DNA of 64,000 bases. It comes from Desulfobacula toluolica Tol2. Its GTDB lineage: Bacteria; Desulfobacterota; Desulfobacteria; Desulfobacterales; Desulfobacteraceae. Both the position numbers and the translations under genes were made by a program. The DNA lies in NCBI RefSeq assembly GCF_000307105.1, contig NC_018645.1, positions 3,123,501 through 3,187,500 on the forward strand. The letters are read 5' to 3'. The notes beneath the pieces were generated by a model that did no database searches, was not told the origin of the DNA, and worked only from the letters and a program-made list of their open reading frames with translations. This document shows, piece by piece, positions 1-64,000 of the stretch (positions within the stretch are counted from its first letter, which is position 1; every line of letters starts with the position of its first letter).

Positions 1-168
1 GCCGACGGCAGCTATTTGACTGGTACTGATGTCAACCAATTGATGCAGGAAATGTCTGCTTATGCAGATTCGGAAGGACTAAACTTGAATAGTTTGGATG
101 ATGTTCAACAGGATATACAGCTTATGGGAATAATTACGGAAAGCTGGCAAGAAGTGGGAGCATTTTAG
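1..168 (+). CDS. 3' end of a large protein, probably RTX/adhesin-like
   Basis: Frame 1 is open from the first base to the TAG at 166-168 and encodes about 55 residues (ADGSYLTGTDVNQLMQEMSA... ending ESWQEVGAF). The composition is acidic, with a DGSYLTG-type stretch followed by amphipathic helix. This reminds me of the C-terminal tails of large secreted calcium-binding (RTX/VCBS-type) proteins, but that is recollection and not proof. The rest of the gene lies outside the window. Only the existence of a coding 3' end is well supported; the product assignment is tentative. Confidence 0.4.
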   Translation, partial: ADGSYLTGTDVNQLMQEMSAYADSEGLNLNSLDDVQQDIQLMGIITESWQEVGAF

Positions 169-419
169 AGAAGCTTAGGGGAGGCTCAAAAATAACTTCA
201 CATAATCTGTTTCCAAAGCATTCTCTCGTCAGAAAAAGATCCTACTAAAAAAGCTTTATTTAAATCATTTCAACATCGATTAAAAATATATATAAAGCGT
301 GAAAAACTTGTATCTATAACTATAGATGAGCCTCTTATTAACCGACATTGAGCAGTTGCTTTTTTTTAAAAAAAGAATATTCTTTGCCTTGGGTTTATAA
401 TAACAACGAGAGGCTTAGA

Positions 420-861
420 ATGCTTGATATAAAACGTTTAGATCATTTTGGTTTGTTAGCCGGGACAATAAAAGATCTCAATTTGATTGAATTGATTGAT
501 AGCCATTTTAAATATGATGATCAGGAGAGTATCTCCACGGGAGAAGCCATTACCGGAATGATAATTAACGGATTGGGATTTACTCAATTGCCGATGACAT
601 TAACTCCAAAGTTTTTTGAAACAAAACCCTTGGATATCCTTTTTCGGGATGGTGTGCAAGCTTCTCACTTTAACCGGTTCAAATTGGGAAGATCGCTTGA
701 TGAGGTGCATGGATATGGCATAGAAGCTCTGTTTTCAGAAATTGCTGTCAATGTATGTGGAAAAGAAGGGGTCAAGATGAATTACAGCCATTTAGACACA
801 TCCTCTTTTTCGCTTACCGGTGAGCATCTTCCTGATTCAGATGAGCATGAAATCCGTATTA
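420..861 (+). pseudogene. IS1634-family transposase, N-terminal part
   Basis: From the ATG at 420 the frame reads MLDIKRLDHFGLLAG and continues as the N-terminal (DUF4277-like) part of IS1634-family DDE transposases, including HLDTSSFSL, where the first catalytic Asp is expected. Family members run to roughly 500 or more residues. Here the frame stops after about 147 residues, exactly where a 19-bp repeat begins at 861, so it was cut by another element. The rest of the transposase is not found downstream. Bases 170-419 hold the presumed left flank of this IS and show no gene. Confidence 0.6.
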
Positions 862-2020
862 CTCGATGATCCAGTTTTTTTATCTTACGTTTTTAAAAGC
901 ACCATTTATCAATGCTTTTGGCCTCTGTAAAACTTGATCTACTGGATCATGAAGCCTGCCAAGATACCCGTGATGCTGGCATGTTTAAAAGTCAAGTGCT
1001 AAAAACTGGATCATCGAGTTTCATATACCTGATCCAAAAATCAGCCAATGGGTCAAAGAGGATAAAAGGTTAAGGAAGGCTGGGGTTCCAAAATCAGAAC
1101 GTCCGTCAAAGCCGATAAGATCAGAAGAATATCCAACTATTTCGATGATTGCCAGAGGCCTTCTGAAAATTTTTGTGCGGAAACATCCAGAGATAAAGGT
1201 AGAAGCGGTTGTTGCAGATGCCCTGTATGGTAATGCTGAGTTCATGGATGAGGCTTCAAAAATCACAGGGAACTCCCAAGTCATCAGTCAAATAAGGCAT
1301 AACCAAAATATTTTATTCAAGGATAAAAAAAATCAGTGAAAAAATATTTTGAAAGCCGTCAACCGATTCAAAAGACAATTCATGTACGCGGCGGAAAGAA
1401 GGTCGCCGTATACATTAAAAGTGCCAGAATACATGTATGTGCCCACAAGAAAAAAAGATTTGTCATTGCTTTAAAATACGAAGGGGAAAAGGATTATCGG
1501 TACCTTGTTGCTTCGGATTTAACCTGGCGATATACTGACATAATAGATGCCGCAATGCTCAGATGGCTCGTGGAGGTTTTTATTCAAGACCATAAGGCGA
1601 ATGAAGGATGGGGAAATTTGACCAAACAACCTGATGAAGATGGGTCTTACAGAAGTTTGACCCTGAGTCTGTTGGTTGATCATTGTCTCCTGCTTCATTC
1701 AGACCAAATGGCCTCAATAAACAACAAACTGCCGGCAAAGACTGTTGGTAGCCTATGTGAAACCATCAAAATTGACAGCATCCTATCCTTTGTTGAACAA
1801 ATCATTTATAGTGATGACCCAGAATCTCATTTCAAGCAGATCTCGGTATTTTTAAAAGAGCATTTTGTAAAGTCAAACGATTCACTCAAACATATGAATC
1901 TAAAGCCTTGGGGGAAATATAAATCCTCACAGTCATTAAAATACAAAGCATTTTGTTAGCTTGAAGATAATAACTGACCGTGAAGCGCTATGTCAATTTT
2001 TAAAAACTGGATCATCGAGT
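861..2020. mobile_element. Composite IS remnant with three copies of a 19-bp terminal repeat
   Basis: ACTCGATGATCCAGTTTTT lies at 861-879. Its exact reverse complement lies at 1001-1019 and again at 2002-2020. Copies 1 and 2 bound a 159-bp piece without an evident gene (MITE-like). Copies 1 and 3 bound a 1160-bp segment containing the C-terminal half of a second transposase. The outer ends interrupt two unrelated genes: an IS1634 transposase on the left and a small protein gene on the right. The simplest reading is an IS whose left half was lost and replaced by an internally deleted copy of itself. Confidence 0.6.
1022..1959 (+). pseudogene. DDE transposase, C-terminal part, with -1 frameshift
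   Basis: Frame 2 from 1022 reads HIPDPKISQW and includes VVADALYGN, a likely second catalytic Asp block. It stops at 1337-1339. Frame 1 then continues with KKYFESRQPIQ and LTWRYTDIIDAAMLRWLVEVFIQDH, the likely Glu block, to the TAG at 1957-1959. The two frames join by a -1 shift in an A8 run at about 1325-1332, which is either a programmed slip or a mutation. The N-terminal third with the first Asp is missing. Family not certain (IS4/IS701-like fold). Confidence 0.6.
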
Positions 2021-2208
2021 ATTAGAATCAACGAAGACTTCCTATTTGTAAAAGACGACCCGTATGATATGTTTATGCTTTTAGATGCTGCCAGTGCATA
2101 TATACTTGGTTTTGTCTTTTCAAAGGTGGTTGAGGAAGCACCTAATGAGAAAAATGTTGAAAATCTTTTTTAAAAGGCATGGGCAGCTAAGCGCCAATGG
2201 ACAAAAAA
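2021..2208 (+). pseudogene. Remnant of a small protein gene cut by the IS
   Basis: Directly after the third 19-bp repeat the frame reads IRINEDFLFVKDDPYDMFMLLDAAS, then EEAPNEKNVENLF, a TAA, and in the same frame KAWAAKRQWTKKL. The residues after the TAA continue the pattern I recall from small C-terminal domains of SEC-C-associated proteins, so the TAA looks like a nonsense mutation. The 5' part was replaced by the IS end. Function unknown. Confidence 0.4.
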
Positions 2209-2256
2209 ACTTAGCGCTTTTATACATTTTTGTATCACAAAACATAGAGGTGAATC

Positions 2257-3345
2257 ATGCAAGATCAACTTGACAAGTGTACTGAATGTGGAGCCTGTGA
2301 TGAAGTTTGTCCTGTTTACAAAATAACAGGGGAACCAGTATTCTCTGCCATGAGCAGGCTTAAAACAGCTGAAATGATTTTTTACAACAAAGAGATAGAT
2401 GATGCCAGAAAAGAAAGTATTTACAATTGCCCTAAATGCATGCAGTGCGAATCAGTTTGCCCTGAAGAAATAAAAATTACCAGACTTGTTCATGAAGCAA
2501 GAGCAAATCTTGCAAACAAGGGTATCGGTCCTCTGGAAAAACATGGAATAATAATTAAAGGAATCCAGAAAAAAGACAATTCTGTTGGAGGTGATCCTGG
2601 CAAGAGACTTGATTGGCTTGATGAAGAATTTATCCAAAAAAAATCCGATACCCTTTTATATCTTGGATGCATTCCGGCATACCTTGTAAAGGATGCTGCA
2701 CATGCAACCTATCATGTATTAAAAAAACTTGATTTTAATTTTATGATGCTGGAAGAAGAGGGCTGCTGTTATACCTATCTTTATGAATCAGGAAGAACTG
2801 ATCTTGCAAAACAATATTTTGAAAAAAATGTGGAAAAATTTTCCAAACTTGGAATAAAACATATTGTTGTGCCATGCAACGGCTGTCTAAAATGCTTTAA
2901 ATATTTTTATCCTGATCTGCTGGGTAAAATGGACTTTAAAGTTTCCCATGCAGTTGAAATTATTTATGAGCTTTTGAAACAACGGCCTGAACTTTTAAAT
3001 AAAGTTGAACAAACAATCACTTACCAGGACCCATGCCGTCTTGCAAGGGGTGAAAAAATAACAGAAGAACCCAGAGAACTTTTAAAAATGTGCGGTTCAA
3101 CATTAGAAGAGGCAGAGAAAAACAGAGAAGATGCAATCTGCTGTGGAGCAGGAGCAGGTATACGGTCGGTATTTCCAAAACTCTCAATTGACATTGCGGA
3201 ATCTCTTTTAAAATCAATCAGCACAAAAGCCATTGCAACCTCATGCCCGTTTTGTACTTTTAATTTGAGTTATACTTCAGAAAAAAGAAATCTTGAAAAA
3301 GAAATCATATATTTTACTCGTATAATTCTTGATTCTCTGGAGTAA
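2257..3345 (+). CDS. Fe-S oxidoreductase, HdrD/GlpC-like, two CCG domains
   Basis: A 362-residue cytoplasmic protein. Two [4Fe-4S] ferredoxin motifs lie near the N-terminus: CTECGACDEVCP (residues 8-19) and CPKCMQCESVCP (about 58-69). Two cysteine-rich CCG-type regions follow: GCC around residue 169 with CNGCLKC near 207-213, and DPCRLARGE, AICCGAGAG and SCPFC in the last 100 residues. This order is that of HdrD- or GlpC-type subunits, which pass electrons to thiol/disulfide or quinone partners. The first CCG is degenerate (CCY). A short AGGTGA precedes the ATG at 2257. No partner dehydrogenase is adjacent, so the electron donor is unknown. Confidence 0.8.
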   Translation: MQDQLDKCTECGACDEVCPVYKITGEPVFSAMSRLKTAEMIFYNKEIDDARKESIYNCPKCMQCESVCPEEIKITRLVHEARANLANKGIGPLEKHGIIIKGIQKKDNSVGGDPGKRLDWLDEEFIQKKSDTLLYLGCIPAYLVKDAAHATYHVLKKLDFNFMMLEEEGCCYTYLYESGRTDLAKQYFEKNVEKFSKLGIKHIVVPCNGCLKCFKYFYPDLLGKMDFKVSHAVEIIYELLKQRPELLNKVEQTITYQDPCRLARGEKITEEPRELLKMCGSTLEEAEKNREDAICCGAGAGIRSVFPKLSIDIAESLLKSISTKAIATSCPFCTFNLSYTSEKRNLEKEIIYFTRIILDSLE

Positions 3346-3377
3346 CAGCCATGGGCTGACCTGGCATTTCATCCGGG

Positions 3378-3430
3378 TTTGCCCACGACAAAGGTTGAAA
3401 GTCGCTGTTTGGATTTTTGAAGACTTTCAT
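3378..3430. repeat. Intergenic palindromic repeat, copy 1
   Basis: Contains TGAAAGTC (3396-3403) and GACTTTCA (3422-3429), able to form a hairpin, followed by an A-rich tract. It sits between the convergent Fe-S protein and histidine kinase genes, where it may terminate transcription. The block starting CCCAC-ACAAA and ending TTTTTGAAGACTTTCAT is repeated with differences at 8503-8555. Confidence 0.45.
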
Positions 3431-3465
3431 AAAAAAAATAAAAAGTGTTGTTCCCGTTTCACGGT

Positions 3466-5937
3466 TCATAACCGCCGCCTCTTCACCGGCAGGCTGATGA
3501 TGAATTTCGTACCCTCGCCTGGTATGGATTCAACGCTCATTTTGCCGTTATGGTTCTCAGTTATGATGAAATAAGAAATACTCAAACCGATACCCGTGCC
3601 ACTGCCGGTGGGCTTTGTAGTAAAAAAGGGCTCAAACACACGTTTTCGGGTCTTTTGATCCATACCGGGGCCGTTGTCCTCTATCTCTATTCTCACCATT
3701 CCAGCCTCAAGTTCATGAACCAGCCGCAGCACAAAGCAAGGTGTTTTTTGCTGACTGCCATTTGAATATTCCTGCATGGCCTCTGCGCCGTTGCGCAGGA
3801 TATTGAACAAAACCTGCTGGATTTTGCCTGATTCGCAAGAAACAAGTGGCAGATCATTTTCATATTCGCGCACAATCTTGATCCGTCGAAAATCATACTT
3901 CTTTTTCAGATCATAGTCGGTCCCGGCCAACTCCACTATCTGGTCCAGCAGGTCTGCCAAATTGTAAGAAGGCCATGATGAATCGCTCTTTCGAGCAAAA
4001 AAAAGCATGTTTGAAACGATCTCCGCAGCACGGCTGCCCGATTCACGAATATTGCCCAACATATCGATGATCTTGCGTTTTTCCATGAATGTCTGAATCT
4101 CTTCCATGGTTATACCTGTTTCCTCAGCTGCCTTGACATTTGCAGGAAGGTCGCTCCTGGTCAAACGGTTGCTTAAGACTTCAGCTGTCTGCATCATGCC
4201 GGAAAGTGGATTGTTGATCTCGTGAGCCATGCCAGCAGCCAGCCCGCCCACAGAAAGCATCTTTTCCGACTGCACAATCATCTCTTCAATGCGCACTTGC
4301 TCGGTTACGTCGTCCACGCGGATCACAGTTCCCTCCACACCATTTGCAACAAGCGGATAAACCGACACATCCTCATAGCGCGTTTCGCCGTTCTCCTTCC
4401 TGACCTGTCTGGAATCAATTTGTACTTCCCGTGTCCTAATTGCCTCACGAACCCGCTCCATCTCCGAAACCAGACGCGGAAAGGCTTGTTCCAAAGAAAG
4501 GCCCAGTGCCGCATCAGAAGAAATGCCGGTTATACGCTGTGCCGCATTGTTCCATTGGGTCACCTTGCCGTCAAGATCTAAACCGACTATCACAGAAGGC
4601 ATGGAGTCGATTATATTAGAAAGATAATTGCGCAGGCATCTGAGTTCCTCCTCAGTCCGTTTACGCTCCCAAAGCATCTTGTTGGCATCTTCGGCCATCC
4701 GGTCAAGCTCATCGAATTGAACAAGATCTCTGTTAATTAATTCATAAGAAAAAGCTGCCCTGTGAAAAAACGAGCTGAACAAATTGAAATCACCCTTAAG
4801 CCTGCGGTTAAATCGGCTGAACCAGAATAGAAACAAAATTATTATACCAATGGAAATCAAGACAAAGCAGAGAGTATCCTCCTTAATATGGCTGCTTAAT
4901 TCATCTTGCATCAAGGCAATATCCTTTTCCACATCATCAAGGTACACGCCAGCGCCGACAAACCATTGCAAATCAGGAATTCCATAAATAAAAGAGACTT
5001 TAGGCGATTCCTTATCAAGTGTATTCAATTTGACAAACGAATAGTAGATATAGTCCCCTCCAGGTTTTAAAGCAATGTTGTACTCCTTATCGAAAAGGCT
5101 TTTCATCTTTTCCGGATTTTTATTGAAAACCTCCCATAATTTTTTCGTTCCGGAAAACAGATGACCTTTTGAAACCAAGACATCCCCATTCATTCTGTTA
5201 ATAAATATATATCCTTGTTCGCCAAACCTTATTCTGCTGATAGCCGAGAGCAGCGTTTCTTTTATTTGCTCCTTAACGTCATCAACATAAAGACCGGCAC
5301 CGACATACCAGTCATATGGCTCGATTTTTTTGACGAAAGTGATTTTCTCAAAATCATTCCCGGCTGCATTGGGTTTTGTCCAGTGATATGCATAAAATCC
5401 TTCACCTGATTTATTTATAATTTCGGTCATGTCTTTGCAGCCATATTGACCGCGCGTATCCGTCATATCCCAAAGATTCAATCCCTCAAACCCTGGTTTA
5501 TCACCAGACAGTATAACCATACCATCCAGATGATGAACAAAATAATAACCGATTCCGTGTTCAAACCGGATGGGTCTTAAAGCGTCTATAATCATCTGCT
5601 GAATTTCAGGTGCGGTTTTGGTGGATTTATTCTGTTGATAAATATTTTCAGCGATGGAACATGCCTCATAAACCCTTGTCTTGATCTTTGTTCTTGTCAG
5701 CGCTGTGCTTTGTTCTTTTTCATAATTAATCATATCCACAACACGCAGAACCTCCTGCTTGATGATCTGTTTCTGACGGGCAATGTAATTTGTGCGCATT
5801 TGATCAGCGCGAAAACAGCCAACACGATACGAGCCGATAACATCAATGGCAATAATACCTGCACCAGTGCCTATCAGAAAAACAATTCCCCACAACTGAA
5901 TGAATCTGGTAAAAATAGTTTTTTGTTTCATTGTCAT
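3466..5937 (-). CDS. Membrane sensor histidine kinase, double Cache, PAS
   Basis: About 823 residues from the ATG at 5937 (MTMKQ); the ATG at 5931 has better spacing from AGGAG and may be the true start. The open frame extends upstream to 6108 but has no comparable RBS. Order: TM helix (about 12-34), a long periplasmic region with two Cache-type repeats (each ending in WYVGAGLY or WFVGAGVY), TM helix, PAS domain (SVIVGLDLDGKVTQWNNAA), HisKA with phospho-acceptor MAHEINNPLSG, and HATPase_c with an N-box near NILRNGAEAM, DNGPGMD and GTGIGLS. It probably senses a small organic ligand and phosphorylates an unlinked regulator. No receiver domain or adjacent response regulator is present. Confidence 0.88.
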   Translation of the reverse strand: MTMKQKTIFTRFIQLWGIVFLIGTGAGIIAIDVIGSYRVGCFRADQMRTNYIARQKQIIKQEVLRVVDMINYEKEQSTALTRTKIKTRVYEACSIAENIYQQNKSTKTAPEIQQMIIDALRPIRFEHGIGYYFVHHLDGMVILSGDKPGFEGLNLWDMTDTRGQYGCKDMTEIINKSGEGFYAYHWTKPNAAGNDFEKITFVKKIEPYDWYVGAGLYVDDVKEQIKETLLSAISRIRFGEQGYIFINRMNGDVLVSKGHLFSGTKKLWEVFNKNPEKMKSLFDKEYNIALKPGGDYIYYSFVKLNTLDKESPKVSFIYGIPDLQWFVGAGVYLDDVEKDIALMQDELSSHIKEDTLCFVLISIGIIILFLFWFSRFNRRLKGDFNLFSSFFHRAAFSYELINRDLVQFDELDRMAEDANKMLWERKRTEEELRCLRNYLSNIIDSMPSVIVGLDLDGKVTQWNNAAQRITGISSDAALGLSLEQAFPRLVSEMERVREAIRTREVQIDSRQVRKENGETRYEDVSVYPLVANGVEGTVIRVDDVTEQVRIEEMIVQSEKMLSVGGLAAGMAHEINNPLSGMMQTAEVLSNRLTRSDLPANVKAAEETGITMEEIQTFMEKRKIIDMLGNIRESGSRAAEIVSNMLFFARKSDSSWPSYNLADLLDQIVELAGTDYDLKKKYDFRRIKIVREYENDLPLVSCESGKIQQVLFNILRNGAEAMQEYSNGSQQKTPCFVLRLVHELEAGMVRIEIEDNGPGMDQKTRKRVFEPFFTTKPTGSGTGIGLSISYFIITENHNGKMSVESIPGEGTKFIISLPVKRRRL

Positions 5938-6241
5938 GCTCCTGTCAAGGCCATAATACATACAAACAAATGCCTTATCGACTGGAATAAAGCACAATCC
6001 CATCAAATTTTCCAGAAAATTTAATATTGATACCAAAAACCGGGAGCTGTTTTTTTTGATGTGACCGGTAATTTTTAATGCTCTGCTTCCTTTTTTTGCT
6101 AAAATCAATTATGATATCGAGCTTTGGTATTTTTTGCACACCTGATTCAAACGGTTCGACTGCAATGGCATAATACTTGAGACAGATGATACAATAACGG
6201 TTAACAAGAATTTAGACGTAAAAGGAATTTCAGCAAGCTTC

Positions 6242-6529
6242 ATGAGAGAACAACAAGCCAACAACCCATTACACGGCGTGGTTCTTAAGCAGATCGTAAA
6301 CAGTCTGGTTGAACATTATGGGTGGGACGAGTTGGGCAAACGCATAAATATCCGATGTTTTATCAGCAACCCCTCATTAAAATCCAGTCTCAAGTTCCTG
6401 CGAAAAACGCCTTGGGCAAGAAAGAAAGTAGAAGACTTATATATCAACACACAACAGAGTGTTTGGAAATGCTCACACGTTTTTTCACAAAAGTACCATG
6501 CACCGACAACAGACAAACAAAAATCATAA
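6242..6529 (+). CDS. VF530-family (DUF2132) DNA-binding protein
   Basis: 95 residues. [29 protein letters not shown] and [22 protein letters not shown] match the compact helical VF530/DUF2132 family closely. The family is usually about 75-85 residues; the extra C-terminal tail here ([10 protein letters not shown]) is unconserved. The precise role of the family is not known to me beyond a reported DNA-binding fold. The stop lies only 2 nt before the next gene's ATG, so the two are probably cotranscribed and translationally coupled. The divergent histidine kinase lies upstream, with shared promoter space at 5938-6241. Confidence 0.8.
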
Positions 6530-6531
6530 TC

Positions 6532-7191
6532 ATGGCAAAAAACAAACTTCACAGATACGAACGAGTCAAACATCTGCCCAACGTTACTTTTTCCGTATTC
6601 GGCGATTCAAGATTGCCTTGCACATACCCTTGGTATGATGAGCGTTACAAAGGTATGGAAAGGATTCTCGAACTGGGTTGCGGCAAAGGAGAGCATAGTC
6701 TTGCATTCGCCGCTGCCAATCCTTTCAAACTTTGTGTGGGAATCGACAGTAAGAGTCATCGCATATGTGTCGGCGCAGAAAAAGCAGTTGCAGAGTGCCT
6801 TGAAAATGTCCTCTTCCTTCGTGTTCGTATTGAGCGTATCAAGGAATTCTTTGCTGAAAACTCGATACACGAAATATGGCTCACCTTTCCTGACCCGCAC
6901 CTGAAGAATCGGGCAATCAAATCCAGGTTGTCCGCCCCTCTGTTTTTAGACCTGTATGCACATTTGCTCGTGCCCGGAGGTATCGTGCATTTAAAGACTG
7001 ACAGTGACGTGTTCTACGACTACACCGGAAAATCTGTTGAACAATTTGGCGGGCGGGTGGTTGCAGCGTCAGATAATATTCATGCAACAGATTGCAACCT
7101 GCCTGGTGCCCGTGACATCGTTTCCGCTTTCGAAAATACTGCCCTGTCAAAGGGATTGAACATCAAATACATGGCATTCACACTAAACTGA
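6532..7191 (+). CDS. trmB: tRNA (guanine-N7-)-methyltransferase, TrmB-like
   Basis: 219 residues from the ATG at 6532 (MAKNKLHRYE). An upstream in-frame ATG at 6322 overlaps the VF530 gene and encodes no conserved sequence, so it was rejected. SAM-binding motif I is LELGCGKGEHSLAFA, followed by VGIDSKSHRI (motif II acid), then the TrmB signature TFPDPHLKNR (WPDPW-KKRH-like) and a C-terminal LKTDSD...Y motif. It would methylate G46 of tRNA in the cytoplasm. The signature is slightly divergent (TFPDPHLKNRAIKSRL), so specificity is likely but not certain. Confidence 0.8.
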   Translation: MAKNKLHRYERVKHLPNVTFSVFGDSRLPCTYPWYDERYKGMERILELGCGKGEHSLAFAAANPFKLCVGIDSKSHRICVGAEKAVAECLENVLFLRVRIERIKEFFAENSIHEIWLTFPDPHLKNRAIKSRLSAPLFLDLYAHLLVPGGIVHLKTDSDVFYDYTGKSVEQFGGRVVAASDNIHATDCNLPGARDIVSAFENTALSKGLNIKYMAFTLN

Positions 7192-7234
7192 CAAAGTGCC
7201 AATAAAAACTTATACCGAGTATAAAAATTACCCA

Positions 7235-8419
7235 TTAATTGTCAAACCAGAAGACAGTGCGTTTGCAAAAACCCACCAGCATCAACATGACCGGAACTTC
7301 GATCAAAACCCCCACGACTGTTGCAAGTGCCGCACCGGATGAAAGACCGAACAGCATAACAGAAGTGGCAATGGCCACTTCAAAATGGTTGGATGCTCCG
7401 ATCATAGCAGCAGGAGCAGCATCTTCATATTTTAACTTTAATAGTTTGGCAGCACCATAACCAAGGGCAAAAATGAAAATGGTCTGGATAAAAAGAGGAA
7501 TGGCGATCCAAATGATTGTTAAAGGATTGGATGTAATAACCTCCCCTTTAAAGCTGAACAATAATAACAGAGTTAAAAGCAAGGCGATTATGGTGACGGG
7601 AGTTAATACCTGTAAAAATCTTTCTTTAAACCATGTTTCACCTTTGGCACCAATAATCCATTTCCTGGAAAAAAAACCTGCAACAAGGGGAAGAGCAACA
7701 TAAATGCCCACAGATAAAAGCAATGCCTGCCATGGAATCGGAAGCTTCCCTACGCCAAGCAGAAAACCGCCTAAAACACCGTATAAGACCAGCATGGCAA
7801 GAGAGTTGATGGCAACCATGACCAGAGTCAGGCCGTCATTCCCGCGAGAAAGGTATCCCCAGACCAGAACCATGGCAGTACACGGTGCGATTCCCAAGAG
7901 AATACATCCGGCAAAGTAACTTCGCCATAATGGAATCTGCAGCATTTTTATGCCTTCCTGCAAAACAACTACCCCGGCACCATGATGGGCGCCAACAGGA
8001 AGATCAAGGCCGAAAGGCAATCTGACCAGATCAACCGCATCCGATCCTATAAATGATTTGAATAAAAATCCGAGAAAAAATATTGAAATGGCATACATTG
8101 TAAACGGTTTGATGCACCAGTTGATAAAAAGTGTTAAAAAGACAGGTTTCCCGCTTTTACCCGCCTTGATGACCGAGGCAAAATCAATTTTTACCATTAT
8201 TGGATACATCATAAAAAAAAGGCACACCGCTATGGGTATGGAAACAACCGGAGCGCCCTTAACATTAATCGACATTCCATCCAGTGTTTTGGCCAAACCA
8301 GGAGCAAACTTGCCCAACAATATGCCGCCAACTATACACAAGGCGACCCAGACTGTCAGATACCGTTCAAACATACTGGTCATTTTGCGATCATTCTCTG
8401 CAATATTTTCTTTGCCCAT
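7235..8419 (-). CDS. acr3: ACR3-family arsenite efflux permease
   Basis: 394 residues with about ten hydrophobic segments. Family features include [26 protein letters not shown] (the conserved Cys of ACR3 carriers), and [17 protein letters not shown] near the C-terminus. ACR3 proteins expel As(III), sometimes Sb(III), using the proton-motive force. A roughly 20-residue insert after the third helix ([12 protein letters not shown]) occurs in some members. No arsR or arsenate reductase gene is adjacent; the 198-bp upstream gap holds a palindromic repeat but no obvious ArsR box. Start ATG at 8419 follows AAGGAG. Confidence 0.88.
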
Positions 8420-8502
8420 TTTTTATTTCTCCTTTTGTTTTCAAAAACTATCCGGAAAATCTTCAATAACGGCCTTAGGCAGACATGCTACTTCACCGTG
8501 GT

Positions 8503-8555
8503 TTTCCCACAACAAAACATGAAAATCTTTGTTGTGATTTTTTGAAGACTTTCAT
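8503..8555. repeat. Intergenic palindromic repeat, copy 2
   Basis: ACAACAAA (8509-8516) pairs with TTTGTTGT (8528-8535), and the block ends in TTGAAGACTTTCAT, as in the copy at 3378-3430. It lies upstream of the ACR3 gene and downstream of the phosphatidyltransferase gene, both on the minus strand, and could be a terminator for the latter. Confidence 0.4.
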
Positions 8556-8617
8556 ATAAAAAATATTTTGGATAAAATATTACATGCCCATTGCGAATCT
8601 AATGTGAATTATGCGGA

Positions 8618-9901
8618 TCAAGCGCGTACCCACCTCCTGCCCACAACCATATAGACAACAACAGAACCCAGGATCAGATATCCGAACATCTGGGTATTTT
8701 TTGTTTTTAAAATAAAAGAAAGCGTAACAATAACTGTTGCACTGATCATAAAAAACAAGGGTTTAGGAATCTTCTTAAGGATAACCCGGCCAAAATGGGC
8801 AAAACGAATATGACTCACCATCAAGCCGATAGAGACACAGGTAATGCCCCACAATATGCCCGGAGTTGACACAAGAGAAGCGCCAAGAACAATCAATGCT
8901 CCCGCAGGACTGGGAAGTCCGTTGAATATACCCTCGGGCAGATCGCTCCGGTTTTTATCCGTCCGAACAAACCGTATGAGACGAAATGCAACCCCGACAA
9001 CAAAAAAACCACCGACAAACCATGCTAATGAACCGCCTGTTTTTACGACCACAAAGGCCGGGGCCAGCCCAAAACTTACAAAATCGGCAATGTCATCCAT
9101 TAAAGGGCCATATTTGGTTCCACCATGTTTTAGAGCCATACGCCCATCGAACAAGTCAAACAATTGTCCGACAATGATGATACAAATTGCCCAGGCAAAA
9201 TAATGATGGTGGGTCAGGATAAGGCTGGTGACACCACAACAGAAATTAAGTGAAGAAAGAAGATCTGCATAGAGCCAGTTGGGAATAAATTTAAAGACCA
9301 CGGAAGCGGATGAAAGGATAAGACAGGCCATGAGAACCCCATCGCCAATGTTTATGATATCAGGATTTTTATCCATCAATGCACATAAAATAACAAGACC
9401 AAAACAGATGATGGCTTTTATTTTACCAAAATTATTGGCTGCCCCTGAGAATTTGATCCAAGTCAAAATCCGCCTGGCAAGAAACTGGCCCACAAATTCA
9501 ATGGCCACAAGTATCCATACCAATTCTATTGATATGATTCCTGCATAGGCAAATCCAATCAATGGCGGCAAATAAGTCAATTTGTCACACATGGGATCCA
9601 GCCATTCCCCCCAGCTGGATCCAAGATTGCATCCCCTTGCCACTACACCGTCAGCACCATCAAGGATTGCCGCAAAGGTAAATATAAAGATGGCAACAGA
9701 TTGATAAGAGGTGAAAAAGTAGAGGGCAAATCCAATGACAGCCATGGCAGTCCGCCAGTAGCAAATTGAGTTTGGATGCAACAGCCACTGGTGTGCCAGT
9801 ATATATTCCTGCATGGATTGTTTTTTAACAGCCTGAGAAAACCATAAGAAAAACGCTGTCCCAAAAGCTGCAGAAAAAACAATAACTAAAAATCTTTCCA
9901 T
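8618..9901 (-). CDS. Double-domain CDP-alcohol phosphatidyltransferase
   Basis: 427 residues, twice the usual length of about 200. The first domain has a complete CDP-alcohol phosphotransferase motif, DGADGVVARG...GEWLDPMCD, spaced as in PgsA-type enzymes. The second, more PssA-like, has DLFDGRMALKHGGTKYGPLM then DDIADFVSFGLAPA; the Arg of the DGxxAR motif is missing by a one-residue deletion. Both halves are rich in transmembrane helices. The enzyme should join CDP-diacylglycerol (or a CDP-alcohol) to an alcohol such as glycerol-3-phosphate, serine or inositol phosphate in the inner membrane. Substrates cannot be read from sequence. It stands alone, downstream of a 256-bp gap at 9902-10157 that holds only a weak GTG-started 68-codon frame. 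Confidence 0.82.
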   Translation of the reverse strand: MERFLVIVFSAAFGTAFFLWFSQAVKKQSMQEYILAHQWLLHPNSICYWRTAMAVIGFALYFFTSYQSVAIFIFTFAAILDGADGVVARGCNLGSSWGEWLDPMCDKLTYLPPLIGFAYAGIISIELVWILVAIEFVGQFLARRILTWIKFSGAANNFGKIKAIICFGLVILCALMDKNPDIINIGDGVLMACLILSSASVVFKFIPNWLYADLLSSLNFCCGVTSLILTHHHYFAWAICIIIVGQLFDLFDGRMALKHGGTKYGPLMDDIADFVSFGLAPAFVVVKTGGSLAWFVGGFFVVGVAFRLIRFVRTDKNRSDLPEGIFNGLPSPAGALIVLGASLVSTPGILWGITCVSIGLMVSHIRFAHFGRVILKKIPKPLFFMISATVIVTLSFILKTKNTQMFGYLILGSVVVYMVVGRRWVRA

Positions 9902-10157
9902 TTTATCGTCTCAATCATTAAATTACTTTTTTGATGCTGAAACTATTTTTCAGCAACAGCATCTGTTTCTTAAATTTCAGTCTACTTATCATTTTAGCCG
10001 TCAATAATCCATCCAAAAAAGCCCCGAAGGCATGATCTTCACCAATCTTATGACACTCTTTGTGCTTTATAAGCACAATAACATCAAGAAAATCTGAACG
10101 ATCCTTGAAATATAAATTTAACACATTGGCGGTTATTTAATTTCATGAACCCAATCG

Positions 10158-12719
10158 TTACTCGGCATTTGTCAAAAGCTTGACCGGCTTTGAGTTCATG
10201 ACCTTGCGGGAGGCTGCAAAGCCCGCACCCATGCAGATGCAGGTGGTCAACACCAAAATCAAAAAGGAAAGGATCAGGTTGACCTTCCAGAGACTGTCAA
10301 AAAAATACCAGGAAACAGCCCATGAAAAAACATAACTCAACAGGATGGCAAATAAGGCTGCGGTAAATCCAATAAAACCGAATTCCAGCAGGGTGATGGC
10401 CTGGATGGCCTTAAAATCAGATCCCAGCACTTTTAACAGATTGATTTGATTTTCATTTTTCCGGGCCTGGTGGCGGGCAATGGAAAAAATAGAAACCAGG
10501 CCCGCAGCAATGGCCAGCCAGGCCATAAACCGGATGGACAAAGAGAGCTTGTCCGTTATATCCAGCAGGGTCGTGGCCATTTGTGTCACATCAATGACGG
10601 AAACATTGGGGAAGACATCGACAATTTTATTTTTCAGGTCTTGTCTTTTTGCCGGCGGCACTTGAGAGACAGCTGCCAGAAAAGTTTTGGGGGCAGCGTT
10701 CAAAACTCCGTCCTGGAAGAGCAGGAAAAAATTGGGCAAAAAACTGTTCCATCGAACCTTTCTTAAGTTTTTAACGCGTCCTTGAAGGGGAATTCCCTGG
10801 ATTTCAAAACCCAGCAGATCCCCTATTTCAATATCATATCGCCGGGCAAAAGAGTTTTCAACAGAGACTTCAAACGGGGTTTGCGATTCAAACTCCCAGG
10901 GGATTTTTGACAAAGGAAGTCCCTGGACAATGGTTTCCGACACATCCAGATCCGGACGATAGGAGAAATTAAACTCCAGTCTCCGGCCACGCCCCCGGTA
11001 TCCGGAACCCGACGGCCTGGTTTCACCATAAAAGGACTCCTGGTTTTTTGTCAGAATTCGTCCACGGACCATGGGGGATAAATTGACAAGTTTGGCATCC
11101 TGGTTCCTGATAAATTCCATAAAAGGCATTTTTTGTTCATCCTGAATATCCACCAGGAAAAAAACCGGAATTTTCAAGCCTTCCGGCCTGACAATTTCGT
11201 TTTGCAGTCCTTTTTGAACCTGGGGGATAAGGGATATTAAAAAAGCGCCCATGGCAATGGTGACAAAACAGGACAAAGAGGCCCACTTGTTTCGAAAAAG
11301 GTTCCGAAAGGCGATTTTTACCATAGGATAACGGGTGTTGGAAAGATGTTTGCAGCCTGAAAACAAAAGCCTTCCCAAGGCGGATAAAAATGCCAGGGCC
11401 AGGACAAACCCAACCACAAAAATGCTACCGTTTTTAACGGAACCGGCTGCAAAAACAGAGATCAGTAAAAACGCTGCCAGTCCGGGTAAAACACTTGCTA
11501 TCCTTAGCAGCAGATTAACGGAATTTTTTGTGGCTGTCATATGGGTTCCACCAAGCAGCATCAGTGGTTTTACACCAAAGATGCGAACAAAAACCGGCAG
11601 ACAGAAAATCAGGCTGCCCGTCATCCCCAGACCCAGGGCCAGAAGAATGGTGTTAAAATCCGTTGCAAGCCTCACCTTATCCGGGATCAACCCCTGGAAA
11701 ATAACGGGAAATGCAGGAACCAGGAACAGGGAGACAAATATGGCCAGAACAGAGGCCAGGGTGCCCAGAACAAAGAGTTGAAAACTGATATACAGATAGA
11801 TTTCCCGGTGTCTCGCACCGATGCTCATCAAAATGGCGATCTCCCGCTGCTTCAGGTTCAAATACCCCCGGAACAGATAAGCTGTGGCAATGCCTGCCAG
11901 AAAAAGAGTCACCACACTGACCAGCCCCATATACCCGGTAAAATATCCGGTTAACCGGCCAAGCCTTTGATTGATATCACGGCTGTCATGGACATTCACC
12001 ATTGGTTGACCAGGATGGGCTCGGGCAAATTCCTGCCGAAGGGTTTGGGCCAATAAAGGGACATCCGCATCCCTGCCAAACCTGTAAAACCGGGAATACC
12101 TGATCCTGCTGCCGAATCGGATCAACCCGGTACCTTCCAATTGTTCAATCCCCATATAAATTTTGGGTGCCAGTTCAACAGCGGTCAAGGATTTGTCCGG
12201 GTCGGTGACAAAATAATCGTGAACCATAAACATTTTATCGCCCAGTTTAAAAGGGGTATTTTCATCAGTTTTATCCCGGATGCCAAGCGCATAGGCCGTG
12301 TCCCTGGTCATGAACACTCCGGGGGAGTTCTGGATACTTGCTTTCAGGGTTTGTTTTTCCAAAGAAAAGTCACCATACAGGGGATAGGCCGTATCAATCG
12401 CCATGACCTTTACCAGACGGGCGTTGGGTCCGGCCTTGACCATGGTATAAAAGCTGACCAGCCTGGCCAGGGTCTTGTTATTTTCAAACACCTTGTCCAC
12501 CAGCGCCAGATCCTCCGGGATCAAGGCCCGGTTGGAGGAGATCACCAGATCTGCCGTTAAGATCTCCTTTAAATTTTCATCCATATGTCGGTCCAGGGAT
12601 CTGCCAAAAGAATGAATGGCAATGAATCCTGCAAGCCCCAGAGACAAATTTAATATAAAAAAAAGAGCAAAACCCCTGTTTTTTATCAGCTCCCTTACCC
12701 CCATGCGTATCCAGAGCAT
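10158..12719 (-). CDS. ybbP: ABC transporter permease, FtsX/YbbP type
   Basis: 853 residues. An N-terminal TM helix (FALFFILNLSLGLAGF), a large extracytoplasmic MacB-like domain, FtsX core helices (about 270-390), a second periplasmic region and a second FtsX core near the C-terminus (about 730-845) give the two-FtsX architecture of YbbP-type permeases. Its ATG overlaps the ATPase stop by one base (TGATG), so the two are translationally coupled. With the ATPase and a TesA-like esterase this reproduces the conserved tesA-ybbA-ybbP neighbourhood. The transported substrate is unknown; an envelope lipid or lipoprotein role is inferred from family and neighbours. Confidence 0.85.
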   Translation of the reverse strand: MLWIRMGVRELIKNRGFALFFILNLSLGLAGFIAIHSFGRSLDRHMDENLKEILTADLVISSNRALIPEDLALVDKVFENNKTLARLVSFYTMVKAGPNARLVKVMAIDTAYPLYGDFSLEKQTLKASIQNSPGVFMTRDTAYALGIRDKTDENTPFKLGDKMFMVHDYFVTDPDKSLTAVELAPKIYMGIEQLEGTGLIRFGSRIRYSRFYRFGRDADVPLLAQTLRQEFARAHPGQPMVNVHDSRDINQRLGRLTGYFTGYMGLVSVVTLFLAGIATAYLFRGYLNLKQREIAILMSIGARHREIYLYISFQLFVLGTLASVLAIFVSLFLVPAFPVIFQGLIPDKVRLATDFNTILLALGLGMTGSLIFCLPVFVRIFGVKPLMLLGGTHMTATKNSVNLLLRIASVLPGLAAFLLISVFAAGSVKNGSIFVVGFVLALAFLSALGRLLFSGCKHLSNTRYPMVKIAFRNLFRNKWASLSCFVTIAMGAFLISLIPQVQKGLQNEIVRPEGLKIPVFFLVDIQDEQKMPFMEFIRNQDAKLVNLSPMVRGRILTKNQESFYGETRPSGSGYRGRGRRLEFNFSYRPDLDVSETIVQGLPLSKIPWEFESQTPFEVSVENSFARRYDIEIGDLLGFEIQGIPLQGRVKNLRKVRWNSFLPNFFLLFQDGVLNAAPKTFLAAVSQVPPAKRQDLKNKIVDVFPNVSVIDVTQMATTLLDITDKLSLSIRFMAWLAIAAGLVSIFSIARHQARKNENQINLLKVLGSDFKAIQAITLLEFGFIGFTAALFAILLSYVFSWAVSWYFFDSLWKVNLILSFLILVLTTCICMGAGFAASRKVMNSKPVKLLTNAE

Positions 12720-13381
12720 CAGGCCAGCCTCCCCTGCTCAAGCTTCCTGATTTTTTGGCATTGGCCGGCCAGATCTGAATTGTGGGTCACCATGATCATG
12801 GTTTTATTTTCTTTTTCCACCAGGTCAAACAGGAGACCGGCAATTTTATCCCCGGTCTTGATATCCAGGTTGCCGGTGGGTTCGTCTGCCAGCAGCAGGG
12901 CGGGTTTGATAATCAAAGCCCTTGCAATGGCAACCCTCTGGCACTCTCCGCCGCTGAGCTGTCCGGGCAGATGATGTTGACGATCCTGCAAGCCTACCTT
13001 TTCCAGCATAACATCTACCCGCTCCGTAATCTGCTGCTGTTTGAGAATCTCCAACGGCAGGCTGATATTTTCACGGGCAGACAGATGGGGCATTAAATGA
13101 AACTGCTGAAAAATGATCCCTATCTTCATGGCCCGGTAACGGGAAAGCCTATCCTCCTTCATTACGCACAGATCCTCGCCTTCCAAAAGAATCCGGCCGT
13201 GATCCGGGCTGTCCAGTCCTGCGATCAGTGAGAGCAGCGTGGTTTTCCCGCTGCCGGACTCTCCGGTTACAGCGTTGGTTTCCCCGGTGCCGAGGGTGAA
13301 ACTGACCTTTTTTAACACCTCAATCGCACCGGATCTGGGCTGGTGAAAGGATTTACAGATATTTTCAAGTTCCAGAATCAT
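12719..13381 (-). CDS. ybbA: ABC transporter ATP-binding protein, YbbA/LolD type
   Basis: 220 residues. Walker A is GESGSGKTT, the Q-loop lies in FQQFHLMPHLSARENI, the signature is LSGGECQRVAIARAL, Walker B is ALLLADEPTGNLD, and the H-loop is MVTHN. This is the LolD/MacB/YbbA subfamily that pairs with FtsX-type permeases. It lies between the esterase and permease genes, all on the minus strand. 'GETNAVTGESG' replaces the more usual GE.vAI.G.SG, a small deviation before Walker A. Confidence 0.9.
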   Translation of the reverse strand: MILELENICKSFHQPRSGAIEVLKKVSFTLGTGETNAVTGESGSGKTTLLSLIAGLDSPDHGRILLEGEDLCVMKEDRLSRYRAMKIGIIFQQFHLMPHLSARENISLPLEILKQQQITERVDVMLEKVGLQDRQHHLPGQLSGGECQRVAIARALIIKPALLLADEPTGNLDIKTGDKIAGLLFDLVEKENKTMIMVTHNSDLAGQCQKIRKLEQGRLA

Positions 13382-13428
13382 AATTGCTCCAAATTCATAA
13401 TTGCTCAGGTATCATAATTATTTCAAAC

Positions 13429-14073
13429 TCATAATTGCTTCAGGATGCAGTCAAATACAGTGGCTGCAATAATCTTGTGACCTTTTGCATTGGGGTGGAT
13501 ACCATCTGCCTGGTTCAGGGAAGCGATGCCTGCCACATCTTTTAATAAAAAAGGAATAAAGGGCAAATCGTGTTTTTGTGCAAGGGATGCAAAGACCGCT
13601 TCAAAGGCTTTGGCATATTCCGGTCCATAGTTGGGTGGAAGCTTCATGCCTGCCAGGATCACACGAAGTCTCTTTTCTTTTGCCAGGACAATGGTTTTAT
13701 CCAGATTCTGGGTCATCTGCACGGTAGACAGACCCCGGAGTCCGTCATTGGCCCCCAGCGCCAGGACAAGAATATCCGGCTTTATCCTGAGAAACCATTT
13801 GAGCCGGGACACTGCCCCTGCTGTTGTGGAGCCGCTGATGCTGCCGTTTATAAGACTGACATTGTCAAATCCTTTGAGTTTTAGCCTGTCGCGGATCAAG
13901 GCGGGAAAAGCCTGTTGTGGTTCCACTCCAAGCCCTGCGCTAAGAGAATCTCCAAGGATCAGAATCTTCACACTGCCCTCCCCTGCAAACAATTGAGGCA
14001 CAAATCCAGGCCATGGTAAAGACATGCCTACCGGCAAAAGCAATAATAAAAACAGAAAAACGCATTTTTTCAT
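13429..14073 (-). CDS. tesA: TesA-like SGNH arylesterase/lysophospholipase, exported
   Basis: 214 residues. A signal peptide (MKKCVFLFLLLLLPVGMSLP) is followed by SGNH blocks: GDSLSAG with Ser43, Gly in NGSISGSTT, GANDG (Asn), and DGIHPNAKGH with Asp190 and His193 of the catalytic triad. The family includes periplasmic TesA, a thioesterase/protease/lysophospholipase. It is first in the minus-strand operon with the ABC ATPase and permease, the usual arrangement. A divergent gap of 184 bp separates it from the EamA transporter. Confidence 0.88.
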   Translation of the reverse strand: MKKCVFLFLLLLLPVGMSLPWPGFVPQLFAGEGSVKILILGDSLSAGLGVEPQQAFPALIRDRLKLKGFDNVSLINGSISGSTTAGAVSRLKWFLRIKPDILVLALGANDGLRGLSTVQMTQNLDKTIVLAKEKRLRVILAGMKLPPNYGPEYAKAFEAVFASLAQKHDLPFIPFLLKDVAGIASLNQADGIHPNAKGHKIIAATVFDCILKQL

Positions 14074-14257
14074 AAAATTTAAGGTCCTTGGCTTTCTATA
14101 ATTTTAACTGTCTGTTGAATAATATGGTTCTTTAAAGCAAATGTGTAAACCCTTTGCAATAATTTTAAATGAGTTGATTGCACTTGGTTTAATTCCGGTC
14201 TATATTCCCAAGCATGTCTGATAAAAATAAAAACATATTAACCTTAAGGCTTCACAC

Positions 14258-15118
14258 ATGATCTCCTGGTACTTTTTTGCCCTGCTTGCACTGCTGCTGA
14301 TGGGCATTCAGCGTTTTTTTTATAAGGTAGCGGCAGAAAAAAAATATCCCACCGAATGGGTAACCTTTTCTTTCATGGCCACGGTAACTTTGTTGAGTAC
14401 GGGAGTATACTTTTTCCAGCAGCACCATGAACTCAATATCATCTGGTTGATGACCATGTCTCTGATCAACAGCGCATCTTTTCTTGTGGCAACCGTGTCC
14501 CACATTGAAGCGCTCAAATATATCCCGGCAAACATAGCTTACAGCATCATCCGGTTAAACGTGGTGGTGGTGGCCGGTTTTTCCATTTTCTATTTCAAAG
14601 AACAAATTTCCCTGTTCCAGGGTATAGGACTGCTGGTTGCCGTTGCCGCCATGATCGTGCTGACGATACAGATGAGAGAAAACACGAAAAAAACAAAACA
14701 GGGACGGCGGGGAGCCGTATTTATCTTGCTGGCACTGCTGTGCGGTGCCACGGCAAGCATTTCATCCAAATTTGCAGCCATGCATGTGGACAAACTTGCC
14801 TTTATAGCCTTGTCATATCTTATGGGAATGATCGGGTCTTTGGGAATTACCAGGGCCTTGTCCTATGACAAGGCCAAGAAAAAACGCTCGGCCGCAATGG
14901 GCCTTGGCGTTGTCATGGGCGGGTTTAATTTTGCAGGGTTTTATGCATTTTTATACGCCCTGGAATGCGGCCCCCTGTCGCTTGTTGCCGCCATTGTGGG
15001 TATGCATTTTGTTATCGCCATTGTACTGTCCGCCATCATTTATCGTGAAAATATAAAACCGGCCGGGCTTGTTGGAATTTTTTTAACTGTCATATCGATT
15101 ATTTTGATTCGCATTTGA
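14258..15118 (+). CDS. EamA/DMT-family transporter
   Basis: 286 residues with about ten hydrophobic helices in two EamA repeats (about 1-135 and 150-286), the second separated by a basic loop (RENTKKTKQGRRG). Typical motifs include IPANIAYSIIRLNVVVVAGF near the end of the first repeat and VAAIVGMHFVIAIVLSAII near the end of the second. These inner-membrane carriers export metabolites or amino acids; the substrate is not predictable. Start ATG at 14258. Confidence 0.85.
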   Translation: MISWYFFALLALLLMGIQRFFYKVAAEKKYPTEWVTFSFMATVTLLSTGVYFFQQHHELNIIWLMTMSLINSASFLVATVSHIEALKYIPANIAYSIIRLNVVVVAGFSIFYFKEQISLFQGIGLLVAVAAMIVLTIQMRENTKKTKQGRRGAVFILLALLCGATASISSKFAAMHVDKLAFIALSYLMGMIGSLGITRALSYDKAKKKRSAAMGLGVVMGGFNFAGFYAFLYALECGPLSLVAAIVGMHFVIAIVLSAIIYRENIKPAGLVGIFLTVISIILIRI

Positions 15119-15173
15119 TTTCATGGTATTTTAACAAATTACAACAACCGTATAAAGCAGGTATTGCCATAAC

Positions 15174-15947
15174 ATGGACCACGACATCCCGGATAATTTT
15201 AAAAAAACACATACAGCACCAAAACAAGGCAAAGAAAATATTGACACAAACGCCCTGTACAAGCAGATTCAGGAAGAGAAGGATCAGATCCTCATAAAAA
15301 AAATCAGGAAAATTATTAAAGATAAAGAGAAGAAACCGGAGGAAAAAAAGCCGGTCCGACAGTCATACAAGTTATGGTTGCCTCTTCTTTGCGCAGGGTT
15401 GATTATGGCCGGCCTGATGATTTTCAGAGAACCGCCGGCAACAATTGTGTTAAATAATCCAGAGCCAACATATAGGTCAGAACCAACATTCAGGTCAAAA
15501 AAAGTCTCAGAAAATACTTTTGTAACCAAAACCACCCCTGTTTTGAAAAAATTTACCTACCAAAATGAAATAACTGATACTGAAGTAAGTGACACTGAAC
15601 AAAGCCATATAACTTCCGGCATTCAAATTCATGAAATAGTATCCTGCAGCAGCGTCAGCCAAAAGCAATATGTCTGTGCCAAAACAGTTTTTTCTCTCAA
15701 AGAAGAGTCAATACCGGTAGTTTGGATGACCGTACTGGCAGACAACCCTCCTTTCACCCTGACCCATGTCTATTATATCAACGGACGCCGGTATTGCGAA
15801 GTTCCCCTCAGCATACGCTATCACCGCATGCGCACATGGAGCAATGTCACCTTGAACCGTCCTGAGCATGTTGGGAAATGGAGGGTTGAAGTGATTACCG
15901 AAAACGGTGAAAAACTCAAACACATAGATTTTACAGTTGTAGAATAG
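15174..15947 (+). CDS. Membrane-anchored DUF2914 protein
   Basis: 257 residues. A charged N-terminal half with Lys/Glu-rich coiled-coil-like sequence (about 25-60), one TM helix (LWLPLLCAGLIMAGLMIF, about 67-84), a low-complexity linker, and a C-terminal DUF2914 domain (about 150-257) with HVYYINGRRYCEVPLSI, the RTWSNV-type block and GKWRVEV. Topology is probably N-in with DUF2914 in the periplasm. The function of DUF2914 is not established. It lies 55 bp after the EamA gene on the same strand. Confidence 0.75.
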   Translation: MDHDIPDNFKKTHTAPKQGKENIDTNALYKQIQEEKDQILIKKIRKIIKDKEKKPEEKKPVRQSYKLWLPLLCAGLIMAGLMIFREPPATIVLNNPEPTYRSEPTFRSKKVSENTFVTKTTPVLKKFTYQNEITDTEVSDTEQSHITSGIQIHEIVSCSSVSQKQYVCAKTVFSLKEESIPVVWMTVLADNPPFTLTHVYYINGRRYCEVPLSIRYHRMRTWSNVTLNRPEHVGKWRVEVITENGEKLKHIDFTVVE

Positions 15948-16048
15948 AACCGCTGATAACCCTGTAGCAGTGCATGCCTCAATGTGGTATGATGTCAGAA
16001 TAAAATACTGTTGAAATCAAAATTATCATCAAAGGAGAGATAACACCA

Positions 16049-16546
16049 ATGTCAGACATTAAAACCGAATACGGATGGGATGCATCTATGGGGATCTCCC
16101 TGTACGATAAAATCCGCCAGGATATGAAAAAGGCCATGGTTAAAAAAGATACCGCTGTTAGGGACACCATGCGGCTCATCATGGGATCTTTTCCCAGCCT
16201 CACCGTCTCCATTACCCTGGAGAGCGGTAAAAAAACCACCCGGGTCAAGAAGCCTGAAGAGATCACCGATGACGACCTCCTTAATATTATACGCAAATTT
16301 GTCAAATCCGAAAAAACCGTACTTGAGCTTAAAAAAGAAACCACCTCAGACTACCTGGAACTGCTGAACTTATATCTTCCTCAAATGGCCACGTCCGAGG
16401 AGATCAAGCAGTGGATACTGGATAATGTCGACCTCTCCGGGTACAAGAGTCCCATGCAGGCCATGGGAAACGTTATGAAGCATTTTGGAAAACTTGCTGA
16501 CGGCAACCAGGTAAAAGAGGTTCTCAAAAACATGAAGTCTTCCTGA
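16049..16546 (+). CDS. GatB/YqeY domain-containing protein
   Basis: 165 residues matching the stand-alone YqeY family: SLYDKIRQDMKKAMVKKDTAVRDTMRLI, an insert, then IRKFVKSEKTVLELK and the C-terminal YLPQMATSEEIKQWI...GNVMKHFGKLADGNQVKEVL block related to the tail of GatB. It is a small all-helical cytosolic protein, possibly tRNA-binding. AAAGGAGAG precedes the ATG at 16049 by a usual distance. The N-terminal 15 residues are not conserved. Confidence 0.88.
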   Translation: MSDIKTEYGWDASMGISLYDKIRQDMKKAMVKKDTAVRDTMRLIMGSFPSLTVSITLESGKKTTRVKKPEEITDDDLLNIIRKFVKSEKTVLELKKETTSDYLELLNLYLPQMATSEEIKQWILDNVDLSGYKSPMQAMGNVMKHFGKLADGNQVKEVLKNMKSS

Positions 16547-16567
16547 CAAACAATGTTCTATCCAAGC

Positions 16568-16603
16568 AAAACCCGGTTGAAAAAACGATCGGGTTTTGCT
16601 ATC
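16568..16603 (+). terminator. Intrinsic terminator after YqeY
   Basis: AAAACCCG (16568-16575) pairs with CGGGTTTT (16590-16597) around a 14-nt loop. The T-run is within the 3' arm, just after the YqeY stop at 16546. Confidence 0.75.
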
Positions 16604-16656
16604 TGAAAACCTATAGAAAATCTGCTTAAACGTTGAGATTATAATGGAATATTACA

Positions 16657-17772
16657 ATGCACACGGAAAAAATTGATACCATAATTATTGGAGGAGGTCT
16701 CAGCGGTATCTATGCCGCCTGTCTGCTGGCCAAAAAAAACAAATCTTTTATACTTCTTGAGGCCCGTGAGCGAGTTGGCGGCAGGATTTTAAGCACAGAA
16801 CATCAAGGATTTTTTTCCGATCTCGGCCCTTCCTGGTACTGGCCCTCAATAAACCCGAAAATCGTTCACCTTATTCAAGTTCTGGGTCTCAAGAGCTATC
16901 GCCAGTTTGAAGAGGGTATGGGCAGGTTTCAAACTCCCGATGGAACCGTCAGGACAGTCAGAGGTTATGACATGTCTCCCCCCTGCCGGCGAATTTCCGG
17001 CGGCATGATGGCACTTATCACAAAACTCTGTGAAAATATTCCTGAAAATGCCATCCAGCTCAATCACCCGGTCTGTGAAATCAAAAAACATTCCTCAGGT
17101 GCCGTTGTCAGCGTTGGCGAACTGGAAAAAGAATCCAAGGCCAGGTTTAATGCCAAAAATATAATCCTCGCCCTGCCCCCACGCCTTGCCGCTGCCACCA
17201 TCCTCTTTACCCCTGACCTGTCTCATGATTTGACCCAGGCAATGCTGAAAATGGGTACATGGATGGCGGGCCAGGCGAAATTCTGCGCCCTGTATGAAGA
17301 ACCGTATTGGCGGCAAACCGGCTTGTCTGGCCAGGCATTCAGCCAGACAGGTCCGCTGGGCGAAATTCATGACGGGTCCAACGACAATCAGGGCCCTTAT
17401 GGATTGACCGGATTTATAAGCATTCCGGCGGCACAACGCAATCATCCACAAAGCCTTACATCTGCAATTCTTTCCCAACTTGCAGCCATTTACGGCAAAC
17501 CGGCAGATCAACCGATGGCAGTATACTACCAGGACTGGGCCCGCGAACGATTCACTGCCACCCAGTTCGACCAGCCGCCGATGCATGAACACCCTCTTTA
17601 TCATCCCCCGGCAGGTAAAACCTCCATCTGGGACGGCATCATCCAGTTTGCCGGTACGGAAACCGACACCCGGTACGGCGGTTATCTTGAAGGCGCTCTG
17701 GCCGCTGCCGAACGGGCGGTAACGAAATTGCAACAATTCAGCTCTGCAACAAACTGTTTTGGGTTGACATGA
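16657..17772 (+). CDS. Flavin-dependent amine oxidase family protein
   Basis: 371 residues. The N-terminal Rossmann fingerprint is TIIIGGGLSGIYAA (residues 8-21), with an acidic residue at the end of strand 2 in LLEARERVGGRILS, the GG doublet typical of monoamine oxidases. The C-terminal FAD motif is IQFAGTETDTRYGGYLEGALAAAERA. At about 370 residues it is shorter than eukaryotic MAO (about 520), as expected for bacterial members without a membrane tail. It should oxidise an amine or act as a related desaturase; the substrate is unknown. Not obviously coupled to the downstream uptake operon, from which two regulatory structures separate it. Confidence 0.82.
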   Translation: MHTEKIDTIIIGGGLSGIYAACLLAKKNKSFILLEARERVGGRILSTEHQGFFSDLGPSWYWPSINPKIVHLIQVLGLKSYRQFEEGMGRFQTPDGTVRTVRGYDMSPPCRRISGGMMALITKLCENIPENAIQLNHPVCEIKKHSSGAVVSVGELEKESKARFNAKNIILALPPRLAAATILFTPDLSHDLTQAMLKMGTWMAGQAKFCALYEEPYWRQTGLSGQAFSQTGPLGEIHDGSNDNQGPYGLTGFISIPAAQRNHPQSLTSAILSQLAAIYGKPADQPMAVYYQDWARERFTATQFDQPPMHEHPLYHPPAGKTSIWDGIIQFAGTETDTRYGGYLEGALAAAERAVTKLQQFSSATNCFGLT

Positions 17773-17804
17773 TATTCCAACTATACTAAGAAAACAGGCA
17801 ATAA

Positions 17805-17838
17805 ACATCCAGAAGGGTGTTACATCCGGAAGGGTGTT
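17805..17838 (+). promoter_or_regulatory. Tandem 17-bp imperfect palindromes upstream of uptake operon
   Basis: ACATCCAGAAGGGTGTT (17805-17821) is followed directly by ACATCCGGAAGGGTGTT (17822-17838), one mismatch. Each unit is itself an imperfect palindrome (ACATCC-N4-GGGTGT). Placement just upstream of the attenuator-like hairpin and the methyltransferase gene suggests an operator for a dimeric regulator, but no regulator gene is adjacent. Confidence 0.4.
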
Positions 17839-17867
17839 GTAAAAAAATAATTTAAAAAAACAAAAAC

Positions 17868-17919
17868 AGGCCATGAAGGCCGGCAGAAGAAATCTGCCGT
17901 TCCTTTGTGGCCTTTTTTT
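17868..17919 (+). terminator. Terminator or attenuator before the methyltransferase gene
   Basis: AGGCCA (17868-17873) and CGGCAGA (17881-17887) pair with TCTGCCG (17893-17899) and TGTGGCCT (17906-17913), separated by an internal loop, and are followed by a T7 run (17913-17919). The T-run ends only two bases before the GGAG RBS of the next gene, so it may attenuate the operon as well as end the amine oxidase transcript. Confidence 0.65.
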
Positions 17920-17934
17920 ATGGAGAAAAACATT

Positions 17935-18813
17935 ATGAATTACAATGAAATAAACTGGAATGAGGCTTGGAAACATGAAATGGACCTCTGGCACAATTCG
18001 TCCGGAAAAAGCTGCAAGGATTTCTGGGCTGATAAAAAATCAGCTGCTGTTTATTCCAAAAAGCATATTGAGCATCACCAGGAACGGATTGATAAAACAA
18101 TCAAGGGCCTGCCCCTTACTCCAAAATCACGTGTGCTGGATATTGGTTCAGGTCCCGGCAGCCTTGCCCTTCCCATGGCCGGGATTGTCAACTCGGTCAC
18201 CACAATTGAACCCTCTGCCGGGATGAATGCGGTCATGAAAAATTTCATGGAAGAAAAAGGAATCGAAAATATCATCCCCATTGAAAAAACCTGGGAAGAT
18301 GTGAACCCGGATATGGAGCTTGACCCGCCCTATGATCTGGTGATGGCTTCCATGTCCCTTGGCATGAATGATATCAAGGCTGCCATCGAAAAAATGAACC
18401 AGGTCTGCTCGGGTGTTGTGGTACTGTTCTGGCATGCCGGTATCCCTGGCTGGGAAGATATGCCAAAGGCATTGTGGCCAAGGTTGTTTGAGAAGCAATA
18501 CCATGGCGGCCCCAAGAGTGACATTTTGTTCCAAGTTCTTTACCAGATGGGTATTTATCCGGAAGTTAAGGTCTTTTCCAACCATTTCCATGAATTTTTT
18601 CCTTCAATGGAAGATGCCATAGACTTTTATTGCAAACGGTTTGACCTAATCCGGACCGAACACCTCCCCCTTCTTGAATCCTATCTTGAGGAAAAATGTT
18701 TTAAAACAGAGGAAGGCTTTGTTCACGGATTTGAGCATGTTTCCATGAAGTTTTCATGGAAAATTGAAGGAATAAGCCATGAAAAAGCTGCATACCATAA
18801 AAAAGCGGTATAA
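17935..18813 (+). CDS. Class I SAM-dependent methyltransferase, operon gene 1
   Basis: 292 residues from the ATG at 17935 (MNYNEINWNEAW), chosen because GGAG lies 9 nt upstream; an in-frame ATG at 17920 sits inside the T-run and is unlikely. SAM motif I is VLDIGSGPGSLALPMA (about residue 67), with an acidic motif II in TTIEPSAGM. The C-terminal half (GIPGWEDMPKALWPRLF, FFPSMEDAIDFY) is unlike common small-molecule methyltransferases and gives no substrate. Next gene begins before this one ends if its first ATG is used. The methyltransferase/binding protein/methyltransferase/TonB order suggests a role with an imported ligand. Confidence 0.75.
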   Translation: MNYNEINWNEAWKHEMDLWHNSSGKSCKDFWADKKSAAVYSKKHIEHHQERIDKTIKGLPLTPKSRVLDIGSGPGSLALPMAGIVNSVTTIEPSAGMNAVMKNFMEEKGIENIIPIEKTWEDVNPDMELDPPYDLVMASMSLGMNDIKAAIEKMNQVCSGVVVLFWHAGIPGWEDMPKALWPRLFEKQYHGGPKSDILFQVLYQMGIYPEVKVFSNHFHEFFPSMEDAIDFYCKRFDLIRTEHLPLLESYLEEKCFKTEEGFVHGFEHVSMKFSWKIEGISHEKAAYHKKAV

Positions 18814-19999
18814 AATGAAAAAGCTGCATAGACTCCTGGTAATGGCAGTTGTCCTGCTTTCATTGACAGGCACTGCCTTTTCCCAACAAAAGAATGCTGT
18901 TATGGTAACGGATTTCAGGGGCAAATCCATTGAGATCCCGTGCCGGATCAACCGGGTGGTCAACATTGATGACGGCATGATCGAAGCTGTCATGACCCGG
19001 CTGGGTGTGGTAAAAAAAATTGTGGGCATTGGATCTGCCTGTCTTCCGAAAATATGGTCCTATTCCTTTCCCACCATGGGCAGCAAGACCTATGAATACC
19101 GGGACGGAATGAATCCGGTGACCCATCTCAACCCCTGGCTCATGGACTTGCCCCTGGTGTCAAGATACGGAGCAGGCATTAATTATGAAAAAATTGCCGA
19201 TCTGAATCCCGACCTGATCCTTATCCGTACCGGCTCATGCTCCCTTTCAGCTGCGGAGGATATCCTGGGAAAAAGCATCTCCCTGCTGGAATCCTTAAAC
19301 ATCCCCCTGGTGGTCCTGAAGGGACCCAACACCTTTGACCGACCGGACATTGTGACCATCAGCAATGAAATCAAATTATTGGGACAGGTGTTCCAAAAGC
19401 AGGAAGAGGCTGAAAAACTGGCCGATTACCTTGAAAGTTGTGTGGAGATGGTCAGGAAACGAACTGTAGACATCAAGCCCTTAAACCGGAAAAAACTGCT
19501 GTTGCTGGGACTTTCTCCCAAAGCCAGAAGTCAGGGCGGGGCAGGCCATGTCAAAGGAATCGATACCATTCAGACCTATTTTCTCAAAAATTTTATCCAT
19601 GCTGAAAATGCCTATGACAGCAAAGGGGCCTGGAATATCCTTAATACGGAAAAGATTCTTTCCCTTGATCCGGATGTGATCGTACTGGTCACTTCCTGGG
19701 GATATCATCCGCCTTCAGAGCTTTATGAAGCCCCCTATTACCAGGATCTGAAAGACATGAGAGCAGTCCGTAACAGGACAGTCTGCGCCCTGCCCTGGAC
19801 TCCCTGCAATTGTGAAAAAAGACTGGAATATCCCATTGATGTCATGGTCATGGCCAAGGCAGCCTACCCGGAAAAATTTAAAGACATCCGGCTTGAACAA
19901 TGGCTTGTGGAATTTTATCAGAATGTTTATCAGGTTAATGTTAAAACCGCCAAAGAACTCAGGTCCTGCCAGTGGATGGACTGGACCTGTAAGGAGTGA
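18779..19999 (+). CDS. ABC-type periplasmic binding protein, FecB/BtuF-like
   Basis: 406 residues (394 if the ATG at 18815 is used). The first ATG follows GAAGGA at a good distance; the second lies inside a 16-bp direct repeat, ATGAAAAAGCTGCATA, at 18779-18794 and 18815-18830. A signal peptide (LLVMAVVLLSLTGTAFSQ) leads to a two-lobed helical-backbone receptor with NYEKIADLNPDLILIRTG and LDPDVIVLV, as in iron-siderophore, cobalamin and related metal-complex receptors. Unusual cysteines sit in TPCNCEK and near the C-terminus (SCQWMDWTCKE). No permease or ATPase is adjacent, so it must use an unlinked transporter. Ligand unknown; a metal or metallophore is inferred. Confidence 0.8.
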   Translation: MKKLHTIKKRYKMKKLHRLLVMAVVLLSLTGTAFSQQKNAVMVTDFRGKSIEIPCRINRVVNIDDGMIEAVMTRLGVVKKIVGIGSACLPKIWSYSFPTMGSKTYEYRDGMNPVTHLNPWLMDLPLVSRYGAGINYEKIADLNPDLILIRTGSCSLSAAEDILGKSISLLESLNIPLVVLKGPNTFDRPDIVTISNEIKLLGQVFQKQEEAEKLADYLESCVEMVRKRTVDIKPLNRKKLLLLGLSPKARSQGGAGHVKGIDTIQTYFLKNFIHAENAYDSKGAWNILNTEKILSLDPDVIVLVTSWGYHPPSELYEAPYYQDLKDMRAVRNRTVCALPWTPCNCEKRLEYPIDVMVMAKAAYPEKFKDIRLEQWLVEFYQNVYQVNVKTAKELRSCQWMDWTCKE

Positions 20000-20002
20000 C
20001 AA

Positions 20003-20662
20003 ATGGATACAGACGTGCAAGATATGACCAGAAAAGCCTTTTTCAATGAAAGAGCCGATACCTGGCTGGATAAATTTTACAAAGATCCTGAGACCGGAAT
20101 CCATGGCCGGCATTCAGAAAAGATAGAGAAAATCATTTCAAGTCTCAATATTGAGCCGGACCATAAGGTATTGGATGTGGGATGCGGCAGCGGGGTTCTG
20201 GTTCCCTATATCCTGAGCCGACTTTCTTCAAAAGGCAGGCTTTTTGAAGTGGATTATGCCGAAAAAATGATAACTAAAAACCGGAAGGTCCATGGGGATG
20301 ACAGGATCACCTTTGTCTGTTCGGATGTCATGGACCTGCCTCTTGAGATTGCCGGTTTTAATTCAATTATCTGTTTTGCCTGTTTTCCCCATTTCCGGAA
20401 CCAGAAAGCAGCTTTGGGAAAACTTGCAGGAATTTTAAAGCCAAACGGTATTCTGACCATTGCCCATCTTCTGTCGGCAAAAGAGATTGCCGATCACCAT
20501 GACGGGGAAAGCGCTGTGTCAAGGGACAGGCTCCCAGTGAAACATGAGATGGAAAATTTTTGTGAGCAGTGCGGCCTTGGCATCATGGAATTCACGGATG
20601 AACCCGGCCGATACCTTTTGTCGGCAAAAAAAGCGGCGCTAAAAATAAAGGTCAGCATATAA
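20003..20662 (+). CDS. Class I SAM-dependent methyltransferase, operon gene 3
   Basis: 219 residues. AGGAG lies about 6 nt before the ATG at 20003, 3 nt after the binding-protein stop, so it is in the same operon. Methyltransf_11/25-type fold: motif I VLDVGCGSGVLVPYI, motif II FEVDYAEKM, motif III VCSDVMDLPL, and HFRNQKAALGKLAGILKPNGILTI. N-terminus (RKAFFNERADTWLDKFY) is usual for the family. Substrate not predictable; it shares no close similarity with the operon's first methyltransferase apart from the SAM fold. Confidence 0.78.
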   Translation: MDTDVQDMTRKAFFNERADTWLDKFYKDPETGIHGRHSEKIEKIISSLNIEPDHKVLDVGCGSGVLVPYILSRLSSKGRLFEVDYAEKMITKNRKVHGDDRITFVCSDVMDLPLEIAGFNSIICFACFPHFRNQKAALGKLAGILKPNGILTIAHLLSAKEIADHHDGESAVSRDRLPVKHEMENFCEQCGLGIMEFTDEPGRYLLSAKKAALKIKVSI

Positions 20663-20856
20663 AATAATCAGATAAAGGGGGAAAACAGGTGTTGATCCTG
20701 CAAAGATACTGAACACCTGTTTTCCCGTGCCCTCCAGGGGAGGAGAATCAAGCATACCAGCAACCCTCCTTTCCTGTCAATCGGGCCTTTTAAAAACCAT
20801 GGGGGATATCACCCCAAACGGAGGAGTGCCTCCAAAAAAAGGAAAGGATAAAATCT
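20663..20856 (+). promoter_or_regulatory. Structured leader before the TonB receptor
   Basis: GGGAAAACAGGTGTT (20679-20693) and AACACCTGTTTTCCC (20712-20726) form a perfect 15-bp hairpin with an 18-nt loop. Further downstream are TGGGG/CCCCA around GATATCA-like sequence (20800-20816) and GGAGG-AGTG-CCTCC (20820-20833), then AGGAAAGG about 9 nt before the ATG. It could be terminator plus new promoter, an operator, or a cis-regulatory RNA. I could not match it to the cobalamin, TPP or Moco riboswitch consensus. Confidence 0.45.
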
Positions 20857-22956
20857 ATGAATGTTTGTAAACCCTTGCACAACTTATGGGGTTGTATGAT
20901 TCTGGCAGGTTTTCTGATGTGCCAGGCCATGACTGCAAATGCCGGAGAAACAGAAAATCAGGCGGTGAACCTGGGTGAAATAACGGTCATGGCAGCCCAG
21001 CCGGGTGTTGAAATCACATCGGGAAAAACCGTGATCACCATGGACAAATTTATCAAACCGGGCTCTTTAACGACCTTAAATGATGTACTCACAGAAATCG
21101 GAGGAGTGGATGTACAGCGAAGCAATGCCCTGATGGCCGGCCCCGGGGATGAGGTTTCCATCCGGGGACTGAATGAAGGACGGCTGGTAATCGAAATTGA
21201 CGGCAGGCGGATCAACCAGACCGGTCACATGGGACGATATATTGTTGACTGGTCCACCCTGACTTTGGACGATGTGGACCGGATCGAAATTATCAGAGGC
21301 GGTCATTCAGTGCTTCACCCCTTTGCCATCGGCGGTGTCATCAATATTATCACCAAAAAAGGCGGGGGCGGAGAAAAGATAGCCAAAGGCAAGGTCAGGG
21401 CAGGATATGGCCGTTATGACACCTGGAATACGGCTGCATCCATTGACGGCAGTGCCGGTAAACATACGGATTTCCATTTTTCCGGGGCCAAACAGGAGAG
21501 TGACGGATACCTGAAAAATAATTTTCAAAAGACCAAATCCTTTAACGGACATCTGGACTTTCATCTGCCCAGTGAGATCGGTCTTGAGCTGGGTGTGAAA
21601 TATTCCGAGGTTGACTACGGCATGCCGGTTATCAATGATCCCAATGATTTCAATTCAGGGGTGGCAGCACTTTATGATCCTGACTATCCTGTTTTCAGCA
21701 GGTCCAGGGACCAGCTGCGCCACCTGAACTGGCCCCAGCTGCCAGGTTCGGATACGCCTGAATGGGAAAAGCATACCACTTATCTGGATGCCATATTCAG
21801 AATTCCGGCAGGTCCGGGAAAGATAAAAGTTCACGGTTTCATGACTGATGGACGCCGATGGACCAGACTTTACGACAAAAGCGGAACATTTTCCCGGGAC
21901 CAGTTCATGGATGACCGGACCCAGGGAATGATCCTTGAATATGGAGATGTCAGACTTTTTGACAACCATGTTTTCACCTTTGGCCTGGAATACCAGGAAC
22001 TGGGTCAGCCTTCGGGCACCAGGGCCATTTATAAGGTTAAATCCGGGTATCTCCAGGATATCATCACCCTGGGGCCCAAATGGACCCTGACCCCCGGGGT
22101 CAGGTATTACCAGGTGGACAAGGCAACCTATTATTCCTGGATGGAAATGGGGTATGCGGCCATGCCACCGGGATGGCCTTTCAGTGTTCCCAACAGCGGG
22201 AAAACCGAAACTGACTCGGACTTTTTCCCCAGTCTGAAGGTGGATTATAAAGCCACACAGGATACCACCCTTTATGCTGCAGCCAGCCGGTCATACCGGC
22301 TGCCCTGCCCCTGAGATTATTATTGGTGGGCGCGGTGCGCCTCCGAAACCAATACCTCTCTGGAACCTGAAACCGCCATGGAATATGAAATCGGGGTGGT
22401 TCATAATTTTGACAAAATAAGCCTCAGGGCTGCAACCTGGTATTATGATATCAAAGATTTTATAAATGATAACGGCATTACGTCACCCGGATCAGGAGCA
22501 GGTTCCAATTGCCTGTACAATATTGACCATCTGGAACTCTCTGGTTTTGAACTGGAAGCAGCTATTGAATTTTCAAAAAAATTAAGAGCCACTGCAGCCT
22601 ATGTATTCCAGGAATATAAAGTGGCACAGACCGGCAATGAACAGGACTGGACTTATTATCTGCCTGCCACCCTTCCCAAGCACAAGGTAAAGGTCATGGG
22701 GAAATATGAAATCATTCCTCAAGGATGGCTCCAGGTCAGTGCAAAATATGTCGGAGCAAGGGATGCCCAGAAAGGCGATGAACTTGAGGATTATATTGTC
22801 TGTGATGCCGGTTTTGAAAAAAAATTCAAATTTAACGGCCTGAATTATACTTTGAATCTTTTTGTCAATAATTTAACCGGAACCAATTACCAGGAGATCA
22901 GCGGATACAGCATGCCCAAACAGGTGTGGGGTTTTATGATGGGGCTTGAGTTTTAA
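20857..22956 (+). CDS. TonB-dependent receptor with one in-frame TGA (candidate selenoprotein)
   Basis: 699 codons in one frame, interrupted only by TGA at 22312-22314 (codon 486). Signal peptide to about residue 29, a short N-terminal extension, plug domain (about 50-165: VDVQRSNALMAGPGDEVSIRGLNEGR, IEIIRGGHS...GGVINIITKKG), then a beta-barrel ending in KQVWGFMMGLEF with terminal Phe, as outer-membrane barrels require. The reading frame on both sides of the TGA is conserved barrel sequence (SYRLPCP, TGA, DYYWWARCASETN), with a typical LEPETAMEYEIGV following. Either Sec is inserted, the gene carries a nonsense mutation, or the base call is wrong. It imports a large ligand, likely a metal complex, with the adjacent binding protein. 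Confidence 0.8.
22322..22353 (+). other. SECIS-like hairpin downstream of the in-frame TGA
   Basis: ATTGGT (22322-22327) pairs with ACCAAT (22348-22353), and GGCGC (22329-22333) pairs with GCGCC (22337-22341) around a GGT apical loop (22334-22336). The loop starts 19 nt after the TGA. Bacterial SECIS elements sit within the coding sequence directly after the UGA, with a short stem and a G/U-containing apical loop at about this distance. The bulged U of the E. coli element is not clearly present. Confidence 0.45.
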
Positions 22957-22965
22957 TACAATAGG

Positions 22966-23131
22966 GGCTTATGTTGGATTTCGGGATCTTGATATGGCAA
23001 ACGTCAGTTTTGAATTTTCCAATCCATGACCGGAATCCAACAACTGCATGTAAATACAAAGGGTTTGATGGATGATGCCCAATGTTATGCATGTAAAGAG
23101 TGCGAAAAACGTTTCGATGATCTTGCAGGTA
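22966..23131 (+). pseudogene. Decayed, internally deleted IS1595-family remnant
   Basis: GGGGCTTATGTTGGATTTCGGG and the following sequence match the left end of the IS1595 element at 44580, then CAACTGCATGTAAATACAAAGGGTTTGATGGATGATG matches its transposase start, and TGTAAAGAGTGCGAAAAACG matches the zinc-ribbon region after a large deletion. Only about 165 bp survive. The following 23132-23314 shows no gene and presumably holds the promoter of the CHASE2 gene. Confidence 0.65.
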
Positions 23132-23314
23132 CATTTTTTTTATACAACACTATATTTTTATTGACTATTTTAAAATAAATACCTAATCTTCTTTTGATGC
23201 TGAGCTGTTTTTGCTTGCAACTTAATCAATCAAAAAACTCTTTCTCAAATCTGCGAAATATCCGTTGTATCTCCGAAGTCCAATATTAAAGGAACAATGA
23301 GGCAGAGGTCATAG

Positions 23315-23620
23315 ATGGGGAAAAAAATCCGATCTTTTAAAAGGATTATCACCTTTTTTCATCAGTTCGTAAACCGAACCCGGACATTAAGAGGAAATGT
23401 TTTTCGAAAACTAAAATATTTCGGCAGGTGTTCCCGGATAAGAGTGTTCGCTGGTGCTTCTTATATAAAGAAGTGGATGATAAAAGTTGTTTTCAATATC
23501 TGTAATACAGTCTTCAGCAAAGCTTTTCTACTGAAATCCGTTATCACCTTATGCATAGGGTTATCGATCATCGTAATTCGAATTGAACAACCGGTATTTG
23601 TATATACTGAAAACATATGA
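23315..23620 (+). CDS. N-terminal segment of the CHASE2 protein (before in-frame TGA)
   Basis: 101 residues, very basic, ending with one TM helix (FLLKSVITLCIGLSIIVIRI) and stopping at TGA 23618-23620. The next CHASE2 frame is the same frame and begins two codons later, so this is likely the membrane-anchored N-terminus of the same protein. CHASE2 domains are normally preceded by such a TM helix. AGAGG lies 6-7 nt before the ATG at 23315. Whether the TGA is a nonsense mutation, sequencing error or recoded is open. Confidence 0.5.
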   Translation: MGKKIRSFKRIITFFHQFVNRTRTLRGNVFRKLKYFGRCSRIRVFAGASYIKKWMIKVVFNICNTVFSKAFLLKSVITLCIGLSIIVIRIEQPVFVYTENI

Positions 23621-23626
23621 AGCCAT

Positions 23627-24814
23627 TTGCGTGCATGGATTCGGCATAAAGAAGATTCCTTCATAGACTGGACGATGAAAATGTACGAAGGCGTCACACT
23701 TAAGGATGAAAAAAAAGAAAATGCCATTGTGTGGCTGAATATTGACAACGACACCTATGAAGATAAAAAATGGAACAACCTTTTTTTTACTCCTCGGGAC
23801 CAGCTTAAAGAACTTATTAAATTTTCTGTGAAGGAAGGTGCAGACATAGTCATAGTCGATGTCAATTTTGGTTATACCGTTGGTCCTGAGAGCAGTAATG
23901 ATTATAAGACAGGAGATGAGGATTTTAAAAAATTTCTTGAAACATATTCTCAAAAATCCGGCCGCAAAGCTAAAATCATTCTTGCAGGCACTTTTGATTA
24001 CAATGAAACCTATAGATGTGTTGAAAAACGGGAATCTTTTCTTGATGAAGTGGTTTTTGGTGATATCTATTGGGGCGATCCCATGTTTCATGTGGAAGAA
24101 GATGGTACGATACGGCGATTCCAATTATGGGAACCAATATGTTCAACAAAAAGTGGCCAGGTTATTCCATCTATTCCATTACTCATCAAAATTTTGAAGA
24201 ATACCGAGGAGTCAATAAAAAAAGGATCTAATTTACATGATTTTTCTCCAGATTGTCTTAAGATAAAGCTTACCGATAAAGAAATTCGCAAGCGTATCAT
24301 CTATAGCATGCCATGGAAACCTGGAAAAAAAGATCCTGTTGAAACTTCAGAATTCTTAAAGGTTATCTCAGCTGGTAAGACTTGTGATTGCAAGGCAGAA
24401 GACATAAAGGGCAAAATCGTGATGATTGGCGGAAGTCATGATGATTGCCAAGATTTTTGTAAAACCCCTTTGGGTTGGATGCCGGGATCTTTGGTCATTA
24501 TCAATGCCATACACTCATTATTACATTTTGATGAAAATAAAGAAGGCTTGTGTTGGTGGAAAAAAATAAGCATTTTTACTCTGTTTGTGATTATTATATC
24601 CTTTTTTTTTACTCGATTCGATTCTTTTAAAGCATGCATTCTCTCTAATATGGCAATTGTCGTTATTCTATTATTCTTAATGATTCTCTTTCCAACTCGC
24701 CTCTTTCTCCTTAGCCCCGACGTTTTGTACAGTTTCGTTATGCCCTGGATTATTGTTAATATTTTGAATAGCCTGCTTTGCTTTAAAGATTTTATTTTTA
24801 GATCTGGAGATTGA
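23627..24814 (+). CDS. CHASE2-domain extracytoplasmic sensor protein
   Basis: 395 codons starting from a TTG if translated alone; more likely the continuation of the frame starting at 23315 (500 residues in all). The CHASE2 domain (about 30-290) shows AIVWLNIDNDTYEDKKW, ADIVIVDVNF, IRRFQLWEPI and the C-terminal GKIVMIGGSHDD...TPLGWMPGSLVIINAIHSLL. Two or three TM helices follow (about 305-385). There is no kinase or cyclase output domain, so it must act through partners, presumably the secreted protein and CHAT protease encoded next. CHASE2 is predicted to sense extracytoplasmic signals. Confidence 0.75.
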   Translation: MRAWIRHKEDSFIDWTMKMYEGVTLKDEKKENAIVWLNIDNDTYEDKKWNNLFFTPRDQLKELIKFSVKEGADIVIVDVNFGYTVGPESSNDYKTGDEDFKKFLETYSQKSGRKAKIILAGTFDYNETYRCVEKRESFLDEVVFGDIYWGDPMFHVEEDGTIRRFQLWEPICSTKSGQVIPSIPLLIKILKNTEESIKKGSNLHDFSPDCLKIKLTDKEIRKRIIYSMPWKPGKKDPVETSEFLKVISAGKTCDCKAEDIKGKIVMIGGSHDDCQDFCKTPLGWMPGSLVIINAIHSLLHFDENKEGLCWWKKISIFTLFVIIISFFFTRFDSFKACILSNMAIVVILLFLMILFPTRLFLLSPDVLYSFVMPWIIVNILNSLLCFKDFIFRSGD

Positions 24815-24820
24815 TAAATC

Positions 24821-25579
24821 ATGAAACTGAAAAATAAATATTCGATTTTATGGACGGCAACGATCATGTTCGCAATAATTGCGGTATCTGTCTACGCTAA
24901 TTTAGCAGAAAATGAAAAAAGCAAAGAAACGGTTACACTATGGGATAATAAAGTTATTAAAAACATATCACCAAAATTGGAAAATATATGTAAATGGATA
25001 ACATATTTTTTGACCGAACGTCATCAGTATGAAAAACAATGTGTTAGGAAGCACCTGTATGTAAGAAACGATGGAAATGGGATATTGTCCATTCCGCTGC
25101 TGGAAGGGCCAAAGATGTTAACATCGGGAACAAGGCCATTTTATTTAACTTGGCAAGGCGGTAAACCAGCGTATCAAATTCGGCTATATCACCAATATGA
25201 ACGCAGGCCCTTTATTATTCAAAAGCTGGTCGAAAATAACCTAAAGATAGATAATATCATCCTTTCACAAGGCAATTACATTATAAAAATAGAAGATGCC
25301 GAAAATAGAAAACTAAAAAAAGAATTTACCGTGGTAAACCCGAATCTGCTGCCGTGCATGCCTGACGAAGACAGACTCAGACAAAGCGGCCTGAACAAAG
25401 CCGCAAAAATTACCCTGTATGCCGCCTGGCTGGCTGCTCAAAATGATGGGAAATGGATATTCGAAAGTTATCAACGAATTGCAGGAATCACCGGCGATTA
25501 CTACCCCGCATCCCTGTTGTGCAATGCCTTGGCTGAAGGTCAACGACCTGCTCTATTCCAGGGGATGAACAATGAGTAG
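24821..25579 (+). CDS. Exported protein of the CHASE2/CHAT module, unknown function
   Basis: 252 residues starting 6 nt after the CHASE2 stop. An N-terminal signal/anchor (ILWTATIMFAIIAVSVYANLA) is followed by a beta-rich domain (about 80-170: FYLTWQGGKPAYQIRLYHQ, NIILSQGNYIIKIEDAENRKLKKEF) and a helical tail (about 180-250). I do not recognise a named family; similar middle proteins occur in CHASE2/CHAT operons. The end (GMNNE, TAG) overlapped the original ATG of the CHAT gene (25572) by eight bases before IS insertion. Confidence 0.6.
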   Translation: MKLKNKYSILWTATIMFAIIAVSVYANLAENEKSKETVTLWDNKVIKNISPKLENICKWITYFLTERHQYEKQCVRKHLYVRNDGNGILSIPLLEGPKMLTSGTRPFYLTWQGGKPAYQIRLYHQYERRPFIIQKLVENNLKIDNIILSQGNYIIKIEDAENRKLKKEFTVVNPNLLPCMPDEDRLRQSGLNKAAKITLYAAWLAAQNDGKWIFESYQRIAGITGDYYPASLLCNALAEGQRPALFQGMNNE

Positions 25580-25591
25580 TCAATACGCATT
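25572..25591 (+). pseudogene. Displaced first codons of the CHAT gene
   Basis: ATG AGT AGT CAA TAC GCA followed by the target duplication AATACGCATT (25582-25591). Removing the insertion 25592-28388 plus one duplication copy joins MSSQYA to LNNDIKTLPLF in one frame. This restores an ATG start overlapping the upstream stop, a common operon arrangement. Confidence 0.7.
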
Positions 25592-25727
25592 CAATGTCAT
25601 AAAGTTAAGGAAATAACATAATCCTTTGATTTCATTGGTCTTTATGATACTTTAATAGTGATTATGCCATGATAATGATATGTAGAAAAGGAGATAAAAA
25701 TGTTAAAAAATTTTCAAGAAAAGTCTA

Positions 25728-26037
25728 ATGCTGGCATGGAACCTGCATTTCCATATTTGTGCCAAGCTTATCGAATTTTTGAAAAATATTTTATATTCGG
25801 AAGATTTTGTTAATCGAAACAAAAAATCACCCAAAGACTTTACAAGAAAACGAATTCTAACCTTTCAAACACTTATTCTTTACTTCATAAACTTGCCAAA
25901 GGGCTCATATCAGGATGAATTGGATCACTTCTTCAAGGCTTTATTTAAATCAGAGGTTGCGGTCGCAATGGTATCCAAAATGGCATTATCCCTTGCGCGA
26001 AAAAAACTAAAATATTCTGCTTTTATTGAATTGAACC
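25728..26037 (+). pseudogene. Outer IS4-type transposase, N-terminal part
   Basis: ICAKLIEFLKNIL...NRNKKSPKDFTRKRILTFQTLILYFINLPKGSYQDELDHFF is the typical N-terminal region of IS4-type transposases. The frame is cut at codon SAFIELN by the inner IS. A well-placed RBS (AAAAGGAGATAAAA) precedes an ATG at 25700 in another frame, so the native start may be 25700 with a frameshift between; the ATG at 25728 lacks an RBS. Confidence 0.6.
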
Positions 26038-27353
26038 CAGTGATGTCCGGTTAGTTTTTTGCATGAAAAAAAGTTCGATTTTATAGCCAATATTGTCGTT
26101 TTTTTGTTGACAAATGTGCGCAAAAATTTTGGCGTGCCTTGAAAAAATTTAATTTTCAAGGAGACCCAACATGGCGCATATCTCAATCCCTAAACATAAA
26201 ATTCAGTCCCTGACTTTTGACAAGTTCAAGTTCCCTTTGGTAAAGTTGCTCACACTTGCACCCGAACTACACTCACGAGGAGACCGTCCATTAAAAATGA
26301 CCTTTGAAGATCAATTAAACGCTCTGGTATACTTCCACCTCCAAGAGCACAAATCCGCCCGACATCTGATTCAAGATCTGGATGAAAATGAATTTGCCAA
26401 ACAAAACATCGCTCCCGATGGTGGAATTAGCAGAAGTAGCTTCTCTGAAATAATAAATGGACGGGGCCTTGAGCAATTACAGTTCATCTTCGAAAATCTC
26501 TATAACCAGGCAGTGGGCGTGCTACCAAAAGCTCACGCTGAATTAGGTGATTTAGTCTCTATTGATGGCAGTTTGATTGATGCTGTACTCTCAATGCACT
26601 GGGCTGACTACAGAAAAAATTCTAAAAAGGCCAAAGCGCATTGTGGATTTGATATCAATCACGGCATTCCAAATAAAATATTCCTGACTGAAGGTAACGG
26701 CGGAGAGCGCCCTTTTGTGAGCCGCATCCTTTCTAAAGGGCAAACTGGTGTCATGGACCGGGGTTATCAATCTCATAAAGATTTTGATCTCCTCCAGGAA
26801 GAGAGCAAACACTTTGTCTGCCGTATTAAAGCAAGAACAACCAGGACAATAGTTAAACAAAATGCTATCAAACCCGACAGCCATGTATTCTATGATGCCG
26901 CAACGCTGCTTGGCACACCAAATCAAAACCAGACAAAAAATCCAGTACGGGTGGTCGGCTATGAGATTTCCGGGGTTAAATATTATGTTGCAACAGACCG
27001 ACATGATTTAACGGCGGAACAAGTGGCAAGTGTTTATAAACTCAGGTGGACCATTGAAAATTTTTTCAAATGGTGGAAAGAACACTTAAAAGTTTACCAT
27101 CTCATAGCCCGCAGTGAGTATGGTCTCATGGTTCAGATACTCGGAGGCCTTATCACATATTTACTGATGGCCATATACTGCCAGGAACAGTTTAATGAAA
27201 AAGTATCAATCAAAAGGGTCCGGCAATTGAGGACCACAATTTTGAACGAACTGATGAATGGCCAGAATCTGGACCGGGGTAATTCCAATGGGAACAATAT
27301 TGTCAAAGATCAAAAAAATTTAAAGCAAGCAAAAACCTAACCGGACATCACTG
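26038..27353 (+). mobile_element. IS4-type element nested in the outer IS
   Basis: Perfect 17-bp inverted repeats CAGTGATGTCCGGTTAG (26038-26054) and CTAACCGGACATCACTG (27337-27353), flanked by the 9-bp direct repeat AATTGAACC (26029-26037 and 27354-27362). Excision restores the outer transposase frame (AFIELN-QHLFNFF). It is 1316 bp and its single gene is intact, so this is the most recent insertion at the locus. Confidence 0.93.
26171..27340 (+). CDS. IS4-family transposase of the nested element
   Basis: 389 residues. An N-terminal helical domain (DUF4372-like: FPLVKLLTLAPELHSRGDRPLKMT) precedes the DDE core: first Asp in LVSIDGSLID, second in GVMDRGYQSHKDFD, and the YREK-type Glu region in YKLRWTIENFFKWWKEHLKV. 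AAGGAG (about 8 nt upstream) precedes the ATG at 26171. All catalytic blocks are present and the frame is complete, so it is likely active. Confidence 0.88.
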   Translation: MAHISIPKHKIQSLTFDKFKFPLVKLLTLAPELHSRGDRPLKMTFEDQLNALVYFHLQEHKSARHLIQDLDENEFAKQNIAPDGGISRSSFSEIINGRGLEQLQFIFENLYNQAVGVLPKAHAELGDLVSIDGSLIDAVLSMHWADYRKNSKKAKAHCGFDINHGIPNKIFLTEGNGGERPFVSRILSKGQTGVMDRGYQSHKDFDLLQEESKHFVCRIKARTTRTIVKQNAIKPDSHVFYDAATLLGTPNQNQTKNPVRVVGYEISGVKYYVATDRHDLTAEQVASVYKLRWTIENFFKWWKEHLKVYHLIARSEYGLMVQILGGLITYLLMAIYCQEQFNEKVSIKRVRQLRTTILNELMNGQNLDRGNSNGNNIVKDQKNLKQAKT

Positions 27354-27355
27354 AA

Positions 27356-28375
27356 TTGAACCAGCACCTTTTTAATTTTTTTTATAAATATTTTAAAAAT
27401 TCTAAAAAATGGTGCGGACTCAATCTCCTTGCGGTAGATGGTTCAACTCTTAAACTCTTTAAATATAAAAATATAGAAGATCATTTCGGCACGATGAAGC
27501 CAACGAATGGCTCCAAGGTTCCTATGGCGCGTATATCACAGATGTTTGATGTTCTAAACAAGGTAACTGTCGATGCCATTATCACCCCGTACCAAATCGG
27601 TGAAAGAGAATTGTTGTGTCAGCACATGCTAAATTTGATGCCAAATGATTTGTTGCTTTTGGACCGTGGATACCCAGCTTATTGGCTTTTTAATCTAATT
27701 TTATCAAGGGGTGGTAATTTTTGTGCCCGGATTTCTAAACAGTGGAAAATAGTACAGAATTTTATCAATTCCGGGGCAAGCGAGACCATGATAACTCTCA
27801 ATGCTTCGTATCAGTCAAAAAAAGAATGCTTGGATATAGGACTTGATGTACACCCCCTACGTTTGCGTCTCATCCGTGTCGAATTGGATTCCGGCGAAAT
27901 TGAAGTTCTTATTACATCACTAACCGATGAGAAACGTTATCCTAAAAAAATATTCAAGGATTTGTACCATCTACGCTGGCCAGTAGAAGTTGACTATTTA
28001 TTCATGAAAGAACGTATTCAAGTCGGGAATTTTTCGGGGGAATCAGCGCTATCTGTTTATCAAGATTTCCATTCTAAGATTTTCACTAAAAATTTAATTT
28101 GGGTTCTTGCTTCACCTACTGAAGAGGCTGTAAAGCAGGCAAGTGAAGGGAACAAGCACGAACAACAGTTAAATATGACTCAGGCCATTTCAAAATCGAA
28201 AGATACGCTTATATTGCTTTTTGAAAGACCTATTGAAATGATAGCTTCACTAATTCAGCAAATCCATTCTGTTTTCATGAATGCTACTGAACCAATTCGT
28301 CCTGGTCGAAAATTCAAACGGAAACACAAAGTCAACAAACGCGAGTATCATATGAATCTAAAACCTTGTCGTTAA
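27356..28375 (+). pseudogene. Outer IS4-type transposase, C-terminal part
   Basis: Continues the outer transposase after the inner IS: NLLAVDGSTLKL (first Asp), LLLLDRGYPAYWLF (second Asp) and LYHLRWPVEVDYLFMKERIQVGNFSG (YREK-type Glu block). Ends just inside the right terminal repeat. Together with 25728-26037 it would give a transposase of about 440 residues. Confidence 0.8.
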
Positions 28376-28396
28376 CTTTATGACATTGAATACGCA

Positions 28397-30802
28397 TTGA
28401 ATAATGACATAAAAACCCTTCCTCTTTTCCAGCCGAAGCTGATATTAACGCTGGTTATCGTATTCTGTCTGGGAAATCTTTTGCCCGGAGACCGGAATGT
28501 GGCATGGTCGGCTGCAGAGCCCATCATAGTAACCTCGTCGGCAGACCACCGAAGCTCTCAAAGCATGGAAGCGTTCCGGCGGGGCAATTATAAACTGGCT
28601 GCGAGCCATTGGATGAAAGCTGTCAGTCTCTACAATGCATCAGGGATGATTGACGAGAAGATCAATGCCTTGATTCAGCTGGCCAATGCCTATCAGGTTT
28701 TGGGGCTGCACTGTCGTTCTTTGGAAACTCTCCGCCGTGCAGAGGAACTGACACAGGAGATCAATGATCGGGCTCGTTTGGCCGCCATTCTGGGCAGTCA
28801 AGGCAACGCGTATTTTTCGATCGGAGCGGTGAAACAAGCCGGACGTCATTTAGAGGACAGCATTGCCATGGCTCGTGAGGCAGGCAGGCCTGATATCGAA
28901 GCCGCGACCTTGAACAACCTGGGCAATCTCCTGACCGTCCAAAAAGAATATGGCGAAGCCCTTGACGAATATGACAAGTGCATCAATCTATCCAAGAAGA
29001 CCGGCAATCAACTGCTTGCCACGAAAGCATTAATCAATGCTGCGAGGGCTGCGGTTCGATGGTTGAATCCCAAAGAAATGGAAACTTACCTTGAACCGGC
29101 CTTAGAGCAGACGCGAGAACTGGAGGACTCCCATGATAAAGCTTATGGACTGGTCGCCTTGGGGCAAATTTTCCACACGATTGGCTCTGAGTTTACGCAC
29201 TCTCCCAATCTATGGCGAAACCGCACTTACCAGGCACTTATTGAGGCAGTCGCCATTGCTGACACAATCGGGAATCCTCGCGTGAAATCCTATGCGTTGG
29301 GTTATCTCGGGCAACTCTACGAGGATGAGAAACGCATTGATGAAGCTTTATACCTGACACGCAGAGCCATCTTCGCTGCTCAACAGGTAAGCGCTCCGGA
29401 GATCCTTTATTTGTGGCAGAGGCAAACCGGACGTCTGTTAAGGGTCAAGGGAGATATTGATGGAGCCATTGCAACATATCGGCACGCTATGAAAAATCTT
29501 CAGACAATCCGTCAGGATCTTTCCACCACTTACCAAGGCAGTGATATTTCCTTTCGAGACAGGGGCGGACAGATCTTTCTGGAGATGGCAGACTTATTGC
29601 TCAAGCGAGCTGAAACTCGCACAAATCCGACAGCTATTCAGGATGACTTGAAAGAGGTTCGGGATACAATCGAGCATTTAAGAAAAGCCGAGTTATGCGA
29701 CTACTTTCAAGATCCATGCATAACGACATTGCAAGAGAAAAAAATCCAGCTTGAGCGCCTTGAAGGTATTGCAGGTCACACGGCCGTAGTATACCCGATT
29801 TTTTTTCCTGACCGCCTGGAATTACTGCTGAATCTGCCGGATGAGACGATAAAACGATTTATAGTAACAACAAACAGAAACGAGCTGAAGAAAGGGACTA
29901 TAATCTTTCGCAGGGCATTAGAAAAAAACTGGAAAGAATATAAACCGTATGCCCAAAGGCTTTATAACTGGCTCATCAGGCCCCTTGAAGGTGAACTGAC
30001 AGCTCGAAGAATCGACACGTTGGTCTTTATTCCAGACGACTTCCTGCGCACCATTCCCATGGCTGCCCTCCACGACGGCAACCGTTTTCTGATCGGCAAA
30101 TACGCCGTGGCGATCATGCCGGGACGACTGACTTTTATTAAACCCAATTTAGTCAAAGAGGAAAAAGCCCGGCCATTGTTGACTGGCCTGACAAAATCGG
30201 TGCAAAACAATCCGCCCCTGCCAAAGGTTGCTGAGGAACTTAAAACCATTCAGGAATTATACGGAGGCAAGAAGTTGCTTGATGAGAATTTTAATATCAA
30301 AAACCTGGAGCAAGAGCTCAAAAATATTCCTTATACGATCGTCCATATGGCAACCCATGGAAAATTTAAAGATAATATCAGTGAATCCTACTTGTGGACT
30401 TACGATGGTAAACTGACCATGAATGATCTTGAAACCCTTGTCGGACTCAGTAGGTTCCGGGAAAATCCGGTGGACTTGCTGACCTTGAGTGCCTGCGAAA
30501 CCGCTGCAGGGGATGACCGGGCCGCCCTCGGGCTGGCGGGTGTGGCGGTCAAGGCAGGTGCTTGTAGCGCACTTGCCTCTTTGTGGTTTGTCGGGGACGA
30601 GGTAGCGGCGCTCCTTATTCCTGAGTTCTACCGGCAACTGAAAGCACCCGGGGTGTCGAAGGCCGAGGCATTGCGGCAGGCACAGCTAAAGATGCTGACC
30701 CATGGTGTCCTTTCGGTGAGCCTGCGTGAAATTTATTCACGGGTATGTTACCAATGGTTCTCAATACAGCATGAGGTTCAGCATGAATGCTGTGAACCAT
30801 AA
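28397..30802 (+). CDS. Exported TPR-CHAT caspase-like protein, disrupted at both ends
   Basis: 801 codons from TTG 28397; the native ATG was at 25572, six codons upstream, before IS insertion. A signal peptide (LILTLVIVFCLGNLLPG) is followed by TPR repeats (about 50-350; for example AATLNNLGNLLTVQKEYGEALDEYDKCINL). The CHAT peptidase domain (about 500-795) has catalytic His654 in MATHGKF and Cys700 in LSACETAAGDD, numbered from the TTG. CHAT proteases are caspase-fold enzymes acting with TPR or sensor partners. The normal C-terminus is missing: after QLKMLTHG the frame enters an IS66 end at 30705 and stops at 30802. Probably not expressed normally; a CHASE2-linked extracytoplasmic proteolysis role is inferred. 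Confidence 0.78.
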   Translation: MNNDIKTLPLFQPKLILTLVIVFCLGNLLPGDRNVAWSAAEPIIVTSSADHRSSQSMEAFRRGNYKLAASHWMKAVSLYNASGMIDEKINALIQLANAYQVLGLHCRSLETLRRAEELTQEINDRARLAAILGSQGNAYFSIGAVKQAGRHLEDSIAMAREAGRPDIEAATLNNLGNLLTVQKEYGEALDEYDKCINLSKKTGNQLLATKALINAARAAVRWLNPKEMETYLEPALEQTRELEDSHDKAYGLVALGQIFHTIGSEFTHSPNLWRNRTYQALIEAVAIADTIGNPRVKSYALGYLGQLYEDEKRIDEALYLTRRAIFAAQQVSAPEILYLWQRQTGRLLRVKGDIDGAIATYRHAMKNLQTIRQDLSTTYQGSDISFRDRGGQIFLEMADLLLKRAETRTNPTAIQDDLKEVRDTIEHLRKAELCDYFQDPCITTLQEKKIQLERLEGIAGHTAVVYPIFFPDRLELLLNLPDETIKRFIVTTNRNELKKGTIIFRRALEKNWKEYKPYAQRLYNWLIRPLEGELTARRIDTLVFIPDDFLRTIPMAALHDGNRFLIGKYAVAIMPGRLTFIKPNLVKEEKARPLLTGLTKSVQNNPPLPKVAEELKTIQELYGGKKLLDENFNIKNLEQELKNIPYTIVHMATHGKFKDNISESYLWTYDGKLTMNDLETLVGLSRFRENPVDLLTLSACETAAGDDRAALGLAGVAVKAGACSALASLWFVGDEVAALLIPEFYRQLKAPGVSKAEALRQAQLKMLTHGVLSVSLREIYSRVCYQWFSIQHEVQHECCEP

Positions 30803-30831
30803 GCCTCTGATTAATTAAAACACAGGTGTAT

Positions 30832-32454
30832 TCAGGCAGACTGTGCCGCAAGGGTTGCAGCTGTCTCATAGTTCCAGGGCATCCATTGGGAGGGATTTTT
30901 AAACACCCGGGCAGAATATTTTTGAAGGGCCACCAGATAATTAAAGGCGTTGACCTTCATTAAACTGCAGGTGTGAATTATGCTCATGAACATATCCCCG
31001 ATATAGGCCCCATGTTCTGTCTTATAGAACATTGAGTTTTTTCTATGGAGGATAAAGCGTTTCAAGCATTGTTCGCAAATATTATTATCAAGTGGGGCTC
31101 CGGGAACTCTCAGAAATTGAGTCAGCTCATGCCAGTGTTTGATCATATAGGTGATCGCATTCCCAAGCCCGGAATTGGGTTCCACCAGTTTGTCTTTGAT
31201 CTGGGTGTCGAGCCATGAACGTAAAGCGTTCATCTGTGAACCACTATGGACCTGGTGAAATGCCAGCCGCTGATCTGCTGTCATGTTTTGTTCTTTAGCT
31301 TGAGCATCCACATGATAAACTTCTGCCAACGTCTCAATGACATGGCGGCATTCGTCCGGGAAGCTGGAGATTACGTCGATAAAACCTCTGCGGGCGTGGG
31401 TAATGCAATGGCACAGGATAATTTTAAATTCACTGGACATGTTTCTTGAAAGAGAATCACACATTTGAATCGGAGGGTCTTTTTCTCCATCCCGCATTTC
31501 ATAAAGGGAAGCGATGTTTTCTCCTGCATGATTACGACCGGTGTAGAAGATGGCAATCCTTTTCCCTTCTTCAAGCAGGGAAATGATACCCGATGTAAAG
31601 ATGCCGGTACGCTCATCCTTATCCCGTGTTTTGTTTTCCTGGATCAGATCCAGAATTTTCATGGTGGTATCATCATTGTGAAGGACCTCACCCTGGGCTG
31701 CCTGGCGTTTTAATTCCTCAAATGCCGGGTAAATCAGATCTGCCTGGGATTCTATTTTTTCCCACTGGGTGGATGCCGGCAGGGGTATGCCCAGACTTTC
31801 CTGGAGTTTTTCCAGGCGATACCAGGGAAAACCGTAGCCATATTTTAAAACTGCCATCATGGCCTTGGCCGTTTCATCATAATGTTTTCCGGTAATGCCT
31901 TCCGGAGCCGCTGCCGTGAACACCTTCCCGCACAGGTTACAACGCAGTTTTTCAAGGTTATAAATCGTTGCATTGATGGGGGGTTGGCCCTTCAGGTAGA
32001 TGGCAATGCCCGATTTTTTCATCGGGTAGAGCTTGCCGGTGAAGCATAGAGGACAGGAATCCTTGGGTTTAAACTTTTCATGGGATATGAACTTTTGATC
32101 GGCTTCAGTATATTTGGAAGCAGGTATCTTTCCATGTCCTTTTTTCTTTTTTTCAGGTTTGGTTTTGGGTGGTTTTTTATCCTTTTTTTTCGGCTCTGTT
32201 TCTTTTGAGTTTTCATCCGTTTTTTCGGGCTCGTTCTTTTTTAAAACATTATCCTTTTTTTCAGTTTTTGGGCCAAACAACATGGTAAGAAGGCGTTTTA
32301 TGGACGCTGCTTTATTGTCCAGGGCCTGGGCCAGTGTCATGATGGCTTCCGTCATTGATTTGATGATCTCATAATCACCTTTATCAAGTGCATTGGCTTC
32401 CACCCTTTTCAAAAGGGCGTCAATCTCTTCCTGGGTCAACCGGATATGCTCCAT
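30832..32454 (-). CDS. tnpC: IS66-family transposase TnpC
   Basis: 540 residues. A helical N-terminus precedes a Lys-rich linker, a zinc-finger-like block (CPLCFTG...LRCNLCGKVF) and the DDE core with NDDTTMKILD (first Asp), the Asp in MCDSLSRN, and LDNNICEQCLKRFILHRKNSMFYKTEHGA, the IS66 C-terminal signature. The length is usual for TnpC. It is last in the IS operon. Confidence 0.92.
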   Translation of the reverse strand: MEHIRLTQEEIDALLKRVEANALDKGDYEIIKSMTEAIMTLAQALDNKAASIKRLLTMLFGPKTEKKDNVLKKNEPEKTDENSKETEPKKKDKKPPKTKPEKKKKGHGKIPASKYTEADQKFISHEKFKPKDSCPLCFTGKLYPMKKSGIAIYLKGQPPINATIYNLEKLRCNLCGKVFTAAAPEGITGKHYDETAKAMMAVLKYGYGFPWYRLEKLQESLGIPLPASTQWEKIESQADLIYPAFEELKRQAAQGEVLHNDDTTMKILDLIQENKTRDKDERTGIFTSGIISLLEEGKRIAIFYTGRNHAGENIASLYEMRDGEKDPPIQMCDSLSRNMSSEFKIILCHCITHARRGFIDVISSFPDECRHVIETLAEVYHVDAQAKEQNMTADQRLAFHQVHSGSQMNALRSWLDTQIKDKLVEPNSGLGNAITYMIKHWHELTQFLRVPGAPLDNNICEQCLKRFILHRKNSMFYKTEHGAYIGDMFMSIIHTCSLMKVNAFNYLVALQKYSARVFKNPSQWMPWNYETAATLAAQSA

Positions 32455-32457
32455 GGT

Positions 32458-33339
32458 CTATGCGCCAATCATCCTGCTTCGAAAATCCCGGGTCAGGGGA
32501 TACCCCCAGATCGCCTTGATGGATCGGGTTTTTACATGTTTTTTTTCATTCTTTCCCCGCCCGGTTGTATCGCCAAGATAGATCCAGTTGCCGGCCTTAT
32601 AACAGGTACCCAAAAACCGTTCCGTGTCCACAAAGGTTTCAAGGAAATAGAGTGGATGATTATAAATCTTCTCCCAGTCCCTGGAAATATTTTTTGCCAT
32701 AAGCCCCAGAAGATGAGAGGCCAGGTGGGGAACCCTGATCCAGGGCAGAATAAGAAATCGGCTGTTGTACGCTATATATTGAAGGCCTTTTACCCGATCC
32801 TCCTTGTTCCAGCCGATATATTTGTCCCTGGCACCGATATGACGGGGTGCCGACGACCATGAAAAACAAGCGATGGGCCTGTTTTGGGCATACACCATAT
32901 ATTTGAGCTGTTCACCCACGGGATGACAATATCCCAGGTAATGGTGGTGCTGGATCAGGCTGTTGAAAATTTTTTCCTGGTCTGTTTTTTTAACCTGCCG
33001 TATCTCCAGGGGCTTTATTCTGGACAGATCGGTCTTAACCAGGGTCTGATCCATCTCTATCTCTGGGGGCGGGGTTCTGTTTACAAACGGGTTCTTGATT
33101 TTGCACCTTGGGGGCGGAAGGGTGATATGCCCTTCCCTGTGGAGCTTAAGCATAAACCCCCTGGCCACCATGTCTCTGAGATTGCCATTGGCCTGAACCC
33201 AGTTCCATGCCTTGCACAACTCCTTTGACAGGGCGTAGCGGCTGGCATTGGGATGATTTGCCACCAGGTTATTTATAAAGGCAATATCTTCTTTTGTTAC
33301 GCTCTTGCCACGGTATGTGAGTATGATGTTATTCTCCAT
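32458..33339 (-). CDS. DUF4338 (DruA-like) protein carried by IS66
   Basis: 293 residues. The DUF4338 pattern is clear: HHHYLGYCHPVGEQLKYMVY, SWSSAPRHIGARDKYIGW, YIAYNSRFLILPWIRVPHLASHLL, FLETFVDTERFLGTCYKAGNWIYLGDTTGRGKN. DUF4338 is the family of DruA, a component of Druantia anti-phage systems, but here no other Druantia gene is present and the gene sits between TnpB and TnpC, 3 bp from TnpC. A role in transposition or as an IS-borne passenger is inferred. Some Desulfobacteraceae IS66 copies carry the same gene, as I recall. Confidence 0.8.
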   Translation of the reverse strand: MENNIILTYRGKSVTKEDIAFINNLVANHPNASRYALSKELCKAWNWVQANGNLRDMVARGFMLKLHREGHITLPPPRCKIKNPFVNRTPPPEIEMDQTLVKTDLSRIKPLEIRQVKKTDQEKIFNSLIQHHHYLGYCHPVGEQLKYMVYAQNRPIACFSWSSAPRHIGARDKYIGWNKEDRVKGLQYIAYNSRFLILPWIRVPHLASHLLGLMAKNISRDWEKIYNHPLYFLETFVDTERFLGTCYKAGNWIYLGDTTGRGKNEKKHVKTRSIKAIWGYPLTRDFRSRMIGA

Positions 33340-33402
33340 GGCTGGTTTCTATAACACAACCGTTACTTGAACGCACGCAAAAAATAGAGCGGCAAGAAAA
33401 AA

Positions 33403-33759
33403 TTATGCCGGAATTTTTCTCCACATGGGTGCTGCCTGGGTATGAAAAGGGTCACCGTTCCAGATCAACATTTGCAGTTCATGGGCATCCAGGGGTTTGT
33501 CAACGCCTTGGCCCTTTGTTGGCCACCAGTTAAATCTGCCTTTGGACAATCGTTTCTGGCAGAGCCAAAACCCCTGGCCATCGTAGCTTAATATTTTTAT
33601 GGCAGTCCTGCGGCGGTTGAGAAAGACGAACAGACAGCCTGAAAAAGGATCTGATTTTAGAACCTTTCGGCACAATGCAGCCATTCCATCTATGCCTTTC
33701 CGAAAATCAACAGGCTCTACAGATAAAAGAATCTTCATGTGGGGAGTGATCTGAATCAT
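33403..33759 (-). CDS. tnpB: IS66 accessory protein TnpB (Orf2)
   Basis: 118 residues with the diagnostic VDFRKGIDGMAALCR, GCLFVFLNRRRTAIKILSYDGQGFWLCQKRLSKGRF block of IS66 Orf2/TnpB. It overlaps the end of the upstream TnpA-like gene by 4 bp, showing translational coupling. Needed for transposition of IS66 elements; mechanism unknown. Confidence 0.92.
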   Translation of the reverse strand: MIQITPHMKILLSVEPVDFRKGIDGMAALCRKVLKSDPFSGCLFVFLNRRRTAIKILSYDGQGFWLCQKRLSKGRFNWWPTKGQGVDKPLDAHELQMLIWNGDPFHTQAAPMWRKIPA

Positions 33760-34187
33760 GGCTGGTGTCTCCAGAATGACTTACAAATCCCAAGAATGCT
33801 CGGATCGGTTTTGCCCCGGAGGCACATCCTCATTTTTGCTCCGGTACTGTCCTCCATTTCTATTATACATTCTGAGACAGGAGATGGCGGATCCAGTTCA
33901 AATGCTATAAAAGCAGGGGAATCTTCAGGTGTTGCATCAGGCTCAACATCAATTAACGATGGAAGATGCGATTCCACATGTTGCTTAAATGCGGTATAGT
34001 TCAGGTGCAACGTTTTTGAAATCTTGTGTAGACTATGCCCCCCAATATAAAAGACTTCTGCGGCTGCCTGCCATAATGAAGCAGGGATACGTTCCCTGCC
34101 GGTTTTTGTTTTGCGCCAGAGTTGAAATTGCTGCCAGACCTCTTCCAATGCGGAAACTGCTTCTGGTGATGGTGGTGCTGATTTCAT
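33756..34187 (-). CDS. tnpA: IS66 TnpA-like DNA-binding protein
   Basis: 143 residues. The middle has the helix-turn-helix-like IPASLWQAAAEVFYIGGHSLHKISKTLHLNYTAFKQHVE, matching the small TnpA of IS66-type elements. First gene in the IS operon; its stop overlaps the TnpB start by 4 bp. Confidence 0.75.
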   Translation of the reverse strand: MKSAPPSPEAVSALEEVWQQFQLWRKTKTGRERIPASLWQAAAEVFYIGGHSLHKISKTLHLNYTAFKQHVESHLPSLIDVEPDATPEDSPAFIAFELDPPSPVSECIIEMEDSTGAKMRMCLRGKTDPSILGICKSFWRHQP

Positions 34188-34269
34188 CGGTTCCTCCTAT
34201 ATGATCATGTTTGGAACCGATAATATCACTCTAAAAAAACTAAATCACGCAGGCTTGCCGAAGGGACAC

Positions 34270-34666
34270 GTTGTTCTTTATATTTAATAACTTGATCAAA
34301 TCCTTTACGATAGTCAACCAGAACGCTTTCAATCTCATTAATCAACGCGGCTCGTTTGGGATCCTGAATTTCCTTTTGAACCTCGGCCTGGAATCCTATC
34401 AATTTTTCCCAACGTTCATTAAATGCCTTAAGTGCTTCATCGCTGCCTGAAGTCAAATAATTTTTAACATTCATACGGGATATCAGCATATTTGTCTGCA
34501 GGCGTCCGGCAAGATTGGTATGTCTTGCCATCTCCCTATATCCCATAAAGCCGTCTGAAGAGTTCTTAAGCCCCCAATAGCCTTCAAAACCTACAATCAA
34601 AAGCAGAAAAAAGATAAGGCCAAATTCAGCTGTAATTTTTTTTCCTACTGTTATATTTTTAAACAT
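34270..34666 (-). pseudogene. Chemoreceptor gene, 5' fragment cut by IS66
   Basis: Encodes the first 132 residues of the chemoreceptor found intact at 54091-56766 ([16 protein letters not shown] through IKYKEQR), identical to that copy. It then runs into the IS66 right end and stops 13 codons later at 34226. Only the first TM helix and part of the periplasmic domain remain, so it cannot signal. Confidence 0.9.
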
Positions 34667-35104
34667 AATTGACCCCCTTTTTATTCAGGTGTTTATTGAA
34701 ATAACGGGCTTTCCAGCTTTGTTATGATTTTAGATGATTATATTTTCATGTAAACTGTTAAGATAATAAGTATTACATAAAGATCAAAAAAATGAGCATC
34801 GATTAACGAATAAGAAAACAGTACAAAAGTCCAAAATAGAAGTTAATTAGATTTTTTGAAGGTAGCAGAGATAATTGAAAAAAAAGACACAAGAGGCAAA
34901 GTGCTGGGGTGATGAATATGTTTTATCACCCCAACAACCATACCATAGTCGTTCCACCATCCCTTCAACTCTGGGTTGCAGTTTAAGCCGTAAACAGGTT
35001 CCCCCCAAGCTTACAAAAAAAAGTATAATTAAAAAGGAATGTATTTAAAAGGATAGTTACTTGTTTCCTTCAACCAATCTTTCCATTGTATCCATCTTAT
35101 ATTC
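34667..35104. other. Non-coding gap with a 9-bp palindrome
   Basis: No convincing gene. It should hold the promoter of the chemoreceptor gene. TGGGGTGAT (34905-34913) pairs with ATCACCCCA (34925-34933) around an 11-nt loop: a terminator for the UbiX operon (minus strand) or an operator. Duplicated at 56767-57204. Confidence 0.4.
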
Positions 35105-35276
35105 TTAACCTCTTGCCGATTCGGTATGACATCGCCTGAAAAAAATACGACAAATTTCATTATCCCTTCTGATTACTGCATGCTCATAAGACTCTCCCGG
35201 TTCGGTATGTTCGCAGCAGGAGTTGGGCCATATAAGATTTCCTTCATCCACAAGTATAACATATTCTTCATAAACA
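35105..35276 (-). pseudogene. Miniaturised idi remnant
   Basis: The minus-strand frame ending in TAA at 35105 reads YEEYVILVDEGN, IWPNSCCEHTEPGESYEHAVIRRD, NEICRIFFR. These are three collinear pieces of the isopentenyl-diphosphate isomerase encoded at 53394-54008 (EFVVLVDEQD, VWSNSCCGHPEPGESYEHAVIRRA, NEICPIFSG) with the stretches between them deleted. At the DNA level 35165-35235 is nearly the same as 53755-53825. Non-functional. Confidence 0.75.
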
Positions 35277-35281
35277 CCCTT

Positions 35282-35902
35282 TCAGACTCCTATAACAACC
35301 GGTTTTTGAGGATGGCGACTGGGAATTTTACCCCGGCTGCTGTTTTCTCCCCAGCGTTTGAAAAGATTATGTTGGATGCCCATGTAATCAAAAACCTTTC
35401 CAATGGTTTGATCAATGATATCATCAATAGTTTTGGGCATGTGATAAAATGATGGGACAGGGGGAAGAATGTGGGCACCTACATCAGCCGCTTGGCTCAT
35501 CAATCTCAAATGCCCCTTATGTAGTGGAGTTTCTCGAACCACCAAAACAAGTTTCCGCTTTTCTTTAAGAGAAACATCCGCTGCTCTAACCAGAAGATTT
35601 TCAGTATAGGAATTGGCAATTCCGGAGAGCGTTTTTACCGTGCAAGGCACCACCACCATGCCTTCGGTCAAAAAAGAACCGCTCGCTGGTGCAGCAGCTA
35701 CATTCTTGTGGTCATATGTAAAATCTGCCATGGCTGCTACATCTTCGGGTTTGTAATCTGTTTCAATCCGGATATTGAGTTTTCCAGCTTCAGAAATGAT
35801 CAGATGAGTTTCGTAATCCATTTCTCTCAGATATTCAAGCATTTTTACACCATAAATAATACCACTTGCCCCTGCAAGACCTATAACAATTCTTTTTTTC
35901 AT
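35282..35902 (-). CDS. ubiX: UbiX-family flavin prenyltransferase
   Basis: 206 residues, normal length. VIGLAGASGIIYGVKMLEYL is the FMN-binding N-terminus. VVPCTVKTLSGIANSYTENLLVRAADVSLKEKRKLVLVVRETPL is the family core, and ILPPVPSFYHMP is the C-terminal active-site region. UbiX joins a dimethylallyl group to FMN, making the prenylated FMN cofactor that UbiD-type decarboxylases need. The UbiD gene lies in the same minus-strand cluster, so it probably serves that enzyme. An idi remnant, an enzyme of isoprenoid supply, lies directly downstream. Confidence 0.9.
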   Translation of the reverse strand: MKKRIVIGLAGASGIIYGVKMLEYLREMDYETHLIISEAGKLNIRIETDYKPEDVAAMADFTYDHKNVAAAPASGSFLTEGMVVVPCTVKTLSGIANSYTENLLVRAADVSLKEKRKLVLVVRETPLHKGHLRLMSQAADVGAHILPPVPSFYHMPKTIDDIIDQTIGKVFDYMGIQHNLFKRWGENSSRGKIPSRHPQKPVVIGV

Positions 35903-36061
35903 AGTGTTATCTCCATTTTATTATAAAATTAATATGTTAAAAATATTGGTACTGCCTGTTAGGCATTTCGGGTAATATGATAGTGCATAGCCTGAATACG
36001 TTTTCCTTATAAAGCAGTTTCTGAGGTGTAAATCTAAATTTTTTCAAAAGCTTTCCCAAAT

Positions 36062-36583
36062 TTATCCAGCATGAGAAATAGGTATTAGTAAAATTGGTAT
36101 TTTAGCATGTTTCAACACTTTCCTTGTAACTTGACCAGGTAAAACTTCTTTGATTAAATTTCGATAATGATAAGCCAGAACTATCATATCACAATTACCA
36201 TTTTCCACTTGATCGATAATTAGCTTCGCTGTATCGCCATACTTCACTTCAATTTCAACTAGTTCCGAGGGCATAGCGGATTCGTTCTGCATGTTGGTAC
36301 ACAATTGTTTTAAGGTTTTTTCAATTAATCTTCTTTCTGTTTTTTTGTCAATTAAAACATCTCTAGCATCCTGGTAGCGCTTTTTCCTTAATTCTTTCCA
36401 TTTTTTTTCACCAATAAGATCTACAAATTCTAATTCGTTCGGAATATTCTCAATAACATGCAGAACGGTGATTACGGCATTCAGATGAACGGCAATGTCC
36501 ACTGCATGTTTGAAAGCGTAACGTGCTCCCATCGATAGATCCGTTGCAAAAATCATTTTTTTAACTTTTGAAGCCATAGTCAT
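36062..36583 (-). CDS. Universal stress protein family (UspA)
   Basis: 173 residues. MIFATDLSMGARYAFKHAVDIAVHLNAVITVLHVIE at the N-terminus and CDMIVLAYHYR...LPGQVTRKVLKHAKIPILLIPI at the C-terminus fit the Usp alpha/beta fold. The ATP-binding GxxGxG-GS motif is only partly recognisable (LAYHYRNLIKEVLPGQVTRKVL), so nucleotide binding is uncertain. A cytoplasmic protein often found beside TRAP transporters, where it may regulate uptake. 47 bp downstream of the PEBP-like gene. Confidence 0.82.
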   Translation of the reverse strand: MTMASKVKKMIFATDLSMGARYAFKHAVDIAVHLNAVITVLHVIENIPNELEFVDLIGEKKWKELRKKRYQDARDVLIDKKTERRLIEKTLKQLCTNMQNESAMPSELVEIEVKYGDTAKLIIDQVENGNCDMIVLAYHYRNLIKEVLPGQVTRKVLKHAKIPILLIPISHAG

Positions 36584-36630
36584 ATCCTCAGCTTAAATAA
36601 TTTGATAAACAAAATGTTTGGTTTCAGCTA

Positions 36631-37146
36631 TTATTCTTTTGGCAGCGGATTCACTGCAGGTCCATAGTATCCTATCAAAACGGCAGTTGTTATTGTATTT
36701 GGCAGGACAGCATTTACAAAATCAAAATAATCTCCCGATTCTGGTATATCGATCTTTTCCTCTTTTAGCGCATAAAGCGTAAACACATATCTATGAGCGG
36801 AATCCGGTGGCCATGGCCCGCCGTATCCCTTATTATATCCTGGTATATTAAAGGTAAAAAAATCGCTATTCAATTCTTTTGACCCGTCAGGCAATTCTCC
36901 ATCTGGACTAGTACCTTCAAGCAATCCGCTAATGGAAGAAGGAATATTATAAATAAGCCAATGGGCAAAAACTCTTGGAAATCCAATCTCTTGTGGTAGA
37001 TCAGGATCAGTGACCGCCAAAGCAAAACTTTTAGTTCCCTGTGGGATGTTTTCCCAATATACTGGCGGGGAAATACTGTTCTTTTCAGCATATTTTTCTG
37101 GAATTTTACCACTGTCCCTAAATACTTTAGATTTTAATGTAAACAT
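36631..37146 (-). CDS. YbhB/YbcL-family (PEBP, Raf-kinase-inhibitor-like) protein
   Basis: 171 residues. SPPVYWENIPQGTKSFALAVTDPDLP, FAHWLIYNIPSSISGLLEG, GYGGPWPPDSAHRYVFTLYAL are the PEBP ligand-pocket motifs (DPD and GP.PP...HRY). No signal peptide, so cytoplasmic. The bacterial role is unknown. It begins 18 bp after the TRAP permease stop in the same operon, suggesting an accessory role in the pathway. Confidence 0.88.
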   Translation of the reverse strand: MFTLKSKVFRDSGKIPEKYAEKNSISPPVYWENIPQGTKSFALAVTDPDLPQEIGFPRVFAHWLIYNIPSSISGLLEGTSPDGELPDGSKELNSDFFTFNIPGYNKGYGGPWPPDSAHRYVFTLYALKEEKIDIPESGDYFDFVNAVLPNTITTAVLIGYYGPAVNPLPKE

Positions 37147-37164
37147 AGTTTTATCTCCTTTTCA

Positions 37165-39039
37165 TTAGACATTTTCAGGAATATGTTTGGATATAGATTT
37201 TGTTTTATTTTTATAATAATTAATAAATAATATCGGAATCAATATGCCAATTCCTATAGTATCCGTTAACCAACCCGGAAAAATAAGCAAAATCCCAGTT
37301 AAAAAAAGAAATAGCTGCTCTACGAGCGTCAATCTTGTAAATACCCACTTTGATATTGCTGCAGAAAGCGCAAAAATACCTATGGTAGCAGAAATTACTG
37401 CAAATAATACGGCTTTAAAACTCCCTATCAAAAGTATGGACTGATTATAAACCATTACATACGGTATGATAAATCCTGCGATAGCATATTTAAATCCCGC
37501 AAATCCAGTTTTCAGAGGATTGCCTCCTGATATTGCAGATGCTGCATAGGACGCGACAGCTACTGGTGGTGTGAGTGCAGAGATGCATGCGAAATACACG
37601 AGAAACAGATGTGCTGCAATAATAGGAATACCAAGAGAGACTATTGCTGGACCGCACAAAACAGCAACTAGAATATAAACCACTGGCAAGGGCATACCCA
37701 TACCAAGAATTAGAGCGGCCGTCATTGTCAAAATGAGAGCTAATATTAAATTCTGCTGAGATAATGCAATAACGATACTGGCAAATTTGCCACCCAACCC
37801 TGTTAACATTATTGCGCCGACGACGATGCCAGCAGATGCACAAGATGTCATAACAGCAATCGAAGTTTTTGAAGTTGCGACCATTGTGTCACAAAGTTTG
37901 GAAAAAGTTATTCGTGTTTTCTTTCGTAAGAAACTTGCCAGATATATAAAAAAAGATGCCACGATTGCCGCATATGCAGGTGGAAAGCCTCGCATTAATA
38001 AAATGATCAACAAAGCAATGGGTATTATATATTGTGTACTGATAGGAAGCGTTTTAAAGAAGCTTGGCAGATTTTCCTTTTTATACCCTTCAATGCCTTT
38101 TTTGCTTGCTTCAAAATAAATCATCAAAGTACAGGACAAGAAGTATAGGACTGCTGGGAAAATGGCCGCGACACAAATATCTGCATATGGAATCCCTGTT
38201 ATTTCTGCCATAAGAAACACGGCTGTACCCATAACAGGTGGCACTAGCGCAGATCCTGTACTGGAAACGGCAGTAATCGCTCCTGAAAAAGTTGAACTGA
38301 AACCTGTCTTTTTCATCATGGGAATACTAAAGGAACCCACAGCAACCGTAGTTGCTGTGGGGCTGCCAATCATCATTCCAAACAACGCCGCAGCAACGGT
38401 ACCTATATGGCCTGCGGCTCCTTTCATTCGTCCAACTAAAGACATTGAAATGTCTACGAAAAAAGTTGCTGCTCCCGAACTCTCAAGAAAGGCTCCAAAA
38501 AGTATAAATTGAATCACTAGGGTTGCCACTACGGCTATTGGCTTACCATAAATTCCATCAAGGGTGAGATACATTGATTCAACAATATCTTTGATCGTGA
38601 ATCCGCTATGGCCGAACATGCCCGGGATATATTTCCCTACATAACAGTAGATAAGAGAAATTACTGCAATCCATACGAGTGACATTCCTATGGTTCTTCT
38701 TGTTGCTTCAAGCACCAGTAGAATTGCAAAAATTCCTAGAATAAATTCAATCGTTGAAACTTCTCCTATCATTGTAGGACGAATCGATATTTCATCATAG
38801 TTAATGCAAAGATAAACTCCAATCAATAAGGATAGAACCGATGGAATTATATCGAAGATTCCAATATATTTTTCCTTGCTATTTAATGGAAAATACAAAA
38901 ACGTGAGGCAGAGGAATAAAGAAACTGTTACTGAATAATAAGCCAAAGGCTTTTCTATCCCGAAAAATCCAATATATATGTGATATATTGCGGTGAATAT
39001 TGCGATAATATTTGCAAATTTCTTTATTCCATTGTTCAT
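37165..39039 (-). CDS. TRAP transporter fused permease (TAXI type)
   Basis: 624 residues and about 16-18 hydrophobic segments, as in fused DctQ/DctM proteins that work with TAXI receptors. Recognisable family sequences include GAFLESSGAATFFVDISMSLVG, GTVAAALFGMMIGSPTATTVAVGSFSIPMMKKTGF and LILGMGMPLPVVYILVAVLCGPA, ending in a LTPPVAVASYAASAISGGNP block. It imports the bound solute with Na+ or H+ from the periplasm. The 253-bp gap to the receptor gene holds a hairpin. Start ATG at 39039. Confidence 0.92.
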   Translation of the reverse strand: MNNGIKKFANIIAIFTAIYHIYIGFFGIEKPLAYYSVTVSLFLCLTFLYFPLNSKEKYIGIFDIIPSVLSLLIGVYLCINYDEISIRPTMIGEVSTIEFILGIFAILLVLEATRRTIGMSLVWIAVISLIYCYVGKYIPGMFGHSGFTIKDIVESMYLTLDGIYGKPIAVVATLVIQFILFGAFLESSGAATFFVDISMSLVGRMKGAAGHIGTVAAALFGMMIGSPTATTVAVGSFSIPMMKKTGFSSTFSGAITAVSSTGSALVPPVMGTAVFLMAEITGIPYADICVAAIFPAVLYFLSCTLMIYFEASKKGIEGYKKENLPSFFKTLPISTQYIIPIALLIILLMRGFPPAYAAIVASFFIYLASFLRKKTRITFSKLCDTMVATSKTSIAVMTSCASAGIVVGAIMLTGLGGKFASIVIALSQQNLILALILTMTAALILGMGMPLPVVYILVAVLCGPAIVSLGIPIIAAHLFLVYFACISALTPPVAVASYAASAISGGNPLKTGFAGFKYAIAGFIIPYVMVYNQSILLIGSFKAVLFAVISATIGIFALSAAISKWVFTRLTLVEQLFLFLTGILLIFPGWLTDTIGIGILIPILFINYYKNKTKSISKHIPENV

Positions 39040-39128
39040 GATTATCTCCAGATTTTAAAAAAGTTTACACCGTTTCATTAAGTCTATCACAGTTAAAGAT
39101 CTCAACATTAAACTGCAATAAACGGCAC

Positions 39129-39228
39129 TGGGCTCATATCATTCTTAACCGCACAAAAACAACAAGGTATTGTGTGTTTTTAGACAGCAAAAACACAACA
39201 TGTCGTATGTCGGAATAGTGTGAGCCCA
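39129..39228 (-). promoter_or_regulatory. Hairpins between TAXI receptor and permease genes
   Basis: AAAAACAACAA (39155-39165) pairs with TTGTGTGTTTTT (39170-39181, one bulge). It is enclosed by TGGGCTCA (39129-39136) and TGAGCCCA (39221-39228). On the transcribed minus strand the inner hairpin ends in TTGTTGTTTTTG. A partial terminator here would give more receptor than permease, as is usual for binding-protein transporters. Confidence 0.5.
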
Positions 39229-39292
39229 CTACCCAATAAACCAAAACAAAATAAATTAAACCAAATGGGGACACCCCTCTCATTGGACGGCA

Positions 39293-40309
39293 TTAATCTA
39301 TCGCTCCTATTTCCCTGTAATATTTTTTTGCACCAGGGTGTAGTTGAACGCCTCCTGTATCTGACATAAATTTCGGATTTAAATCCTTCATTGCGATATG
39401 AACAGTTTCCAAATAATTAATATTTTCATGGATCGCCTTAACAATATTGTAGACAACTGATTCATCGAGATCGGCTCTGCACATGAAAATATTTCTTGAA
39501 GCAACCGTCTTTATATCCGTATCAAGAAATTTATAGGCGCTCGATGGAATAATTGTTTTTGTAGTGCGATATTTGTTGTTTAATGAATTAATTATCTCGT
39601 CACTCAGAGGAAGTATGGTTATGTCATGAGTACTAGATAGTTCCATAAATTTTGTGGTAGGAACAGGACTGCAACCACTTAAAGAGTATAGTGTGCCTCC
39701 TCTTAACAAATTTATTGATTGACTGTAGCTGTTATAATAAATATTGCCTTTCCACTTCCTGATTTCTTGATAATCATAACCGTAAAGTTTGAACATAGCC
39801 TCGCATAAAATTTCCATAAACGACCCATTTTTATTTGGAGAATGTTTAAGAGGAAAATGTTTTACCTTGATATCTTCAAAGCTTGTTATCCCTGTTTTTT
39901 TAAGAATAACAAATTGAAAGGGCTCATCGAAGAGGCTGGTGATTGCTCTAATGTTGGGGCATATTTTTTTAAAAGGCTTTTCACCTTTAGAAGCACTCAG
40001 GACAGTGGATGATACTCCGATGGCAAAATCAGAAACCCCTTTATTTATTCGTAAGGGATTTGTTGCATCCGTACCGGTCGTTGTAGAAACTGTAGAGCCC
40101 GCCGGCAATTTTTTTCTTAGAACTTCCGCAATACCTTCTGTTACAGCTGACCATGCTCCTCCAGCAGTTCCCCCACTGATGGATAATTTTATTGGATTTT
40201 CATTTGCGAAAACATAAGTAGATTGAATTGTAACACAACATGTCATGAAAAACATAAATAAAAGGAAACTCGATGATTTAAAAAAATGTTTCAAAAGATT
40301 GACTTTCAT
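39293..40309 (-). CDS. TAXI-family TRAP solute-binding protein
   Basis: 338 residues. A signal peptide (FLLFMFFMTCCVTIQSTYVFA) is followed by [28 protein letters not shown], the TAXI N-terminal ligand-pocket block, [17 protein letters not shown], and a C-terminal [17 protein letters not shown], typical of the family. It captures a carboxylate-type solute in the periplasm and hands it to the fused permease. By context the ligand is the aromatic acid handled by the ligase and UbiD. A near copy is fused to the chemoreceptor at 54091-56766. Confidence 0.92.
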   Translation of the reverse strand: MKVNLLKHFFKSSSFLLFMFFMTCCVTIQSTYVFANENPIKLSISGGTAGGAWSAVTEGIAEVLRKKLPAGSTVSTTTGTDATNPLRINKGVSDFAIGVSSTVLSASKGEKPFKKICPNIRAITSLFDEPFQFVILKKTGITSFEDIKVKHFPLKHSPNKNGSFMEILCEAMFKLYGYDYQEIRKWKGNIYYNSYSQSINLLRGGTLYSLSGCSPVPTTKFMELSSTHDITILPLSDEIINSLNNKYRTTKTIIPSSAYKFLDTDIKTVASRNIFMCRADLDESVVYNIVKAIHENINYLETVHIAMKDLNPKFMSDTGGVQLHPGAKKYYREIGAID

Positions 40310-40374
40310 ATTTTTCTCCTTTTTATTGAATAAATTTATGTTACAGAACTTTCAAATATATCATTGAATTCAAT

Positions 40375-41943
40375 TCAATTCATATATTCCTCAAATAATT
40401 TCAGAAGATCCTTTTTTGCTATTTTTCCTCTTTGCGTTTTTGGAATTTCAGGGATAAATAGTATGTTTTTCGGAATTTTAAAGTCGGGTAATGTTGTTTT
40501 ACAGTAAGCGATAATATCAGCTTCGTCTGCCTTTGAACCGTTTTTGAGAACCACAAAGGAAAAAACCTCTTCACCATAGATTTTATCCGGGATTCCGATG
40601 GTTGCTGCTTCACTTATTTCCGGATGAGTCAGTAGGCAGGCAGTGATTTCCAAAGGAGATATATTTATACCACCTCGTATAATCAGTTCTTTTTTTCGTC
40701 CCTTGATATAAATATAACCTTCCTCATCCATGAAACCAAGATCTCCAGTAGCAAAACCTTCTTTAGAAAATTCTTCAATGCTGCCATCTCCATTAAGATA
40801 GCTTAAGCCCATCGTCTTTCCTTTTATCCTCATTTCACCAATTTCACCTGGTTCGCACCTGAGGCCATTGTTCTTTACAAAGAAGACTTCTTTGTATTTG
40901 AGAGGCAAACCGACGGAGCCTCTTTTCTTTCTCTCTGGAGGATTAAAAAGCATCCATCCTGCTTCACTCATGCCCATTCCCTGCACTATGGGGATCCCGT
41001 ACATTTCTTCAAACTTGAGCTGCGTTTCCATAGGCAGCGGGGCAGAACTGGATGTGATGAATCGCAAATTAGGCACATCCTCCTTGCACAAAGACACTGG
41101 CTTGTTTACCATCATACTCAAAACTGCTGGCACGCCCGATGAAACGGTGATGTTGTTTTCTTTCAGCCAATTCGGAAAATTGCTCAGTGAGAATTTCTTC
41201 CCGAAAAATAGGGAATTGCCCTTCATCATACTTGTAAGAATGGTCAGGAGCTGTGAAGAAAGCCAATTGTATGCCCTGTATTCTAAAACACAATCTTTTT
41301 CAGTAATTCCTGTTCTTTTCGATATTTCTTCCACCATGTAAAACAATACATCCCGAGAAATAAAAATGCCTTTAGGCAGTTCTGTGGTGCCTGAAGTGTA
41401 TACAATCTCAGCAATATCATTTCTATCTCCGAGATGATCGTTAAATGTAACGGATTGGTCTTTTAAATGCTCAGAAAACTCGCATTCTGCAGAATCATTT
41501 TCGAAAAATTCAGAAAAAGAAATCCATTGTACGGGGGGGCCGTTTTTCTTATCAAGATTCAAGTCACTATCGTAAAGAACGAGCTTTATCTGTGCGAGGC
41601 GTAAAATTCGGTGGAGATTATCTTGGCTCTCTTCTGAAAAAATGGGAAGGAGGATAGCTCCATATTTTAATACGCCAAAATAGATAATCATATTTTCTAT
41701 CGAGTTTTTACCGATCAACGCGACTTTATCGCTTTTCAACAATTTTTGGCTTTTTAAAAAATTGGCTACTTTGTTGCAATATTCATTCATTTTATGAAAG
41801 CTTATTTTCTTATTTTGATCTAAACTTTCGATAAAAATTTTGTGACCTAAATTCTTGGCGTTATTTTCAATTATACTGTGCCAGCTTTCATATTTAGGCT
41901 CAGGCTCGTTTAATTTCATTTTTTTAGGAATCTCCTCACTCAT
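40375..41943 (-). CDS. Acyl-CoA ligase (class I adenylate-forming)
   Basis: About 522 residues from the ATG at 41943 (MSEEIPKK); a TTG at 41955 and an ATG at 41919 with GAGGAG upstream are alternatives. P-loop-like motif EIVYTSGTTELPKG, then YGIPIVQGMGMSEAG (A5), ATGDLGFMDEEGYIYIKGRKKELIIRGGINISPLEI (A7/A8), and the C-terminal catalytic Lys in PKTQRGKIAKKDLL. It makes acyl-adenylate and then acyl-CoA from a carboxylic acid using ATP. Next to UbiD, UbiX and a TRAP system it probably activates an aromatic acid. 65 bp upstream of the TAXI gene. Confidence 0.88.
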   Translation of the reverse strand: MSEEIPKKMKLNEPEPKYESWHSIIENNAKNLGHKIFIESLDQNKKISFHKMNEYCNKVANFLKSQKLLKSDKVALIGKNSIENMIIYFGVLKYGAILLPIFSEESQDNLHRILRLAQIKLVLYDSDLNLDKKNGPPVQWISFSEFFENDSAECEFSEHLKDQSVTFNDHLGDRNDIAEIVYTSGTTELPKGIFISRDVLFYMVEEISKRTGITEKDCVLEYRAYNWLSSQLLTILTSMMKGNSLFFGKKFSLSNFPNWLKENNITVSSGVPAVLSMMVNKPVSLCKEDVPNLRFITSSSAPLPMETQLKFEEMYGIPIVQGMGMSEAGWMLFNPPERKKRGSVGLPLKYKEVFFVKNNGLRCEPGEIGEMRIKGKTMGLSYLNGDGSIEEFSKEGFATGDLGFMDEEGYIYIKGRKKELIIRGGINISPLEITACLLTHPEISEAATIGIPDKIYGEEVFSFVVLKNGSKADEADIIAYCKTTLPDFKIPKNILFIPEIPKTQRGKIAKKDLLKLFEEYMN

Positions 41944-42018
41944 AAGAATACACAATCTGCTGGTAAAGGCTACCCGGCAGCAGAAAGACTCCTGCTGAAC
42001 CGGATAGCGATATTGTCC

Positions 42019-43575
42019 CTATTGTCCTGTTTTAGAAAGAATTTTTACCCATCCGCTCATAAAGGATTCACCTTTTTTGATTTGTTCATCACTAAAGAAA
42101 TTTTTTATTAAAACTTTATCTACTGCATAAGTCGGACGATGGAAATCCTCTTCATATCCGAATGGAATCGTCGCATCAATAGCCATTCCACCCTCAAAAC
42201 GAGTGTTGGATGCTGTCCAGTCTTTTTCCCCGGCAGTCATTCGTTCAGCAGGCATAAAGGTTTGGCCAATACCACCGGGTACAGGACTAATAATATCAGT
42301 CTTCGGATTTACTCTAGTTGTGACTGCCCACATAATATCCTCCATGCTATTAATATCCACGTCCGTATCAATGGCAATGGCTATTCGCATTCCTTGATTG
42401 CAACTCATAATGGCAGTAAGAAAATTTCTCTGCCAGCCTTCTTCTATAATACTTCGTTTCTTAACTTGAATGACGCATCCTCCCCAGTCGGTAAAACAAT
42501 AAGGTATGCTAACATCCTGAACTATACCAGGTTGAAGCCGTTCACAAAGTTCATAGATTGCAGCCTCTCTGACCGTCGTATCAATATTGCTGTCATCCAT
42601 AGTATGAACACCAAGGGGGAATATGATTGGTTTCGATTCTGGTTTTCGCATAGTTATTGCCGTGACATGAAACGTTGATGTTTTGTAAGCCTTCCCTTGG
42701 TATCCTGCCCACTCTGGGTGAAACCATGCCTTTCCTTGAAGGCCCTGTTTCTCTGCCTCGGTTGTTTCCCAACGCCGGTCTTTTGGTTTTAAATAACCTT
42801 CAAGGACCACTTCGGCATCTGCAAGCGCATAGGCATCAACAGTACGACATTTGACGATTCTAAGTGGTTCTCCTTGAAGTGCACCTGCAATCCCCAATTC
42901 GTCACATCCTTTTGGGAGAATGACATAATCAAACCCTGAGCCTGCCATTAAATTGGCTGCCGGTGGGATTCCAAAGCACATGGTAATAGGTATCCCTTCC
43001 GGTTTATTATAGTGTTCAACCTGCAATTGCCACATATGAGAGCCTGGAGCTGCCTGAAAAGTCCCCACATTTCCCCATCGAAAACTCATTCGATTATACC
43101 CCACATGGGATCCTTCCTTAAAATATTTCCCAACGACCACGCTTTGTCCGCTGCCAATAGTAAACTCATCTTCCAAAGGGGTATGCTTTATCGCTAACAA
43201 CCATTTGTTAACATCCAAATCATCTGTTATGACGAATTCTTGTACCGGTGCCTCATCCTGATCGATTTCGATTGGAGGCAATGGATGGGTAAGAGCATAT
43301 GAAATATCTTTTGTCCTCTCAGTATCGTTCTCCCACCCAAACATTTTATTCATAACGGATGTATTTCCGAAAAGATTTGTAACCGCTCTAAGATGGGGAT
43401 AATTCTTAACATTATTGAAAAGCATTGGCAGACTTCCGTCGAGATGCTTTTCCAGAGCGGTAATTTCTAAATCCGGGTTCACTTCTACATCAGTTTCCAA
43501 CAAAAGCCCTTCGGATTTCAACCATTCAAGTGCTCCACGCAGATCTTTACTTTGATTATTGTTTGTTTTTAGCAT
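42019..43575 (-). CDS. UbiD-family prenyl-FMN-dependent (de)carboxylase
   Basis: 518 residues, within the usual 450-520. DLRGALEWLKSEGLLLETDVEVNPDLEI is the UbiD N-terminal block. The central pocket includes GSHVGYNRMSFR and VEHYNKPEGIPITMCFGIPPA. GIAGALQGEPLRIVKC and ADAEVVLEGYL hold the conserved acidic metal and catalytic residues. IAIAIDTDVDINSMEDIMWAVTTRVNPKTDI is the C-terminal signature. These enzymes decarboxylate or carboxylate aromatic or unsaturated acids using prenylated FMN made by UbiX. AAAGGA precedes the ATG at 43575. With ligase and TRAP transporter a phthaloyl-CoA-decarboxylase-like role is possible but unproven. Confidence 0.9.
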   Translation of the reverse strand: MLKTNNNQSKDLRGALEWLKSEGLLLETDVEVNPDLEITALEKHLDGSLPMLFNNVKNYPHLRAVTNLFGNTSVMNKMFGWENDTERTKDISYALTHPLPPIEIDQDEAPVQEFVITDDLDVNKWLLAIKHTPLEDEFTIGSGQSVVVGKYFKEGSHVGYNRMSFRWGNVGTFQAAPGSHMWQLQVEHYNKPEGIPITMCFGIPPAANLMAGSGFDYVILPKGCDELGIAGALQGEPLRIVKCRTVDAYALADAEVVLEGYLKPKDRRWETTEAEKQGLQGKAWFHPEWAGYQGKAYKTSTFHVTAITMRKPESKPIIFPLGVHTMDDSNIDTTVREAAIYELCERLQPGIVQDVSIPYCFTDWGGCVIQVKKRSIIEEGWQRNFLTAIMSCNQGMRIAIAIDTDVDINSMEDIMWAVTTRVNPKTDIISPVPGGIGQTFMPAERMTAGEKDWTASNTRFEGGMAIDATIPFGYEEDFHRPTYAVDKVLIKNFFSDEQIKKGESFMSGWVKILSKTGQ

Positions 43576-44579
43576 GACTCATCCTTTCTGATATATGGTT
43601 TTTATTAATGTTATTCATAATCTTTTATGTGGATAAAGGTCAAAGCATCTAAATTTATAGGGATATAAATAATTTTATGATCGTGTTGTTCGCTTCTTTC
43701 ATGTAAATATATAGTTCCGAGACGAATCCGATTTCTAAGGAGACCCAAGGCCTCTGGAAAAAACAGAAACAGGTCATTACCAGACTCCATATCAAAACAG
43801 CAGATGCCAGGAACCATTTTTTTCAAAAGTTTTCCACGACCATGTCCTCATCTGCAAAAGGAACTATGAAAGAAAGGGTACTTGCCCAGATTCGTACGGA
43901 AATGCACGCTAAAGATTTTAAAAAAGATCTGCGTACTTCCCTATTCCGATGGCACCCCTGAAATGACCGCAGAAATACGAAGGCTTGCTTTATGTTTCAA
44001 AATGCTGACGTAAAGTGCTCACACAAAGCATTTGGTGCCCATCCTTGGGAATACAACTGCGCGTCCATAAAGCATCACAGTTTCATTCTGGAAAAGAACA
44101 AATGTAGTCCAAATTTCTACAATCCTGTCCAGCCAGTGACCATACAGATGCCCGGAAAAAATGAAGAAACGCGTTGTAACCGGCTGTATCAAGACACCAA
44201 AATCGGCAAAAAGAAGTAACACCACTCATCATAGTTGAACGTCTTGAAAAAGCCTTGCGGAAAAACATCAGAGTCTGGTAAATACACCAGACTATTTTGA
44301 ATCCTTGAGGAATGAGGCGGCCGAAAAGCTTTTGTATATCTATGATATAATAAAGTTTTTTGTAAATTGCCACAATTGTTATTAATGAGAGACCGTATAA
44401 TTACTCATTATGATTGTGCTTAACATAATGAGTAAAATGATAGGGAAATTTGGATTAATTTTCAAGCTGCTATACCTTTTCATCGTTACAATAATCCGGG
44501 AAGGCAGGATTTAATCAAAGAAATTGTGGCTCACGAGATTATTATTGGAATTGAGTATATTATGTTGATTTAAAAAAAG
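43576..44579. other. Gap of about 1 kb with decayed coding sequence
   Basis: No intact gene. The first 60 bp should hold the promoter and leader of the UbiD operon (minus strand). Plus-strand pieces such as MKERVLAQIRTEMHAKDFKKDL (about 43867-43930) and PDYFESLRNEAAEKLLYIYD (about 44288-44345) look like degraded protein-coding sequence that I cannot name. A perfect 10-bp inverted repeat ACTCATTATG (44403-44412) / CATAATGAGT (44424-44433) with an 11-nt spacer resembles a dimer-binding operator. Confidence 0.35.
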
Positions 44580-45605
44580 GCTCATGTTGGATTCCGGGGT
44601 CTTGATGTGGTGAAGGAAGATTTTACATTTTCCAATCCATGAAAGGAGCCCACCAAATGCAGGTAAACATAAAGAATTTGATTGATGACACACAATGTTA
44701 TGACACTGTAAGAGAGTTGCGCTGGCCAGAAGGAAGAGCGTGTCCGTTTTGTGAATCCCGGCGAGTTATCAGAAGAGGTTTCGATGAAAAAGAGTCTGCC
44801 AGGCAGCGCTATGAGTGTAAAAAATGCGGAAAACGCTTTGACGACCTTACCGGCACGATCTTTTCCGGGCATCATCAACCCCTTAAAGTCTGGATTTTGT
44901 GCCTCTACTTCATGGGATTGAACCTGTCCAATGACCAAATTGCAAAAGAATTGGGGCTTAACCGCAGCGACGCCCATCAAATGACCAGCCAGCTTCGTGA
45001 CGGGGTTGTCAAAAAAAACCAAAAATAATCCTCTATGATGAGGTTGAGTTTGATGAAGTCTATATTGTGGCAGGACATAAAGGCAATCCTGAAGCCGTAG
45101 CCCGGAAAGGTAGAAAGGGCCGAAGAAACAGGTTGAAGGGAGCACCTGGCCGGGGCACACAGGAAAAAGAGAAGCCACCGGTTTTCGGGATGATTCAACG
45201 ATGTAGAGATGTGGTAATCCAAATGCTTGCCGATGTCCGTCAGAAAACCATTGAGCCTCTGATAAAAGCTACTGTATTGTCGGGGACTTTAGTTTATACC
45301 GATGAATATGCAATCTATAATCGGCTGAATGATTGGGGATACGAGCACGAGAGTGTGAACCATGGGAAAGGGGAGTATGCAAGGGATGACGATGGGGATG
45401 GATTCCATGAAGTCCATGTCAACACGATGGAAGGCTTCTGGTCTCTTTTGCGAAGCTGGCTTCGACCGCATCGGGGTATCTCACAGGAAAAACTCCCTTT
45501 ATATTATCTTGGTTTTTTTGAATTTATTCATAATGCCAGGAAGCGCGGCAAAGCCTTGCTTCACTCTCTGATTGAACTGCTCATTGAATAAGACCCTGGA
45601 ATCCA
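44580..45605 (+). mobile_element. IS1595-family element
   Basis: The left end GGATTCCGGGGTCTTGATG (from about 44588) and the right end, reading outward GGATTCCAGGGTCTTAT (about 45587-45603), are imperfect inverted repeats. One transposase gene in two overlapping frames fills it. The extreme right end was cut by IS3 copy 1. A decayed relative lies at 22966. Confidence 0.75.
44639..45591 (+). CDS. IS1595-family transposase, -1 frameshift at A8
   Basis: Frame 2 from ATG 44639 (or 44657, MQVNIKNLI, the better-conserved start) gives the zinc ribbon CPFCESRRVIRRGFDEKES...CKKCGKRFDDLTGTIF and stops at 45028. Frame 1 continues KPKIILYDEVEFDEVYIVAGHKGNPEAV (first Asp), VYTDEYAIYN (second Asp) and MEGFWSLLRSWLRPHRGIS (Glu) to TAA 45591. 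The frames join by a -1 slip in AAAAAAAA (45011-45018). Intact reading on both sides suggests programmed frameshifting rather than decay. Confidence 0.8.
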
Positions 45606-45670
45606 TATATGGACCCCGAAAACTGGACAATGTGTTAAGATAAAATATAACAGTCCAGAAAGGGGATATT

Positions 45671-45952
45671 TTGAAACGGAAAAACTATAGTAAAGAATTA
45701 AAAAGCAAGGTCGCATTGGCAGCCATAAAAGGAAATCAAACTGTCAATGAGATAGCCTCTGAGTTCGGCATTCATGCCAGTCTTGTAAATCGGTGGAAAA
45801 AGGAAGCCATAGAAGCCCTGCCATTGGTTTTTGGCAATAGCAAGGCAAAACAAACCAAAGAAGCCGAAATTGAGCGAGACCGTCTTTATCAAAAGGTTGG
45901 TAAACTCCAGGTTGAACTGGATTGGTTAAAAAAAAACACCGGACACCTTTAA
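45671..45952 (+). CDS. IS3-family OrfA
   Basis: 93 residues: helix-turn-helix (SKELKSKVALAAIKGNQTVNEIASEFGIHASLVNRWKKEA) then a leucine-zipper-like helix. Identical in sequence to OrfA of copy 2. It ends in the A-run used for -1 frameshifting into OrfB (WLKKNTGHL versus WLKKKHRTP). Confidence 0.88.
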   Translation: MKRKNYSKELKSKVALAAIKGNQTVNEIASEFGIHASLVNRWKKEAIEALPLVFGNSKAKQTKEAEIERDRLYQKVGKLQVELDWLKKNTGHL

Positions 45953-46370
45953 TGAGTATTGAAGAGAAAAAACAGCGAATTCAACCCAAGCACTCTAAAA
46001 TCAGTATTCAAAGGCAATGTGAGTTGTGATAGGACTGCCTCGTTCCAGTTATTACCGTGAAAGCCTGGGGGAACAGGAAACGCCTGAAAATATTGAGCTA
46101 ATGAAACTCATTGACATTGAATATACTGAACATCCGTTCTATGGTACCCGCCAAATGCGCAATGTTCTGAGACGCAAAGGATATAAGATTAACCGAAAAC
46201 GGGTTCAGCGATTGATGCGGAAAATGGGAATTCAATCCATTGCACCGAAGCCGAATACCAGTAAGGCTCATCCCCAAAATAAAGTGTATCCATATCTTTT
46301 GAGAAATTTTGATGTAACCAGATCAAATCAGGTGTGGTCTACGAATATAACCTATATCCCACTTTCTGGT
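45953..46370 (+). pseudogene. IS3-family OrfB, frameshifted and truncated
   Basis: Reads MSIEEKKQRIQPKHSKISIQ then is broken by a 2-nt insertion at about 46027 (GAGTTGTGATAGG here versus GAGTTGATAGG in copy 2). It resumes IGLPRSSYYRE through NQVWSTNITYIPLSGG, where it meets the group II intron fragment. The third catalytic region and most of the rve domain are gone; the first Asp is changed (STNI here, STDI in copy 2). Confidence 0.85.
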
Positions 46371-46976
46371 GGTTCCATTTATCATCACACCGCTTCTCAA
46401 GATGATGCCGATTATGCGCAGAATGCGCTTATCTGACACGTGGCCCGAAAGCAGACAAATGAGTCGGTCATGATTAACTCGATCAAAAAATTTAGACAGG
46501 TCAATATCCACCACATATTCTTTTCCACTTTTAACTATCTTTTGTGCCGCTTCAACCGCCTTTTGCGGACTGTAGCCGGGACGAAAACCATAGCTGTTAT
46601 CAGAAAATGTGGGATCAATTATCGGTTCCAGAAGGTGCTTCATCGTGGCATGCACAACCCTGTCCCGAATACAGGGAATCCCCAGCAAGCGAACACCGGT
46701 ATTACCTGGTTTTGGTATTTCCACCCGTTTCACCGGGCTTGGTTTATAACACCAGCTTTTAAGGTCCTTACTCAGCTGGGTCAGCTCTTCATCTATTCGG
46801 CTTTCAAATTCTGCAACGGTTACACCATCAACACCTGGTGCCCCGCCGTTCCTTTTCACTGCCTCGAAACCGGTCAACAGGTCTCCCTGATCACACAATT
46901 TCTCGAAGAGACTTCTTTCATCGGCGAACAGGCTAAGTTGTCTCATTTTGCTTTTCATTGTGGGTTGCTTTGTCAT
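46371..46976 (-). pseudogene. ltrA: Group II intron reverse transcriptase/maturase, N-terminal half
   Basis: About 200 residues of LtrA-type RT: LFEKLCDQGDLLTGFEAVKRNGGAPGVDGVTVAEFE (RT0), KPSPVKRVEIPKPG...RLLGIPCIRDRVVHATMKHLLEPI (RT1/2), SYGFRPGYSPQKAV (RT2a), VVDIDLSKFFDRVNHDRL (RT3, first Asp). It ends at GVMINGT, before the YADD box, where IS3 sequence begins, so it is inactive. The open frame continues 14 codons into IS3 and stops at 46323. Confidence 0.88.
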
Positions 46977-47600
46977 CGTTCCGCGTTTCCTTTGTTATCA
47001 CAGGATATATACGTCTCCCCTTCAAAGGAAACTCCTATGGCTGAACTCCTTCAACCGCTATTCTGAGATTCCTTATACCAGTTCCATGTTCCGCCCTTCG
47101 GCTCCAACATTTCTGTCACTTTCCAGCAGTTTTACCCTCTGATACGTCACCGCATCTTCATCGGCTACCGGTTTTACGCCTACTATGGCTTCATCTGAAA
47201 ACCCTCTGTCCATAACGGCTACATTTCTGTTCCGCTTAGGGCTTGGCTGTCGTAGTTACAGCGGCTCGGTACAGACGGCTCTTCACCGGGTAAGGTCATA
47301 CACTTTCATTGCCCACCCACCTCTCATACCCTGCGGAATTACGGAAAGGATTTCGGGCTTCGATAATCGGAGGTATCTCGCCCATTCCGCCTGGCCTACC
47401 GGAGGTTCACACCAAGTTTGGGTGACAAATTTGACGCAGGCTTCCTTCAGATCCCTCATTGGCTTTCCATCACCGGTTGTTCCCTCTTCGGGCAGATCCG
47501 GAAAGTTTCTTCGGGCACCCTTGCCGTTGTCTATACATTCCCTCCTTTCAGGGCTGTAGCTGGACTTTCACCAACAAGTTTATGACCATGCCGGTCACAC
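46371..47600 (-). mobile_element. Group II intron, 5' fragment
   Basis: On the minus strand the intron starts at 47600 with GTGTGACCGGCATGGTC and the following AACTTGTTGGTGAAAGTCC, typical of group II 5' ends. About 620 nt of structured RNA precede the maturase gene. The insertion site is shown by IS3 copy 2, where the same flanking sequence (CCCGTCGGA then AGGGGTTGG, about 51698) is uninterrupted. The 3' part of the intron and the neighbouring 3' half of orfB were deleted together. Confidence 0.8.
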
Positions 47601-47728
47601 TCCGACGGGCAGATTTTGGGGTGCCCATTCTCAGGGCCTGGCTTCCACTTCCGCTAGTCACCGAAGCAAATCGGAGAGCTGAGCCATGACACAGAATTAT
47701 GAACACTCCCAAAAATGGAAAATGACGC

Positions 47729-48676
47729 TTAAATTGAATGAAAAACTGTCTTGACATTGGGGTCCACTATACTATTGTCCTCAAGCCATGGCTGAATGTA
47801 TTCATCAATGTGCTCTAAAAATATTTTTGAAGCCTGTGGAAGTTCGTAATTTCGCAGGTAAACGATATAAATATCTAACAAAAATTTGTGATTTTTAATG
47901 GGAATAACTATTAATGAACCCTCGTCAATTTCCTTTTTAACTGAGGCTTTTACAACAAATGAGATTATTTGTCCATTTTTTACATGTTCCTTTATAAAGT
48001 CCATGTTACTTGTTTTAGCAAAGATATTTAAGTTTAAACCATTTTTGGAAATACTCTTCATTACAATTTTATATGTACCCGAACCGGATTCTTTCATTAT
48101 GATTGGCCAATTTTCAATTTCTTTTAAAAGAATTCCTGTTTTTTTGGATAAAGGATGGGTAGGAGATGCTATTAAAACAACCTTTTCAAACATAAGTGGT
48201 CTGAAGATCAGATCGGAATTTTCCTCAACTTTGCTTATAATGGTCAGTGAATTTCTAAAATTTATCAAGCTGTTGCTTATATTTAATGAACTTCCTTCAT
48301 CTAAATCTATTGTTACTTCAGGAAAGGCGTCTAAAAATGGTTTTAATATAATGGGCATCAGAAATCGTGCATATGTTTTTGTAGTGCCTATGCGAAGGGA
48401 AATCTTCTTAAATTTATGGATCCCGTTAATTTTATTTTCTAATTGTCGCTCCAGTTCAAATATTCTTGAAGCATATGTGAATATTTTTTCTCCCTCTTCA
48501 GTAAGGTGGATCTCTCCTTTGACTCTGCTGAAAACCTTTAGATTAAAAGATTCCTCAAAAAGTTTTATTTGCGCTGAAACAGCTGGCTGGCTTATAAACA
48601 AATTATCTGCTGCACGAGAAAAATTAAGATTTTTAGCAACTTCATAAAAGCATCTTAGTTGATGTAAGTTAAGCAT
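47729..48676 (-). CDS. LysR-family regulator, C-terminus altered by IS3
   Basis: 315 residues. N-terminal winged HTH (MLNLHQLRCFYEVAKNLNFSRAADNLFISQPAVSAQIKLFEE) and a LysR substrate domain (about 90-300; RIGTTKTYARFLMPIILKPF, PLMFEKVVLIASPTHPLS). The last 14 or so residues (from about VDPNVKT) are encoded by the IS3 end at 47771, so a few native residues may be lost. It lies upstream of, and in the same direction as, the UbiD operon, separated by IS elements. It is the likely regulator of that pathway, perhaps responding to the aromatic acid or its CoA ester. Confidence 0.88.
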   Translation of the reverse strand: MLNLHQLRCFYEVAKNLNFSRAADNLFISQPAVSAQIKLFEESFNLKVFSRVKGEIHLTEEGEKIFTYASRIFELERQLENKINGIHKFKKISLRIGTTKTYARFLMPIILKPFLDAFPEVTIDLDEGSSLNISNSLINFRNSLTIISKVEENSDLIFRPLMFEKVVLIASPTHPLSKKTGILLKEIENWPIIMKESGSGTYKIVMKSISKNGLNLNIFAKTSNMDFIKEHVKNGQIISFVVKASVKKEIDEGSLIVIPIKNHKFLLDIYIVYLRNYELPQASKIFLEHIDEYIQPWLEDNSIVDPNVKTVFHSI

Positions 48677-48950
48677 TTTGTAAATTCCTCCTGGCTGATT
48701 TGGTGAAAAATAATTAATCTCAACACAATTATTGAGATATTGCTGGATAATGCAGCCATTTAATTCACCCCATCGTAATTTTCATTATCCTTATTAATCT
48801 TTCCAACTTGTCAAACAGCTTTTTGTATACTCTCCTTTTATCAGAAAAAAATTATCCCATGAGGTTATGGCCCTTACCACGACATAAGATTCTTACCGCA
48901 AAATAGTAATTATTATTACAACCAAGCTGCTTTAGTCAACTGATACCGTT
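48677..48950. other. Upstream region of the LysR gene
   Basis: AT-rich, no gene. Should hold the LysR promoter (minus strand). Nothing else recognised up to the IS1380 end. Confidence 0.3.
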
Positions 48951-50816
48951 TTCCCAAATCCACCGCCTGATTTTGTAAATACCCGTCCAAAGGAAATTCG
49001 GGAAGATTTTTTTCTTGGCGGGAGCTGATTTCGGTGGGGCTCATCCGTTTTTGGATTCAGGCCCTTGTATGCCCCTGGCTCGGGCCTTTTTTAGGCGCAC
49101 CTATCCCATGGGTAGCCGGAAGAAACCAATTTTAAGGGGTATCTCTACCATAAATTTTATCCTGAAGGCTCCCAAACACCGTTGAGCATTGCAATCCGTT
49201 TGCGTGCCTCGACTAGAACCACATATGATGGGTGGCCTTTGGATAAACGCAAAAACAGATTGCGGGAACGTTTGATTATCCTGCCCGGGATATTTATGAT
49301 CGAGAACCGGATCCGTTTCATCCGTGTAGCTTCCATGGACGGATCCAATGCTAATTTTTTCATCATCACATTTAGATTCAGGGCCAATATCATGATCCAC
49401 CACCACGCTGCATTCTCTCCAAAATCTGCAGACGGCAGTTTTCCTCCGGCCAAGTCGTCTTTCATCACCGCATGAACCTCTTCACTTTTGCCGCATCGTT
49501 CATGAAGCCAATGAATCAGGTCTTCTCCGTTCATTTCCTCATAGCCTATATTGGTCACAACGCCAAAGACCTTATATCTTTTTTCCACCATTTGCATGGT
49601 GGGAAAAGGAAGGGGAAGCTTTGGATCTTCCATGCCGGGTAAAGGCGATTGTTCCTCAAGAAGTTGCCGTTTGGCAAGATACCTGTATTCAGGTGCATTT
49701 TTACTGTGGCACAGCTCATTGGGAACAAAACAAACTTCCGCCCACTCACTGCCGGTCTTCATCCGTTTGCCATTCTTATCTTTATAAATTGGTTGCCACT
49801 CAGAATCAGGGACTTGAGCCACAGCAATTTTGAATGATCGGGTTACGTCGCACCCTATTGCAAATTCAATTCTGCCGAAACGCTCACTTTCGCCTGTCTC
49901 ACAGTATTTTAAAAGGTCGTGCTGGTATCCTGCCGTATCTGATCTAAGTTTTATTTTTTCCACATTTTCCGGAAGGCAGTCCAAGGATTTTTTGAAAACC
50001 CTTAATTGCTCAAAGCCGGCGGGAACATTACCGTCACGAAATTCTGTATGCAGGATGACACCCTGCTCATACCACCAGGTATTCAACGGCTGATAGGATT
50101 TGAATCCTTTATAGCAATAACGGGCATTCTGTTTGCTGGATTCAATCAGGGTGGCATCCATATCCAATGTGGCCGTTTTTTTCGGATTCACCGTGTTAAG
50201 GCCGGCACACATATCTTTGTTTATTTGTACCAGACCCTTTAAATGATCATTGGGTCTGGGAATGAATGCCTTTATCTTTGTCTGGTCACGGGTTTTTTCC
50301 TGTTCAGTGTCATGGAATTCGGATAGATATCTGAAAGCCGCAGATGGTGATGGAACAGAACGTTTTTTCTCTTTGCGCCACCTCCGTTCCAGGGCTCTGC
50401 GTACTTTACGTTTTAGACCTTGCATTTCAGATTTACGCAGTATTTCGCAAAAGCCCTCATCCGCCTCCAGTATTTTTAAATCTTCAACGCAATCACCGCC
50501 GGCAAGATTGAGTAGCACCAGCGACAAAACCATTTGGGGATCGGTCCAGCCCTGGGAATTCTCTCTTATCTTTAAATGCTTTTGAATGGACTTGGATAAT
50601 CCGATTACCTTGGCCAGGTCAAGATAGACCGGCAAGCTTGCCAAAGCTGTAATGCCGGTTTGAGATTTTTCTTCTTCATACTTGAATGGTAGCACGCCTT
50701 GTGTCATAGTTTGTTTCACCCCGTTGATGATAGTTTTTTGGTCGCACAAATACACTATCTGCTTGATCCATCAAGCGCAACGGGGTTTTTTATTTTTTTG
50801 GTGGTGGATTGGGGAT
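48951..50816 (-). mobile_element. IS1380-family element
   Basis: Ends TTCCCAAATCCACCGCC (48951-48967) and GGTGGTGGATTGGGGAT (50800-50816) are imperfect inverted repeats (core CCC-AATCCACC-CC). It contains one transposase gene. No clear 4-bp target duplication could be read. It separates the LysR gene from the Tn3 remnant. Confidence 0.75.
49157..50710 (-). CDS. IS1380-family transposase
   Basis: 517 residues from the ATG at 50710 (MTQGVLPFKYEEE), preferred over 50755 because family members start near VLPFK. Core blocks: LVLLNLAGGDCVEDLKIL, TATLDMDATLIESSKQNA (first Asp), KLRSDTAGYQHDLLKYC (second Asp), FGVVTNIGYEEMNGEDLIHWLHERCGKSEEVHAVMKDDLAGG (Glu region) and NAAWWWIMILALNLN. Complete frame; it may be active. 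Confidence 0.92.
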   Translation of the reverse strand, partial: TMTQGVLPFKYEEEKSQTGITALASLPVYLDLAKVIGLSKSIQKHLKIRENSQGWTDPQMVLSLVLLNLAGGDCVEDLKILEADEGFCEILRKSEMQGLKRKVRRALERRWRKEKKRSVPSPSAAFRYLSEFHDTEQEKTRDQTKIKAFIPRPNDHLKGLVQINKDMCAGLNTVNPKKTATLDMDATLIESSKQNARYCYKGFKSYQPLNTWWYEQGVILHTEFRDGNVPAGFEQLRVFKKSLDCLPENVEKIKLRSDTAGYQHDLLKYCETGESERFGRIEFAIGCDVTRSFKIAVAQVPDSEWQPIYKDKNGKRMKTGSEWAEVCFVPNELCHSKNAPEYRYLAKRQLLEEQSPLPGMEDPKLPLPFPTMQMVEKRYKVFGVVTNIGYEEMNGEDLIHWLHERCGKSEEVHAVMKDDLAGGKLPSADFGENAAWWWIMILALNLNVMMKKLALDPSMEATRMKRIRFSIINIPGRIIKRSRNLFLRLSKGHPSYVVLVEARKRIAMLNGVWEPSG

Positions 50817-50859
50817 GGATCATTAAAACACAGGACACCAATGGAAATATTTGAATCAT

Positions 50860-51531
50860 TTAAAAAATTGAAGGCAAGTCAAGTATATTAAGGCAATAAC
50901 CATTACGAGCTAAAAATCTCCAGAAAAAAGGGGTTGACCCGGTTTTGGCACTTTCTTTTTTAAAAAGGCTCAGGAGTTGAAGTCTCTCACTTAGTTTCAG
51001 TATTCGATCGTTTGCCTGAATCAGATTTTCGTTGGTGAAATACCAGTTCACGGTATTCTCGAGTTCGTTCTGATTGATGTTGCGGGAAATTCTGGCAATT
51101 TTGCGGATACCGAGATTACAGCCGTAACCCATAACGCCTGCAAAGAAGGTCTTTTCTTCGGGCTTTTCCCGGTTATGCTTGATTTGCCAGTGCTCGAAAC
51201 AGTCCGAAAAGTTCGAGAGCCGGTTGACCGTCGTCAGTACTTCAAAAAGGGAAATAAACCGGTTTTTGGGAAACAGATCGGTTACCGTATATGACACATC
51301 TTTTTCCACCTTCGGTGTTGAAACCTTCAGCTTTCCCTTGTCGTCAACTTTTGCGTATGGGTTTTTTCCGGAATCGATGTTTTTATTGGTTGTCCGGTAC
51401 TGGGCTTTAAGCGCTTTTTTCAATTCAGGTTCCAGTTCCTGGAAACTTTCAAAGCCCTCAAGTCCTGCTCGCTGAAGCAGCTCTTTTTTTCTTACTTTCC
51501 AGACACTCTGCGGAATCAAATAATCATCAAA
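50860..51531 (-). pseudogene. Tn3-family transposase fragment (middle)
   Basis: DDYLIPQSVWKVRKKELLQ through LFPKNRFISLFEVLTTVNRLSNFSDCFEHWQ...TFFAGVMGYGCNLGIRKIARIS and NWYFTNENLIQANDRIL match the Tn3 TnpA DDE region (LLTAILADGINLGLTKMAE in the classic members). The upstream part was cut off by IS3 copy 2 and the C-terminal part is lost near the IS1380 side. It joins in sense with 52956-53200. Confidence 0.75.
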
Positions 51532-51747
51532 TATAGTGGACCCCAATGTCAAGACAGTTTTTCATTCAATTTAAGCGTCATTTTCCATTTTGAAAATGTT
51601 CGTAATTCTGTGTCACGGTTCGGCGTTCAGATTTGCTTCGGCGACTAGCGGAAGTGGAAACCAGGCCCTGAGAATGGGCACCCCAAAATCTGCCCGTCGG
51701 AAGGGGTTGGTTTCCGCTGGAGCGGGTTTTTCGGTACATCGTTTTCA

Positions 51748-52638
51748 TCATCCCACCAACCTCAACTGATTTTTACCATAATATATTTCGGCTGGCGTTT
51801 GCCCGTTAAAACTCTGGTGAGGTCGTTCATGGTTGTAAAAATTGAAATATTTTTTCAAGGACTTGCGCAGCTGCTCAACGGATTGAAATTCGTTTACATA
51901 AATTTCTTCATATTTCACGCTGCGCCATAGCCGTTCTATGAAAATATTGTCCATACACCGGCCTTTCCCATCCATACTGATTTTAATGTCCTTATCTTTC
52001 AATACTTTTGTAAACTCGTGACTTGTGTATTGAGATCCTTGATCCGTGTTGAATATATAGGGGGTTCCATGACATCGCAGTGCCCTTTCCAGAGAGGATA
52101 TACAAAATTCCTTGTCCATGGTTATAGAAAGTTCCCAAGAGAGGACATAACGACTATGCCAGTCCATGACCGCCGTCAAATAAACGAAACCACCAGAAAG
52201 TGGGATATAGGTTATATCCGTAGACCACACCTGATTTGATCTGGTTACATCAAAAGTTCTCAAAAGATATGGATACACTTTATTTTGGGGATGAGCCTTA
52301 CTGGTATTCGGCTTCGGTGCAATGGATTGAATTCCCATTTTCCGCATCAATCGCTGAACCCGTTTTCGGTTAATCTTATATCCTTTGCGTCTCATAATAT
52401 TGCGCATTTGGCGGGTACCATAGAACGGATGATCAGTATATTCAATGTCAATGAGTTTCATTAGCTCAAGATTTTCAGGCGTTTCCTGTTCCCCCCGGCT
52501 TTCACGGTAATAGCTGGAACGAGGCAGTCCTATCAACTCACATTGCCTTTGAATACTGATTTTAGAGTGCTTGGATTGAATTCGCTGTTTTTTTTCTTCA
52601 ATACTCATTAAAGGTGTCCGGTGTTTTTTTTTAACCAA
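51748..52638 (-). CDS. IS3-family OrfB (integrase-type transposase)
   Basis: 296 residues in the frame reached from OrfA by -1 frameshift (WLKKKHRTPLMSIEEKK). HTH_21-like N-terminus (GLPRSSYYRES...HPFYGTRQMRNIMRRKGYKINRKRVQRLMRKMGI), then the rve core with STDITYIPLSGGFVYLTAVMD (first Asp), FNTDQGSQYTS (second Asp) and SVKYEEIY (Glu). The C-terminus has FNFYNHERPHQSFNGQTPAEIYY. Overlaps OrfA by 31 bp. Confidence 0.92.
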   Translation of the reverse strand: MVKKKHRTPLMSIEEKKQRIQSKHSKISIQRQCELIGLPRSSYYRESRGEQETPENLELMKLIDIEYTDHPFYGTRQMRNIMRRKGYKINRKRVQRLMRKMGIQSIAPKPNTSKAHPQNKVYPYLLRTFDVTRSNQVWSTDITYIPLSGGFVYLTAVMDWHSRYVLSWELSITMDKEFCISSLERALRCHGTPYIFNTDQGSQYTSHEFTKVLKDKDIKISMDGKGRCMDNIFIERLWRSVKYEEIYVNEFQSVEQLRKSLKKYFNFYNHERPHQSFNGQTPAEIYYGKNQLRLVG

Positions 52639-52889
52639 TCCAGTTCAACCTGGAGTTTACCAACCTTTTGATAAAGACGGTCTCGCTCAATTTCGGCTTC
52701 TTTGGTTTGTTTTGCCTTGCTATTGCCAAAAACCAATGGCAGGGCTTCTATGGCTTCCTTTTTCCACCGATTTACAAGACTAGCATGAATGCCGAACTCA
52801 GAGGCTATCTCATTGACAGTTTGATTTCCTTTTATGGCTGCCAATGCGACCTTGCTTTTTAATTCTTTACTGTAGTTTTTTCGTTTCAA
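52608..52889 (-). CDS. IS3-family OrfA
   Basis: 93 residues identical to OrfA of copy 1: HTH plus coiled-coil helix ending LDWLKKNTGHL. The run of nine A at the end is the slip site for making the OrfAB transposase. Confidence 0.9.
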   Translation of the reverse strand: MKRKNYSKELKSKVALAAIKGNQTVNEIASEFGIHASLVNRWKKEAIEALPLVFGNSKAKQTKEAEIERDRLYQKVGKLQVELDWLKKNTGHL

Positions 52890-52955
52890 AATATCCCCTT
52901 TCTGGACTGTTATATTTTATCTTAACACATTGTCCAGTTTTCGGGGTCCACTATA

Positions 52956-53200
52956 AAATGACCTATATTTATAGGAATGGTGCAAATTTAGAGCACCTGA
53001 TTTGATAGCGGAGGCCATTGTTTTGAATAGCAAAACCTTATAAAGGGATATTCTGATTTTGCCCTTTTCATCAAACACAATCGTCTGCTCCTCGGCTTTG
53101 GTAAATAAAAAAATCGTTTTCTTTCATCTCCGTTAAATTCCGGTGGTAACTCGAAAGACTTGATGTCGTATTGAGATAGAATTTTGAGATGTGTTGCCAT
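52956..53200 (-). pseudogene. Tn3-family transposase fragment (N-terminus)
   Basis: MATHLKILSQYDIKSFELPPEFNGDERKRFFYLP is the N-terminus of a Tn3-type TnpA. After a 1-2 nt frameshift the other frame reads AEEQTIVFDEKGKIRISLYKVLLFKTMASAI...HHSYKYRSF, continued by DDYLIPQSVW on the far side of IS3 copy 2. So one transposase gene has a frameshift, an IS insertion and a lost C-terminus. Confidence 0.7.
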
Positions 53201-53254
53201 TTATGAGCCCTCTATTTTGTTACAATTTTACTGGGAATATACTCAAAAAATGCA

Positions 53255-53400
53255 AAACATATCACCTATGTTCGGGTTTCTACAGACGAACAAGACTACT
53301 GAAATCAAAATTTTGAAATCCTGAATTATTGTGACAGGGAAGGTTGGCAGATAAATTGGTGGCTGAATTTGGAAATGTCCCGTCGCAGCTCTGCTAAAGA
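53255..53400 (+). pseudogene. Serine recombinase (resolvase) remnant
   Basis: The plus frame through 53267 reads ITYVRVSTDEQDY, TGA, NQNFEILNYCDREGWQINWW, then EMSRRSSAKE. YVRVSTDEQ is the conserved serine-recombinase start containing the catalytic Ser. With the divergent Tn3 transposase remnant next to it, this is the decayed tnpR of the same transposon. A stop and truncation at the idi gene end make it non-functional. Confidence 0.65.
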
Positions 53401-54008
53401 AAGTAAAATGCACCCAACATTCGTTGACATTGCCGACTTCTATGGGGATTTTCCCCTATTTGTTTAATTTTACCCAACGACCAAAAAGAATCCATTGAAG
53501 CCATGATGCCGGTTTCTTCAATACACCAGGGAGAATACCGGTGGGGAAAGCGCCTTGTTTCATCAACCCATGCTTCCCAGTCGATCCATTTTACGGATTC
53601 CACTTCCTCCTGGTTAGGCTGAACGTCGCCGTCATAATATCCGCTGAAAATGGGGCAGATTTCATTTTCAACAATGCCGTTTTTTGAAAAACAATATCGG
53701 TAGTCGCTGATTTTGTGCAGTTTTTGCACATTTATCCCAAGTTCAAAACGTGCCCTTCTGATTACTGCATGCTCATAAGACTCTCCAGGTTCGGGATGTC
53801 CGCAGCAGGAGTTGGACCACACCAGAGGCCAGGTTTTTTTAATGCGGGCCCGCTGTTGTAAAAGAAGGCGATTCTCCGGATTGAACAAAAACAGTGAAAA
53901 TGCCCTGTGCAGGGGGGTGTTGTGGGAATGGACATCCTGTTTGGCCTGGATGCCGATCTGCCGGTCCTGTTCATCGACCAGAACGACAAATTCCTGAACG
54001 GTTTCCAT
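53394..54008 (-). CDS. idi: Isopentenyl-diphosphate delta-isomerase, type I
   Basis: 204 residues from the ATG at 54008, chosen for the strong AAAGGAGGT 7-8 nt upstream. Nudix-type fold with PLHRAFSLFLFNPENRLLLQQRA, WPLVWSNSCCGHPEPGESYEHAVIRRARFELGI (catalytic Cys in NSCCGHP) and EVESVKWIDW. It interconverts IPP and DMAPP. The tail (from RSRQCQRMLGAFYFL) overlaps the resolvase remnant and may be abnormal. A shrunken copy lies next to ubiX (35105). A link to DMAPP supply for UbiX is possible. Confidence 0.88.
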   Translation of the reverse strand: METVQEFVVLVDEQDRQIGIQAKQDVHSHNTPLHRAFSLFLFNPENRLLLQQRARIKKTWPLVWSNSCCGHPEPGESYEHAVIRRARFELGINVQKLHKISDYRYCFSKNGIVENEICPIFSGYYDGDVQPNQEEVESVKWIDWEAWVDETRRFPHRYSPWCIEETGIMASMDSFWSLGKIKQIGENPHRSRQCQRMLGAFYFL

Positions 54009-54090
54009 AAAAATACCTCCTTTCAACTGTGATGATAAAATTTTAAAACTGCAATAAAACCAAATTTGACAACCCTCTCATTGGACGGCA

Positions 54091-56766
54091 TTAATCCATC
54101 GCTCCTATTTTCCTGTAATATTTTTTTGCACCAGGGTGTAGTTGAACGCCTCCTGTATCTGACATAAATTTCGGATTTAAATCCTTCATTGCGACATGAA
54201 CAGTTTTTAAATAATTAATATTTTCATGGATCGCCTTAACAATATTGTAGACAACTGATTCATCGAGATCGGCTCTGCACATGAAAATATTTCTTGAAGC
54301 AACCGTCTTTATATCCGTATCAAGAAATTTATAGGCACTCGATGGAATAATTGTTTTTGTAGTGTGATATTTGTTGTTTAATGAATTAATTATCGCGTCA
54401 CTCAGAGGAAGTATGGTTATGTCATGAGTACTAGATAGTTCCATAAATTTTGTGGTAGGAACAGGACTGCAACCACTTAAAGAGTATAGTGTGCCTCCTC
54501 TTAACAAATTTATTGATTGACTGTAGCTGTTATAATAAATATTGCCTTTCCACTTCCTGATTTCTTGATAATCATAACCGTAAAGTTTGAACATAGCCTC
54601 GCATAAAATTTCCATAAACGACCCATTTTTATTTGGAGAATGTTTAAGAGGAAAATGTTTTACCTTGATATCTTCAAAGCTTGTTATCCCTGTTTTTTTA
54701 AGAATAACAAATTGAAAGGGCTCATCGAAGAGGCTGGTGATTGCTCTAATGTTGGGGCATGTTTCTTTAAAAGGCTTTTCACCTTTAGAAGCACTCAGGA
54801 CAGTGGATGCTACTCCGATGGCAAAATCAGAAATTCCCTTATTTATTCGTAAGGGATTTGTTGCATCAGTACCAGTAATTGTAGAAACTGTAGAGCCCGC
54901 CGGCAATTTTTTTCTTACAACTTCCGCAATATCTTCTGTTACAGCTGACCATGCTCCCCCAGCAGTTCCTCCACTTATAGATAATTTTATTGGGTATTTA
55001 TTATGCTGGTCATTTTTGCCATTCACCATTGAGGTCAGTTCATCAACATAAACCTTGAGCTGCTCGGCCTGGGCATTCATTTCCTCTGAGGCAGAGGCTG
55101 ACTCTTCTGCATTAGCTGCATTCTGCTGCACCACTTTATCCATTTCAATAATAACTGTGTTAACCTGATCAATACCACTGGATTGTTCTTTAGAAGCTTC
55201 TGAAATTTCAGAAACCATGACACCGACCTTGTCACTGCTTTCAGATACTTTAAAAAATGCATCGTGAGTAGCTGAGACGATTTCTGTTCCATCATTAATT
55301 TTTTTCACAGTACTTTCAATCAGTTCAGCTGTATCTTTTGCAGCGTCTGCAGCTCTCATGGCAAGCTTCCTGACTTCATCGGCTACAACAGCAAATCCAG
55401 CACCAGCTTCTCCAGCACGTGCTGCTTCAACAGCAGCATTCAATGCAAGAAGATTGGTCTGAAATGCTATCTCATCAATTCTTTTTATAATTTTAGATGT
55501 TTCCTCACTGGCTTTAGAAATTTCATCCATTGAAACAATAAGCTCTCCCATGGATTTATTGGCGGTTTTCACGACCTGATTTGCATCTTGCATCAAATTA
55601 TCTGCCTTACCAGCATTTTTAGCATTTTTAGTTGTCATAGAGGCCATCTCTTCCATGAATGGTGATGTTTCTTCAATGGATGTAGCTTGTTGAGATGAGC
55701 CTTCAGCAAGGAATTGGCTGGAAGAAGCTACCTGGCCTGCAGCAGATGCCACCTGGTGTGTTGCCTCATTAAGTCCGTCAACTATAAATTTCAATGGTTT
55801 CGTCACTGAACGTGTTATGAAAAAAGCCAATAAGCAGCCAATAAGCAGCGCAGCACCTGCTACAATGCTGATCACCTTTATGGATCTGGAATTTGATTTG
55901 ATGAGTTGAAAGCCTAATATGTCCTGAGTCTTTTTAATATCAAGTTTTACTTCTTCAGCATTACTTGAAACCTCTGGGCCAATTCGGTCAAGTGTATTGT
56001 CTATGATATCGTTTCTTTTGAAAATCGTATCGACCAGTGAGTCGAATGCTGTCAAATATATTCCTTTCATTTCTTTGACAGCTGACAAAAGCTCCCTTCG
56101 CTTGGGATCATCAATTTCATTATCCAGAACCTTTATGTTTTTATCCATATCCTGAAATTTTTTATGGACCCTGTCGACAGAACCATGATCATTAGTGTCC
56201 AAAAATTTTGCCATGTAAAGCCTTGCCAACAGCAGACTTTTCATGGTCATGCCTGCATAGAAAGCTGCAATTATATGACCATCATCCCTGGCTGAGATCA
56301 TGATTTTTGTCAAAGATTTTTCCATCAAAGGCCCTTTTACATTCAAAACATCATTGACCAGTTGATTGCGTTGTTCTTTATATTTAATAACTTGATCAAA
56401 TCCTTTACGATAGTCAACCAGAACGCTTTCAATCTCATTAATCAACGCGGCTCGTTTGGGATCCTGAATTTCCTTTTGAACCTCGGCCTGGAATCCTATC
56501 AATTTTTCCCAACGTTCATTAAATGCCTTAAGTGCTTCATCGCTGCCTGAAGTCAAATAATTTTTAACATTCATACGGGATATCAGCATATTTGTCTGCA
56601 GGCGTCCGGCAAGATTGGTATGTCTTGCCATCTCCCTATATCCCATAAAGCCGTCTGAAGAGTTCTTAAGCCCCCAATAGCCTTCAAAACCTACAATCAA
56701 AAGCAGAAAAAAGATAAGGCCAAATTCAGCTGTAATTTTTTTTCCTACTGTTATATTTTTAAACAT
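54091..56766 (-). CDS. Chemoreceptor fused to a TAXI solute-binding domain
   Basis: 891 residues. TM1 (about 9-28), a helical periplasmic domain (about 30-305), TM2 ([20 protein letters not shown]), HAMP, and an MCP signalling domain with hairpin tip [38 protein letters not shown]. At about residue 590 ([13 protein letters not shown]) the frame passes straight into a TAXI receptor without signal peptide ([17 protein letters not shown] to [17 protein letters not shown]), nearly the same as the receptor at 39293. Orthodox MCPs end soon after the signalling domain. Topology puts the TAXI domain in the cytoplasm, where it cannot meet periplasmic ligand, so a recombination chimera is likely. GGGG-rich RBS precedes ATG 56766. 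Confidence 0.88.
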
Positions 56767-57204
56767 AATTGACCCCCTTTTTATTCAGGTGTTTATTGAA
56801 ATAACGGGCTTTCCAGCTTTGTTATGATTTTAGATGATTATATTTTCATGTAAACTGTTAAGATAATAAGTATTACATAAAGATCAAAAAAATGAGCATC
56901 GATTAACGAATAAGAAAACAGTACAAAAGTCCAAAATAGAAGTTAATTAGATTTTTTGAAGGTAGCAGAGATAATTGAAAAAAAAGACACAAGAGGCAAA
57001 GTGCTGGGGTGATGAATATGTTTTATCACCCCAACAACCATACCATAGTCGTTCCACCATCCCTTCAACTCTGGGTTGCAGTTTAAGCCGTAAACAGGTT
57101 CCCCCCAAGCTTACAAAAAAAAGTATAATTAAAAAGGAATGTATTTAAAAGGATAGTTACTTGTTTCCTTCAACCAATCTTTCCATTGTATCCATCTTAT
57201 ATTC
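56767..57204. other. Non-coding gap with palindrome, copy B
   Basis: Same as 34667-35104, with the TGGGGTGAT/ATCACCCCA palindrome at 57005-57033. Upstream region of the chemoreceptor gene. Confidence 0.4.
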
Positions 57205-57376
57205 TTAACCTCTTGCCGATTCGGTATGACATCGCCTGAAAAAAATACGACAAATTTCATTATCCCTTCTGATTACTGCATGCTCATAAGACTCTCCCGG
57301 TTCGGTATGTTCGCAGCAGGAGTTGGGCCATATAAGATTTCCTTCATCCACAAGTATAACATATTCTTCATAAACA
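57205..57376 (-). pseudogene. Miniaturised idi remnant, copy B
   Basis: Identical to 35105-35276: collinear pieces of isopentenyl-diphosphate isomerase with internal deletions. Its presence in both copies shows the decay happened before the large duplication. Confidence 0.75.
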
Positions 57377-57381
57377 CCCTT

Positions 57382-58002
57382 TCAGACTCCTATAACAACC
57401 GGTTTTTGAGGATGGCGACTGGGAATTTTACCCCGGCTGCTGTTTTCTCCCCAGCGTTTGAAAAGATTATGTTGGATGCCCATGTAATCAAAAACCTTTC
57501 CAATGGTTTGATCAATGATATCATCAATAGTTTTGGGCATGTGATAAAATGATGGGACAGGGGGAAGAATGTGGGCACCTACATCAGCCGCTTGGCTCAT
57601 CAATCTCAAATGCCCCTTATGTAGTGGAGTTTCTCGAACCACCAAAACAAGTTTCCGCTTTTCTTTAAGAGAAACATCCGCTGCTCTAACCAGAAGATTT
57701 TCAGTATAGGAATTGGCAATTCCGGAGAGCGTTTTTACCGTGCAAGGCACCACCACCATGCCTTCGGTCAAAAAAGAACCGCTCGCTGGTGCAGCAGCTA
57801 CATTCTTGTGGTCATATGTAAAATCTGCCATGGCTGCTACATCTTCGGGTTTGTAATCTGTTTCAATCCGGATATTGAGTTTTCCAGCTTCAGAAATGAT
57901 CAGATGAGTTTCGTAATCCATTTCTCTCAGATATTCAAGCATTTTTACACCATAAATAATACCACTTGCCCCTGCAAGACCTATAACAATTCTTTTTTTC
58001 AT
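57382..58002 (-). CDS. ubiX: UbiX-family flavin prenyltransferase, copy B
   Basis: 206 residues identical to the product of 35282-35902 (GASG FMN motif, CTVKTLSGIA, PPVPSFYHMP). Makes prenylated FMN for UbiD. Confidence 0.9.
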   Translation of the reverse strand: MKKRIVIGLAGASGIIYGVKMLEYLREMDYETHLIISEAGKLNIRIETDYKPEDVAAMADFTYDHKNVAAAPASGSFLTEGMVVVPCTVKTLSGIANSYTENLLVRAADVSLKEKRKLVLVVRETPLHKGHLRLMSQAADVGAHILPPVPSFYHMPKTIDDIIDQTIGKVFDYMGIQHNLFKRWGENSSRGKIPSRHPQKPVVIGV

Positions 58003-58161
58003 AGTGTTATCTCCATTTTATTATAAAATTAATATGTTAAAAATATTGGTACTGCCTGTTAGGCATTTCGGGTAATATGATAGTGCATAGCCTGAATACG
58101 TTTTCCTTATAAAGCAGTTTCTGAGGTGTAAATCTAAATTTTTTCAAAAGCTTTCCCAAAT

Positions 58162-58683
58162 TTATCCAGCATGAGAAATAGGTATTAGTAAAATTGGTAT
58201 TTTAGCATGTTTCAACACTTTCCTTGTAACTTGACCAGGTAAAACTTCTTTGATTAAATTTCGATAATGATAAGCCAGAACTATCATATCACAATTACCA
58301 TTTTCCACTTGATCGATAATTAGCTTCGCTGTATCGCCATACTTCACTTCAATTTCAACTAGTTCCGAGGGCATAGCGGATTCGTTCTGCATGTTGGTAC
58401 ACAATTGTTTTAAGGTTTTTTCAATTAATCTTCTTTCTGTTTTTTTGTCAATTAAAACATCTCTAGCATCCTGGTAGCGCTTTTTCCTTAATTCTTTCCA
58501 TTTTTTTTCACCAATAAGATCTACAAATTCTAATTCGTTCGGAATATTCTCAATAACATGCAGAACGGTGATTACGGCATTCAGATGAACGGCAATGTCC
58601 ACTGCATGTTTGAAAGCGTAACGTGCTCCCATCGATAGATCCGTTGCAAAAATCATTTTTTTAACTTTTGAAGCCATAGTCAT
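58162..58683 (-). CDS. Universal stress protein, copy B
   Basis: 173 residues identical to the product of 36062-36583; Usp fold with a weak nucleotide-binding motif. Confidence 0.82.
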   Translation of the reverse strand: MTMASKVKKMIFATDLSMGARYAFKHAVDIAVHLNAVITVLHVIENIPNELEFVDLIGEKKWKELRKKRYQDARDVLIDKKTERRLIEKTLKQLCTNMQNESAMPSELVEIEVKYGDTAKLIIDQVENGNCDMIVLAYHYRNLIKEVLPGQVTRKVLKHAKIPILLIPISHAG

Positions 58684-58730
58684 ATCCTCAGCTTAAATAA
58701 TTTGATAAACAAAATGTTTGGTTTCAGCTA

Positions 58731-59246
58731 TTATTCTTTTGGCAGCGGATTCACTGCAGGTCCATAGTATCCTATCAAAACGGCAGTTGTTATTGTATTT
58801 GGCAGGACAGCATTTACAAAATCAAAATAATCTCCCGATTCTGGTATATCGATCTTTTCCTCTTTTAGCGCATAAAGCGTAAACACATATCTATGAGCGG
58901 AATCCGGTGGCCATGGCCCGCCGTATCCCTTATTATATCCTGGTATATTAAAGGTAAAAAAATCGCTATTCAATTCTTTTGACCCGTCAGGCAATTCTCC
59001 ATCTGGACTAGTACCTTCAAGCAATCCGCTAATGGAAGAAGGAATATTATAAATAAGCCAATGGGCAAAAACTCTTGGAAATCCAATCTCTTGTGGTAGA
59101 TCAGGATCAGTGACCGCCAAAGCAAAACTTTTAGTTCCCTGTGGGATGTTTTCCCAATATACTGGCGGGGAAATACTGTTCTTTTCAGCATATTTTTCTG
59201 GAATTTTACCACTGTCCCTAAATACTTTAGATTTTAATGTAAACAT
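58731..59246 (-). CDS. YbhB/YbcL-family PEBP-like protein, copy B
   Basis: 171 residues identical to the product of 36631-37146; DPD and GPWPPDSAHRY pocket motifs present. Confidence 0.88.
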   Translation of the reverse strand: MFTLKSKVFRDSGKIPEKYAEKNSISPPVYWENIPQGTKSFALAVTDPDLPQEIGFPRVFAHWLIYNIPSSISGLLEGTSPDGELPDGSKELNSDFFTFNIPGYNKGYGGPWPPDSAHRYVFTLYALKEEKIDIPESGDYFDFVNAVLPNTITTAVLIGYYGPAVNPLPKE

Positions 59247-59264
59247 AGTTTTATCTCCTTTTCA

Positions 59265-61139
59265 TTAGACATTTTCAGGAATATGTTTGGATATAGATTT
59301 TGTTTTATTTTTATAATAATTAATAAATAATATCGGAATCAATATGCCAATTCCTATAGTATCCGTTAACCAACCCGGAAAAATAAGCAAAATCCCAGTT
59401 AAAAAAAGAAATAGCTGCTCTACGAGCGTCAATCTTGTAAATACCCACTTTGATATTGCTGCAGAAAGCGCAAAAATACCTATGGTAGCAGAAATTACTG
59501 CAAATAATACGGCTTTAAAACTCCCTATCAAAAGTATGGACTGATTATAAACCATTACATACGGTATGATAAATCCTGCGATAGCATATTTAAATCCCGC
59601 AAATCCAGTTTTCAGAGGATTGCCTCCTGATATTGCAGATGCTGCATAGGACGCGACAGCTACTGGTGGTGTGAGTGCAGAGATGCATGCGAAATACACG
59701 AGAAACAGATGTGCTGCAATAATAGGAATACCAAGAGAGACTATTGCTGGACCGCACAAAACAGCAACTAGAATATAAACCACTGGCAAGGGCATACCCA
59801 TACCAAGAATTAGAGCGGCCGTCATTGTCAAAATGAGAGCTAATATTAAATTCTGCTGAGATAATGCAATAACGATACTGGCAAATTTGCCACCCAACCC
59901 TGTTAACATTATTGCGCCGACGACGATGCCAGCAGATGCACAAGATGTCATAACAGCAATCGAAGTTTTTGAAGTTGCGACCATTGTGTCACAAAGTTTG
60001 GAAAAAGTTATTCGTGTTTTCTTTCGTAAGAAACTTGCCAGATATATAAAAAAAGATGCCACGATTGCCGCATATGCAGGTGGAAAGCCTCGCATTAATA
60101 AAATGATCAACAAAGCAATGGGTATTATATATTGTGTACTGATAGGAAGCGTTTTAAAGAAGCTTGGCAGATTTTCCTTTTTATACCCTTCAATGCCTTT
60201 TTTGCTTGCTTCAAAATAAATCATCAAAGTACAGGACAAGAAGTATAGGACTGCTGGGAAAATGGCCGCGACACAAATATCTGCATATGGAATCCCTGTT
60301 ATTTCTGCCATAAGAAACACGGCTGTACCCATAACAGGTGGCACTAGCGCAGATCCTGTACTGGAAACGGCAGTAATCGCTCCTGAAAAAGTTGAACTGA
60401 AACCTGTCTTTTTCATCATGGGAATACTAAAGGAACCCACAGCAACCGTAGTTGCTGTGGGGCTGCCAATCATCATTCCAAACAACGCCGCAGCAACGGT
60501 ACCTATATGGCCTGCGGCTCCTTTCATTCGTCCAACTAAAGACATTGAAATGTCTACGAAAAAAGTTGCTGCTCCCGAACTCTCAAGAAAGGCTCCAAAA
60601 AGTATAAATTGAATCACTAGGGTTGCCACTACGGCTATTGGCTTACCATAAATTCCATCAAGGGTGAGATACATTGATTCAACAATATCTTTGATCGTGA
60701 ATCCGCTATGGCCGAACATGCCCGGGATATATTTCCCTACATAACAGTAGATAAGAGAAATTACTGCAATCCATACGAGTGACATTCCTATGGTTCTTCT
60801 TGTTGCTTCAAGCACCAGTAGAATTGCAAAAATTCCTAGAATAAATTCAATCGTTGAAACTTCTCCTATCATTGTAGGACGAATCGATATTTCATCATAG
60901 TTAATGCAAAGATAAACTCCAATCAATAAGGATAGAACCGATGGAATTATATCGAAGATTCCAATATATTTTTCCTTGCTATTTAATGGAAAATACAAAA
61001 ACGTGAGGCAGAGGAATAAAGAAACTGTTACTGAATAATAAGCCAAAGGCTTTTCTATCCCGAAAAATCCAATATATATGTGATATATTGCGGTGAATAT
61101 TGCGATAATATTTGCAAATTTCTTTATTCCATTGTTCAT
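59265..61139 (-). CDS. TRAP transporter fused permease, copy B
   Basis: 624 residues identical to the product of 37165-39039. In this copy, too, 253 bp with the hairpins separate it from the receptor gene. Confidence 0.92.
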   Translation of the reverse strand: MNNGIKKFANIIAIFTAIYHIYIGFFGIEKPLAYYSVTVSLFLCLTFLYFPLNSKEKYIGIFDIIPSVLSLLIGVYLCINYDEISIRPTMIGEVSTIEFILGIFAILLVLEATRRTIGMSLVWIAVISLIYCYVGKYIPGMFGHSGFTIKDIVESMYLTLDGIYGKPIAVVATLVIQFILFGAFLESSGAATFFVDISMSLVGRMKGAAGHIGTVAAALFGMMIGSPTATTVAVGSFSIPMMKKTGFSSTFSGAITAVSSTGSALVPPVMGTAVFLMAEITGIPYADICVAAIFPAVLYFLSCTLMIYFEASKKGIEGYKKENLPSFFKTLPISTQYIIPIALLIILLMRGFPPAYAAIVASFFIYLASFLRKKTRITFSKLCDTMVATSKTSIAVMTSCASAGIVVGAIMLTGLGGKFASIVIALSQQNLILALILTMTAALILGMGMPLPVVYILVAVLCGPAIVSLGIPIIAAHLFLVYFACISALTPPVAVASYAASAISGGNPLKTGFAGFKYAIAGFIIPYVMVYNQSILLIGSFKAVLFAVISATIGIFALSAAISKWVFTRLTLVEQLFLFLTGILLIFPGWLTDTIGIGILIPILFINYYKNKTKSISKHIPENV

Positions 61140-61228
61140 GATTATCTCCAGATTTTAAAAAAGTTTACACCGTTTCATTAAGTCTATCACAGTTAAAGAT
61201 CTCAACATTAAACTGCAATAAACGGCAC

Positions 61229-61328
61229 TGGGCTCATATCATTCTTAACCGCACAAAAACAACAAGGTATTGTGTGTTTTTAGACAGCAAAAACACAACA
61301 TGTCGTATGTCGGAATAGTGTGAGCCCA
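61229..61328 (-). promoter_or_regulatory. Hairpins between receptor and permease genes, copy B
   Basis: Same structure as 39129-39228: AAAAACAACAA (61255-61265) with TTGTGTGTTTTT (61270-61281) inside a TGGGCTCA/TGAGCCCA pair. Confidence 0.5.
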
Positions 61329-61392
61329 CTACCCAATAAACCAAAACAAAATAAATTAAACCAAATGGGGACACCCCTCTCATTGGACGGCA

Positions 61393-62409
61393 TTAATCTA
61401 TCGCTCCTATTTCCCTGTAATATTTTTTTGCACCAGGGTGTAGTTGAACGCCTCCTGTATCTGACATAAATTTCGGATTTAAATCCTTCATTGCGATATG
61501 AACAGTTTCCAAATAATTAATATTTTCATGGATCGCCTTAACAATATTGTAGACAACTGATTCATCGAGATCGGCTCTGCACATGAAAATATTTCTTGAA
61601 GCAACCGTCTTTATATCCGTATCAAGAAATTTATAGGCGCTCGATGGAATAATTGTTTTTGTAGTGCGATATTTGTTGTTTAATGAATTAATTATCTCGT
61701 CACTCAGAGGAAGTATGGTTATGTCATGAGTACTAGATAGTTCCATAAATTTTGTGGTAGGAACAGGACTGCAACCACTTAAAGAGTATAGTGTGCCTCC
61801 TCTTAACAAATTTATTGATTGACTGTAGCTGTTATAATAAATATTGCCTTTCCACTTCCTGATTTCTTGATAATCATAACCGTAAAGTTTGAACATAGCC
61901 TCGCATAAAATTTCCATAAACGACCCATTTTTATTTGGAGAATGTTTAAGAGGAAAATGTTTTACCTTGATATCTTCAAAGCTTGTTATCCCTGTTTTTT
62001 TAAGAATAACAAATTGAAAGGGCTCATCGAAGAGGCTGGTGATTGCTCTAATGTTGGGGCATATTTTTTTAAAAGGCTTTTCACCTTTAGAAGCACTCAG
62101 GACAGTGGATGATACTCCGATGGCAAAATCAGAAACCCCTTTATTTATTCGTAAGGGATTTGTTGCATCCGTACCGGTCGTTGTAGAAACTGTAGAGCCC
62201 GCCGGCAATTTTTTTCTTAGAACTTCCGCAATACCTTCTGTTACAGCTGACCATGCTCCTCCAGCAGTTCCCCCACTGATGGATAATTTTATTGGATTTT
62301 CATTTGCGAAAACATAAGTAGATTGAATTGTAACACAACATGTCATGAAAAACATAAATAAAAGGAAACTCGATGATTTAAAAAAATGTTTCAAAAGATT
62401 GACTTTCAT
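61393..62409 (-). CDS. TAXI-family TRAP solute-binding protein, copy B
   Basis: 338 residues identical to the product of 39293-40309, signal peptide included. It is the third TAXI sequence in the window, counting the chemoreceptor fusion. Confidence 0.92.
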   Translation of the reverse strand: MKVNLLKHFFKSSSFLLFMFFMTCCVTIQSTYVFANENPIKLSISGGTAGGAWSAVTEGIAEVLRKKLPAGSTVSTTTGTDATNPLRINKGVSDFAIGVSSTVLSASKGEKPFKKICPNIRAITSLFDEPFQFVILKKTGITSFEDIKVKHFPLKHSPNKNGSFMEILCEAMFKLYGYDYQEIRKWKGNIYYNSYSQSINLLRGGTLYSLSGCSPVPTTKFMELSSTHDITILPLSDEIINSLNNKYRTTKTIIPSSAYKFLDTDIKTVASRNIFMCRADLDESVVYNIVKAIHENINYLETVHIAMKDLNPKFMSDTGGVQLHPGAKKYYREIGAID

Positions 62410-62474
62410 ATTTTTCTCCTTTTTATTGAATAAATTTATGTTACAGAACTTTCAAATATATCATTGAATTCAAT

Positions 62475-64000
62475 TCAATTCATATATTCCTCAAATAATT
62501 TCAGAAGATCCTTTTTTGCTATTTTTCCTCTTTGCGTTTTTGGAATTTCAGGGATAAATAGTATGTTTTTCGGAATTTTAAAGTCGGGTAATGTTGTTTT
62601 ACAGTAAGCGATAATATCAGCTTCGTCTGCCTTTGAACCGTTTTTGAGAACCACAAAGGAAAAAACCTCTTCACCATAGATTTTATCCGGGATTCCGATG
62701 GTTGCTGCTTCACTTATTTCCGGATGAGTCAGTAGGCAGGCAGTGATTTCCAAAGGAGATATATTTATACCACCTCGTATAATCAGTTCTTTTTTTCGTC
62801 CCTTGATATAAATATAACCTTCCTCATCCATGAAACCAAGATCTCCAGTAGCAAAACCTTCTTTAGAAAATTCTTCAATGCTGCCATCTCCATTAAGATA
62901 GCTTAAGCCCATCGTCTTTCCTTTTATCCTCATTTCACCAATTTCACCTGGTTCGCACCTGAGGCCATTGTTCTTTACAAAGAAGACTTCTTTGTATTTG
63001 AGAGGCAAACCGACGGAGCCTCTTTTCTTTCTCTCTGGAGGATTAAAAAGCATCCATCCTGCTTCACTCATGCCCATTCCCTGCACTATGGGGATCCCGT
63101 ACATTTCTTCAAACTTGAGCTGCGTTTCCATAGGCAGCGGGGCAGAACTGGATGTGATGAATCGCAAATTAGGCACATCCTCCTTGCACAAAGACACTGG
63201 CTTGTTTACCATCATACTCAAAACTGCTGGCACGCCCGATGAAACGGTGATGTTGTTTTCTTTCAGCCAATTCGGAAAATTGCTCAGTGAGAATTTCTTC
63301 CCGAAAAATAGGGAATTGCCCTTCATCATACTTGTAAGAATGGTCAGGAGCTGTGAAGAAAGCCAATTGTATGCCCTGTATTCTAAAACACAATCTTTTT
63401 CAGTAATTCCTGTTCTTTTCGATATTTCTTCCACCATGTAAAACAATACATCCCGAGAAATAAAAATGCCTTTAGGCAGTTCTGTGGTGCCTGAAGTGTA
63501 TACAATCTCAGCAATATCATTTCTATCTCCGAGATGATCGTTAAATGTAACGGATTGGTCTTTTAAATGCTCAGAAAACTCGCATTCTGCAGAATCATTT
63601 TCGAAAAATTCAGAAAAAGAAATCCATTGTACGGGGGGGCCGTTTTTCTTATCAAGATTCAAGTCACTATCGTAAAGAACGAGCTTTATCTGTGCGAGGC
63701 GTAAAATTCGGTGGAGATTATCTTGGCTCTCTTCTGAAAAAATGGGAAGGAGGATAGCTCCATATTTTAATACGCCAAAATAGATAATCATATTTTCTAT
63801 CGAGTTTTTACCGATCAACGCGACTTTATCGCTTTTCAACAATTTTTGGCTTTTTAAAAAATTGGCTACTTTGTTGCAATATTCATTCATTTTATGAAAG
63901 CTTATTTTCTTATTTTGATCTAAACTTTCGATAAAAATTTTGTGACCTAAATTCTTGGCGTTATTTTCAATTATACTGTGCCAGCTTTCATATTTAGGCT
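62475..64000 (-). CDS. Acyl-CoA ligase, copy B, 5' end outside the window
   Basis: Identical to the matching part of the ligase at 40375-41943. The minus-strand frame is open to the last base of the window, so the first residues lie beyond it. Adenylation motifs (YTSGTTELPKG, ATGDLGF) and the C-terminal Lys (RGKIAKKDLL) are present. Confidence 0.88.
   Translation of the reverse strand, partial: PKYESWHSIIENNAKNLGHKIFIESLDQNKKISFHKMNEYCNKVANFLKSQKLLKSDKVALIGKNSIENMIIYFGVLKYGAILLPIFSEESQDNLHRILRLAQIKLVLYDSDLNLDKKNGPPVQWISFSEFFENDSAECEFSEHLKDQSVTFNDHLGDRNDIAEIVYTSGTTELPKGIFISRDVLFYMVEEISKRTGITEKDCVLEYRAYNWLSSQLLTILTSMMKGNSLFFGKKFSLSNFPNWLKENNITVSSGVPAVLSMMVNKPVSLCKEDVPNLRFITSSSAPLPMETQLKFEEMYGIPIVQGMGMSEAGWMLFNPPERKKRGSVGLPLKYKEVFFVKNNGLRCEPGEIGEMRIKGKTMGLSYLNGDGSIEEFSKEGFATGDLGFMDEEGYIYIKGRKKELIIRGGINISPLEITACLLTHPEISEAATIGIPDKIYGEEVFSFVVLKNGSKADEADIIAYCKTTLPDFKIPKNILFIPEIPKTQRGKIAKKDLLKLFEEYMN

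What the first reader, a model, noticed from the sequence alone, without database searches (positions are those of the whole stretch)
20857..22956. TonB-dependent receptor with a single in-frame TGA followed by a SECIS-like hairpin
Seen: 699 codons in one frame, with one TGA at 22312-22314 and conserved barrel sequence on both sides (SYRLPCP, TGA, DYYWWARCASETN). Directly downstream a strong hairpin (22322-22353) has a GGU apical loop 19 nt after the TGA. Known: bacterial selenocysteine needs a hairpin in just this position, and sulfate-reducing deltaproteobacteria are rich in selenoproteins. Inference: Sec in a C-P-U arrangement in an outer-membrane receptor, which I have not met before. The operon's binding protein also has unusual Cys pairs (PCNC, SC...TC), so a thiol/selenol-binding metal ligand would fit. 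A plain nonsense mutation is the alternative.
Basis: partly seen in the sequence, partly recalled or inferred. Interest (0 to 1): 0.78.

Follow-up and report, generated by a model that had tools for sequence, protein, structure and literature searches.

The report
Selenocysteine TonB receptor for metal uptake
A sulfate-reducing bacterium has an outer-membrane nutrient receptor that almost certainly carries the rare amino acid selenocysteine in an outward-facing loop; the receptor family is already named in a public database, but what it imports is unknown, and gene neighbours in relatives and a control RNA point to a metal such as nickel or cobalt.

Summary
Confirmed: 20857-22956 is one TonB-dependent receptor frame with a single TGA (22312-22314) and a hairpin behind it. 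The TGA is selenocysteine, not a mutation: all 24 close receptors found (24 genomes, this one included) read RLPCPUDYYWWARC with TGA; inside the hairpin Ala, Arg and Cys codons are fixed in 24, 23 and 24 of 24 genes, against 0 of 94 four- or six-fold and 4 of 65 two-fold codons elsewhere; the hairpin covaries between subfamilies; selA, selB, selC, selD are present. The kind is known: NCBIfam NF049947, 'PCPU motif-type', 1210 bits, cut-off 800. Inferred here: the Sec column is shared by three motif types; Sec lies in predicted loop 7 with conserved Cys484/494/552; the operon's binding protein has four Cys invariant in 10 orthologues; a covarying leader RNA, reaching no Rfam cut-off, precedes this and many other TonB receptors, some with DUF4198, a family shown elsewhere to bind Ni2+. 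Best reading: a selenolate/thiolate receptor for a transition-metal (Ni/Co-type) chelate. Ligand unproven; no link with mercury methylation.

The parts
17868..17919 (+). terminator-like hairpin and T-run directly before the first operon gene; possible attenuator
   Evidence: Read directly; a similar hairpin with T-run precedes the operon in L018, L050-L053 and the permease in L115 (sequences printed, compared by eye)
17920..18813 (+). MT2, SAM-dependent methyltransferase (tool lists a TTG start at 17905; ATG at 17920)
   Evidence: Pfam Methyltransf_25 3.3e-8; present in 6 of 23 PCPU loci, this one included
18779..19999 (+). SBP, Peripla_BP_2 binding protein with Cys88, Cys154, Cys343, Cys345
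   Evidence: PF01497 9.4e-18; four Cys invariant in 8 aligned orthologues and 2 more
20003..20662 (+). MT1, SAM-dependent methyltransferase
   Evidence: PF13649 2.6e-16
20680..20780 (+). structured leader RNA element before the receptor gene (long hairpin P1, probable second stem, GTCAA box)
   Evidence: Model R1 140.1 bits, R3 76.1 bits; it is a training member of both; no Rfam gathering score reached
20857..22956 (+). TonB-dependent receptor, 699 aa, one Sec (PCPU type)
   Evidence: NF049947 1210.3 bits, cut-off 800
22306..22308 (+). Cys484 codon of C-P-U
   Evidence: Invariant in the 13-sequence alignment
22312..22314 (+). TGA = selenocysteine 486
   Evidence: 24 of 24 close receptors
22321..22354 (+). 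SECIS-like hairpin, GGU loop 22334-22336; covarying core columns correspond to 22328-22344
22336..22338 (+). Cys494 codon (loop 7)
   Evidence: Invariant in the PCPU alignment; loop 7 by the model
22510..22512 (+). Cys552 codon (end of loop 8)
   Evidence: Invariant in the PCPU alignment; model

Best explanation
The gene encodes a genuine selenoprotein: a 22-stranded TonB-dependent outer-membrane receptor in which UGA 486 is read as selenocysteine by SelB and tRNA-Sec, directed by the hairpin that follows it (shown by comparative sequence, not by experiment; about 0.97 likely). Sec486 with Cys484 and Cys494 sits in extracellular loop 7 and Cys552 at the end of loop 8 (predicted model). I infer that they form a selenolate/thiolate site that captures a transition-metal chelate from outside (about 0.5), most likely a nickel or cobalt compound (about 0.35). 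TonB then moves it inward; the four-Cys binding protein takes it in the periplasm; a FecCD/BtuC-type importer, encoded next door in relatives and elsewhere in this genome, brings it in; two methyltransferases modify the ligand or its carrier (inferred). A structured leader RNA before the receptor gene probably controls its expression (inferred).
For: Sec: all 24 close receptors (49% identity or more to the window's, itself included) have the TGA in RLPCPUDYYWWARC; the PUIUD and PGCU (9) genes read carry two and one. Codon lock: Ala+6 GCG 24/24, Arg+7 CGG 23/24, Cys+8 TGC 24/24; elsewhere 0 of 64 four-fold, 0 of 30 six-fold and 4 of 65 two-fold codons with an invariant residue reach 95%. Hairpin core: 93.9% of cells paired, 13 cells changed on both sides, covariation 0.208 against at most 0.050 when slid and 0 of 500 shuffles. 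selA, selB, tRNA-Sec(tca), selD; in one relative selB and tRNA-Sec lie just upstream of the receptor. Metal: conserved Cys/Sec set; four-Cys SBP; FecCD/ATPase in relatives; DUF4198 on the same strand within 7 kb in 9 of 23 PCPU and 6 of 11 PUIUD loci, with His right after the likely signal-peptide cut in 13 of 15 printed (by eye); a DUF4198 binds Ni2+ with Kd 18 nM and the family neighbours TonB receptors (PMC12537917, passages); the leader RNA heads two TonB-DUF4198 operons in this genome.
Against: No expression or Se-labelling data. No Cys variant of the Sec column was seen, the usual supporting evidence. Two of the five measures (pairs with change on both sides; further pair types) do not exceed shuffles (329 of 500 as high), and one pair is broken in 9 of 33 sequences, the window's among them. 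The register with the GGU loop, which is the window's own best fold, shows no covariation. Metal identity rests on neighbourhood only: 14 of 23 PCPU loci, the window among them, show no DUF4198 within 7 kb (some contigs are cut short), and DUF4198 is often beside TonB receptors anyway. No nickel or cobalamin riboswitch in the 24 loci; of two recalled NikR operators one has no match and the other only 3-mismatch ones. One four-Cys SBP orthologue (L068) lies near a receptor with no Sec or Cys at the site. Distances between Cys and Sec in the model could not be measured.
Confidence: 0.62

Rival explanations
1. The TGA is a plain nonsense mutation and the gene is a pseudogene.
For: The window alone could not exclude it; the single-sequence hairpin z-score is only -2.12.
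Against: TGA at the same codon in 24 of 24 close receptors with the frame open behind it; conserved barrel after the stop.
Confidence: 0.02
2. The site binds a soft toxic metal or organometal (Hg, As, Sb, Cu), in the manner proposed for the Sec-assisted organometallic (SAO) system.
Against: The SaoP/SaoX scores are far below cut-off (170.6 of 295; 63.2 of 300). No Sao component among the 7 window proteins scanned. HgcA is over cut-off in 5 of 13 PCPU genomes against 162 of 389 in all, and not in this genome: no link with mercury methylation.
Confidence: 0.2
3. The ligand is a corrinoid or other metallated tetrapyrrole, with Sec/Cys as axial or capture ligand.
Against: All TonB receptors share this fold; no cobalamin riboswitch in the 24 loci; a SAM-methylase fold outside the cytoplasm could not use SAM as known.
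Confidence: 0.25
4. C-P-U is a redox pair (selenenylsulfide) that gates or reduces the ligand, not a metal site.
For: C-x-U is listed as a motif of several predicted redox selenoproteins (table passages of PMC13188914).
Against: The partner residue is not constant: C at -2 in PCPU, U at -2 in PUIUD, C at -1 in PGCU. I know of no reductant for the outer face of such a cell (recall, inference).
Confidence: 0.15

Closest known systems
NCBIfam NF049947, TonB-dependent receptor, PCPU motif-type
   Same: The protein matches at 1210.3 bits over a cut-off of 800, residues 16-699; by its name the model has the same motif.
   Different: The listing names the motif only; no ligand, operon or leader RNA, and my paper searches found none using the term PCPU for it.
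NCBIfam NF049944 (PUIUD), NF049946 (CU), NF049945 (FCYXU) receptors
   Same: Related receptors (456, 410 and 229 bits for the window's protein, all under their cut-offs). PUIUD and CU types align a Sec with residue 486.
   Different: Different Sec/Cys pattern and, for PUIUD and CU, different neighbours; FCYXU is the one I saw in print (PMC12013277 section 7; PMC13188914 table passages).
BtuB and OprC (TonB-dependent cobalamin and copper transporters)
   Different: 19% and 17% identity in the alignments; OprC binds Cu by plug Cys/Met and barrel His/Met, not by loop 7; no Sec in either (recall).
DUF4198-TonB nickel neighbourhoods (PMC12537917)
   Same: Neighbouring DUF4198 with N-terminal His in many relatives' loci; same leader RNA in two DUF4198 operons of this genome.
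   Different: The two own-genome DUF4198 receptors have no in-frame TGA; the window operon has no DUF4198 within 7 kb.

Membership tests
Bacterial selenoprotein | in-frame UGA conserved as UGA or Cys in homologues | tested here: met
   UGA in 24 of 24 close receptors; no Cys variant seen; 13 distant receptors (L093, L095-L106) have no TGA there, 11 with Pro and 2 with a gap
Bacterial selenoprotein | SECIS hairpin just downstream | tested here: met
   bSECISearch itself not run
Bacterial selenoprotein | Sec machinery in the genome | tested here: met
Bacterial selenoprotein | Sec present in the protein | not testable with these tools
   needs 75Se or mass spectrometry
NF049947 TonB_dep_PCPU | score over curated cut-off | tested here: met
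   1210.3 against 800
TonB-dependent receptor | plug domain and 22-strand barrel | tested here: met
   PF07715, PF00593; model pLDDT 82.2, strands counted by hand; fold matches
TonB-dependent receptor | TonB-dependent transport | not testable with these tools
   needs an uptake assay
BtuB vitamin B12 receptor | TIGR01779 / PRK10641 over cut-off | tested here: not met
   85.7 of 599.7 and 74.9 of 836
SAO (Sec-assisted organometallic) system | Sao components over cut-off beside the gene | tested here: not met
   none among the 7 window proteins scanned; only sub-threshold SaoP/SaoX-like genes at the PGCU paralogue
Known Rfam leader family | gathering score reached by the 20680-20780 element | tested here: not met
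   loci of relatives:

The most novel reading that the evidence does not exclude
These receptors are selenol-based nickel or cobalt receptors of the outer membrane, and they share with DUF4198-TonB operons a so far unlisted structured leader RNA that senses the metal or its chelate (a new riboswitch-like class in Desulfobacterota).
Probability: 0.22. Interest if true: 0.85.

Novelty: new member of a known kind. Interest (0 to 1): 0.55.

Why it matters
Selenocysteine is best known from enzymes inside the cell. A receptor on the cell surface that spends selenium on ligand capture would be a different use of the amino acid, and would show how sulfide-rich sediment bacteria win metals that sulfide would otherwise precipitate. 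The conserved Sec column, the four-Cys binding protein and the shared leader RNA turn 'what does it import?' into a question with concrete tests.

Tried and rejected
Nonsense mutation or pseudogene: rejected by 24 of 24 close receptors. Hairpin register with a GGU loop as the conserved one: 75.4% paired and no covariation against 93.9% for the other register. Mercury-methylation link: 5 of 13 PCPU genomes with HgcA over cut-off against 162 of 389, own genome without: dropped. Cobalamin or NiCo riboswitch as a clue: none in 24 loci; four cobalamin riboswitches at one PUIUD locus. NikR operator (two recalled forms): one without match at up to 4 of 14 mismatches, the other only with 3 of 12 mismatched, in seven upstream regions. 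Promoter TTGACA (17764) and TATACT (17782) before the operon: only 12 nt apart, so not claimed. SBP structure (pLDDT 73.1): fold matches include molybdate-, Ni- and siderophore-binding proteins, so it does not choose a ligand. Model coordinates were not readable, so no Cys-Sec distances.

Weak points of the leader RNA: RNAalifold found no base pair on the first 19-sequence alignment, so model R2 was sequence only and not used; on the six closest copies the covariation term was unfavourable (+0.89) though 3 pairs changed on both sides. P1 was then counted on a realigned set for its first 7 pairs only; two of five measures there do not exceed shuffles (307 and 500 of 500 as high). The second stem rests on single-sequence folds. 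R3 carries only 7 pairs, so it scores mostly sequence. R3 was built from 19 elements, 17 of them picked because they lie before Sec receptors; 15 of the 70 sites inspected are training members, and the TonB profile used there was built from Sec-type and two other receptors (A1). Of the 78 sites, 8 were not inspected: three before Sec receptors already held (G092, G344:C58, G308:C58) and five of the weakest (G097, G280:2622466, G185, G147, G384:C137). For edge loci the element end was guessed by pattern.

In one search one added row (L122_15) was a methyltransferase, taken by a wrong index; it is not counted. One search covers 23 of the 24 PCPU loci (one 3.5-kb contig, L074, left out), and several of the 23 end close to the receptor, so its counts are lower bounds.

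Full report
WHAT IS THERE. The frame 20857-22956 is intact apart from one TGA at 22312-22314. Pfam puts a TonB plug and part of the barrel before it and the rest of the barrel after it. The genome is a single 5,197,905-base contig; its size makes me think of Desulfobacula toluolica Tol2, which is recall and not checked. A named relative with the same operon is Desulfobacter latus.

IS THE TGA SELENOCYSTEINE? Machinery: selA 4.8e-160, selB over cut-off, tRNA-Sec 76.5 bits with anticodon tca, selD, itself with one internal TGA. Orthologues: a search of 389 genomes of the order found 13 close receptors (59-100% identity, the window's included), each with one TGA; the next match has 34%. A profile search of 395 genomes of the phylum gave 11 more of this type (49.6-59.9% identity), each with one TGA. 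All 24 read RLPCPUDYYWWARC, and no receptor that close lacked the TGA among the loci read. Synonymous test on these 24 genes: inside the hairpin Ala is always GCG, Cys always TGC, Arg CGG in 23 (the next Ala varies); elsewhere none of 64 four-fold and none of 30 six-fold codons with an invariant residue reaches 95% for one codon; 4 of 65 two-fold codons do. Structure: on 35 hairpins (23 PCPU, 12 PUIUD; 33 distinct) the stem 17-23/27-33 keeps 93.9% of cells paired, has two pairs with compensatory change (13 cells) and a covariation score of 0.208, against at most 0.050 when slid and 0 of 500 shuffles; the two measures that count pairs or types do not exceed shuffles (329 of 500). One pair (20-30) is broken in 9 of 33, the window's among them, where a second register is available.

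A SEC COLUMN SHARED BY THREE RECEPTOR TYPES. In a 31-sequence alignment the window's U486 column is U in 29; the two others are non-Sec receptors. The neighbour differs: C-P-U (window type), U-I/V-U-D (two TGAs), G-C-U-D. Of 13 more distant receptors (L093, L095-L106) none has a TGA there, 11 have Pro and 2 a gap; L094 has YCIIU, like the published FCYXU type. So Sec seems to have replaced a Pro of the general motif; no Cys intermediate was found. This genome has a second Sec receptor, of the G-C-U type, at C1:4630577-4632556.

KNOWN OR NOT. NCBIfam has the family: NF049947 'TonB-dependent receptor, PCPU motif-type', 1210.3 bits, cut-off 800; also NF049944 PUIUD and NF049946 CU, which fit the sister types. 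In print I saw one Sec TonB receptor: deep-Sep lists it for Desulfosarcina sp. BuS5 (PMC12013277, passages and section 7), and a review lists it as FCYXU type (PMC13188914, passages). Other paper searches. Only open-licence papers are held.

THE OPERON. Window genes MT2 (17920-18813), SBP (18779-19999), MT1 (20003-20662) and the receptor stand together in six loci; in the five relatives a FecCD permease and ATPase precede them. In this genome the best permease (67%) and its ATPase are at C1:3719302-3721199, beside an SBP remnant of 106 residues. The SBP has four Cys (88, 154, 343, 345) invariant in 10 orthologues, the window's included, and absent from the distant Peripla_BP_2 proteins of L055, L059, L069, L120 and a second one in L068. 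One of the ten (L068) lies by a receptor without Sec. Other PCPU receptors (15 of 23) and PUIUD receptors (8 of 11) have a TP_methylase-fold protein nearby, and 9 of 23 and 6 of 11 have DUF4198 within 7 kb on the same strand. In 13 of 15 DUF4198 starts printed, His follows the likely signal-peptide cut, by eye. A 2025 paper shows such a DUF4198 binding Ni2+ with Kd 18 nM and reports TonB receptors and NikR as neighbours (PMC12537917, passages). A small partner protein I call NikL-like from recall; Pfam gives it a sub-threshold DUF4198 match.

A LEADER RNA. Between MT1 and the receptor lies a conserved element (20680-20780). It is in all six operons of this type and, by eye, before other Sec receptors. 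Helix P1, first 7 pairs on 19 sequences: 97.0% of cells paired, two pairs changed on both sides (16 cells), covariation 0.310 against 0.178 in shuffles (0 of 500) and at most 0.222 when slid; the pair- and type-counting measures do not exceed shuffles (307 and 500 of 500). RNAalifold gave no pairs on an earlier alignment. Model R3 finds it in 59 of 389 genomes of the order, 78 sites. In 47 held sources it gives 24 matches, one a weak reverse-strand piece; the other 23 lie before 13 of 23 PCPU, 8 of 11 PUIUD and 0 of 8 PGCU receptors and at two further sites; 17 of these 23 are training members. Of 70 of the 78 order sites inspected, 58 are followed on the same strand by a TonB receptor and 62 by a TonB receptor or DUF4198; without the 15 training members, 43 and 47 of 55. 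Among the 40 sites fetched with up to about 4 kb downstream, 14 have DUF4198. In this genome both other copies head a TonB receptor followed by DUF4198, one also by the NikL-like gene. No Rfam family reached its gathering score at the window's copy or at the relatives' copies scanned. So it is a TonB-receptor leader, not a Sec-specific one.

HOW IT PROBABLY WORKS. Shown by comparison: UGA is decoded as Sec. Predicted: Sec and three Cys face outward. Inferred: they bind a metal chelate; Ni or Co is favoured by the DUF4198 and leader-RNA links; a corrinoid or a soft toxic metal remains open. HgcA does not track with the receptor (5 of 13 against 162 of 389).

VERDICT. The kind is already in NCBIfam, so the core is not a discovery. 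The shared Sec column, four-Cys SBP and leader RNA are the parts worth following.

Noticed in passing
window 20680-20780; L164, L177, L178 and 75 further sites listed: Structured leader RNA before TonB-receptor genes (hairpin P1, probable second stem, GTCAA box) in 59 of 389 genomes of the order; no Rfam gathering score reached where scanned.
   Followed up: partly
G000:C1:4630577-4632556 (L049:8499-10565) and L049:10587-11561: Second Sec TonB receptor of this genome (G-C-U type) next to a SaoP/SaoX-like importer whose binding protein has its own in-frame TGA (UDP), a double-cubane reductase, an activase and an ExbB-like gene.
   Followed up: partly
L115:7302-9572 (G000:C1:3719302-3721572): FecCD permease and ATPase with an SBP remnant of 106 residues, apparently N- and C-terminal parts only, away from the window operon.
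   Followed up: partly
window 17868-17919; similar in L018, L050-L053, L115 and before receptors in L062, L064, L116, L121, L122: Terminator-like hairpin (GCCAxGAAGGC... with T-run) ahead of the operon or receptor, compared by eye; looks like an attenuator.
   Followed up: partly
L054:10144-11049 and relatives: TP_methylase (PF00590) proteins, mostly with a signal-peptide-like start, beside Sec receptors; a SAM-methylase fold outside the cytoplasm is unexplained.
   Followed up: no
L121:6307-8226 (-), 8300-8391 (-): SelB and tRNA-Sec genes directly upstream of a PCPU receptor.
   Followed up: yes
L059 (5507-5729, 14300-14502, 18014-18219, 18339-18524): Four cobalamin riboswitches around a PUIUD receptor locus.
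   Followed up: no
L068:8422-10545 and 13466-14662: Four-Cys SBP orthologue near a TonB receptor with no Sec or Cys at the site.
   Followed up: no
window 47295-47462 (-): Group II intron D1-D4-3 match (RF02001, 77 bits).
   Followed up: no
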